Positions 1-33,937 of a stretch of DNA of 33,937 nucleotides are shown here, in pieces. Position numbers and translations under genes: made by a program. Within the stretch, counting starts at the first letter, position 1. Each line of letters opens with the position of its first letter. The stretch lies in the IMG/VR virus record IMGVR_UViG_3300010368_000045, positions 1-33,937 of that record. The stretch is one strand, 5' to 3'. Source of the stretch: a virus. Under the pieces are notes generated by a model, which worked only from the letters and a program-made list of their open reading frames with translations, ran no database searches and was not told the DNA's origin.

Positions 1-219
1 ACAGCTGGTGTGAACTATGACGATTTTAATTATTATGACTCTGGAAGTGACCAAAGGGTAGTAACATTTGATAATGTGGGTGGTAATGCACAAGCAATGC
101 AATGGCAATTTAGCACTGATACTACAGGAGTTAGTTGGGGCATAGGAGGCTTTTCTGTTGAGATGGAAGAATCAGGTAGATTAGCAAAAGCAGGAGTAAA
201 CGACAGTGGCGACATTTAG
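1..219 (+). CDS. Partial tail or structural protein, C-terminal end
   Basis: The frame is open from the first base and ends at TAG 217-219, so this is the 3' end of a gene that begins outside the window. The visible residues are rich in Gly, Asp, Ser and aromatics and suggest a beta-rich surface or tail protein. A GTG at 10 is in frame but has no ribosome site and is unlikely to be the start. The last 14 bases overlap the next gene. No family is recognised; the structural role comes from the neighbours. Confidence 0.6.
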   Translation, partial: TAGVNYDDFNYYDSGSDQRVVTFDNVGGNAQAMQWQFSTDTTGVSWGIGGFSVEMEESGRLAKAGVNDSGDI

Positions 220-865
220 TTATAGTGGATTATTACCGCAAACAAAAGCACTGATAAGTTCAGCGCAGTTAAGGAATAGATACAATGACATTAAGGATCA
301 CATTAATACTAACAATGTTAGCGGTGTGGTATTTGGTTCCACTTCTGGAGCTGCTCAATACCAAAGTTTCCTTTTAGATGCAACTAAATTGGCAGGTACT
401 TGGAACCATGTATTAAGAGCTGATGGGGCAATTCAGCTTACAGGGGTTAGCTCACTAGCAGATGGTGACATGCTCTACTTTAATGGGACTAACCTTGTTG
501 AAGTATCTGTAGGTACAACAGGAGACACACTTAAGTTATCAGGCACTACGCCTACATGGACAACAGTTACAGCAATCGATTCTTGGTCACAAAAGACTAC
601 AGATTTTAGTGCTGCTGCCAATGGAAAATATAAGTGTACTAGTGGGGTAAGCACTATCACCTTGCCGAGCCCTACAGGGACAACAGAGTTTTATATAAAA
701 CCAGAGATAGGTAATAGTTTTGTGACAAATAATGTAGCTTTATCAGGGGCTATGAATGTGGCAGGAGTAGCGGCAGCCAGCTACACACTGGACGAAGAAG
801 CTATATATTATTTTACGAGTGATGGGACAGATTATGATGTGGCAGCTATGCCAATAGAGAGGTAA
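206..865 (+). CDS. Putative tail fibre or appendage protein
   Basis: 219 residues. The start is GTG at 206, chosen because AGGAG at 192-196 sits nine bases upstream and no ATG fits as well. The first 40 residues (a short hydrophobic stretch, then NRYNDIKDHIN) look like a small helical attachment segment. The rest is a Ser/Thr/Gly-rich beta-type sequence with short motifs such as LADGDMLYFNG and TGDTLKLSG that recur in phage fibre proteins. It overlaps the previous gene by 14 bases and is followed two bases later by the next ATG, so it is part of a late operon. Probably a virion fibre component; the exact role is inferred. Confidence 0.6.
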   Translation: MATFSYSGLLPQTKALISSAQLRNRYNDIKDHINTNNVSGVVFGSTSGAAQYQSFLLDATKLAGTWNHVLRADGAIQLTGVSSLADGDMLYFNGTNLVEVSVGTTGDTLKLSGTTPTWTTVTAIDSWSQKTTDFSAAANGKYKCTSGVSTITLPSPTGTTEFYIKPEIGNSFVTNNVALSGAMNVAGVAAASYTLDEEAIYYFTSDGTDYDVAAMPIER

Positions 866-867
866 TT

Positions 868-2148
868 ATGAGATTAATTAAATTAGTATTAGTAATTTTA
901 ATAACAACATTGGGGGCAAGCGCAAGCGGCTTTTTTGGTGGTGGGAAAACATTACAAATACCATCATCCAGCCCATACCCAACCTTTGATATTCCCCTCT
1001 TTGTATTAAAAGCTGATAGCCCAGACTTTGTAGCAGATTCAGATTTTACATTCAGCGCAGGCGTTCACGAGTACCGCAACTTTGACTTAAATGGTTGGAC
1101 TATGACTCTAAGTTCAGGTCTTACTATCATCAGAGCATCTGGAACAGTAACCTTAGACAATGGTGTAGTCGGTGCTACTGGCGCAGACTTAACTATTGGA
1201 GACGGGTTTACATATCAGTCAGGCAGTAGTGCTGGGAGTGGTGGAGGTGCTGGAATTGGGGGAACTGGTGATGGCAGCAACGGAACCGCAGGAACAGCTG
1301 GAGATTCTGCAACTGGAATAGCTGATGCCACAGGCCGCGGAGGTGGCGGCGGTGGTGCTGGGGCTAGCACGGTAGCAGCTGGAGGAGCTAATGGCGGAAA
1401 TGGCGGAGCGTCTACCGGCAAGGGCGGAAGCGGCGGAGGTGGTGGCGGTGTTAGCGGCTCCCACGGATCTGTTGGCTCTAGTTCTAGCACTAACGCTGGA
1501 GGAGCTGGAGGAGCTGGAGCTAGTGGTGGTGCTGGCGGCGGAGCAGCAGGTACAGCAGGCACAGCCGGAACTGATGGAGCTGACTCGTCTAGTGCACTCT
1601 TTATAATTGCAAATAGTTTAACAGTCAATGGAAGTATATCACTTGTTGGTGCTAACGGTACTAATGGTACTGCTGGAGGAGCTGGTGGATATGGTGACGG
1701 AGGCGGAGGCGGAGGCGGCGGAGGTGCTGGCGGAAACGGCGGTAACGGTGGTCTTCTATATTTAATTTCTAAAACTTTCACGCACTTGTCAGGGGCTATA
1801 GATGCTTCTGGTGGTAATGGTGGTGATGGTGCTAATGGTGGCGACGGCGGCGACGGCGGTCAAGGCGGCTATGTTGGCGGAGGTGGAGGTGCTGGTGGTG
1901 GTGGCGCTGGAGGAACTGGTGGTAAGTCAGGACTCCTATACATCAAGGCTGGGAGTTTAACTTTAACAGGGGGCACTCGCACAGCTAGTGCGGGATCAGT
2001 TGGTTCTAGTGGATCAGCAGGAGCAGCAGGAACTGGTGCAAATGGCGCTGGTGATGGTGCAGTAGGCGGGGCAGCTGGAACTAGCTTAGCAGGGGCCACA
2101 CTACTTAACGGCACTTTATTAAGAGTTATTGAGGGGAATCCATTTTAA
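868..2148 (+). CDS. Secreted-type glycine-rich adhesin-like protein
   Basis: 426 residues. Residues 1-19 look like a Sec signal peptide: two basic residues, a long hydrophobic core and an ASA site. About 90 non-repetitive residues follow, then a body dominated by GG, GA and GT runs (from about 117). Three short beta-type segments of the form LLYL...G.I.A.GGNG interrupt the glycine blocks. This layout resembles polyglycine-helix sandwich adhesins such as the tip adhesin gp38 of phage S16, but I see no specific homology. It follows the previous gene by two bases with a GAGAGG site. The signal peptide is odd for a tail protein: it may be exported, or the N-terminus may be a hydrophobic anchor. 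Confidence 0.6.
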   Translation: MRLIKLVLVILITTLGASASGFFGGGKTLQIPSSSPYPTFDIPLFVLKADSPDFVADSDFTFSAGVHEYRNFDLNGWTMTLSSGLTIIRASGTVTLDNGVVGATGADLTIGDGFTYQSGSSAGSGGGAGIGGTGDGSNGTAGTAGDSATGIADATGRGGGGGGAGASTVAAGGANGGNGGASTGKGGSGGGGGGVSGSHGSVGSSSSTNAGGAGGAGASGGAGGGAAGTAGTAGTDGADSSSALFIIANSLTVNGSISLVGANGTNGTAGGAGGYGDGGGGGGGGGAGGNGGNGGLLYLISKTFTHLSGAIDASGGNGGDGANGGDGGDGGQGGYVGGGGGAGGGGAGGTGGKSGLLYIKAGSLTLTGGTRTASAGSVGSSGSAGAAGTGANGAGDGAVGGAAGTSLAGATLLNGTLLRVIEGNPF

Positions 2149-2185
2149 GTAACTAAAATAAAAAAAACAAGGTAGGATATAAATT

Positions 2186-2968
2186 ATGAAACGTAAATTA
2201 CTAGCAACAATATTAGCTTTAGGACTGACAACAGGAGCAGCCTTAGCCAGTAAGTATCTACAAAAACCACAAGATGGCGGCACTTCAAATGCTCTCATTA
2301 AACTGGGCAACAATGTAGACGAACCTGTCACGACAGTCACAACGGCTACGATTAACGACAGTGGCGACTTAAGTACAAGCGGTGCAATAATTTACACAGG
2401 TAGCGCACTTGGTACAGCTAATACTGCTGGTGGTGTTGTAGCTACAATTTCTGGTAACAAAGACCACGCTAAAATCACATTAGATTTAGACAATGTAACT
2501 ATCGGTACTTTTGACAATGGTACTAACATTAATGGTTCTACACTAAACGGTGCAATGGGAGTTTCATTATTCACTTTTGACGACAATGGTGTATTCCTTG
2601 TTGAAGTTAGTAGTGTTGATCTTGAAGATGTTACTTGTTCAACTAGCAACGGCACAGCTTTGACTGATACCCCTGATATTGGGATTGGTACAGCACAAGC
2701 AACTTCTCAAGTAGCAGTTTTATTGTCAGCTATTACTAATGGTGAAAATATCCACACTGGTCAAACACTTACAGGTATCAACGGTGAGACTCTAGATTCA
2801 ACTTTAGCTGGTCTTGATTTCCTTATTGATACAGATGCAGAAGGCACTCTTTACTTAAACGTTGCTGACAAGTATGCAGTTGACTTAAATGGTGAAACAC
2901 TGAAAGTTAATAACGGCAGTATCACTTTCTTTGTTCAGTATGTTTACGACAAAGATCATGCTGACTAA
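2186..2968 (+). CDS. Secreted-type beta-rich surface protein, unknown
   Basis: 260 residues. It opens with a textbook signal peptide (MKRK, hydrophobic core, ALA at about 20-22). The rest is acidic, low in Cys and rich in Thr, Asn, Gly and Asp, with repeating hydrophobic alternation typical of beta-sandwich or beta-helical surface proteins. An AGGTAGGA-like ribosome site lies upstream in a 37-base gap. It lies between the glycine-rich adhesin and small paralogous structural genes, so a virion-surface or host-surface role is likely. No family recognised. Confidence 0.55.
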   Translation: MKRKLLATILALGLTTGAALASKYLQKPQDGGTSNALIKLGNNVDEPVTTVTTATINDSGDLSTSGAIIYTGSALGTANTAGGVVATISGNKDHAKITLDLDNVTIGTFDNGTNINGSTLNGAMGVSLFTFDDNGVFLVEVSSVDLEDVTCSTSNGTALTDTPDIGIGTAQATSQVAVLLSAITNGENIHTGQTLTGINGETLDSTLAGLDFLIDTDAEGTLYLNVADKYAVDLNGETLKVNNGSITFFVQYVYDKDHAD

Positions 2969-2973
2969 GAAGT

Positions 2974-3327
2974 ATGTCCAAGACGACAATAGAAAGAAAA
3001 TTCAATCTCTTTGAAAATGGTGAAGAAACATTCCCCTTTCTACCAGATCGGACTTTCAGTGATTCTTTTACTACCGGATGGAATAAGCTCACAGTTAGTG
3101 CAAGCGCATCTGATGAATCAATGGCAATTTCCGACATTGGAACTATTAAAGAGCTTGAACTCCGAGTACATCCAGATGATGTAGACAAGATCACTGTTAA
3201 ATACAATGGTGGTTCAACAGCGTATGCTGTAAGCCCAATAGAGCTTGTTTCTGAGACTGTAACTATAACTGCTAGTAACTCTAGTTCAGCAGCCGTAAAT
3301 GCGTACTGGAGGGCTATCTATGAGTAA
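2974..3327 (+). CDS. Small structural protein, paralogue of the next gene
   Basis: 117 residues. The C-terminal two thirds (SASASDES..., then alternating hydrophobic strands) align by eye with the protein at 3320-3727: both have an SASDE block, a charged strand, an ITVK strand followed by a glycine turn, and a final hydrophobic strand. This suggests a tandem duplication of a small beta-sandwich domain, as in phage decoration or fibre-cap proteins. The ribosome site is weak (AAGAAG). The end overlaps the next gene by eight bases. The function is inferred from the setting. Confidence 0.5.
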   Translation: MSKTTIERKFNLFENGEETFPFLPDRTFSDSFTTGWNKLTVSASASDESMAISDIGTIKELELRVHPDDVDKITVKYNGGSTAYAVSPIELVSETVTITASNSSSAAVNAYWRAIYE

Positions 3328-3727
3328 GTTTGACGCCGTTACATTACAGACACAGATATTCAATGACTCTAAGATTGTAGTTCCATTGAGCAGAGTTCTT
3401 ACTTGGATTAGTAAGGATAAGGACAGCACAGTTAGATACTATTCTAGTGCCCATGAGATAGCAGCAAGTGCTAGTGATGAGGCAATCTCATTAGATGAGG
3501 ATAGTAACACAGAGCTTACATTAATCTGGACAGACTCAGTTAGTGACACAAATATCACTGTAAAAACAAATGGAGATTCAGTGGGGATGTCAGTACCACG
3601 AATCCTAAGTGGTGCTTTAACTGGCTTGACAGTTAGCAATGCTGATGCCAGCAATACAAAAGATTTATTAATCGGTCGGATAGTAATTAGCGCAACAAAT
3701 ACAACATTAAAGGAGAGTAGAGACTAA
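3320..3727 (+). CDS. Small structural protein, paralogue of the previous gene
   Basis: 135 residues. The start is ATG 3320, eight bases after GGAGGG; an in-frame start further upstream has no ribosome site. Residues 45-130 resemble the preceding protein. The N-terminal 40 residues (TQIFNDSKIVVPLSRVLTW) differ and may carry the attachment function. The stop shares one base with the next start (TAATG), so translation is probably coupled. Confidence 0.5.
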   Translation: MSKFDAVTLQTQIFNDSKIVVPLSRVLTWISKDKDSTVRYYSSAHEIAASASDEAISLDEDSNTELTLIWTDSVSDTNITVKTNGDSVGMSVPRILSGALTGLTVSNADASNTKDLLIGRIVISATNTTLKESRD

Positions 3728-4125
3728 TGTTATATGAAGAACAAAAAAAGAAAGCAGTAAAGATAGGTAAGAAGAACTATACTTGGAACGCAAAGCCAGG
3801 GGTAGTAAGTCTTGCAGATGCCTTATGGAACAAGATGTATCCATTCCTAGAAGGCGTTGATGAGCAAATGAAATATGATGTTTTGATTGAGCAACTAATC
3901 ATTATCGCAGCTTATAACTCTAAGGTTATCCCTGACAAGGATTTACCAGTACAAAATTTACCAAGAGAGATTATTGACAATAAACCAGAAGTTCAGAAAG
4001 AACCTATTTTGAGAGATCATCCAGAATCATTTGACGGACTGGAAGTTCAAGAGGCTCTAAATGATCTATTTGATGATAAATTAGAAGAAGTAACAGCCAA
4101 TAGAGCTGTTCAATTATTGAGGTAA
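3727..4125 (+). CDS. Unknown protein in the tail module
   Basis: 132 residues, mainly helical and charged, unlike its beta-rich neighbours. The N-terminus is lysine-rich (KKKAVKIGKKNYTW); the C-terminal 50 residues are acidic. It lacks a signal peptide and membrane segment. Its start overlaps the previous stop by one base. It may be an assembly factor or tail chaperone rather than a fibre, but nothing in the sequence proves this. Confidence 0.5.
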   Translation: MLYEEQKKKAVKIGKKNYTWNAKPGVVSLADALWNKMYPFLEGVDEQMKYDVLIEQLIIIAAYNSKVIPDKDLPVQNLPREIIDNKPEVQKEPILRDHPESFDGLEVQEALNDLFDDKLEEVTANRAVQLLR

Positions 4126-4128
4126 ATT

Positions 4129-4437
4129 ATGGCACAAGGATCACAAGCAAGAGATGGAGCAAGTAAGGTAATACCTAACGTATTTGAACCTAGCGGTACT
4201 ACAACAAAAGTAGCCAGTTCAGGTGCATCAGCAGCGTCAGCAGCTTTTAGTAAAGATACGATTGTAAGAATTGTCGCAGACGCAGCTTGTCATTATAAAA
4301 TTGCAGCAGCACCTACAGCAACAACTGCTGATGTTTACTTACCAGCAGATGCAGGTGAGCAGATATTAATTAAGAGTGGTAACAAAATTGCTGTGATTGC
4401 AGCGAGTGTGAACTTGTATATTACGGAGCTTGTTTAA
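4129..4437 (+). CDS. Small beta-rich virion protein (decoration or fibre type)
   Basis: 102 residues. It is Ala/Ser-rich at the N-terminus, then shows a C-H-Y-K-I strand, a [10 protein letters not shown] turn and a final strand ending in LYITEL. The LPA turn and this strand spacing occur in small phage surface proteins that form compact beta-sandwiches. It starts three bases after the previous stop and its own stop overlaps the collagen-like gene by one base, placing both in one coupled set. Confidence 0.45.
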
Positions 4438-5204
4438 TGTTTAAAGGTGGCGGTAAAGAGAAAATTGTAAATAAGGGACCAGCAGGGCCACAAGGTTTAC
4501 AAGGACCTCCTGGACCAGAAGGACCTAGAGGAGAAACTGGTGCGCCAGGCCCAAAGGGAGAAACCGGCCCTCGTGGAGAGCGTGGACCAGCGGGACCGCA
4601 AGGACCACAAGGGGGGCCGGGACCACAAGGTAAAGAAGGACCTAAGGGATCAACTGGACCGCAAGGACCAGCAGGTTCCGATGGTTTACCAGGGCCGCAA
4701 GGACTGACAGGGATTCAAGGAGAGCGTGGACCACAAGGATTACCAGGGGCACAAGGACCACAAGGGGAATCAGGACCACAAGGACCACAAGGTGAACAAG
4801 GACCAGCAGGTGAACCAGGGCCGCAAGGACCAACAGGGGAAGCTGGTAAGGATGGAAAAGATGCGCCATATAGTACCTGGTTGAAGATTAAAGAGATCAA
4901 CGTAACCACTGATAATGCAGAGCCTATTGTGTTACTTGAAGAAAAACCAACAAGTCCATTAGTTGGGATTGATTTAGTTATCATTGGTTCAGGGACAGAC
5001 AAGAATGTTACTGCTGTAATCAAGAAGTTGTTTGTGTTCAATGTTAATAAAAACAGTATAGATGAAACCACTTTAACCCAAAGAAGAACTCATGATGCTT
5101 TGACAGTATATGCAGAACTTAAAGATGGTGTTTACAAAGTATTTTTAACTGGGATTAAGGAGCAGATTAACTGGAAAGGCAAAGCCGAAGTCTATGAATT
5201 ATGA
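4437..5204 (+). CDS. Collagen-like tail fibre protein
   Basis: 255 residues. A short lysine- and glycine-rich head is followed by about 43 unbroken Gly-X-Y triplets (residues 14-143), with GPQGPQ, GPAGPQ and GERGPQ types. Such tracts form collagen-like triple helices in phage fibres. The C-terminal 110 residues (STWLKIKEI...VYEL) form a globular beta-type domain that could act as the trimerisation or receptor-binding head. It has no signal peptide, unlike several neighbours. The DNA of the triplets is locally GC-rich and repetitive. The stop overlaps the next ATG (ATGA). Confidence 0.8.
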
Positions 5205-5338
5205 GCTTTTTAAATTCATTTTTATTTGAAGGGTTTTTCACTTTTATAGAAAGTGCAGTTGGTTTAACAAATTATATTCTATTAGAGACAGGAGATGTTT
5301 TATTGCTGGAAACCGGTGATAAGATTTTATTGGAATAG
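5201..5338 (+). CDS. Small tail-associated protein with LLETGD repeats
   Basis: 45 residues: [13 protein letters not shown] at the N-terminus, then ILLETGD and LLLETGD and a final ILLE. The repeated LLETGD unit is a familiar motif in short phage tail proteins. It starts inside the stop of the collagen-like gene (ATGA overlap) and ends two bases before the next ATG. The repeat and the tight spacing make it a real gene despite its size. Confidence 0.65.
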
Positions 5339-5340
5339 CT

Positions 5341-5766
5341 ATGGCAGATACAAAAATCTCAGCATTAACAGAAATGACTCAGCCAACTGCTGACGACCTG
5401 TTTGTAATGGTAGATGATCCTAGCGGTTCACCAGTCACTAAAAAAGCTACTAGAGCAAATGTTCGTAAGATATTAATTAACGCCACTGCAAAGACTACTA
5501 ACTATACACTAGCTGCTGATGATGAAATAATTTTAGGAGATTCTACTGGTGGTGAATTTACCATATCAGTTCCGACTGCCGTTGGTAATGAAGGAAAAGA
5601 ATGGACTGTTAAAAAGATTGCTGGTAGTAATAATGTCATTATTGATCCAGATGGTTCAGAAACGATTGATGGGGCTAGTGATTATAGATTAGTAAATGTC
5701 AATGAATCGGTGTCTTTTGCTTCGGATGGCACTAATTTATTGATAACAAAGGTATATATTCCATGA
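5341..5766 (+). CDS. Putative tail fibre protein
   Basis: 141 residues. The N-terminal 45 residues (MADTKISALTEM..., DDLFVMVDD, KKATRANVRK) match the widespread phage fibre opening in which ISALTE and a 'vDd...g..KK.t' stretch precede the shaft. A beta-rich region follows with an 'IIDPDGSETIDG' turn and a 'SFASDGTNL' strand common in fibre tips. No signal peptide. The stop overlaps the next ATG by four bases. Virion receptor-binding role inferred from family features. Confidence 0.75.
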   Translation: MADTKISALTEMTQPTADDLFVMVDDPSGSPVTKKATRANVRKILINATAKTTNYTLAADDEIILGDSTGGEFTISVPTAVGNEGKEWTVKKIAGSNNVIIDPDGSETIDGASDYRLVNVNESVSFASDGTNLLITKVYIP

Positions 5767-6770
5767 TCTTACTATTATTATTCTTCTTACTATTACCAGC
5801 TAATGCAGCAACAGTTACAAATGGTGGGACTACAATTAGTAACTTTAGGAATCTAGAGTTCAATGGTAGCGTTACCTTAACTGGAAATCAATCCAATGGC
5901 TATGCTTTAGTGGAAATCATAGATACAGACAGTGGAGGCACAGTAACTAGTGTCGCTATCAGTGGTACTAACGGTATGCTTTCTACAGGTGGTCCTATCA
6001 CAACAAGTGGCACTATTGATATCGCTTTAGATCAAGGACAAGTATTGGTTCCTAGTGCTATTGGTTCTACTGTTCAAGCGTGGGATGAACACTTGGATGA
6101 TATTGCAGCAATAACCCCGGGTGCAGAAAATAGAATCATAGTTGCAGACGGACTAGGTGGCTGGTCGGTGGCAGCATTTAGTTCACTAGATACTAATACT
6201 AATGCAAGCACTATCTGCTCAGGTTCTACTACTTACTTAGATGGTGAAGGTAACTGTGATGATATTAGTTCTGTGTATCAAGCAGCGAGCGCAAACTTAA
6301 CTACACTAGCTAGCAATGATGGTTCTAATTTAACAGGGGTAGATGCTGCAACACTGGATACTGTAGACTCTACAAGCTTCCTAAGATCAGATGCTAACGA
6401 TACTTTCAGTGCAGCAACTTTAACGATAGATGGTAACGGTGCATTTAATCAATCAGTATATTTTGATGCAATCCCCTCTACCACAGCAACAACCACAACA
6501 GCCCTAGACTGGAGACTTGGTAATAAGCAGAAGATTGACTTAGCAGCAAGTATCACTACTTTCAACTGGACAGCTCCAGCGGGACCAACAAGTTTGCAGT
6601 TGCAGATAGTACAGAATGGCACTAGTAATACAGTAGCTTTCCCTGCTGCGGTTCAATGGCCGGCAGGAACAGCCCCAACAATTACTGCTGCTGACACAAG
6701 TATTGATTGGGTTAGCTGTGTATATGATGGCACGAATTATTTTTGTACAGCGAGTCAAAATTTTCAATAA
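5763..6770 (+). CDS. Tail-fibre-like protein with signal peptide
   Basis: 335 residues. It begins with a short, very hydrophobic signal peptide (MILLLLFFLLLPANA). The body is fibre-like: a 'GGTVTSVAISGTNGML' segment typical of fibre shafts, a 'YLDGEGNCDDI' turn, a 'RSDANDTFSAATLTIDGNG' repeat and a C-terminal strand set ending DWVSCVYDGTNYFC. Cysteines occur in pairs (CSG..., GNCDD, SCVYD, YFC), consistent with disulphide formation after export. It starts inside the stop of the previous gene. Fibre proteins usually act in the cytoplasm, so the signal peptide is unusual. Confidence 0.65.
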   Translation: MILLLLFFLLLPANAATVTNGGTTISNFRNLEFNGSVTLTGNQSNGYALVEIIDTDSGGTVTSVAISGTNGMLSTGGPITTSGTIDIALDQGQVLVPSAIGSTVQAWDEHLDDIAAITPGAENRIIVADGLGGWSVAAFSSLDTNTNASTICSGSTTYLDGEGNCDDISSVYQAASANLTTLASNDGSNLTGVDAATLDTVDSTSFLRSDANDTFSAATLTIDGNGAFNQSVYFDAIPSTTATTTTALDWRLGNKQKIDLAASITTFNWTAPAGPTSLQLQIVQNGTSNTVAFPAAVQWPAGTAPTITAADTSIDWVSCVYDGTNYFCTASQNFQ

Positions 6771-6780
6771 GGAGTAAGTT

Positions 6781-7176
6781 ATGAATAAAGCAGAGCGTAT
6801 AACAGATTTAAACAATAGAGTAGTCAAGGTGATAGACACTTATCCTGGCAACACTATTAATGGTGGTGATAGAGAGTATTCATTTAATACTAGGATCAAA
6901 ACAGATCAGGGCTTTAGAGAAGAAAACTATACAATCGTAGTAGTTGGTGAAGGCACTGAAAATGAAGAAGCTGATTATGGCGGCAAGGTTCCACCACCAT
7001 TGCTATCGAGAGAAGGGATGTTGAAGCAAAGACTTGAATATCTCAAGACCCAGGGCGATTTAGTGTTCTGTGATCTTACACATCTTGGAGTTCCGTTTAC
7101 TACATTCAAGCTTGATGGTGCTAAGAAGGTTGCAGTAGATTTAGATGGTGAATTAATTATTGAACCTATTGAATAA
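6781..7176 (+). CDS. Unknown protein in the tail module
   Basis: 131 residues with an excellent ribosome site (AAGGAG, seven bases before ATG). It has no signal peptide. The first 60 residues are strand-rich and polar; a Pro-rich link (VPPPLL) precedes a C-terminal half with a CDLTHLGVPF segment and a 'VAVDLDGELIIEP' end. The stop overlaps the next start by one base. Family not recognised; the position suggests a virion or assembly role. Confidence 0.5.
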   Translation: MNKAERITDLNNRVVKVIDTYPGNTINGGDREYSFNTRIKTDQGFREENYTIVVVGEGTENEEADYGGKVPPPLLSREGMLKQRLEYLKTQGDLVFCDLTHLGVPFTTFKLDGAKKVAVDLDGELIIEPIE

Positions 7177-8330
7177 TGAGATGGTTACTAGCACTAGCCT
7201 TGATACTGCAGACATTGCCAGCATCGGCTGTTGACTGGTATGCAGATACTGATTTCCTCTACAGGCAAAAGATCACTGTAGACAATACTAAGGTTGGAGC
7301 AGACTTAACCGACTTCCCTGTTTATTTAAACACAGATGATTTAGCAGCAGGGTTTTATACTCATGCTCAAGCAGATTGTGATGATGTGAGAATAACCAAG
7401 TCAGATGGTACTACCGAAGTCCCAAGAGAGATTGTGTTCTGTACCGGCTCTAATGGCGAGATTCACTTCAAAGCTAGTGGTACTTTATCAGGTTCATCGG
7501 ATACAGATTTTTATATCTATTACGGTAATGCTAGTGCTAGTGACTATGCTACTTCTGCAACATACGGTGCAGAGAATGTCTGGTCTGATTATGTAGCAGT
7601 ATGGCACAACCAAGAGAATCCAGCAGGTTCAGCTCCACAGGTTTTAGATTCTACCGCTAATAACAATGATATGACTAGCGCTGGTTCAATGACGGGTGCT
7701 GATTCAGTAGCAGGTAAGTTGTCTGGAAACGCTCTAGATTATGATGGTACTGATGATTACTTAACAGTTGCCGATAGTGACAGTTTGGATAGTAAGTTCA
7801 ACTTGACTCTAAGTTTTTGGATGAGTACAACTAATACGGCACACGGCAAGGCGTTTGTTAGCAAGGCTGCGGCTGGAGCTGGTACAAGCGGTGGATATTT
7901 AGCAGGGTTTGTGAACAGCGCATCACAGAGGGCTTTTAACTTCTTAACATATAATGGTACTAGTGCAACAACTATTATCACAGGCAGCACCGTTGTTAAT
8001 ACCGGAGATTGGTTTTACTATACCGGGGTTCAAGATGGTGGAACGAGAGCTGATCTATACGTCAATGCTAGTGTAGACGGTAGTGACACTAGTACAAGCG
8101 GGCTTTCTGCTGGTACGCATGTAGTAAACCAAGCAACCAGAGGTGATACAGGAGTTAAGGTAGCTTGTAAGTTAGATGAAGTTAGAATCAGAAACGAGGC
8201 TATGTCTAGCACTTGGATCAGTACAGAGTATAACAACCAATCATCTTCTTCAACTTTTTATACAGCAAGCGCAGAGGAAGAAGTACCAGTATCCGCAGGG
8301 ATTGGATTGGAGCATGGATTTTTCTTTTGA
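7176..8330 (+). CDS. Secreted-type DUF2341 / LamG-like surface protein
   Basis: 384 residues. A clear signal peptide (MRWLLALALILQTLPASA) precedes a DUF2341-type domain (about 20-125: WYADTDFLYRQKITVDN, DFPVYLN, then DFYIYYGNASA). A concanavalin-like LamG domain follows (about 140-355: YVAVWHNQE, LDYDGTDDYLTV, LSFWMS, LDEVRIRNEAMS). These domains are known from bacterial surface and carbohydrate-binding proteins. The C-terminus ends in a short Gly/Phe tail. It starts on the previous stop. It could coat the virion, bind cell-surface glycans, or be secreted by the infected cell. Confidence 0.75.
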   Translation: MRWLLALALILQTLPASAVDWYADTDFLYRQKITVDNTKVGADLTDFPVYLNTDDLAAGFYTHAQADCDDVRITKSDGTTEVPREIVFCTGSNGEIHFKASGTLSGSSDTDFYIYYGNASASDYATSATYGAENVWSDYVAVWHNQENPAGSAPQVLDSTANNNDMTSAGSMTGADSVAGKLSGNALDYDGTDDYLTVADSDSLDSKFNLTLSFWMSTTNTAHGKAFVSKAAAGAGTSGGYLAGFVNSASQRAFNFLTYNGTSATTIITGSTVVNTGDWFYYTGVQDGGTRADLYVNASVDGSDTSTSGLSAGTHVVNQATRGDTGVKVACKLDEVRIRNEAMSSTWISTEYNNQSSSSTFYTASAEEEVPVSAGIGLEHGFFF

Positions 8331-8375
8331 CCTTTTGGTATTGGTTAGCTAGTTGGATTATATTAGGAGGCGAAT

Positions 8376-8822
8376 ATGCGAATAAGTAGAGAAGGATTAC
8401 AGTTGATTAAAAACTTCGAGGGGCTTGTATTGGAGGCTTATACATGTCCGGCTGGCTTGTGGACTATTGGTTATGGCTCAACGATAATTTCAGGACATCG
8501 TGTAAAAGAGGGTGACGTAATAAACAAAGAGGAAGCGGAACTCGCTCTGGAAGATCATTTGGAGAACGAAGTATATCCAGTTTTATTTTCATTAGTAAAA
8601 GTCCCACTCACTCAGCACCAATTTGATGCGCTTTGTAGTTTTGTTTATAATGTCGGAGCAGGGTTATTTAGTCAATCTACTTTACTGCGTAAGTTAAATA
8701 AACAGGATTATGCAGGTGCTTCTAGAGAATTTAAACGCTGGGTGTATGCAGGTGGGAAGAAGCTAGAAGGCTTGATCCGCAGAAGATCAGCAGAGGAGCA
8801 TCTGTTTCTGTTGACTATCTAA
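8376..8822 (+). CDS. Endolysin, GH24 T4-type lysozyme
   Basis: 148 residues, full length for a single-domain phage lysozyme. The GH24 catalytic set is visible: E15 in NFEG, C24 at the E+9 position where many members have Asp or Cys, and T30 in the GLWTIGYG motif. An FVYNVG motif and the C-terminal RR-x-E helix are also present. It cleaves the glycan strands of peptidoglycan. No signal-anchor segment is visible, so a holin is probably needed. The ribosome site is AGGAGG, six bases before ATG. It ends the plus-strand late block and overlaps the opposing gene by eight bases. Confidence 0.92.
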   Translation: MRISREGLQLIKNFEGLVLEAYTCPAGLWTIGYGSTIISGHRVKEGDVINKEEAELALEDHLENEVYPVLFSLVKVPLTQHQFDALCSFVYNVGAGLFSQSTLLRKLNKQDYAGASREFKRWVYAGGKKLEGLIRRRSAEEHLFLLTI

Positions 8823-9108
8823 ACAGTCCTTGTATCACCATTTGAGCAATGATTACCGCTACCGCAAAGCCTCCGGCTGCGTATGCCATCTTAACTTCCA
8901 ATTTATTCAGACAGGTTTGATTGTCTAGTCCAGTTTGCTTAATGTCTCTCACGTTGTCCTCCATGCGAACAGCTCGTTCCTCGTGAATAGTTAACCGCTT
9001 ATCTAATTTAGCATTATCTTCGCTTATCTCATCTAATTTAGTCCAGATTCTTTGAACACTATCTTCCAGCTCTTTCGTCATAACTATTTCCATTTCGGTC
9101 CAAACCAT
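8815..9108 (-). CDS. XhlA-like small membrane protein, possible holin
   Basis: 97 residues. The first 65 form a charged coiled coil (ELEDSVQRIWTKLDEI ... VRDIKQ). One membrane segment closes the protein (AYAAGGFAVAVIIAQMVIQGLF). This coiled-coil plus C-terminal span layout is that of XhlA/haemolysin-type phage proteins found beside endolysins. Three Met codons lie in the first ten residues; the third (base 9081) has a weak GGA site, and the first has none, so the true start is uncertain. It faces the lysozyme tail to tail. The lysis role is inferred from fold and position. Confidence 0.6.
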   Translation of the reverse strand: MVWTEMEIVMTKELEDSVQRIWTKLDEISEDNAKLDKRLTIHEERAVRMEDNVRDIKQTGLDNQTCLNKLEVKMAYAAGGFAVAVIIAQMVIQGLFR

Positions 9109-9143
9109 TTAACAATCATTTCTGCGAGTTCTTGCATCTTTTA

Positions 9144-9437
9144 TCATTTTATCTTATGATTCATAAAATTAGGATTGCCTGGTTCCGGATAAGCGTTATG
9201 TAGTATGAGTAATTGCTCTTTCAATAAGCATAGTTCATGAAAGATATTATGAATTGACCTTTGGCTTGCATTAGTAAACTCAAGAGCCGCCCCCTCTGGT
9301 TTATCGTAAATATAGAGTTGATTAGATTGTTGAATGAATTTAACTTGCCGAGACATATACTCAGCAGTTTCAAGCATCTTCATTAACAAAGTATCAAAGC
9401 GATAACGGTGGCTCTTTGCTGCGTCTTGATCTGTCAT
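9144..9437 (-). CDS. Unknown helical protein, co-encoded with an RHH protein
   Basis: 97 residues, mostly helical and amphipathic with several Met and Gln; no membrane segment or known motif. The start lies inside the ribbon-helix-helix gene in another frame (44-base overlap), so the two are translated from one message. The pairing looks superficially like a toxin-antitoxin operon, but the sequence shows no RelE, MazF or HicA features. Confidence 0.5.
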   Translation of the reverse strand: MTDQDAAKSHRYRFDTLLMKMLETAEYMSRQVKFIQQSNQLYIYDKPEGAALEFTNASQRSIHNIFHELCLLKEQLLILHNAYPEPGNPNFMNHKIK

Positions 9438-9600
9438 AATCCATAAAACCTGCGAACTCTGCTTCCTTGCAGATAAGAGTTCTTAATAACTCAGCCTTAG
9501 TAGAGAGGTGATAATAACCCATTAGTTGATTAATATATTTATCAATGGTGTTGTCTACTCGGAATAAAACAGATATTGGAAACTCTTTCTGCCTTGGCAT
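9394..9600 (-). CDS. Ribbon-helix-helix-type DNA-binding protein
   Basis: 68 residues. A short strand (PISVLFRVD) is followed by a helix (NTIDKYINQLMGYY), a turn and a second helix (TKAELLRTLICKEAEF), the order found in Arc/MetJ-type repressors. The basic tail is RSRRSKEPP. Its ATG falls at the predicted transcription start of the promoter at 9607-9635, so the message may be leaderless. Autoregulation through that promoter is plausible but inferred. Confidence 0.6.
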   Translation of the reverse strand: MPRQKEFPISVLFRVDNTIDKYINQLMGYYHLSTKAELLRTLICKEAEFAGFMDYDRSRRSKEPPLSL

Positions 9601-9606
9601 AGTTAT

Positions 9607-9635
9607 ATACTATCAAGGGTTATCACTGAGGTCAA
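9607..9635 (-). promoter_or_regulatory. Promoter for the RHH gene
   Basis: On the minus strand TTGACC (9635-9630) and TAGTAT (9612-9607) are 17 bases apart. The predicted start of transcription is at about 9600, the A of the ATG. Short inverted repeats (GTTAT at 9619-9623 with ATAAC at 9635-9639; ATATATC at 9641-9647 with GATATAT at 9653-9659) overlap or flank it and could be operator half-sites. A TATAAT at 9657-9662 on the plus strand may serve the divergent gene at 9695, but no -35 box is clear. Confidence 0.45.
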
Positions 9636-9694
9636 TAACTATATATCTAAGTGATATATAATTCATAAATAAAAATTTATATTACGATGAAGTC

Positions 9695-10135
9695 ATGAGA
9701 AAAAAAGAAATATGGTATCCATTAGGGCGACCTGCCATCCAGCAAACAGATAATGATATCAACGAGGTTGAGCTATTAAAAGACTTTGTTGTCATTGATG
9801 ATGAGGGTACTGAATGGATTGCAAAAGAAGGTTTGATTAGTGATGGTGAATCTTCCCCTGAAATGTTTGAATGGTTAGCAGGTGATCCATTTGCAGCAGT
9901 CTCATTACCGGGGGTCATTATTCATGATTATTATTGCAAGACTAAAGAGAAACCGCAACAAGATACACACAAGATTCTTTATAAACTATGGTGTCATGAG
10001 ATAAAACACAATAAAGAATTTGGTTGGGTCTTGGCACTACCTTGGAACAATAAAGCATGGCATTACAGTAGAGCGTGGGTAAAGTGGCGACTTGTTGTCA
10101 GGTATCAAAGAATTAAAAATCCAGATTGGCAATAA
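9695..10135 (+). CDS. DUF1353 family phage protein
   Basis: 146 residues. The family pattern is clear: a 'G.isDG.Ss' stretch (EGLISDGESSPEMFEWL), then LPGVIIHDYYC with the conserved His-Asp, then helices with a 'W...N' and an aromatic C-terminus. DUF1353 proteins are common in phage genomes near lysis and tail genes; their function is not established. It is a single-gene unit transcribed from the 9601-9694 gap and closed by the terminator at 10194-10253. Its ribosome site is weak. Confidence 0.75.
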   Translation: MRKKEIWYPLGRPAIQQTDNDINEVELLKDFVVIDDEGTEWIAKEGLISDGESSPEMFEWLAGDPFAAVSLPGVIIHDYYCKTKEKPQQDTHKILYKLWCHEIKHNKEFGWVLALPWNNKAWHYSRAWVKWRLVVRYQRIKNPDWQ

Positions 10136-10193
10136 TTTTAAAATTGATAACTAGAATTTAACCTGAATTTGTTATCTTAAATACATGAAGCAT

Positions 10194-10253
10194 AGGGCAG
10201 GTAGAATACCCCAAAAAATGAATCCCTCATTTTTTTATCTGCCCTTTCTTTTT
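10194..10253 (+). terminator. Rho-independent terminator after the DUF1353 gene
   Basis: Arms AGGGCAGGTA (10194-10203) and TATCTGCCCT (10236-10245) pair over 10 bp with one G-T wobble. An inner perfect 9-bp stem (AAAAAATGA 10213-10221 with TCATTTTTT 10227-10235) has a five-base loop. TTCTTTTT follows. The wobble is stable only in the plus-strand RNA, matching the direction of the gene it ends. The T-run reaches the stop codon of the minus-strand mini-gene at 10252. Confidence 0.85.
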
Positions 10254-10389
10254 AACTAGCCCGATGTAGTGCCCTAAGTATAGACCGAGGAGCTGCTGCT
10301 TTTGCAATAGAGGGAGCCATTGCAAAGCCGAGTATTAAGGCTCCGGTACAAAAGAATAGTTTAGGTAGTGTGTATTGTAGTGTATCCAT
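10252..10389 (-). CDS. Small membrane protein, unknown
   Basis: 45 residues: MDTLQYTLPK, then a hydrophobic segment (LFFCTGALILGFAMAP) ending in SIAKAAA, then a basic tail (PRSILRALHRAS). It could be a single-span membrane peptide or an exported one with an AKA site. No strong ribosome site is visible. It is the last gene of the long leftward block. Codon choice and the hydrophobic/basic layout support it; function unknown. Confidence 0.45.
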   Translation of the reverse strand: MDTLQYTLPKLFFCTGALILGFAMAPSIAKAAAPRSILRALHRAS

Positions 10390-10405
10390 AATAAAAAGGT
10401 GTGTA

Positions 10406-10849
10406 TTAATCTTTTATTTTCTTATTGTTCCCTCTAAATATTACTAACATAGAATCGTGCATACCAGCAGCGTTAGTTACCCACTCGCCCTTAGTATTAA
10501 AACCTTGAAATTTAATCCTTCCACGTATGAATCTAATTTCCGGGTTGTTTGGCAATATACTATCGTGGAATAGTTTGGTTGATGTAGACACTGGCAGTAA
10601 CAACACACATAGTTTACCTTTTGAACTTTCTTCTATCGCTTTTAAAACAAAAGCCTCTTTAAGTTTTCTTGAATAAGGGGGATTTACAAAATTTGAATTA
10701 CCCCAAGACACCTCTAGCCCATTAAATTCTATTTCACTTTCAGTATAAGGACATGGGTCAAAATCAAAATGAAATTCAGCATTTAATTGATTATATAAGT
10801 TCTCTGGAGTTTTCCAGTTATCTGAGTGTTTTAGGTTTCTATTTTTCAT
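10406..10849 (-). CDS. Phage Dam-type DNA N6-adenine methyltransferase
   Basis: 147 residues. It fits the short phage Dam family: DNWKTPENLY at 10-19, a DFDPCP segment (29-34) in the cofactor region and the catalytic NPPYS motif at 56-60, followed by the C-terminal strand-helix pattern. It would transfer a methyl group from S-adenosylmethionine to adenine in DNA, probably to evade restriction. No cognate endonuclease is present. The gene follows a structured leader at 10861-10945. A second methyltransferase of another class is at 26713. Confidence 0.85.
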   Translation of the reverse strand: MKNRNLKHSDNWKTPENLYNQLNAEFHFDFDPCPYTESEIEFNGLEVSWGNSNFVNPPYSRKLKEAFVLKAIEESSKGKLCVLLLPVSTSTKLFHDSILPNNPEIRFIRGRIKFQGFNTKGEWVTNAAGMHDSMLVIFRGNNKKIKD

Positions 10850-10860
10850 GTGTCTATCTT

Positions 10861-10945
10861 TAAAAAGGTGCGCCCCTGAGTCTGTTTAAGATGTCCCTTC
10901 TTGTTTGACGATCCTGGAATATAGGGTATTCAGGAGAGGGGCGCA
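10861..10945 (-). terminator. Structured leader or attenuator before the Dam gene
   Basis: Outer arms TGCGCCCCT (10869-10877) and AGGGGCGCA (10937-10945) pair perfectly over 9 bp across about 60 bases. Inside is a second hairpin (TCCTG-GAATA at 10912-10921 with TATTC-AGGA at 10927-10935, one bulge). In the minus-strand RNA the outer stem is followed by CCTTTTTA, so it can act as a terminator. It lies between two co-directional genes, so it may attenuate Dam expression. A tRNA was considered and excluded. Confidence 0.55.
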
Positions 10946-10951
10946 TAACTG

Positions 10952-11182
10952 TTAGTCTTCTTCAATTTCACTCAAAAGAAATTCTGCAATCTCAAGGGCT
11001 TCATCATAATTTTCTTCTTCAATAGCCTCTTTTAGCTTCTGTCTTTCTTCTAGTTCTGGCTGCTTTTGAAACACCTGTATACAATACGTGCCACTAGGTT
11101 TGACTAATGTCTGTGTCACTTTGCATTTATATTCTCTACATGCTGTAATCATTGCCTCTACTGGCGTCATCTTCAATTTCAT
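10952..11182 (-). CDS. Small acidic protein, unknown
   Basis: 76 residues: a basic, Cys-containing N-terminal half (REYKCKVTQTLV) and a strongly acidic helical C-terminus (EEENYDEALEIAEFLLSEIEED). The ATG follows the protease stop directly (TAAATG) with AGGAGAGG just upstream, so it is coupled to the metalloprotease gene. It could be an accessory or inhibitor of that protein, but only the position suggests this. Confidence 0.55.
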   Translation of the reverse strand: MKLKMTPVEAMITACREYKCKVTQTLVKPSGTYCIQVFQKQPELEERQKLKEAIEEENYDEALEIAEFLLSEIEED

Positions 11183-11800
11183 TTATCCTCTCCTATATAT
11201 TCCCCTCAATCCCCTCTTATCATCTATCGAAAGCCCAAGGTGCTTGAGCTTACTAAACTTCCCTATCTGCATAATTGATCTTGGATGCTTGGAGTGACCC
11301 AAACCAAAAGTATGTCCCGCCTCATGCCCAATCAAGTTAGCAAAGTAATTCAAACCAATCCCTTGACTGATATCTCCTGCTACTTCTCTAAGTCTAATAT
11401 CATTGACTGTGATAACAGTACCATGAACCCTAGTCCCTGCCTGGCTCGTAACAAAGTCTGTGTGCGCTACTCTAGTGCCCTGGCCATAGTCCTCATCTGG
11501 AGCATAGCGAACAATGATTGCAGAGTTAGCACTAGCGTAGTAACTCGCTTCTAATGCAGAAGTCCAAGCTCCATCAAGCATCTGCACTCTAACTTTAAAT
11601 GGTACATTCTTTCGGTACTGCCATGCTATATACTTGAATCTCTTAATCACTTTCCTGTCTAATGTGCTTGGCAAGATAATTGTGCAGGTTGGTTCAGCCC
11701 ACCGTTTGCCATTGAGAGTGTAAGCGAAAGCAAACTGTTGACTTGTTAAGATCAAAGTCAACGAAATTAGTAGTTTTGTTGTCATCTTAAGCATATTCAT
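11183..11800 (-). CDS. Secreted matrixin-like zinc metalloprotease
   Basis: 205 residues. Residues 1-26 form a signal peptide ending AFA. The metzincin zinc site HEAGHTFGLGH is at 159-169 with catalytic E160, and the Met-turn (SIMQ, M177) follows eight residues after the third His, as in matrixins. The end (LSIDDKRGLRGIY) matches the matrixin C-terminal helix. There is no cysteine-switch propeptide and no C-terminal domain. It would be exported through Sec to cut proteins outside the cytoplasm. A secreted protease in an early-type phage operon is unusual. It overlaps the upstream gene by 14 bases. Confidence 0.88.
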   Translation of the reverse strand: MNMLKMTTKLLISLTLILTSQQFAFAYTLNGKRWAEPTCTIILPSTLDRKVIKRFKYIAWQYRKNVPFKVRVQMLDGAWTSALEASYYASANSAIIVRYAPDEDYGQGTRVAHTDFVTSQAGTRVHGTVITVNDIRLREVAGDISQGIGLNYFANLIGHEAGHTFGLGHSKHPRSIMQIGKFSKLKHLGLSIDDKRGLRGIYRRG

Positions 11801-12014
11801 TACTGTTCATTTCCTTCCATAGCTCTTTGCAGAACTCAGACTTACTTTTTCCTCTAGGTACGAGAAATCGAGGGGCGGGAGTTTGATATTTAATCTGTGC
11901 CAGTCTAAGTATTTCTGAGTAATTAAAGTCGTCTGTTAATAACCAGTCCATATCATCAACTCCAAATCTAGGTTTTTCTAAATCAAAAATATAGTGTGTT
12001 TTAGTTTCTCTCAT
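11787..12014 (-). CDS. Unknown small protein
   Basis: 75 residues, soluble, aromatic and acidic at the N-terminus (HYIFDLEKPRFGVDDMDWLL) and basic towards the end (PRGKSKSEF). No family recognised. It overlaps both neighbours by 14 bases, so it belongs to a coupled series. Reading frame and composition are protein-like throughout. Confidence 0.55.
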   Translation of the reverse strand: MRETKTHYIFDLEKPRFGVDDMDWLLTDDFNYSEILRLAQIKYQTPAPRFLVPRGKSKSEFCKELWKEMNSNEYA

Positions 12015-12195
12015 CTAATCCTAGCTCCTTAACTATTTCGTTTATCCTATCCACACACTTGTTAGCAAACTTCAACTGTTCTTCTTTACGACTCCCGAAG
12101 AAGCAACAAGCAAGCATGCCCTGACGACCAATGTTCTCTACTAACTCTTTCACCAATTCCTTCTGCACCGGATTTAGTTTTGTTTCATTGTCCAT
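12001..12195 (-). CDS. Unknown small helical protein
   Basis: 64 residues, two predicted helices separated by a GMLACCFFGS turn; Lys/Glu rich. Its ribosome site and start (GGAGCAAAACGATGG) are identical to those of the gene starting at 12382, so the junction is duplicated. It overlaps the upstream gene by 11 bases. Function unknown. Confidence 0.55.
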   Translation of the reverse strand: MDNETKLNPVQKELVKELVENIGRQGMLACCFFGSRKEEQLKFANKCVDRINEIVKELGLDERN

Positions 12196-12382
12196 CGTTT
12201 TGCTCCTCTCTCACTATATCTGCGCACGGATCGTCCGTTGCTATTAATTTGCCATCCATTTTGAAATATCGGGTAACTATTCTGAATGGATCACCAGGGA
12301 CTCCTTTGCCGCATCCAAGAGTCGTTTCAATTACTTCTATGATTCGTGAATGACATCTTGGTTCGCTTAAATTTTCAACCAT
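12185..12382 (-). CDS. Unknown small Cys-containing protein
   Basis: 65 residues with a central LGCGKGVPGDPFRIVTRYF stretch and a DGKLIATDDPC turn; such short proteins recur in phage early regions, but I know no function. The C-terminus EEQNDGQ is formed by the ribosome site and start of the next gene read in another frame. It overlaps its neighbours by 8 and 11 bases. Confidence 0.5.
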   Translation of the reverse strand: MVENLSEPRCHSRIIEVIETTLGCGKGVPGDPFRIVTRYFKMDGKLIATDDPCADIVREEQNDGQ

Positions 12383-12689
12383 CGTTTTGCTCCTTAGTTA
12401 GTTTTATTAACGCTTCGCCTAGTGCTGTGGTGGCGCATTGGTAATCGTCCAAACAGGTAAAAATAGTTGTATCTGTTTGAGATGTTCTTATGGCATAACC
12501 TGCGCTATTAAACAAGAGCCTGCCCCAGCCTCCTATCTCCCTCAACTTATCAATAAGCTGCGCTGTATGAGGCTTAACAATATGCACGCCCTCTATTTCT
12601 TTTATCAACTCATACTTATTAGGTGGGAAAGCAACACCTAATTTCTTTAGCTCCAATGAAAGTTCGTCATTTAAATAAATATCACTCAC
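12375..12689 (-). CDS. Unknown protein, GTG start
   Basis: 104 residues. The start is GTG at 12689, supported by GAGGAGG eight bases upstream and a GTGA overlap with the previous stop. Mixed alpha/beta composition, with a GGWGRLLFNSAGYAIRTSQ segment. No motif recognised. It overlaps the next gene by eight bases. Confidence 0.55.
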   Translation of the reverse strand: MSDIYLNDELSLELKKLGVAFPPNKYELIKEIEGVHIVKPHTAQLIDKLREIGGWGRLLFNSAGYAIRTSQTDTTIFTCLDDYQCATTALGEALIKLTKEQNDG

Positions 12690-12847
12690 CCAAACACCTC
12701 CTCTAGTATCTCTTGTCGTTTCTCTTTAGGGAAACTGAATGTAGTTGTGATCCCATAACCTGATACAGACTGTTGATCTAATCCAATTAGCAACAGGTTT
12801 ACCCATTGGCGGGGGCTTAGGATGTTTGTTAGTAGTTTAGTTATCAT
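12686..12847 (-). CDS. Unknown 53-residue protein
   Basis: 53 residues: MITKLLTNILSPRQWVNLL at the N-terminus, then a polar strand (SVSGYGITTTFSFP) and a charged helix ending EEVFG. It overlaps the zinc-ribbon gene by 11 bases at its start and the next gene by three at its end (GTGA junction). The amphipathic pattern and tight overlaps support a real gene. The protein may sit at a membrane surface. Confidence 0.6.
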   Translation of the reverse strand: MITKLLTNILSPRQWVNLLLIGLDQQSVSGYGITTTFSFPKEKRQEILEEVFG

Positions 12848-13079
12848 CTGCTTCTAGTTGCTCCATTCTCTTTTTGTACCAGTAGTCATACTCTGCCTGT
12901 TTCTGTGCTTCCGCTTTAGCACTATGCCCGGATAAATGTTCCCACACTTCCAAAGTATGAACTTCCTTCTTGCAGCCGCAAAAGTCTTGTATTCTAGGAG
13001 GGATTATTCCGCCCCAAACAGTCGGCATTAGCACATCTTCATTCCCGCACTTCGGGCACGTTGCATATTTGTAACTCAT
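12837..13079 (-). CDS. Zinc-ribbon protein
   Basis: 80 residues. A CPKCG knuckle at residues 8-12 and a CGC pair at 34-36 form a small zinc ribbon; a Trp-rich helical tail follows (VWEHLSGHSAKAEAQKQAEYDYWYKKRMEQLE). Many phage zinc-ribbon proteins of this size bind nucleic acid or partner proteins. The start shares ATGA with the previous stop and has an ideal AAGGAGGTGA ribosome site. Confidence 0.65.
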   Translation of the reverse strand: MSYKYATCPKCGNEDVLMPTVWGGIIPPRIQDFCGCKKEVHTLEVWEHLSGHSAKAEAQKQAEYDYWYKKRMEQLEADDN

Positions 13080-13252
13080 TCCTTCACCTCCTTAACTTCA
13101 ACCTTATACTTTCGTCCATTAACTTCAATCACATCATGAGCACCGAGTAAACTAGAGTCCTTCTCTACCATCTCTGCAAACTTCTCAACGACTGCTTTGA
13201 AAGCATCGTCAAGGTTGTTTATTTTTCTGTAGTGTCCGTTAAATTCAGTCAT
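13076..13252 (-). CDS. Unknown 58-residue protein
   Basis: 58 residues: a helix (NNLDDAFKAVVEKFAEMVEKD), a turn and two C-terminal strands (HDVIEVNGRKYKVEVKEV). Charged and soluble. It overlaps the upstream gene by eight bases and the downstream one by four. A GGAAGGTGA site precedes it. Real by coding pattern and junctions, function unknown. Confidence 0.6.
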   Translation of the reverse strand: MTEFNGHYRKINNLDDAFKAVVEKFAEMVEKDSSLLGAHDVIEVNGRKYKVEVKEVKE

Positions 13253-13409
13253 TCTTCACCTTCCATCCTTTGCCTCCCAATATGTAATTAGCACCTGTTA
13301 TCCCAAGGCAGACAATTATTGCAGTCGCTGATCCAGTGAGCCCGATAATGAAAACTGTTTTGCACAGATAGCATACAAAATCAAAACTCTCCGCTAACAC
13401 CTCACTCAT
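13245..13409 (-). CDS. Small membrane protein
   Basis: 54 residues. An amphipathic start (MSEVLAESFDFVCYLCK) leads to one hydrophobic span (VFIIGLTGSATAIIVCLGITGANYI) and a basic tail (GGKGWKVKND), predicting a single-pass membrane protein. The stop overlaps the next gene by eight bases and the start overlaps the previous stop (ATGA). One of four small membrane-type peptides in a row. Confidence 0.6.
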   Translation of the reverse strand: MSEVLAESFDFVCYLCKTVFIIGLTGSATAIIVCLGITGANYILGGKGWKVKND

Positions 13410-13540
13410 TCACTAACCCCCTTGCTCTTCTTCGCCTTCCATTCTTTTATATATCCACTCATTGGCTCGTTACTTTTGTCGAAACCTAGTAAGCAAGCGA
13501 GTCCTATAAGGGTGGCTAGTAGTAGTAAGTATTTAATCAT
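13406..13540 (-). CDS. Small membrane or lipoprotein-like peptide
   Basis: 44 residues: MIKYLLLLATLIGLACLLGFDK, then a basic tail rich in Lys. The N-terminal segment is either a membrane anchor or a signal sequence; the Cys at residue 16 is only a poor lipobox match. ATGA overlaps join it to both neighbours. Confidence 0.55.
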   Translation of the reverse strand: MIKYLLLLATLIGLACLLGFDKSNEPMSGYIKEWKAKKSKGVSE

Positions 13541-13743
13541 TCTTCACTCACCTTCGCCATCAACTTCTCCATCCGCTCTCTATGCGCCTCTCTCATCGCT
13601 TCACAAGCCTTGATATGTTCCTGTTCAATCTTATTACCAGCATCAAGTACCTTCTGCAACTCATCATCACTAATAGTGATCTTCATCCCATGACGTTTTG
13701 CATAGTCCTTGTAGTCTTCTAGTGTTATTGGTTTTACATCCAT
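13537..13743 (-). CDS. Unknown helical protein
   Basis: 68 residues, strongly helical and charged (YKDYAKRHGMKITISDDELQ, then a His/Glu/Arg-rich helix). It is soluble, unlike its neighbours, and might pair with one of the adjacent membrane peptides as a cytoplasmic partner. It overlaps both neighbours. No family recognised. Confidence 0.55.
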   Translation of the reverse strand: MDVKPITLEDYKDYAKRHGMKITISDDELQKVLDAGNKIEQEHIKACEAMREAHRERMEKLMAKVSEE

Positions 13744-13874
13744 GGCTCTAATGTTCTCCTTTCTTCGGCTTCTCTCAAACGCTGCTTATACTTCTTGTCA
13801 AACAAACCTCTAATAAATTCGTAAGCAAAAGGTAGCAGCACCACTGATAATATTATAATTACTAATTTTTTCAT
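13734..13874 (-). CDS. Small membrane protein
   Basis: 46 residues. One N-terminal span (LVIIILSVVLLPFAYEFI) is followed by a highly charged helix (DKKYKQRLREAEERR). Bitopic topology with a cytoplasmic basic tail is predicted. A GGGAG ribosome site precedes ATG 13874; the end overlaps the next gene by ten bases in another frame. Confidence 0.6.
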   Translation of the reverse strand: MKKLVIIILSVVLLPFAYEFIRGLFDKKYKQRLREAEERRTLEPWM

Positions 13875-13875
13875 T

Positions 13876-13980
13876 TTAACTCCCTATTCCTGTTATAAAT
13901 CCCCAGATCCAATTCCAAACCAACTCCCACCAAGTTGGCTCAGTGATTGGTTCCCAGCAATCCTCGCAACTAAATAACAT
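13876..13980 (-). CDS. Tryptophan-rich mini-protein
   Basis: 34 residues with six Trp, two Cys and an amphipathic hydrophobic half (TWWELVWNWIWGFITGIG). This composition fits a peptide that lies in or on a membrane. An AAAGGA site sits ten bases upstream. Its stop is one base before the next start. It is short enough that chance cannot be excluded, but it fills the gap between genes exactly. Confidence 0.5.
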   Translation of the reverse strand: MLFSCEDCWEPITEPTWWELVWNWIWGFITGIGS

Positions 13981-14002
13981 ATTCTTTTTTCCTTTGTGTA
14001 TA

Positions 14003-14923
14003 TCAACTATAAACCTTTTCAACTGCTCTACTAATATCCATTGGTGCATCGTAGTTAGTATTTCCTTCTGGTGAAAGGTAGTCAGCCCAGACCCCAGTAT
14101 CCATACATCTAGTGTAAATCTCTAATCCTAGTTTCATTTTAGCTGCGCCACGCTCTAAAACATAATCAGGACAAGGGACTACAGCACATTGACCGCTATA
14201 CTTATTCTGGAAGATCCAAGAGAATCCCTTGACATCATAACCATTACGTTCAGCCATGAATTTATAGAAATAAGCCTGTAAGTCATAACTATATTTCTTG
14301 ATAGTCCAAGCGATCAATTCATCATTGATTGCATGTTCACAAGTCTTGTAATCAAATACTATCTGCCCATCAATGATTGCATCTAACTTTGATTTCAATT
14401 CAATATCATCAATCACAGTCATTAATACTTTCTCTGCTTCCACTTGTTTATTGTTAAGTAATGCAAGTGTTTGCGGATTAACTTTCAATTCATCTAGTAA
14501 GAAATCAATTTGCTTCATTTCGTAAGGTGTGATTATTTCCTGACCGTAATATTCAGTGAAAGCATCAATCATATTCTTCTTAGCTTCATCTGATTTTGGT
14601 TCAAAGAAATAAGTGTTTCCATCAATCGGAGCATCTTGCACTTCTTCCCATCTGCAACGGCCCTTGACACGAGCCACATCTTCATTTGGCAGTGAAAGGT
14701 AAGTACCAAATGTTTTATAACTAGATACAAATAGCTCAGGTTCTAATAGAGCTGCATGTACCTTAGTGCCAAAGTCCATTGCATAGGTTTCCTTGAAAGG
14801 AAGTTCTTTAGTTATATGTCGTTTATAAAACAGAGCAGGGCTAGTTATCAAGTCTTTCAACTTAGAGCTACTCATCGCTTCTATAATTCGGTAGTCCTTA
14901 TCTATTTCTTGTAGTGTTCTCAT
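14003..14923 (-). CDS. RecE-like PDDEXK exonuclease (DUF3799 type)
   Basis: 306 residues. An N-terminal SSSKLKDLITSPALFYKRH helix and a DFGTKVHAALLEP motif (H56) match the RecE/RecB-type nuclease opening. Acidic residues E164 and D181 (KLDAIIDG), the D191-Y-K193 pair and Q216 (DLQAYFYK) supply the metal-binding site. Such proteins degrade one strand of double-stranded DNA from its ends for phage recombination or replication. The neighbour at 15141 may be its single-strand DNA partner. It shares ATGA with the previous stop. Confidence 0.8.
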   Translation of the reverse strand: MRTLQEIDKDYRIIEAMSSSKLKDLITSPALFYKRHITKELPFKETYAMDFGTKVHAALLEPELFVSSYKTFGTYLSLPNEDVARVKGRCRWEEVQDAPIDGNTYFFEPKSDEAKKNMIDAFTEYYGQEIITPYEMKQIDFLLDELKVNPQTLALLNNKQVEAEKVLMTVIDDIELKSKLDAIIDGQIVFDYKTCEHAINDELIAWTIKKYSYDLQAYFYKFMAERNGYDVKGFSWIFQNKYSGQCAVVPCPDYVLERGAAKMKLGLEIYTRCMDTGVWADYLSPEGNTNYDAPMDISRAVEKVYS

Positions 14924-15126
14924 AGTTCAGTCATTCCTCTTTTTAGTGCTTGAATTGCGATATTCAATTTCTCTTTAACAACTCCTCTCTTAAAAGCGAG
15001 AGTACCTTCGCCTTTAGTTAAGTAGTTTTTTAGTTTTGACTTATTGCGATACCCGCTTAATTGATCGTTAGCAAGCATTACATAGTCAGCCACCGTTGAG
15101 ATGGTCTCATCCATTTTTTTATTCAT
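14920..15126 (-). CDS. Unknown basic protein
   Basis: 68 residues, basic and mostly helical (RNKSKLKNYLTKGEG, then KEKLNIAIQALKRG). It may bind nucleic acid. The start carries the recurring AAGGAG...ACAATG ribosome cassette and the stop overlaps the exonuclease start, so the two are translationally coupled. Confidence 0.55.
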   Translation of the reverse strand: MNKKMDETISTVADYVMLANDQLSGYRNKSKLKNYLTKGEGTLAFKRGVVKEKLNIAIQALKRGMTEL

Positions 15127-15140
15127 TGTTGTTTTCTCCT

Positions 15141-15890
15141 TTATTCCTCTAACTCTGATTCTTTGACTTTTGTGATGTCAATATTTCTGAAAGGTGCTAC
15201 AGCGATAAGCTCATCATCAGTGGCGACGCGGACAAATTTAGCGTTAAGCGTGCAGTATGGCTTATTATTTGCGCTCACCTTCGCTTCTGAAAAGATTTCA
15301 AAAACTCCTTCAACTGGGCTGCTAATCTTGTTTGGTAGCAATGATTTTGTAATTGTACCCATAATCGTATTGTATGAGAGCATTTTGGATCTAGATTTAA
15401 ACACTAATCTGTAAGGCATCCCATTAACAGCGACAATTAGAACCTTCTTACGTTGGTAGAATCTGCCGTTGTTACCTAAGCAAACAAGTGGGAATTCCAA
15501 ATTAGATTTATCTCTTGGGTTCTCGATTGCTGTTAGTAAAATTTCTTTACCTTCAGCATCATAAACTACAGGACAAGTTTGCGGACTGTAAAAGTCTTTA
15601 ACCTCTGCAATAGTTTCTACAAAATCTTCTTTTGGTGCGCCACCATCCACGCTAGGATCTGATTTCCAGACATCAACCAAGAACTCTGATTGTACTGGCT
15701 GACATTCAAAAGATGACCCAAAGACTACGTTATCAGCTACAAAGTCTCCGTTCTTACAGCCAAGGGTATCTTTAAGTGTATTGTTCCCTTGCACTAGAAT
15801 CATACTGCTTGGTCTCAAATCAGCGACATTGAAGTTAAATCCTGATAAGTCTATTGCTGTACTTGATTGTGTTGTTAATTCGTTACTCAT
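15141..15890 (-). CDS. Unknown, candidate single-strand DNA-binding or annealing protein
   Basis: 249 residues of mixed beta/alpha composition, no signal peptide or membrane span. The middle is strand-rich (FEIFSEAKVSANNKPYCTLN) and the end is acidic (KVKESELEE), a feature of many single-strand DNA-binding proteins. It sits one gene upstream of the RecE-like nuclease, as nuclease/annealing pairs usually do. No RecT, Erf or Sak motif is visible, so the assignment rests on position and tail. The first 15 coding bases are identical to those of the upstream gene. Confidence 0.4.
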   Translation of the reverse strand: MSNELTTQSSTAIDLSGFNFNVADLRPSSMILVQGNNTLKDTLGCKNGDFVADNVVFGSSFECQPVQSEFLVDVWKSDPSVDGGAPKEDFVETIAEVKDFYSPQTCPVVYDAEGKEILLTAIENPRDKSNLEFPLVCLGNNGRFYQRKKVLIVAVNGMPYRLVFKSRSKMLSYNTIMGTITKSLLPNKISSPVEGVFEIFSEAKVSANNKPYCTLNAKFVRVATDDELIAVAPFRNIDITKVKESELEE

Positions 15891-16206
15891 TAGTTACTTT
15901 CTCCTTTTTAATTTCTTTTATTTCAATTTTTTCTAATTCCTTGTTGAGTTCAAACATAAGGTCTTCGCTATAAACAGTATCTATGTTGCTATCTGTAACT
16001 ATTGCATCAACCTTATACTTAGCCTGAAAAGCAGCCTTTTGTGTGTTATCAACTATTTCAAGGGGTAGCTTTCCACCTTCTAGTGCCAAGGTAACCGTAA
16101 TATCATTACCAGCCGCTTCTAGCTTGTCTTTGATTTGGCCTATTCTTCTTGATGCCGTTTCTTGATCCTGGGCAACTACCCAGACTATATATAATTCGTT
16201 ACTCAT
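15883..16206 (-). CDS. Unknown protein
   Basis: 107 residues: a strand (LYIVWVVAQD), a helix (TASRRIGQIKDKLEAAG), another strand pair and a Glu/Lys-rich C-terminal helix. The alternation resembles a small ferredoxin-like fold, without a specific family. It begins with the same 15 bases as the 15890 gene and overlaps it by eight bases. Confidence 0.5.
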   Translation of the reverse strand: MSNELYIVWVVAQDQETASRRIGQIKDKLEAAGNDITVTLALEGGKLPLEIVDNTQKAAFQAKYKVDAIVTDSNIDTVYSEDLMFELNKELEKIEIKEIKKEKVTNE

Positions 16207-16373
16207 TTTGTCTCCTCTATTTTTACTTGTTTTTCTTTTGCCAATGCAATTATTGCTTGTCTAACAATTTCTGTTTTATTATCAGCAAGGTCTAATTTTT
16301 TAGCAACTGCTGCAAACAATTCTGCATAACTTCCCCTTAGTTCTGCTACTACTCTAATGTATGGTTCAAACAT
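16203..16373 (-). CDS. Ribbon-helix-helix-like small protein
   Basis: 56 residues. A short strand (PYIRVVAELR) is followed by a helix (YAELFAAVAKKLDL), a turn (ADNK) and a second helix (TEIVRQAIIALAKEK), the Arc/MetJ order. It could be a local repressor. The stop overlaps the next gene by three bases (ATGA). No good ribosome site is obvious. Confidence 0.5.
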   Translation of the reverse strand: MFEPYIRVVAELRGSYAELFAAVAKKLDLADNKTEIVRQAIIALAKEKQVKIEETK

Positions 16374-16655
16374 TTATTCATCTCCTTTGTAATTGTTATC
16401 ATCCGGGTGTCTTTCAGCAACCCCTTTATCTTGGTACGATCTTAATGTCCTATTGATTTCAGCGATTCGTTCATCGATTCTGCTGAACCAATAATGCATT
16501 TCAGCCTCAGCATGACTAACTTCATAGCCTCGTTCTTTTGAGATTAATTGACGTTTTTCTTCAATAGCGATCCATTGATCTGCCCCTGAATCATCAACGA
16601 AATCTCTGCTCGGATCGTTTATTTCATTAAAGAAATGGTTTTTAATTGCGCTCAT
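16374..16655 (-). CDS. Unknown charged protein
   Basis: 93 residues, acidic and helical with aromatic patches (EAEMHYWFSRIDERIAEINRTL). No recognised motif. It uses the AAGGA...ACAATG cassette and ends immediately before the next start (16373). Confidence 0.55.
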   Translation of the reverse strand: MSAIKNHFFNEINDPSRDFVDDSGADQWIAIEEKRQLISKERGYEVSHAEAEMHYWFSRIDERIAEINRTLRSYQDKGVAERHPDDNNYKGDE

Positions 16656-16678
16656 TGTTGTTTTTTCCTTTTATATAA

Positions 16679-16951
16679 TTATATATCATTATCGTTATAT
16701 ATGCAAGACTCATCATCACTATCTAACATTAATTTTCTATAATCGGTGTAGGTATTTTTTGCAACGATAAAGAATAGTTTTAATAGAAATGGGTCTATCA
16801 ATTCTCCAGACATATCTATTGCGTTAATGTAATCAACTATTTTATCGCAAGCAATTTTTCTACTTAGCAAATGTTTGTAGTGTCCGTTTTGCACATATAA
16901 ATCTAATACTTTTTGTTCCAAAGTTTTAGATCCGTCTAAGTGTTTGGTCAT
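16679..16951 (-). CDS. Unknown helical protein
   Basis: 90 residues, helical, with a hydrophobic stretch (PFLLKLFFIVAKNTY) too short and polar-flanked to be a confident membrane span. The C-terminus is acidic. Its start overlaps the stop of the small membrane peptide at 16948 (ATGA). Confidence 0.5.
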   Translation of the reverse strand: MTKHLDGSKTLEQKVLDLYVQNGHYKHLLSRKIACDKIVDYINAIDMSGELIDPFLLKLFFIVAKNTYTDYRKLMLDSDDESCIYNDNDI

Positions 16952-17055
16952 GATCTCACCATCCTAATTGTTATCCAGATTATCAACGCCACAGCAAGAC
17001 TGTGAATTGTTGGTGTCTCTGCTAGATACACTAGCTGTTTTAGTATTAGTTCCAT
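16948..17055 (-). CDS. Small membrane peptide
   Basis: 35 residues: MELILKQLVYLAETPT, then a span (IHSLAVALIIWITIRMV) and a short basic end. It has the canonical AAAAGGAG...AACAATG start cassette and an ATGA junction with the next gene. Single-pass membrane location predicted. Confidence 0.6.
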   Translation of the reverse strand: MELILKQLVYLAETPTIHSLAVALIIWITIRMVRS

Positions 17056-17073
17056 TGTTATTTTTCTCCTTTT

Positions 17074-17126
17074 AGAGTTCTAAACTCTGACCAACCCAGT
17101 ACAAACAAAACAAAAGACTGGGCTGG
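17074..17126 (-). other. Two intergenic hairpins
   Basis: CCAACCCAGT (17091-17100) pairs with ACTGGGCTGG (17117-17126) over 10 bp; the single imperfect pair is G-U only in the minus-strand RNA, which fixes the strand. A second perfect hairpin (AGAGTT 17074-17079, AACTCT 17083-17088, three-base loop) lies just before the AAGGAG of the 17055 gene. Neither has a T-run, so they look more like processing or stabilising structures than terminators. Confidence 0.5.
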
Positions 17127-17143
17127 ACACAGGTTAGGGTAAA

Positions 17144-17500
17144 CTATCTAGTTCTTACTACTGCTGTCTCTCGACTTGCCCATTCAGAGATATAAGAATT
17201 GTTAGGGTTTAATGTACCTTTGTCAATCATTTGGGCTTCTATGCCTGTTAGAACCGCATCAGCCTGCATTGCTTTAGTATGTGCTGATCCATAGCGTTTA
17301 AAGCTTCTAGCTGCTTTAGAATAGGCTTTGGAGCGCTGTTTATACATTTTCGCTTCAGCTTTTGCATAATATCCTTGATATCTAGCTATATCTTCATGCC
17401 TACGAATTAAATCACCATGATAATCTGCCTTTGCCTTTGGAGCCCCAGCGATTCCACCGATTGCTATCACTGTAAATAGTGCTATTGTTGTTTTTTTCAT
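17144..17500 (-). CDS. Secreted basic protein, unknown
   Basis: 118 residues. A signal peptide (MKKTTIALFTVIAIGGIAGAPKAKA) precedes a strongly basic, Tyr/Ala-rich helical region (ARYQGYYAKAEAKMYKQRSK ... SFKRYG) and a short polar tail. It would be exported and could bind acidic envelope polymers. No family recognised. The leader is nearly identical to that of the gene at 17859. Confidence 0.6.
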   Translation of the reverse strand: MKKTTIALFTVIAIGGIAGAPKAKADYHGDLIRRHEDIARYQGYYAKAEAKMYKQRSKAYSKAARSFKRYGSAHTKAMQADAVLTGIEAQMIDKGTLNPNNSYISEWASRETAVVRTR

Positions 17501-17535
17501 TGTTTTTCTTCCTTTTTTTGTTATTACAAATTTAT

Positions 17536-17859
17536 CTAATCCTTTTTTCTTAATAGTCTTTCTTTGATTAAAATTTTTAGATCATGCTTTTTCTTAACTT
17601 CAAGCTCGTCATCGTGGCTTGGTTCTTGTTCTAGGCTTTGGTTTTTATATCGCCCTGATTTAATGTTGCGTTCAAGCATATTAATAGAATTGTCAAGATG
17701 TGAGTCTGTCATATCTTGAATTAATATTCGCTCGCCTTCTCGGGTAGTCCAATAAACCCGCTTTGTTTTTAATCGTTGCTCAGCTTCCCAGGCTTTGGAT
17801 TCTTCCTCTAACGCTCTGTCCAGTTGCATTTCCATAAAATCAGCCATATCGCCCATCAT
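17536..17859 (-). CDS. Unknown phage protein with IxDMxxxHLxN motif
   Basis: 107 residues. I chose ATG 17859 because AAGGAAGAAAAACAATG sits directly before it; a start nine codons upstream lacks a ribosome site. An acidic helix opens the protein. The middle carries W-T-T-R-E-G, I-L-I-Q-D-M-T-D-S-H-L and a following N-I-x-x-L-E-R, a combination frequent in short phage early proteins of unknown function. The C-terminus is Lys-rich and helical. Confidence 0.6.
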   Translation of the reverse strand: MMGDMADFMEMQLDRALEEESKAWEAEQRLKTKRVYWTTREGERILIQDMTDSHLDNSINMLERNIKSGRYKNQSLEQEPSHDDELEVKKKHDLKILIKERLLRKKD

Positions 17860-17886
17860 TGTTTTTCTTCCTTTTTTTGTTGTCAC

Positions 17887-18078
17887 CTATAAATCATTTG
17901 CTATAAAATCCAGAGATTTGCGCCAAGCAATTCTTTTATTTCTATCAGAGCTTGGCCCTTCTTTTTGGATAATATCTGCTAGTTGTCTAAGTCCACCAGC
18001 TATAATCTCGTATTTATCTAACTCTTGTTTATTCAGAGTTTCATCTAATTTTTGTCTAATCAAATCTAAATTCATCAT
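17887..18078 (-). CDS. Unknown helical protein
   Basis: 63 residues, helical and charged (LIRQKLDETLNKQELDKYEI, then RQLADIIQKEG). GTG 18081, ATG 18078 and ATG 18075 are all possible starts; AAGGAG ends so close that 18075 or 18078 is favoured. No motif recognised. Confidence 0.5.
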   Translation of the reverse strand: MMNLDLIRQKLDETLNKQELDKYEIIAGGLRQLADIIQKEGPSSDRNKRIAWRKSLDFIANDL

Positions 18079-18084
18079 CACTCC

Positions 18085-18384
18085 TTAATATTCAAACACT
18101 TCTATAATCCCAGTGTTATCGATATTAATGTCCATCAGATGACCGGTATCAATATTAAATACTTGACCCGATAGATTGTCGTTTGCATCAGCATATAATG
18201 TTCCAGATGATATTGTCCCACTGGTATAATCAAACACGTCCACGGATGCAGTTCCTGAGCCTCTGGTGTAGTCTATTTGTGCCGGCCTATATAATCCCTC
18301 AGAATATCTATAAATCTGTGTATTCGCCCATATAGGGCTAATTGTGTTAATTGTTATTAGTGCTGTTAGTATTAATTTATTCAT
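18085..18384 (-). CDS. Secreted beta-rich protein, unknown
   Basis: 99 residues. The signal peptide (MNKLILTALITINTISPIWA) is followed by a polar, Tyr/Thr/Asp-rich strand pattern (VDVFDYTSGTISSGTLYADA ... TGHLMDINIDNTGIIEVFEY). The sequence looks like a small extracellular beta domain. AAGGAG...AACGATG precedes it. It is the third signal-peptide gene in the leftward block, together with the protease and the 17144 protein. Confidence 0.6.
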   Translation of the reverse strand: MNKLILTALITINTISPIWANTQIYRYSEGLYRPAQIDYTRGSGTASVDVFDYTSGTISSGTLYADANDNLSGQVFNIDTGHLMDINIDNTGIIEVFEY

Positions 18385-18399
18385 CGTTATTTGTTCTCC

Positions 18400-18585
18400 T
18401 TATAATTCACGGCCAAAAGCGTCTATAGTTGCGCCAGTATCTTCATCTATAAATTGAACTGAATCAGTGTATAGACGCTCCCAAGCAAATTCTCTTATCT
18501 CTTTAAAGAATTTATCTCTATCTTCTTTTGTAGCTATGCTTTGATCGTGAAAATCAAAACTTATTTCTAATGTATAGTATTTCAT
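18400..18585 (-). CDS. Unknown protein
   Basis: 61 residues starting MKYYTLEISFDFHD. I prefer ATG 18585, 11 bases after GGGAG; a start six codons upstream lies within the previous gene and lacks a ribosome site. Strand, helix (DRDKFFKEIREFAWERLY), strand order suggests a small alpha/beta fold. Confidence 0.5.
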   Translation of the reverse strand: MKYYTLEISFDFHDQSIATKEDRDKFFKEIREFAWERLYTDSVQFIDEDTGATIDAFGREL

Positions 18586-18587
18586 AT

Positions 18588-18785
18588 TTATAATATCTCC
18601 CATAAGATGTTTGTACCGTCATGCTCTACTATTTTTTGGCCTTTGCTACGGTCAACTAATTTTCTAGCAGTATCAAGATTAAACCAACTATCTTTATCGG
18701 TTCCTTTGTTTAGAATAGTTCCATCTTGATTTTGTATTCTAAAAATATACTTATCGTATTTAGATATTTTTTCTAGTTTTTCCAT
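18588..18785 (-). CDS. Unknown protein
   Basis: 65 residues from ATG 18785, which carries the AAAAGGAGAAAAACAATG cassette. It has strand-rich halves around a helix (DTARKLVDRSKG). Soluble; no family recognised. Its stop lies three bases before the preferred start of the next gene. Confidence 0.55.
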   Translation of the reverse strand: MEKLEKISKYDKYIFRIQNQDGTILNKGTDKDSWFNLDTARKLVDRSKGQKIVEHDGTNILWEIL

Positions 18786-18799
18786 TGTTTTTCTCCTTT

Positions 18800-18940
18800 T
18801 TAACAAAATATCTCATAATCTTCTAGTGCTAGTTCAGTTTCGATTACTGAGTCATCATAAGATTGCAGTAATTCTATGATTTCCTGTTCTAACTCAACAC
18901 TATTTGCTGCTAGGTATTCCCCTAATTTATATTGTTCCAT
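18800..18940 (-). CDS. Small acidic protein
   Basis: 46 residues, very acidic and helical (NSVELEQEIIELLQSYDDS, then VIETELALEDYEIF). Such acidic mini-proteins in early phage regions are often inhibitors or DNA mimics, but this is only composition. The start uses the AAGGAGCAAATAACAATG cassette. Confidence 0.55.
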   Translation of the reverse strand: MEQYKLGEYLAANSVELEQEIIELLQSYDDSVIETELALEDYEIFC

Positions 18941-18942
18941 TG

Positions 18943-19101
18943 TTATTTGCTCCTTATCTCTTTTTCTATCGCATTGTAAATTATTATTGCTAAGTCAAAT
19001 TGTTGGTCTAGGTCTAACTTACCTTTATGAAATAGTCTACAGTAACTTAATATCCCACTATGTAGCCAATTAAAATCTGGCTTTGCCCTGTAGTTATCCA
19101 A
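18943..19101 (-). CDS. Unknown protein, TTG start
   Basis: 52 residues beginning at TTG 19101, inside the end of the upstream gene, with GAAGGGG upstream. The sequence (NYRAKPDFNWLHSGILSYCR ... FDLAIIIYNAIEKEIRSK) is clearly protein-like. The non-ATG start and overlap suggest translation coupled to the upstream gene. It ends two bases before the next start. Confidence 0.55.
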   Translation of the reverse strand: MDNYRAKPDFNWLHSGILSYCRLFHKGKLDLDQQFDLAIIIYNAIEKEIRSK

Positions 19102-19435
19102 CAGTGACCCCTTCAATTTCTAAACCTGTCGAATTTACCAGGTTTAAACCCTTGTTAGCTTGTATTTTATTTAGTATCCAGTAGTTATACCCTTCAAGTT
19201 CTAAATGCGTATATTTGCTATTGAGTATCTGAGCCCTTGTGTAAGCTTTATCCTTTGCAAAGGGCGTGTATTCCTCTTGGATCATTTTGACAACACGCAT
19301 TAACCCCGATTTGGTTCTACTACTGTCTTGTTTTGCTATTAATCTATTATTCTTAACAGCCCAGTCAATTAATCCTTGTCTACCGCTTGTATTTAAAATG
19401 TTTAGTAGTTCATTGTCTTGATCGTATAATTTCAT
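19094..19435 (-). CDS. Unknown protein
   Basis: 113 residues from ATG 19435 (AAGGAGTGAAAACAATG); an in-frame GTG three codons earlier lies in the spacer and is rejected. It is a basic alpha/beta protein with a central Tyr/Lys region (EEYTPFAKDKAYTRAQIL). No motif recognised. The last eight bases overlap the TTG-start gene. Confidence 0.55.
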   Translation of the reverse strand: MKLYDQDNELLNILNTSGRQGLIDWAVKNNRLIAKQDSSRTKSGLMRVVKMIQEEYTPFAKDKAYTRAQILNSKYTHLELEGYNYWILNKIQANKGLNLVNSTGLEIEGVTVG

Positions 19436-19454
19436 TGTTTTCACTCCTTATTTT

Positions 19455-19625
19455 TTATAAATAATCAATACCCAATATCTGCTTAATTTCTTTAAACCGT
19501 TCAATCTTTCTCCAACTTGGTTCTTCAAGCTTGCCATTATTGCTACTGGGATATAAGTCTGGATCTAATTTTAATTCAAATAATTCCTTAATTAATTCTA
19601 CTTGTTCTTTTGTTAGTGTCATCAT
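19455..19625 (-). CDS. Unknown helical protein
   Basis: 56 residues, helical and acidic/basic mixed (EQVELIKELFELKLDPDLY, then WRKIERFKEIKQILGIDYL). Two ATG codons lie side by side at the start; the first overlaps the upstream stop. No family recognised. Confidence 0.55.
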   Translation of the reverse strand: MMTLTKEQVELIKELFELKLDPDLYPSSNNGKLEEPSWRKIERFKEIKQILGIDYL

Positions 19626-19768
19626 TTGAATACCCCAATAATTAAGCTATAACCATTATGTCCCTGTGACCAATTAACTGTATTCGCGCCTAGATCATAA
19701 AGCTTGGATACAGCGTTAGCAATCTCCTGCTTACTTGGGAGTGCCGATATTTTTATTGTTCTTGTCAT
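19622..19768 (-). CDS. Unknown protein
   Basis: 48 residues of the pattern strand, helix (SKQEIANAVSKLYDLGA), strand (NTVNWSQGHNGYSLIIGVF), similar to a small ferredoxin-like half. AAAAGGAGTAATAACAATG precedes it. It overlaps the next start by four bases. Confidence 0.55.
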   Translation of the reverse strand: MTRTIKISALPSKQEIANAVSKLYDLGANTVNWSQGHNGYSLIIGVFK

Positions 19769-19792
19769 TGTTATTACTCCTTTTAATATCTT

Positions 19793-19839
19793 TAAAAATA
19801 AACCCGCTAAGCTAAGACATGAAAAAAAACTTAGCGGGT
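19793..19839 (-). terminator. Rho-independent terminator, minus strand
   Basis: ACCCGCTAAG (19802-19811) and CTTAGCGGGT (19830-19839) form a perfect 10-bp stem with an 18-base loop. In the minus-strand RNA the stem is followed by TTATTTTTAAA. It lies nine bases past the stop of the 20150 gene and could end part of the early transcripts while letting some read through to the genes beyond. Confidence 0.75.
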
Positions 19840-19847
19840 ATAACCTG

Positions 19848-20150
19848 TTATGCTTGCAATCGTAAATCTCTAATCACTTGCTTGACATTGAATTTTTGCT
19901 TTTCGCCTATAAAGCTAAGTATAAAAAGCTTGCTATTATCGCTTAATTTACTGCTAGTTACCCATGCTGGCTCATTCAATGATTGATTAATTTTCTTAGC
20001 TGCATCCCGTAATATTTTATTTAAGTAATAACTGCTATCTTTATCATGGCTTATAAATATTCCATAAGTCCCAGCTTGTATAATGTCACACTTGACACCT
20101 AATCCCTTAAGCAAGTTACCAATTTTTGTTATTCTGTCTTGATATTTCAT
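19848..20150 (-). CDS. Unknown protein
   Basis: 100 residues, alpha/beta, basic, Lys-rich at both ends. Alternating strands and helices (CDIIQAGTYGIFISHD, then NKILRDAAKKINQSL) suggest a small globular domain. Start cassette AAAAGGAAAATAAGACAATG. Followed by a terminator. Confidence 0.55.
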   Translation of the reverse strand: MKYQDRITKIGNLLKGLGVKCDIIQAGTYGIFISHDKDSSYYLNKILRDAAKKINQSLNEPAWVTSSKLSDNSKLFILSFIGEKQKFNVKQVIRDLRLQA

Positions 20151-20195
20151 TGTCTTATTTTCCTTTTCTTACCTAACACTCGCTAGGCTTATTGC

Positions 20196-20218
20196 TGCCC
20201 AGTGAGTTAGACTGAGCA
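20196..20218 (-). other. Intergenic hairpin
   Basis: TGCCCAG (20196-20202) pairs with CTGAGCA (20212-20218) over 7 bp; the only imperfect pair becomes G-U in the minus-strand RNA. An overlapping alternative pairs CTAAC-ACT (20173-20180) with AGT-GA-GTTAG (20201-20210). No T-run follows. It fills the 82-base gap between the 20436 and 20150 genes and may be a processing site. Confidence 0.4.
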
Positions 20219-20232
20219 GAATATAAGCTTAG

Positions 20233-20436
20233 TTAATAATCTTCCACACTATAAATTACTTCATAAGCTGGCATATAATCACCTAAATCTCTTACTTGCT
20301 CGATATCTTCCCATTCGTTGATTTGCTTTGCAATATTAATAGCTTCCTCGCTTGATGTAGCAGTAACTATTTGGTCTTGAGTAACTTCAATTAATAGGTC
20401 AAAAGTTTTAATTACTTTATATTGATTCATCGCCAT
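20233..20436 (-). CDS. Unknown protein
   Basis: 67 residues: strand (YKVIKTFDLLIEVTQ), helix (SEEAINIAKQINEWED), acidic end. This strand/'A.s.eeAi..A' layout is seen in many small phage proteins of unknown role. AGAGGA precedes ATG 20436 closely. It overlaps the upstream gene by 20 bases. Confidence 0.55.
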   Translation of the reverse strand: MAMNQYKVIKTFDLLIEVTQDQIVTATSSEEAINIAKQINEWEDIEQVRDLGDYMPAYEVIYSVEDY

Positions 20437-20695
20437 ATATTCCTCTTTCCCAGTAACCGTTATCTAGTTTTTTACAAGTTTTGCGAATCCCGCCTAAATG
20501 TCCATTGCCTACTTGTATCAGGCTCTTACCATTATCAAATTTGTTAAACCGCCAAATAGGATAACCATTAACATCATCACAAAAACAATATCGATCTAAA
20601 TACCAGTGGTTATTACCCGCTGGACATTCTTTAAATAAGAATGGCATTATTTTATGTAAAAACCGTTTATACCATGGAGCGTACCTACTTGACAT
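20417..20695 (-). CDS. Unknown Cys- and Trp-rich protein
   Basis: 92 residues with four Cys (ECPAG, YCFCD, KTCKK) and several Trp. The N-terminus is basic and aromatic (RYAPWYKRFLHKIMPFLF). The Cys spacing could bind a metal but does not match a known ribbon. The start shares one base with the previous stop (TAATG). Confidence 0.55.
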   Translation of the reverse strand: MSSRYAPWYKRFLHKIMPFLFKECPAGNNHWYLDRYCFCDDVNGYPIWRFNKFDNGKSLIQVGNGHLGGIRKTCKKLDNGYWERGIYGDESI

Positions 20696-21000
20696 TAGAA
20701 TAACCCTCCGATATCACAAGCAGTTTTGTTAATACTGAAATCTTTAATAGTCCCTTGTTTTGTGAATATAACTTCAATATCGTATTGCTTTACATAGAAT
20801 GTAATTGAATTGCTATATTTGCATCCTGAAAATCCATCTTCAAGACTATAGATATCCTTACCAGCGATAATATTAACTAGCTTAGTAATTCTATTTTCAA
20901 GATCCTTGCTAATGGTGAATCTCTTACAAGCAAATATATCCTTGACTTCAGGTATTTTAATTTGCTTGACTTGCTTTAATATGTCTTTCTTATATCTCAT
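20695..21000 (-). CDS. First gene of the leftward early block, unknown
   Basis: 101 residues, basic N-terminal helix (RYKKDILKQVKQIKIPEV), then mixed strands and helices with three Cys. As promoter-proximal gene of the block it is expected to be expressed first. AAGGAGATCTAAGACAATG gives a good ribosome site, about 55 bases after the predicted transcription start. No family recognised. Confidence 0.6.
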   Translation of the reverse strand: MRYKKDILKQVKQIKIPEVKDIFACKRFTISKDLENRITKLVNIIAGKDIYSLEDGFSGCKYSNSITFYVKQYDIEVIFTKQGTIKDFSINKTACDIGGLF

Positions 21001-21060
21001 TGTCTTAGATCTCCTTATCTATCTATAACCTATCCCTATTAAGATTAAGTTATATATATG

Positions 21061-21090
21061 ATTATATAACTATATATACCCTAATGTCAA
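21061..21090 (-). promoter_or_regulatory. Consensus sigma-70-type early promoter
   Basis: On the minus strand a perfect TTGACA (21090-21085) and a perfect TATAAT (21066-21061) are 18 bases apart. Predicted transcription starts at about 21054, leaving a leader of about 54 bases before ATG 21000. It is the best promoter in the window and would drive the leftward genes from 21000 towards 10252. Confidence 0.85.
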
Positions 21091-21120
21091 TAGTATTAAA
21101 CAATAAAATACTTAATTATA

Positions 21121-21302
21121 TTTAATCTAAGATAGCACTGTTAAGAATAAACTAGAATGCTAATGCTATGATATATTGACAGTGTGGTTAATCTTGCGAA
21201 TCCAAGAAGAGATGCAAGATATCTAAACTAGATAAACTTCTTGATTTACTTGTATCAGTACAACTTACGTAATTGTACTCAATTAACCAAACTTAGATTA
21301 AA
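21121..21302. other. Nested inverted repeats: candidate origin or structured RNA
   Basis: Outer arms TTTAATCTAAG (21121-21131) and CTTAGATTAAA (21292-21302) match over 11 of 11. Inside are CACTGT/ACAGTG (21136-21141, 21179-21184) and TGGTTAAT/ATTAACCA (21185-21192, 21282-21289). The second encloses a possible pseudoknot: CTTGC/GCAAG (21193-21197, 21214-21218) whose loop AATCCAAGAAG (21199-21209) pairs with CTTCTTGATT (21237-21246). It also encloses TATCTA/TAGATA (21220-21225, 21229-21234) and two mutually exclusive hairpins at 21250-21279. The AT-rich base composition makes the shorter arms unremarkable; the nesting is the signal. No open frame. Confidence 0.5.
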
Positions 21303-21621
21303 CTAAAAAAAAATAAATTAAAAAGTTTAATTTAGTAAATATGCCATACTAAATGCAAGATAGCGAAGCTAGTACAAAATAAAAATAATAAACAAATAAC
21401 TATAACTAATATTACACTAAACTAAGAAAAGCTAGTAATATCAACAAATATATATGTATACTCTTATCAACATAACTATATAGTATCTTGAACTAGTAAG
21501 AGTAACCTATTCCCTTAGTAGGTAAATATAAATTATTCTAATATAGGCACCCATTGGGGCAAGCGAGAGTGGTGTAGGTGCAAGCATAGCCACTGACTTT
21601 ATTTTAAATATAAAAAATAGA
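21303..21621. other. AT-rich non-coding gap with further inverted repeats
   Basis: I see no gene here. It holds TAAATTAAA/TTTAATTTA (21314-21322, 21326-21334), TTTAGTA/TACTAAA (21331-21337, 21347-21353), TACTCTTA/TAAGAGTA (21459-21466, 21497-21504) around a palindrome ACTATATAGT (21475-21484), and a GC-richer patch at 21546-21595 with competing stems. ATGCAAGATA occurs at 21212-21221 and again at 21353-21362. With 21121-21302 this forms the largest gene-free stretch and divides the leftward and rightward genes. Confidence 0.55.
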
Positions 21622-21651
21622 CTGACATAGGGGTAGGGGGTTTGTTATAAT
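21622..21651 (+). promoter_or_regulatory. Promoter for the first HNH gene, probably leaderless
   Basis: CTGACA (21622-21627, five of six bases) and TATAAT (21646-21651) are separated by 18 bases. Transcription would start at about 21658-21659, the first base of the ATG. A purine-rich GGGTAGGGGG at 21631-21640 is too far upstream to serve as a ribosome site. Confidence 0.55.
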
Positions 21652-21658
21652 AATTAAT

Positions 21659-22198
21659 ATGGTTAAGCGAAAAAAGATATGTGAATTTTTGGAAGATGTT
21701 AAAGAGTTTTATGAAATAGATGAATTGGGTAATATTTATGGAGTTAATGGTATGCAAATGGCTCCTCAGTTAACAGAGAAGGGGTATTTAAAGATAGGTG
21801 TGCAGTTAGTCAATGGTTATAAGAGATTTAGGATTCACAGGTTAGTGGCAATGGCCTTTATGGGTGTTCCAGAGGAGAAGATGGAAGTTAATCATTTAGA
21901 TTGTAATAAATTGAATAATTGTGTAGATAATTTGGAATGGGTTACTCGCAAAGAAAACCATAAACATGCAATAGAAAGTGGTAAAATCGCAGCTCATGAT
22001 ATTGAGCAGTTAGATGGCAATGGAAAGGTTGTGAATGTTTATAACAGTTTATCTCAGGCAGCAAGAACGGTGGCTCCACCTAAAAGTTTTTGTAGTGCTA
22101 AATATCGCATTAAAGGTGCTATTAAGGGTTATATCATGGTAAATGGTAAAAAGACACGTAAATTAACGGCATATGGGTTCAAATGGCGATATAAGTAA
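21659..22198 (+). CDS. HNH homing endonuclease with NUMOD domains
   Basis: 179 residues. NUMOD4-like start (EFYEIDELGNIYGVNG), then an HNH core: H60 in RIHRLVAMAF, N78-H79 with D81 (VNHLDCNKLNN), NLEWVT at 91-96 and N100-H101. The C-terminus has a NUMOD1-type helix-turn region (SLSQAARTVAPP) and GFKWRYK end. Free-standing enzymes like this cut related phage genomes lacking the insertion, promoting their own spread. It stands at the edge of the non-coding gap. Confidence 0.88.
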   Translation: MVKRKKICEFLEDVKEFYEIDELGNIYGVNGMQMAPQLTEKGYLKIGVQLVNGYKRFRIHRLVAMAFMGVPEEKMEVNHLDCNKLNNCVDNLEWVTRKENHKHAIESGKIAAHDIEQLDGNGKVVNVYNSLSQAARTVAPPKSFCSAKYRIKGAIKGYIMVNGKKTRKLTAYGFKWRYK

Positions 22199-22288
22199 CC
22201 ACACACACTTACCTGACAATGTATTTTTTTAGACTACTCACACTTACAGGGTAACCTATTTTTATTAGGGAGGTAGTAGGATATATAA

Positions 22289-22606
22289 ATGGTTAATAAT
22301 TTAGAGTTAATAGAAGAATTATTAGGTGGTGGTCAGATTGGTCTTGGTAATATAGATTTAAGTAATCGTCCAGTGGTAAGGAATCCAGATGGAAGTATTA
22401 GTACATTGCGTAGTATGAGTATAGGTACAGGTAGGGGTGAGACATTAATTCCAACGATAGTAGGTGGTAAAGAATTAACTCCAGATGCGGCAGTAGATCA
22501 TTTTAGAAGAACAGGTGAGCATTTAGGTATATTTAATACTCCAGAAGCAGCGGATATATATGGTAGAGATTTAAGTCAACGGATGGGTCGTTTACATGGT
22601 AGATAG
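22289..22606 (+). CDS. Small protein with phage virion-associated domain
   Basis: 105 residues. After a short helix (NNLELIEELLGGG) the protein consists of one domain: GNIDLSNRPVVRNPDGSIS, then LIPTIVGGKELTPD, HFRRTGEHLGIF and a TPEAADIYGRDLSQR helix. I know this domain from the large internal or structural virion proteins of several phages, where it is one part of a longer chain. Here it is alone. GGGAGGTAG precedes the ATG. It may be a virion component or a detached piece. Confidence 0.7.
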   Translation: MVNNLELIEELLGGGQIGLGNIDLSNRPVVRNPDGSISTLRSMSIGTGRGETLIPTIVGGKELTPDAAVDHFRRTGEHLGIFNTPEAADIYGRDLSQRMGRLHGR

Positions 22607-22691
22607 GTTATACTCATAATTATGGAGTTAGTTGTCTTAGTTTAGGATAAAGTCTTGTCTAATGGGCTTGTAGGGGGTGGATTATTGATGT

Positions 22692-23099
22692 TTATAGTAG
22701 TCCCTCATTGTTTAGTAGTATTAATAGATCTGCTGTGGCTTCTAGTTGGGGTTGTCCTTTTCCAAAAACAACCACCTTGGACACTTTATGAATTAAATCT
22801 ATCTTATCTTCTATCTCACATATGATCAATGGATTAGGTGGAATTCCCTTAAAATTATCAAACACCCACTCAGGCAACCTAAGAGCCAACTTGTCTTGTC
22901 TAAATGTGGGGATCCAGTCTTTAATAAACTCAAATGGAGGGAGGTGTTTACTCCCCCTATTACCCATTGTCAGGAAATTTTCACTTGTCCAAAGGTTACC
23001 AGCGGGGTCAAAACTAGCATCAGGTTCTATCCCCTGCATGATAGGTGCTAATGCTTTGCATCTTTCGACACATTGTAGAACCAAATCCTTATTTGTCAT
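22692..23099 (-). CDS. Unknown protein, host gene of an HNH insertion
   Basis: 135 residues from ATG 23099, supported by AAAGGAAA; an upstream in-frame start lies in the HNH gene and is rejected. Cys-rich N-terminal helix, a GNLWTSENFLTMGNRG region and a hydrophobic C-terminal helix. The first eight residues MTNKDLVL nearly equal those of the adjacent HNH protein (MTNQDLVL). No family recognised. Confidence 0.55.
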   Translation of the reverse strand: MTNKDLVLQCVERCKALAPIMQGIEPDASFDPAGNLWTSENFLTMGNRGSKHLPPFEFIKDWIPTFRQDKLALRLPEWVFDNFKGIPPNPLIICEIEDKIDLIHKVSKVVVFGKGQPQLEATADLLILLNNEGLL

Positions 23100-23643
23100 G
23101 AGATTTCCTTTTAATATATTTCCACTTATACCCACCGGCAGTAAAAGTTTTGCCTCGCAAGACACAGCTTATATTGCCAGCACAAATACCCGTCTTTCTA
23201 GCAGCTTCATTAATTGATTTAAACCTTGTAACAATATCCCCTTTAAGATCACATTGATATATGGCTCTAGGGTTACGACTGCCGGTAAAAGCCAAACCGG
23301 TTTTTATGGCGTGATTAATATTTTGTTTACTTGTACACCATTCCAGGTTACTAATATGATTATTTTCTTTGTTACCATCAATATGATTACACTGCTCCCC
23401 TTTGTTTTCAAGGCGATCAAAAGTCCGTAATACCATAGTATGGACCAGATGATTTTCGTTAATCTGTAGACCGTGGTACAAATAGCCACCAGTATTGAAA
23501 CGGGGATTTAGTAACCCGCCAGCGATATAAGGACGTTTCTTGGAAAGAACTCTCCCGTAGCTGCTAACTAAATAGTTATCGTTGACTGGGTAGTCTTTCC
23601 ATTCTTCACGCTCGGTTTTGAGTACTAGGTCTTGGTTAGTCAT
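23089..23643 (-). CDS. HNH homing endonuclease (NUMOD4-HNH-NUMOD1)
   Basis: 184 residues. NUMOD4: EREEWKDYPVNDNYLVSSYG (11-30). HNH: H68, N86-H87-I-D89, N91, N94, then NLEW at 99-102 and N110-H111. NUMOD1: KSINEAARKTGICAGNISC (142-160) with a GKTFTAGGYKWKY end. The gene overlaps both neighbours (8 and 11 bases), so it is inserted without breaking the operon. Its N-terminal MTNQDLVL copies the start of the next protein. Confidence 0.92.
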   Translation of the reverse strand: MTNQDLVLKTEREEWKDYPVNDNYLVSSYGRVLSKKRPYIAGGLLNPRFNTGGYLYHGLQINENHLVHTMVLRTFDRLENKGEQCNHIDGNKENNHISNLEWCTSKQNINHAIKTGLAFTGSRNPRAIYQCDLKGDIVTRFKSINEAARKTGICAGNISCVLRGKTFTAGGYKWKYIKRKSHDK

Positions 23644-24085
23644 ATTTCTCCCATATTTTTACTTTGCCTGATTCTAAGTCTTGTTTAGTAGTATCACAAT
23701 CGTAAGAGCCAAGACACTGGTAAAATTCATTGTGATAGAACACATCCACTCTTAATCCTTGTTTCTTAAGTGTTAAAAGAGAGAACAACATATCACTATA
23801 GCCAACATCATATTCGCTTCCATCTCCATCTTTTTCGATTCTTTCTTCTAAAATCTTGCAACATTTAGCCAAATCTAAGTGGTCATAATAATCACCCATA
23901 TAATCATTGATATCAGTGGGTGGTTCATCGTTAGTGAGACTTTCTTTTAGATAGGAACCAAGGATACAATCATTGTCCCAAATGTGGCATCCATATCTTC
24001 TGCCGATATAAGAGTTACACCAAGATTTAGGTTGATCTATAAACTTACCTTCAATTAAATATTTAAAATCACCATATGTACTCAT
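23636..24085 (-). CDS. Unknown acidic protein
   Basis: 149 residues, acidic and Cys/Tyr/Asp-rich, with seven Cys and many DY pairs (YMGDYYDHLDLAKCCKIL). No signal peptide. No family recognised. It overlaps the HNH gene by eight bases at its end. The junction GGAGAAATATGA recurs at 24309 and 23643. Confidence 0.5.
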   Translation of the reverse strand: MSTYGDFKYLIEGKFIDQPKSWCNSYIGRRYGCHIWDNDCILGSYLKESLTNDEPPTDINDYMGDYYDHLDLAKCCKILEERIEKDGDGSEYDVGYSDMLFSLLTLKKQGLRVDVFYHNEFYQCLGSYDCDTTKQDLESGKVKIWEKYD

Positions 24086-24309
24086 TCATATTTCTCCATT
24101 TGTTTCAATTTATCCAAACACTCTTGGTAGTTAGCAAAGGAACCTAACCACATGTCACCAAATATCGCACCTATTTTTTCAGCTCGCATGTGACCACCAT
24201 TAGCATCCATTTGCCTATGGCAGCTATATCTAGTAGATGTAGCTGTATCCAAAAGAGTTCTTTCCGTAATCAATGTCATCGCTAATAGTATTAATATCTT
24301 CTTACTCAT
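24082..24309 (-). CDS. Small protein with hydrophobic N-terminus
   Basis: 75 residues. The start (MSKKILILLAMTLITERTLL) may be a membrane anchor or atypical signal; a clear AxA site is absent. The rest is polar with two Cys (YSCHRQ, QECLDK) and could fold outside the cytoplasm. The start lies on the GGAGAAATATGA junction. Topology uncertain. Confidence 0.5.
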   Translation of the reverse strand: MSKKILILLAMTLITERTLLDTATSTRYSCHRQMDANGGHMRAEKIGAIFGDMWLGSFANYQECLDKLKQMEKYE

Positions 24310-24679
24310 ATTTCTCCATAATCTGTTGTATCTCTGCCAATGCTGCCTCTGCTGATTCTCTGGTTTTGAAATAGTTGGTGTCTATATCTCTAATAGCATC
24401 CGTGTTTAAAATGCAGTCATCAACTTCCCAGTCGTTAGTTTTAATACCTAGATTTATAAACCAAACTTTATCCCCAACCTTCCACTTAGACTCCCGCTTA
24501 CTAGCCATATCTATAAACATCTTCTCTGTTTCAAGTGATAATTTACGATCTGCAATCGCTTCCTTCTCTAAATACTTCTGCTCATTCAAATGACCTATGA
24601 TCTCATTGATCTTGTCCAATATCTCTCGATCTGCATATGTTAAACCCGTACCAAACTTTGCCTGCAACTTCTCAATCAT
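24302..24679 (-). CDS. Unknown protein with long N-terminal coiled coil
   Basis: 125 residues. Helical, heavily charged first 65 residues (DREILDKINEIIGHLNEQK), then a beta part with KWKVGDKVWFINLG and an 'ttnyF.tresAeaAL' helix. The C-terminal MEKYE is created by the ribosome site of the next gene. Soluble; role unknown. Confidence 0.55.
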   Translation of the reverse strand: MIEKLQAKFGTGLTYADREILDKINEIIGHLNEQKYLEKEAIADRKLSLETEKMFIDMASKRESKWKVGDKVWFINLGIKTNDWEVDDCILNTDAIRDIDTNYFKTRESAEAALAEIQQIMEKYE

Positions 24680-24963
24680 TTACTCTGCTCCTTTACTTGC
24701 TTCAATAGTTTCAATGCTGCTAGGTGAATATCCTTTGCACCAACTACAGTGATAACTTTCATTGCTATTGGCTCCTTGCGCTTGCGCAACTCCTCTAATA
24801 TCTGCTCAAGCGGTATCCATGGTAACCAGAGCATGAAACTATCTTCGCAAGGCTTGTTCGCTTCACCATTAATTTCAAATACCCGAGCAGTGGGGCTCCA
24901 TATCATCCTAGGCTCAACACCATTCTCGTAAAGCCACTGCATAATAGCTAACTTCTCTTCCAT
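24676..24963 (-). CDS. Unknown protein
   Basis: 95 residues from ATG 24963 (TGATG junction). An N-terminal helix (EEKLAIMQWLYENG), a Trp/Pro centre (LWLPWIPLEQIL) and a C-terminal helical half. No motif recognised. It shares bases with the stop of the preceding mini-gene and with the start of the next one (ATGA), so the region is tightly coupled. Confidence 0.55.
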   Translation of the reverse strand: MEEKLAIMQWLYENGVEPRMIWSPTARVFEINGEANKPCEDSFMLWLPWIPLEQILEELRKRKEPIAMKVITVVGAKDIHLAALKLLKQVKEQSK

Positions 24964-25082
24964 CAAATCTGCTCTCCAATCTCTTGATTCACAAGGTCCC
25001 TAACCTCGTCCATTCTATTAATTAAATCTGCCAATGATTCTGATAAATAATGGTCTGAATCTATAGGCATACGATCCCACAT
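24963..25082 (-). CDS. Small helical protein
   Basis: 39 residues from ATG 25082, or 35 from ATG 25070 (preceded by GGGA). Acidic, helical (DHYLSESLADLINRMDEVRD). It fills the space between the 25304 and 24963 genes and ends in a TGATG junction. Short, so supported mainly by fit and composition. Confidence 0.45.
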   Translation of the reverse strand: MWDRMPIDSDHYLSESLADLINRMDEVRDLVNQEIGEQI

Positions 25083-25091
25083 TCAGTTCCA

Positions 25092-25304
25092 TTATTTCCA
25101 AAACTCCCACCATTGCTTAATGACTAATGGTTTACAAATTTGTAATTCATAACGTTCGCCATTAATCTTTGTTTCTAATACTCTAGTAGTTTTATCAGAA
25201 CGAACATTGTCAAAATAAATAGGTTTAACTCCAACCGTCTTAGGTTTGTCCTCGCTTTGTGATATTGCTTGGTACATAAACACTATATAATCATCTAAGT
25301 CCAT
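25092..25304 (-). CDS. Unknown protein
   Basis: 70 residues: acidic helix (DLDDYIVFMYQAISQSED), a Lys-rich middle, two strands, and a Trp-rich end (KQWWEFWK). First gene of the leftward group 25304-22692. The promoter must lie in 25305-25378 but no good -35/-10 pair is visible. A short inverted repeat (AACCCCT/AGGGGTTAT type) is present in the leader. Confidence 0.5.
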   Translation of the reverse strand: MDLDDYIVFMYQAISQSEDKPKTVGVKPIYFDNVRSDKTTRVLETKINGERYELQICKPLVIKQWWEFWK

Positions 25305-25378
25305 AACCTTAATACTAGCGAATAACCCCTAAAAGAGCCAGTTAATTCTTACTTAGTTACCACAAGGGTTATACCTAA

Positions 25379-25443
25379 CAAAAAAACAACCCCAGGTAAA
25401 GGAAAGTTCACAATGAATAAAAAGAACTAATACCTAGGGTTGT
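25379..25443 (-). terminator. Strong Rho-independent terminator
   Basis: ACAACCCCAGGTA (25386-25398) pairs with TACCTAGGGTTGT (25431-25443) over 13 bp; one pair is G-U only in the minus-strand RNA. A smaller AGTTC/GAACT stem lies in the loop. Seven T follow in the minus strand. It closes the single-gene unit of 25483-25818. Confidence 0.9.
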
Positions 25444-25482
25444 AGACAAATGAAGCCCTAAGAAGGGTTAATCTCTATTCTA

Positions 25483-25818
25483 TCATAAGTCATTTCCATT
25501 AGCAGGTGAGATGTAAATATATCGGCCACAAATATCCTGCCCAGAACCTTCTTTCTTACCTGCTAGGTATCTCATTAAATAATATTGTTTTACAACATCA
25601 GGCTCAGAAGCATGAACATCGTTTAAATTAGAGTCCCATTGAGTCAATGTTTCCTCTATCCCTTCCATTAAATTCACTAGAGATTCTTTAGCAGACCTCC
25701 CTAACCCCATCACAGGCAATGTTTTTGAACGACAAAGGTAATGATTCTCAAATTCTTCTATCGTGAAAGTAAAGGATTCTTTAGAAAGAGCCTTCTCTGG
25801 TTCTGCTAACTTTCCCAT
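25483..25818 (-). CDS. HicB-like protein (RNase H-like antitoxin fold)
   Basis: 111 residues. Residues 14-63 have the HicB pattern: strand, an aromatic strand (NHYLCRSKTLPVMG), glycine-rich turn (LGRSAKESL) and helix (NLMEGIEETLTQW). The remaining 48 residues are unlike a DNA-binding RHH or HTH tail. A paralogue is at 30073-30363. No HicA-type toxin is next to either. The gene is a monocistronic unit with its own promoter, a leader of about 320 nt and a terminator. Confidence 0.6.
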   Translation of the reverse strand: MGKLAEPEKALSKESFTFTIEEFENHYLCRSKTLPVMGLGRSAKESLVNLMEGIEETLTQWDSNLNDVHASEPDVVKQYYLMRYLAGKKEGSGQDICGRYIYISPANGNDL

Positions 25819-26137
25819 ATACTAACATTCTATCATATTCCTAACATCAAGAAAATGATTAATTTCATCGTTTGATTATTTACAATCCAGTTGATGAGAC
25901 TTGAGTTTCGTATGGGCAATAAAATTTCTTGTCAATTCCTTTAATAAAAAAAAAGAAATAACATTCTAAAAATAATAATATATAAATCTGGAACTTATAA
26001 TCCAGGAGATAGAACTTAGATTTCGGTGGGCAATGCCCTTCAGGGCATATAAAACGATTTACGGTAGCTTACACTTGAAATCTATTTAACTCTCTGGAAT
26101 CTAGTAAATCGCAACATATTAGTATTCCGCAAGTATA
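25819..26137 (-). promoter_or_regulatory. Long leader of the HicB-like gene with duplicated motif
   Basis: No gene is present. Two copies of a motif lie 115 bases apart: 25884-25920 and 25999-26034. They share AATCCAG, ACTT, TTTCG and TGGGCAAT at the same spacing (27 of 37 positions, one gap). Copy B is followed by a hairpin ATGCCC-TTCA-GGGCAT (26033-26048). CGATTTAC (26054-26061) and GTAAATCG (26104-26111) form an 8-bp outer stem. The predicted transcript crosses all of this before the ATG at 25818. Operators or a tandem RNA motif are both possible. Confidence 0.5.
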
Positions 26138-26143
26138 AGAATT

Positions 26144-26177
26144 AGAATAACATAGATAGCACAAGGTTGTCAACCTG
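26144..26177 (-). promoter_or_regulatory. Promoter with operator-like palindrome
   Basis: On the minus strand TTGACA (26173-26168) is perfect and TATTCT (26149-26144) matches four of six, with 18 bases between. The -35 lies inside the palindrome AGGTTG-T-CAACCT (26165-26177), a likely repressor site. Predicted start at about 26137. Confidence 0.6.
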
Positions 26178-26272
26178 TATGGCAGTATCATTAAATGTTA
26201 CATGACACATTAGAAGTTAATATAACTACTCAATAATCAATATAACTACAAATACCTAAGTAAAAAACCTTG

Positions 26273-26305
26273 AAAAAAAAGATCCCCAGTGCTAGACTGA
26301 GGATC
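26273..26305 (-). terminator. Antisense-facing terminator at the start of the winged-helix gene
   Basis: GATCCCCAGT (26281-26290) and ACTGAGGATC (26296-26305) form a 10-bp stem with a five-base loop. The one imperfect pair is C-A in the plus RNA and G-U in the minus RNA. Eight T follow on the minus strand. It therefore terminates leftward transcripts, insulating the promoter at 26144-26177. In the plus RNA it also covers the GAGG before ATG 26306. Confidence 0.7.
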
Positions 26306-26716
26306 ATGCATAATATTTACAAGACACATGATAGCATGATCTGTCGGATAAAGCAAGACTTAACACCTTCGGCAGGCAAGATCTTTGATTTACTTAGACT
26401 GGGATGGTACGCAAACAGTGCTTATACTAGACAACAAATAGCTAGATTACTTGGTTTATCAGATATTACTGTTAAAAGAGCATTAACTGATTTAAGAAAG
26501 AGGAATCTAGCTTTCTACCATACTTCTAATTACAGATGGGAAGTAATGAATATTAATATCTTACTAGAAGAACACCAAGCAGAGATAAGTAAGTTTAATC
26601 AAGATGTTAAACAAGCACAGCAATACAGATATCAAAGAACTCCTACAGAGAAAGAATTTATTTGTGATATGCCAGAAACAAGAATTGATAGACCGGAATG
26701 GGTGGTGAATAGATGA
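26306..26716 (+). CDS. Winged helix-turn-helix DNA-binding protein
   Basis: 136 residues from ATG 26306; an in-frame TTG at 26270 would place the terminator hairpin inside the gene and has no ribosome site. The helix-turn-helix is TRQQIARLLGLSDITVKRAL followed by a wing (LRKRNLAFYHTSNYRWEVM). The rest is a polar helical tail. Likely a transcriptional regulator of this operon or of the divergent HicB-like gene. Its stop overlaps the next start (ATGA). Confidence 0.75.
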   Translation: MHNIYKTHDSMICRIKQDLTPSAGKIFDLLRLGWYANSAYTRQQIARLLGLSDITVKRALTDLRKRNLAFYHTSNYRWEVMNINILLEEHQAEISKFNQDVKQAQQYRYQRTPTEKEFICDMPETRIDRPEWVVNR

Positions 26717-27336
26717 TTAATACAGTGATACACGGCAAAATAGAAGATGTGATAGATCAATTACCAGAGATAGACCTATTGCTCACTGACCCGCCTTATG
26801 GGATTGGTGAGTCTGGCGGGAAGTCTAAATCTAGAGGGAAACTAGCTAATGCTGATAAATATACTGAGCATAATTGGGACATATTAGTACCAGAGACAAT
26901 AATGACAAAGATTAGAGAAAAAGCTAAGTATTCTATCATTTGGGGTGGTAATTATTACTTACTACCGCCAAGTTCTAACTGGATTATTTGGGATAAAAAA
27001 TTACCACCTAATGATTTCGCTGATTGTGAAATGGCCTGGACTAATTTACCTGGAGCCATTAGAAAGGTCGAATATCTATGGAATGGAATGATGAAAGCAA
27101 ATCCTGAAAGTAGATTTCATCCCACCCAAAAACCAGAAGCTGTTATCAATTTCTGTTTAGATCAATTTGAGAAAAAGATTAAACGTAAACCTAAACTTGT
27201 ATTAGATCCATTTGCAGGCTCAGGTACAACCCTTGTTTGTTGTCAAAAGAGAGGAATTGATTACATTGGAGTTGAAATGATTGACGAATATGTTGATATT
27301 ATAAATCAAAGACTTAGCCAACAAGCATTGTTTTAA
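26713..27336 (+). CDS. DNA N4/N6 methyltransferase, beta class
   Basis: 207 residues. The catalytic motif DPPYGIG is at 26-32, near the N-terminus, and the S-adenosylmethionine motif DPFAGSGTT is near the C-terminus (about 161-169). That order defines the beta class. HPTQKP and a final 'YIGVEM...Y...RL' support it. No target-recognition insert and no partner endonuclease are present, so it is an orphan modification enzyme. It is coupled to the regulator by ATGA. Confidence 0.93.
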   Translation: MINTVIHGKIEDVIDQLPEIDLLLTDPPYGIGESGGKSKSRGKLANADKYTEHNWDILVPETIMTKIREKAKYSIIWGGNYYLLPPSSNWIIWDKKLPPNDFADCEMAWTNLPGAIRKVEYLWNGMMKANPESRFHPTQKPEAVINFCLDQFEKKIKRKPKLVLDPFAGSGTTLVCCQKRGIDYIGVEMIDEYVDIINQRLSQQALF

Positions 27337-27409
27337 ATAGGGCTAACCCTCAGCCAGCATAACCACTAATTAATTAGACAATAACCCCTAAAGTTGCTAA
27401 TCTTTGACT

Positions 27410-27700
27410 ATGACTCAATCTAAATGGTTCCCACAAAGGGTGGGATATATCAACATCAAAGCCCCCATTTTAGATGCCTATGTTGGACTCATAGAGCCAC
27501 CTAACTATGTTTTATACCTTGGAGATCAAGCAAGGGCAGAGGAAATCATTACAGAACGATTCCCAGAAGCATATCTAATAATGTCTCAACGTCAATTCAA
27601 CAAAGAAGAACTTTTTAAAAAATACACTAAATGTTTGTTCCATATCGACTGTGATAATGGCTATAAAGTTAAAAAAGGGGGTTATATAGCAAACAAATGA
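27410..27700 (+). CDS. Unknown protein
   Basis: 96 residues from ATG 27410; no ribosome site is obvious, and a TTG two codons upstream is possible. Strand-rich first half (QRVGYINIKAPILDAYVGLI), then helices and a Lys-rich end. A perfect 12-base palindrome CTAATTAATTAG lies in the 73-base gap before it (27366-27377). Its stop overlaps the next start by four bases. Confidence 0.5.
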   Translation: MTQSKWFPQRVGYINIKAPILDAYVGLIEPPNYVLYLGDQARAEEIITERFPEAYLIMSQRQFNKEELFKKYTKCLFHIDCDNGYKVKKGGYIANK

Positions 27701-27930
27701 GTAGACCATCTGTAAAATCAACGAAAGAAACGAAATTACTTCAAGCACAAATTGATGAATTGAAATATTATAGAGATAACGAGGTTAAAGACCCAAATGC
27801 AAAAGAAATTATCAATAAAAGAATTATAGAAATCAATAAAGAACAACTAAAGCTTGGAACTTGGAACTTTGGCACTAATATTGTTATAAACCCAAAAAAA
27901 GGAGAGAAATATGACAGTGAAATTAAGTGA
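27697..27930 (+). CDS. Small helical coiled-coil protein
   Basis: 77 residues: a charged heptad-like helix (KLLQAQIDELKYYRDNEVKD, KEIINKRIIEINKEQLKL) and a short beta end. Coiled-coil dimer likely; role unknown. Overlaps both neighbours. Confidence 0.55.
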   Translation: MSRPSVKSTKETKLLQAQIDELKYYRDNEVKDPNAKEIINKRIIEINKEQLKLGTWNFGTNIVINPKKGEKYDSEIK

Positions 27931-28114
27931 AGAAAGAGAAAAAGAGATCATTAAACTAAGAGAATCAGCTAATAAAGCACTCCTAGACCTTAAAAGAACC
28001 ACTAAACCATTTGAAGCTGTTGCTAATAAACATTGGCTTAAAGGAAGAGCCCTCGTTATCCAGACTTATGTCAATGAACTTGAAGATTTGCTCAGAAGGG
28101 AACTGGATTCATGA
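27911..28114 (+). CDS. Small helical protein
   Basis: 67 residues, basic, almost entirely helical (EREKEIIKLRESANKALLDL, then GRALVIQTYVNELEDLLRR). AAAAAAGGAGAGAAATATG gives a good start. It overlaps the RusA-like gene by four bases. Unknown function. Confidence 0.55.
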   Translation: MTVKLSEEREKEIIKLRESANKALLDLKRTTKPFEAVANKHWLKGRALVIQTYVNELEDLLRRELDS

Positions 28115-28479
28115 GAATCTTTATCCCTGGAAACACTCCAAGCTCCAAGAATAGCAGGGTTTATACTGGTAAGTTCTTTATCACATCAAAACAAACTAGA
28201 AATTACATCAAAGAGACAGAACATCACTGGATTGAGCATGGAGCGGTCTTCAGACAAGAGTTTGACCGACTTCCTAAACCTGTATCCATTTCCTTTAAAT
28301 TTATCCGCAAATCAAAGCACAAGTTCGATTACATCAACCCTGCACAAACAGTTCAAGACCTTATGACTAAATACGGCTGGATTCCAGACGACAACTGCGA
28401 AGAAATGATCCCTGTCTTTGAAGAATACGAATACGATAAAGAAAATCCAGGTACTTACATTGAAATCCTAAAAAATTAA
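28111..28479 (+). CDS. RusA-like Holliday junction resolvase
   Basis: 122 residues. The family layout is present: a basic start (PGNTPSSKNS), a strand pair, D73-x-x-N76, D83 in a DLM helix and DD at 93-94 after GWIP. The usual Asp two residues after the first and the Lys before the helix are replaced (I75, Q79), so catalysis may differ or be lost. RusA enzymes cut branched DNA before packaging, which fits the neighbouring packaging genes. Confidence 0.7.
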   Translation: MRIFIPGNTPSSKNSRVYTGKFFITSKQTRNYIKETEHHWIEHGAVFRQEFDRLPKPVSISFKFIRKSKHKFDYINPAQTVQDLMTKYGWIPDDNCEEMIPVFEEYEYDKENPGTYIEILKN

Positions 28480-28486
28480 ATCTGAT

Positions 28487-28534
28487 TTACCATTAATATA
28501 TACCAATAAGTAAAGGAGAGTGTATTAATGGTAA
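28487..28534 (+). promoter_or_regulatory. Start-codon-sequestering hairpin
   Basis: TTACCATTAATA (28487-28498) and TATTAATGGTAA (28523-28534) are perfect complements over 12 bp, extended by three more pairs (two of them G-U) to 28501/28520. The right arm contains the ATG of the 28528 gene. The loop holds the Shine-Dalgarno AAAGGAGA. It could act as a translational switch that must open before the ribosome reaches the start. Confidence 0.6.
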
Positions 28535-29070
28535 CGATAATCGATAACTCGGGGAAACCCAAGATTAGTGAAGCGCAAATAGAAGATGCTAAGGCGCAAG
28601 CAGCACAAAATGTTAATCTAAAACAAACAACCGTCATGCAAGACGGAACCACTGACGAACAAAAGAATGTTGTCCGAGCTGGTAATAAAAACGCTAAAAC
28701 AATAGGACAACAATTTCAAGGAGTCACTAAAGACAACCTATTACTACTTGACAAGAAAATTCTTATTAAAGCTGCAATTAAATTGAAACATGGCAAAATC
28801 TATGTGCCTAATCAATCGGCTGATAAGCAAAATCCACTGCCTGAATACATAGAAGTCTATAGAATTAGCCCTAAAGCAAAACAAGAGATCCTAGAACAAC
28901 ACCCTGAGTTAGACCTTGATAAAACACTATATTGCGCTTGTAATATAGCTTTAATCCAACAAATGAATTGTGGGTCTAGAGTCATTGAGGAAGATGAGAA
29001 CTTCCGCTATCAATACTACACAGCACCACTATCACAAATCGAGTTTTTCTATGACCCGACAGTATCATGA
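28528..29070 (+). CDS. Unknown protein before the packaging genes
   Basis: 180 residues. The first 70 are Gln/Asn/Lys-rich and flexible (DAKAQAAQNVNLKQTTVMQD); the second part is more compact with a CACN pair and a 'FRYQYYTAPLSQIEFFYD' end. No family recognised. Its start lies in the hairpin at 28487-28534, so it may be translationally controlled. The next gene overlaps its end by 20 bases. Confidence 0.55.
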   Translation: MVTIIDNSGKPKISEAQIEDAKAQAAQNVNLKQTTVMQDGTTDEQKNVVRAGNKNAKTIGQQFQGVTKDNLLLLDKKILIKAAIKLKHGKIYVPNQSADKQNPLPEYIEVYRISPKAKQEILEQHPELDLDKTLYCACNIALIQQMNCGSRVIEEDENFRYQYYTAPLSQIEFFYDPTVS

Positions 29071-29473
29071 TTACTACGACTTCACCCCGAGTGAATTTAT
29101 AGACGGCTATCCTGCTTGGCTACAAGAGGAAGTGTGTAACAGGCGAGAAGATCCTGCTGATAACTGTCTCCCTATTTATATCCAGATTGGTTTCCTTACC
29201 CCGAGAGGGGACGGTAGATCTTTTCGCTACTACACACTAAGCAACAATATGAGAGGGCTAACTCTAGAAGATTACGGACGTGCAGTTAGGTTTCTAGAAG
29301 ATCGAAACAATATTATTCTTCCAAAATCAAGGATGGTTAAACAACTTGTGGACGGAATGAATGAAGTTGATCTCGGTCGCATTAGACAGTACACAGACAA
29401 AGGCAAAGCTAGAGAAAAACAAAGGAAGTGGAATCATGAGAACACCAGCCCGAAGGCAAAAGACCTACGCTAA
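29051..29473 (+). CDS. Unknown protein before the terminase
   Basis: 140 residues from ATG 29051. Aromatic, charged start (RQYHDYYDFTPSEFIDGY), then DNCLPIYIQIGFLTPRGDGR and a basic C-terminal helix. The ribosome site is weak; a start 27 codons upstream would overlap the previous gene much more. No domain recognised; the position suggests a packaging or replication accessory. Confidence 0.5.
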   Translation: MTRQYHDYYDFTPSEFIDGYPAWLQEEVCNRREDPADNCLPIYIQIGFLTPRGDGRSFRYYTLSNNMRGLTLEDYGRAVRFLEDRNNIILPKSRMVKQLVDGMNEVDLGRIRQYTDKGKAREKQRKWNHENTSPKAKDLR

Positions 29474-30080
29474 AAGAATCACTCAATTAGCAGCTCAAGA
29501 TGATGAAACAAACGATCTTCTGTTTGATATTGTTCGCACAATTAATGAAAAAACAGAAGCTAATCCATTCCAAACTGATAAAGAACTGAAAAAACAAATA
29601 ATCAAAGAATACACAGACAAAGGGTTTGGGGATATGATGGTTCTTAAACTTTATGAAGCAGCATCTCAACAAGTCATTCCATTCTTCTCAAGCGGTAGAA
29701 AACTTGCTCAGGCAGACGCGCAACTTGATGCAATCGCTAGAAAAGCAAACGCTAACTTGTTCCAAAAGGTTTACGATAAAGAAGGAAACCCAGTAGGTGA
29801 GAGATTTGATGCATCTGTAGCTGGAGTGGCTGTTAAAGCAATTAAATCCAAAATGGATACACTCACTAAGATGCAAGCTAATGTGATTTCAGCACAAGCG
29901 AAGAATCAAGAACAGACCGAAAAGCAAGGATTTGAAATTGAAGATGCAGATAGAGAACAACTACAAAAACTTGTTGCAGGGGACTTGATTGAACACCCTG
30001 AGATTGTCGATATGCTACTTGAAGCAGCTAGAAGTAAAGATGATACACAAATGTTTTATGAGGTGATTGATAATGAGTAA
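29436..30080 (+). CDS. Candidate small terminase subunit
   Basis: 214 residues from ATG 29436 (AAAGGAAG nine bases upstream). A basic N-terminus (RTPARRQKTYAKRIT), a possible helix-turn-helix (ETNDLLFDIVRTINEKTEAN ... KQIIKEYTDKGFGDMMVLKL), a long helical middle and an acidic end. Size, helical content and location just before the large subunit fit a small terminase. No decisive motif is seen. Confidence 0.4.
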   Translation: MRTPARRQKTYAKRITQLAAQDDETNDLLFDIVRTINEKTEANPFQTDKELKKQIIKEYTDKGFGDMMVLKLYEAASQQVIPFFSSGRKLAQADAQLDAIARKANANLFQKVYDKEGNPVGERFDASVAGVAVKAIKSKMDTLTKMQANVISAQAKNQEQTEKQGFEIEDADREQLQKLVAGDLIEHPEIVDMLLEAARSKDDTQMFYEVIDNE

Positions 30081-30363
30081 AAAGGTAAAAAGATTTGGAC
30101 TTGAGTTCCAAGAAAATAATGATGGTTCATATTCTTGCTACATATCACCGCTTCCAGTGATTGGACGTGGCAATTCACCAGCAGAAGCATTACAAACATT
30201 TGCTAATGCAATTCCTGACGTTTATGAGAGTTGGGCTGAAAACCTTTGTATCGAACATGCAGAGAATGGATTGTCCCTTAAAGCATACAAAGAACTTACC
30301 TACATGGTTAGTAGTTACACAAACGATAAACATAGTGCCCTTTATTACACCCCAATTAAATGA
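30073..30363 (+). CDS. HicB-like protein beside the terminase
   Basis: 96 residues from ATG 30073 (GAGGTGA site). Strand (RFGLEFQEN), a glycine/polar turn, strand (SYSCYISPLPVIGRG) and helix (SPAEALQTFANAIPDVYESW) match the HicB fold and the protein at 25483. LPV.G.G.S..E.L and a terminal W..NL are shared. The remaining 40 residues differ. There is no HicA. It is coupled to the large terminase by an ATGA overlap. Confidence 0.6.
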   Translation: MSKKVKRFGLEFQENNDGSYSCYISPLPVIGRGNSPAEALQTFANAIPDVYESWAENLCIEHAENGLSLKAYKELTYMVSSYTNDKHSALYYTPIK

Positions 30364-31976
30364 ACCTCAAAATTGACTACGATACATTAACTTCTCGATT
30401 ATCAGATGAACAACTGAAAGCGGCTGCTCTCTTAATCAAAGAAAAGAAACAAAAAACAGCAGCAGAACCACTCAATAAACATAGATTCAATAACTACGCA
30501 CAAGAAAGATTTAGAGCCCTTAAAACTAGATATCGAAACCATAAAGCGGGAAACAAAGTTGGAAAGACAGATGAGAATGGATTTGAACTTGTTGCTATGT
30601 GCAAAGGTAAATGCGAAGAGTTTGGAATCAACTTCCCGCATAAACCACCATTAAAAATATGGTATTGCGGACGAGATCGTAACGTACTCTCTGACGAGCC
30701 TCTAGCTTCAATTAAACGATACCTAAAAGGTGAGGGGATAGATCATCGCACAGTTTACACTGGACAACTTGTGAATATCATGTATATTTGGGATGATGAA
30801 GGTAATCAATCCGAAGTTAGATTCAAACCTTACAATGGTGAAATTGGAATCTTTGAGTCCGCTAACGTACATGCAGTATTCATGGACGAAGAACCGCCTC
30901 GCGACGTATTTTCCGCAATTAAAACAAAAGTAGCGGTACTACCCGGCTATGTATTCCTTACTATGACACCCGATCATGGTATGACTTGGACTTATGACCT
31001 CTTAAATGGTTCAGACCCAGATCATGGGAACCTTGTTAAAAATGGGATGCTGGAAACAGTTGAATCTAGTGTGTTTGAAAACATGCTTAACTTTAGGATA
31101 GTTACTGGAAAAAGATGGGTTAGGTTCCCAATAGAATATATCGACAAGGTTGAGAAACCTGGTTACGAATACAAAGAAGAGGACGACAAGGTTTATGTTT
31201 ATGCCCCCGATACCTTCGCTGAACATATCGACCAGTTTACTTATGGTTCAGATGAATACCGTTATCGTGTTCTTGGGCACTATGTCTCCTTCACTGGTCA
31301 TGTATATCCTTACGATCCTACAAAAAATACTTTTGATCTTGAAGAATTACCACCATTATCAGAACTGAAATTCTTTGGTGGATTTGACCATGGATACAAA
31401 GACGAAGCTTGCTTTTTTCTTGCAGGAATCGACAAATCAAATACTATCTACATCCTAGACGGATTCTATCAATCCTACTTAGACTCAAGAGATCAAGCTA
31501 GAAAAATCAAAGAAGTTTGTGACTACTGGGGCGTAACCCCTGAAATGATAGTTGCCGATAATCAGATAGACAACAGATTACCCCAAAAAGACTCGAAAAA
31601 AGCCCATATCCAATCAATTTATGACTATTTTCTTGATGAACTTGGGGATAATTGGACTACTTGGAGACGAGAAGAACTCGACAAAAGAGACCCACATATC
31701 AAGAGAGATACTATCATTAGAGCCCTGAAAGACGGCAAAATCAAGTTTAATAACCATCAACACAAGTGTATCCAGTTCATTCAAGAGCTGCAAAGGCTAG
31801 AGTTTAAAGAGGGTAAAAAGGATGAAGTTAAAGGGAAAGATCACTTTGACGCTGCTTTAAGATATTTTGTTTCAGCCAACATAAGTTACGACCATTGGCT
31901 CACCTCTGAAGAAGTTAAGGAACAAAAGAAAACACATGCTAGATATAGAGTCCAGCAGCGAGGGCCTGTCTACTAA
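30360..31976 (+). CDS. terL: Terminase large subunit
   Basis: 538 residues. ATPase: Walker A AGNKVGKT (63-70), Walker B AVFMDEE (172-178) and coupling motif TMTP (201-204). RNase H-like nuclease: D343 (GGFDHGY), D400 (VADNQ) and D494/D497 (KDHFDAA). The protein pumps DNA into the procapsid and cuts concatemers. The N-terminal 60 residues are helical and charged. It follows the HicB-like gene by ATGA and precedes the portal. Confidence 0.95.
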   Translation: MNLKIDYDTLTSRLSDEQLKAAALLIKEKKQKTAAEPLNKHRFNNYAQERFRALKTRYRNHKAGNKVGKTDENGFELVAMCKGKCEEFGINFPHKPPLKIWYCGRDRNVLSDEPLASIKRYLKGEGIDHRTVYTGQLVNIMYIWDDEGNQSEVRFKPYNGEIGIFESANVHAVFMDEEPPRDVFSAIKTKVAVLPGYVFLTMTPDHGMTWTYDLLNGSDPDHGNLVKNGMLETVESSVFENMLNFRIVTGKRWVRFPIEYIDKVEKPGYEYKEEDDKVYVYAPDTFAEHIDQFTYGSDEYRYRVLGHYVSFTGHVYPYDPTKNTFDLEELPPLSELKFFGGFDHGYKDEACFFLAGIDKSNTIYILDGFYQSYLDSRDQARKIKEVCDYWGVTPEMIVADNQIDNRLPQKDSKKAHIQSIYDYFLDELGDNWTTWRREELDKRDPHIKRDTIIRALKDGKIKFNNHQHKCIQFIQELQRLEFKEGKKDEVKGKDHFDAALRYFVSANISYDHWLTSEEVKEQKKTHARYRVQQRGPVY

Positions 31977-32010
31977 ATATTAAATTCACTGATAATATGA
32001 AGATTGGGAA

Positions 32011-33867
32011 ATGGTAACAGAAGAAGAAAAGTTAGAGCAAGAAGCGCTTAGTAGAGCTGTACAAGTTGCAGAGTTTGCCTTGAAGCACGTGCAAGAGCGT
32101 TTCTCTAAGCGTCAATTCTATATAAACATGTACCATTCCTACGATGAGCTTCTAAAACAGAAGCAATGGTGGCAAACTAAATTTGCACATCCATTCCCAT
32201 TTTTCACTACTGAAATGAAAGCATCCTTCTACTATGAGGGTGTCTTTGGGCAAACAAGTCAAGGTATCTGGCAAGTACATCCTTGGAATGAATTTAGTGC
32301 TACAAGCGCTGACCTAACCACTAGATTAATGAAAGCACAAGAAGATGAGTCTAACTTTGTAAAGACATTCTACCTTGGATCTAAACAACTTTCAATCCTA
32401 GGAGATTGGTTCCTAGAAGTTTACTGGGATAGACAAGAGCGCTTCATCCAGAGACGTGGCACTCCATTGATAGACTTTGATCAACAAATACAAAGACCAA
32501 TTATCACTAGACCACAAGGTGAGCCTCAGTTGGTTGTTGATAAGAATCAACCTGATGCTAGAACCCTTTATCTCAATTCAATTTGGCCTGATCCTAAAGC
32601 TACATCAATAGAAACTGCTAGATCTGTTGTTATTAGACGTGCGCGCACTTTTGATGAACTTAAACAAGATGAGCAGATAGGTAAATATATCAATGTAGAC
32701 AAAATCAAGGGAACTGACCTGCCTAAGCTACCAACTCACTATTACGACATCGAACCATTCAACCCATTCGTAAAATCAGGGAATCCTAGCAATATCAAGG
32801 GTAAATCACCTATAGATGAAGCTAACCCGATCATCGAGGTACTAGAACTTCATGATCTCCGTACTGGTGAAGTGGAATCTATCGGCAATAGAAAGGTTTA
32901 TCTAGGTAAAATCCTTAGATATGACAACCTGAAAACACCTTTTGTTCAAATCAAGAACTTTGAGGAGCTTGGCAAATTCTGGTCAATGTCTGACTATGAA
33001 TCAGCAGTTGCACCTTGGAAACTTATCAACCAAAAAGAATCTATGATGGCTGATAACGAATTGATGCACCTTAGAGGCTATACACGTATCCAAAGAGATG
33101 CTGGTGCTGGCGTTGCAGAACAATATCAAAATCTAGAACCTGGTTCAATTATTGAAATGAACAATCTAGGTGCAGCAGATCATACAAGACCAGATTTATA
33201 CAGCCCATTAGTATTGCAAACCAAAGAGTCACTACTTAGTCAGGTTTATCAACCAATGGGAATGAATGAGATCCTACAAGGTGCTTCCCCAAGCTCAAAC
33301 GTAAGATCACAAGAACAATTTGCTACTTTAGCCAATTTCGGAGCCAAGATTATGTCTCAAGGCATTAGAAATATCTCACAAGGACTCAAAGAACTTGGCA
33401 AGAAGTGGCTTTTAATGAACTATGAGTTCTTAGATGTTGACCAAACAATCCCAGTAGTGGGACAAAATGGTACTCAAATGATACGAATCCAACCAGGTGA
33501 TATACCGCCTACTGCTAACGTATCTGTAAGAATCAGCTCTGATCTAGAGGCACAAAAAGGTCAGAAATTACAACAACTTCTTCAAGCTCTTAATCTTGTT
33601 CAAAATATCCCTGGTTTCAATACACCAGCTCTTGCTAGACAATGGCTCAAGAAATACGGTGATGTTGAGGATATTGATAAGATGTTCCTTCTTCCAGATG
33701 AGCAAGTAGTTCAGTTGATATTAAGTCAATTCGGGATTCAAGGTAGTGGCGGCCCAGGTAATCTACCTCAAGAGCCTAGCTTGGCTGGAGCAACTCAACC
33801 AGGAAGCCCAAGTCAAGTAGCTTCTGGAAATAGACAATCAGGGCAACCAACAGTGCCACAAGTGTAA
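32011..33867 (+). CDS. Portal protein
   Basis: 618 residues. The order terminase then portal, the size and the pattern identify it: an N-terminal helical clip region, an aromatic stretch WWQTKFAHPFPFF, a beta wing with FLEVYWD, a long central helix zone (LINQKESMMADNELMHLRGY) and a helical crown ending in a Gly/Pro/Gln-rich tail. It forms the dodecameric channel at the capsid vertex. The ribosome site is weak and an ATATTA/TAATAT repeat lies in the 34-base gap. Confidence 0.85.
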   Translation: MVTEEEKLEQEALSRAVQVAEFALKHVQERFSKRQFYINMYHSYDELLKQKQWWQTKFAHPFPFFTTEMKASFYYEGVFGQTSQGIWQVHPWNEFSATSADLTTRLMKAQEDESNFVKTFYLGSKQLSILGDWFLEVYWDRQERFIQRRGTPLIDFDQQIQRPIITRPQGEPQLVVDKNQPDARTLYLNSIWPDPKATSIETARSVVIRRARTFDELKQDEQIGKYINVDKIKGTDLPKLPTHYYDIEPFNPFVKSGNPSNIKGKSPIDEANPIIEVLELHDLRTGEVESIGNRKVYLGKILRYDNLKTPFVQIKNFEELGKFWSMSDYESAVAPWKLINQKESMMADNELMHLRGYTRIQRDAGAGVAEQYQNLEPGSIIEMNNLGAADHTRPDLYSPLVLQTKESLLSQVYQPMGMNEILQGASPSSNVRSQEQFATLANFGAKIMSQGIRNISQGLKELGKKWLLMNYEFLDVDQTIPVVGQNGTQMIRIQPGDIPPTANVSVRISSDLEAQKGQKLQQLLQALNLVQNIPGFNTPALARQWLKKYGDVEDIDKMFLLPDEQVVQLILSQFGIQGSGGPGNLPQEPSLAGATQPGSPSQVASGNRQSGQPTVPQV

Positions 33868-33879
33868 TAGGAGAGAGAA

Positions 33880-33937
33880 ATGCACGAAAAAAACGATATT
33901 AGAGACGACAGAATTAAAGTTGTAATGGCTGAGGCAG
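33880..33937 (+). CDS. Partial protein after the portal, N-terminal end
   Basis: The first 19 residues are MHEKNDIRDDRIKVVMAEA, after AGGAGAG and a 12-base gap; the gene continues past the edge. In this operon position a protease, scaffold or capsid protein is usual, but too little is visible to decide. Confidence 0.6.
   Translation, partial: MHEKNDIRDDRIKVVMAEA

Follow-up and report, generated by a model that had tools for sequence, protein, structure and literature searches.

A perfect hairpin over a start codon between the DNA-metabolism and packaging genes of a phage: a probable cis-acting control of translation

Introduction

When the start codon of a viral gene is enclosed in a perfect inverted repeat, the question arises whether the structure governs the translation of that gene and, if so, by which route the start is set free. 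We address this question for an intercistronic element (28487-28534) of the IMG/VR record IMGVR_UViG_3300010368_000045, whose complete 33,937-nt stretch was analysed and is hereafter referred to as the window. The evidence suggests that the hairpin is probably an ordinary cis-acting translation control, as in phage T4 and bacterial operons.

Geometry of the hairpin

Two exact reverse-complementary arms, 28487-28498 (TTACCATTAATA) and 28523-28534 (TATTAATGGTAA), were found 24 nt apart in the sequence and by a repeat finder. Their pairing extends, through two U-G pairs and one A-U pair, to a stem of 15 pairs (28487-28501 / 28520-28534) that contains neither mismatch nor internal loop and closes a loop of 18 nt. 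The description given by the initial annotation (i.e. a perfect 12-bp hairpin, 15 pairs long with two G-U, that holds the ATG of a 180-residue gene in its second arm) was borne out by sequence, repeat finder and fold. The element is composed of:

28487..28501, plus strand: 5′ arm; 12 Watson-Crick pairs, then U-G, A-U and U-G (sequence, repeat finder, fold)
28502..28519, plus strand: 18-nt loop with the Shine-Dalgarno sequence (SD) AAAGGAGA at 28512-28519 (sequence, fold)
28520..28534, plus strand: 3′ arm with the ATG (28528-28530) and part of codons 2-3 (sequence, fold)

Position 28528 is the most plausible start of the 180-aa open reading frame (ORF), given an in-frame TAA at 28507-28509 and an SD that is well spaced from this ATG, intact and strong. 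Within the loop, the fold model predicts, at a probability of ~0.9, pairing between CC (28503-28504) and the GG of the SD (28515-28516). The claim that the loop displays the ribosome site holds in part: the SD does belong to the loop and, since its core GG is predicted to be paired, it would be only partly presented rather than fully free. An intrinsic terminator at the hairpin was rejected, as neither the sequence nor a terminator search revealed a T run after the stem.

Genomic context

The hairpin sits between genes of DNA metabolism (methyltransferase, RusA) and genes of packaging (terminase, portal), the principal members of this neighbourhood being:

28111..28479, plus strand: RusA-like Holliday junction resolvase (PHROG 1682, E 2.3e-19)
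28528..29070, plus strand: 180-aa ORF, start sequestered in the hairpin (no relative found)
30360..31976, plus strand: terminase large subunit, fourth gene downstream of the 180-aa ORF (PHROG 5653; tblastn to terminases)
32011..33867, plus strand: portal protein (Pfam SU10_portal, E 3e-14; PHROG 1216)

Upstream, on the same strand, the methyltransferase is followed by the RusA-like resolvase. Downstream, two genes for which no relatives are known precede a 98-aa gene, behind which lie the terminase (30360) and the portal (32011). No confident family could be assigned to the genes that separate the 180-aa ORF from the terminase (28970-30363), and the small terminase subunit, expected near this stretch, was not recognised there. 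The plus-strand gene run starts at ~26.3 kb and passes through the methyltransferase and RusA, and neither a terminator-like nor a sigma-70-like site was found between RusA and the 180-aa ORF. The element therefore lies at a junction inside a co-directional array and not at the entrance to a packaging operon, for which it had been taken, the terminase itself lying 1.8 kb downstream.

At the head of this run (26281-26305) the minus strand carries a strong terminator-like stem with a run of eight T behind it (GATCCTCAGTCTAGCACTGGGGATC TTTTTTTT). Elsewhere in the window we observed an inverted repeat (TAAACCCGCTAAG / CTTAGCGGGTATA, 18-nt gap) at 19799-19842, just downstream of a minus-strand ORF (19848-20150), and, at 868-2148, a 426-aa protein whose N-terminus is signal-like and whose very long body is rich in Gly, Ser and Ala. 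This protein has no family match and is encoded by a stretch of 54% GC (as compared to mostly 30-42% elsewhere in the window).

Search for relatives

The 180-aa protein had no relatives in phage records, IMG/VR, GTDB genomes, Pfam, PHROGs, NCBIfam or PDB, and its AlphaFold model, built without an alignment, was uninformative (pLDDT 36.8). No phage was found to carry the junction when relatives of the terminase, portal, RusA, 214-aa gene or methyltransferase were followed (the three relatives of the methyltransferase, 31-36% identical, were left out of this check). Furthermore, the terminase relatives are remote (20-30% identity) and the ORF is absent from all of their loci that were retrieved. 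RusA relatives are common; those of IMG/VR are succeeded by other sequence and no such hairpin, which indicates that the hairpin is not a constant companion of RusA. Two other viral contigs contain the exact arm pair; the surroundings of one of them were read, and neither has significant sequence in common with the window. Rfam gave no match at the gathering score in the window, and only chance hits at a relaxed threshold.

Stability and accessibility of the start

The hairpin has a predicted free energy of about -15 kcal/mol at 37 °C (region fold z -3.5), and in all contexts of 60 to 1000 nt the model keeps the AUG paired at a probability of at least 0.998 (P unpaired 0.002 or less), irrespective of the amount of flanking RNA. 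Opening the region from -15 to +15 would cost 16.2 kcal/mol, the highest value among 60 starts of the window, and opening the AUG alone 9.8 kcal/mol, as compared to 5.0 for the next of the 60. The 180-aa start ranks first of the 60 in fold z-score, AUG accessibility and opening cost, a rank unaffected by the fact that a few of the start coordinates are off by some bases (printed codon not ATG/GTG/TTG).

The comparison was widened to 605 SD-bearing starts, drawn from this window and from viral loci with RusA or terminase relatives, for which the cost of opening the AUG has a median of 1.75 and a 99th percentile of 6.9 kcal/mol. At 9.8 kcal/mol the 180-aa start again ranks first, level with one TTG call; the next-highest costs belong to GTG or TTG calls, which may be mis-assigned starts. 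The computation thereby supports the earlier proposal of a hairpin that conceals the start codon and affects translation (AUG closed, top opening cost), and according to the model independent initiation at this start would be nearly impossible as long as the stem is closed.

Translational coupling to RusA

The reading that we favour, tentatively, is that of an intercistronic start-sequestering hairpin that bars independent initiation until a ribosome completing RusA opens it. On a read-through transcript from RusA the stem would close over the AUG, and a free ribosome would hardly be able to start the 180-aa gene. A ribosome finishing RusA would halt 7 nt before the stem, strip its outer pairs (C-G included) and free the start codon, the Shine-Dalgarno sequence of the loop being meanwhile ready to bind. 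As the terminating ribosome would free the start codon, the 180-aa protein would be made in step with RusA, and its output would follow RusA translation (i.e. translational coupling by RNA unfolding).

The arrangement on which such coupling depends is present: the co-directional RusA gene ends near the stem, its TAA (28477-28479) lying 7 nt before the 5′ arm (from 28487) and 48 nt before the ATG, and nothing resembling a terminator or promoter was found in between. A ribosome on the RusA stop should have a footprint that reaches ~28488-28490, so that the stem is positioned for a terminating ribosome to start disrupting it. When the mRNA is covered in the model as far as 28489, 28490, 28491 or 28492, the opening cost falls from 16.2 to 12.3, 9.5, 7.8 or 6.9 kcal/mol, respectively. 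The fold, its rank and this loss of the barrier upon covering the 5′ arm are direct results of the computation; we infer that RusA and the 180-aa ORF share one transcript, that ribosomes open the stem and that this opening is of importance to the phage. Precedents for the arrangement are known, since rpmI-rplT combines a +52 nt spacing with an inhibitory structure and in f1 genes VII-IX a hairpin is opened by upstream translation (PMC12548453).

Against coupling stands the observation that the predicted footprint edge at 28489 does not free the AUG in the model (P unpaired at most 0.002); the codon opens only with an edge from 28491-28492, and 1-3 nt of further unwinding are needed. Reinitiation by scanning drops sharply beyond ~20 nt (PMC10666635), and with a spacing of 48 nt only the unfolding route fits coupling here. 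In addition, conservation lends no support, as the ORF was found in no relative and the RusA relatives have no such hairpin behind the gene, and there is no obvious biological reason to tie a packaging-side gene to RusA.

Alternative explanations

In T4, the SD and/or AUG of genes e, soc, 49 and I-TevI are enclosed in hairpins; for e and I-TevI, late promoters lie within the part that encodes the 5′ strand, so that the long early transcripts are silent and a short late one can be translated (PMC3014915, PMC2988022). By analogy, long transcripts reading through from RusA would fold the hairpin and leave the gene silent, and a second promoter in or behind the 5′ arm would give rise to a translatable short late transcript, a scheme that we regard as possible, if doubtful. 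Its location speaks in its favour, as a boundary between DNA-metabolism and packaging genes is where a switch would make sense. Furthermore, a transcript that starts at 28493 or later leaves the first base of the AUG unpaired at 0.5-0.9 in the model, while the second and third can enter another weak pairing. The 5′ arm does contain an AT-rich AATATATA that matches the T4 late box at six of eight positions; however, this box has two mismatches to TATAAATA, boxes within one mismatch of which number 126 on both strands, so that a box of this sort is common by chance; no sigma-70-like promoter was found there, and the genes checked included no recognisable phage sigma factor. We rank coupling slightly above this scheme because the position of the RusA stop codon would let a terminating ribosome begin to peel the stem, and because no promoter was recognised, and place the T4-like scheme close behind on account of its better biological logic.

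Both readings presume a functional hairpin. The hairpin probably is functional, which leaves a minor, though appreciable, chance that it is not; the corresponding explanation, that an AT-rich gap is complementary to the start region by accident and that the gene is simply poorly translated or the hairpin melted in the cell, we judge unlikely. It is the only perfect stem of at least 12 bp (loop 3-60) in the window, where whole-window dinucleotide shuffles lead us to expect 0.175 such stems, so that its mere occurrence is not significant alone; moreover, it was picked out by a whole-window scan for oddities, and support from conservation is absent, the databases searched having yielded no relative with the ORF. 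Against chance, when the sequence upstream of each SD was shuffled, only ~0.003 stems of at least 12 bp were expected over any of the 60 starts (a rough estimate, based on one event in 300 rounds) and 0.017 of at least 11 bp over the 60 likely starts, while the SD itself is intact and strong. We consider that the low expectation over starts, together with the top opening cost among the 605 SD-bearing starts, makes the hairpin probably more than a chance structure. A perfect stem of at least 12 bp over the start was present in 3 of 611 starts (the 180-aa start included). Among terminase-related viral contigs, L113 (minus strand, 11735) and L117 (8623) have perfect 12-bp stems over an SD-bearing start, and the stem of L117 recurs in L116 in an 11-bp form.

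An operator, i.e. a hairpin bound by a translational repressor or an inverted repeat bound by a DNA-binding protein, appears improbable. Translational repressors are known from phages (T4 RegA, gp32 and gp43; PMC3014915), and the window contains somewhat more copies of TATTAATGGTAA with up to two mismatches than expected (16 vs 8.4); these near copies are, however, mostly intragenic and form no further inverted repeats of such kind, no Rfam family was matched, and a protein is not needed for repression, since the stem alone already closes the AUG. Two near copies of TATTAATGGTAA (2 mismatches each) lie 36 bp apart on the minus strand at 20526-20573.

Designed toehold switches carry the ribosome-binding site in a loop, the start codon in a stem and an unpaired 5′ flank, a layout that the present hairpin resembles (SD in loop, AUG in stem, unpaired 5′ flank). 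A natural riboregulator of such geometry, in which the 5′ arm is displaced by an RNA or a ribosome and which times a gene at the replication/packaging boundary, is nonetheless very improbable. To the version in which a small RNA would bind the 5′ flank together with the 5′ arm and so open the stem through strand displacement we attach scarcely any weight: beyond the 12 nt of the opposite arm, the window offers no complement to 28466-28505 longer than 11 nt, which is at chance level, and no trans-acting trigger RNA for the flank or arm was found within the window (the record may be incomplete).

The RNA thermometer put forward by the initial annotation has least to recommend it beyond a structure that covers the initiation region, and is not supported by the temperature series: the stem has 15 pairs without mismatch or internal loop, the model keeps the AUG closed from 4 to 60 °C (its bases unpaired with a probability of no more than 0.015 over this range and of no more than 0.045 at 70 °C), opening still costs 9.4 kcal/mol at 60 °C, and no thermometer family of Rfam was matched, while known thermometers depend on loops and weak pairs (PMC8346122).

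Significance and comparison with known systems

If the hairpin is functional, one more lineage (with only remote terminase relatives, 21-28% identical) would control genes through a hairpin-hidden start codon, and would offer a clear natural example of an SD placed in the loop, one where opening by an upstream ribosome can be distinguished from a short late transcript. If it is not, nothing else follows.

Among the systems of similar appearance, ROSE and fourU thermometers likewise place a structure over the initiation region, whereas the stem of the window is perfect and stable and shows no melting at physiological temperature in the model. With synthetic toehold switches it shares the ribosome-binding site in the loop, the AUG in the stem and the unpaired 5′ flank; in contrast, it is natural, has no bulge at the AUG and comes with no trigger RNA that we could find.

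The likeness to T4 e, soc, 49 and I-TevI and to Aeh1 mobE is closer, all being phage hairpins that close the initiation region on read-through transcripts (PMC3014915, PMC2988022). Common to them is a layout in which the upstream arm precedes the gene and the downstream arm covers the initiation region, while the present phage has its SD in the loop and its AUG in the stem, and no late promoter was identified in its 5′ arm. There is no sign of kinship with T4, the terminase of the window matching other phages.

As compared to established coupled pairs, coupling in the present phage is predicted, and the footprint of the terminating ribosome would fall 1-3 nt short of full opening. In line with such pairs (f1 VII-IX, MS2 coat-lysis and E. 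coli rpmI-rplT), the upstream gene lies on the same strand and its stop stands beside the structure, at a spacing of +48 nt as compared to +52 nt in rpmI-rplT (PMC12548453).
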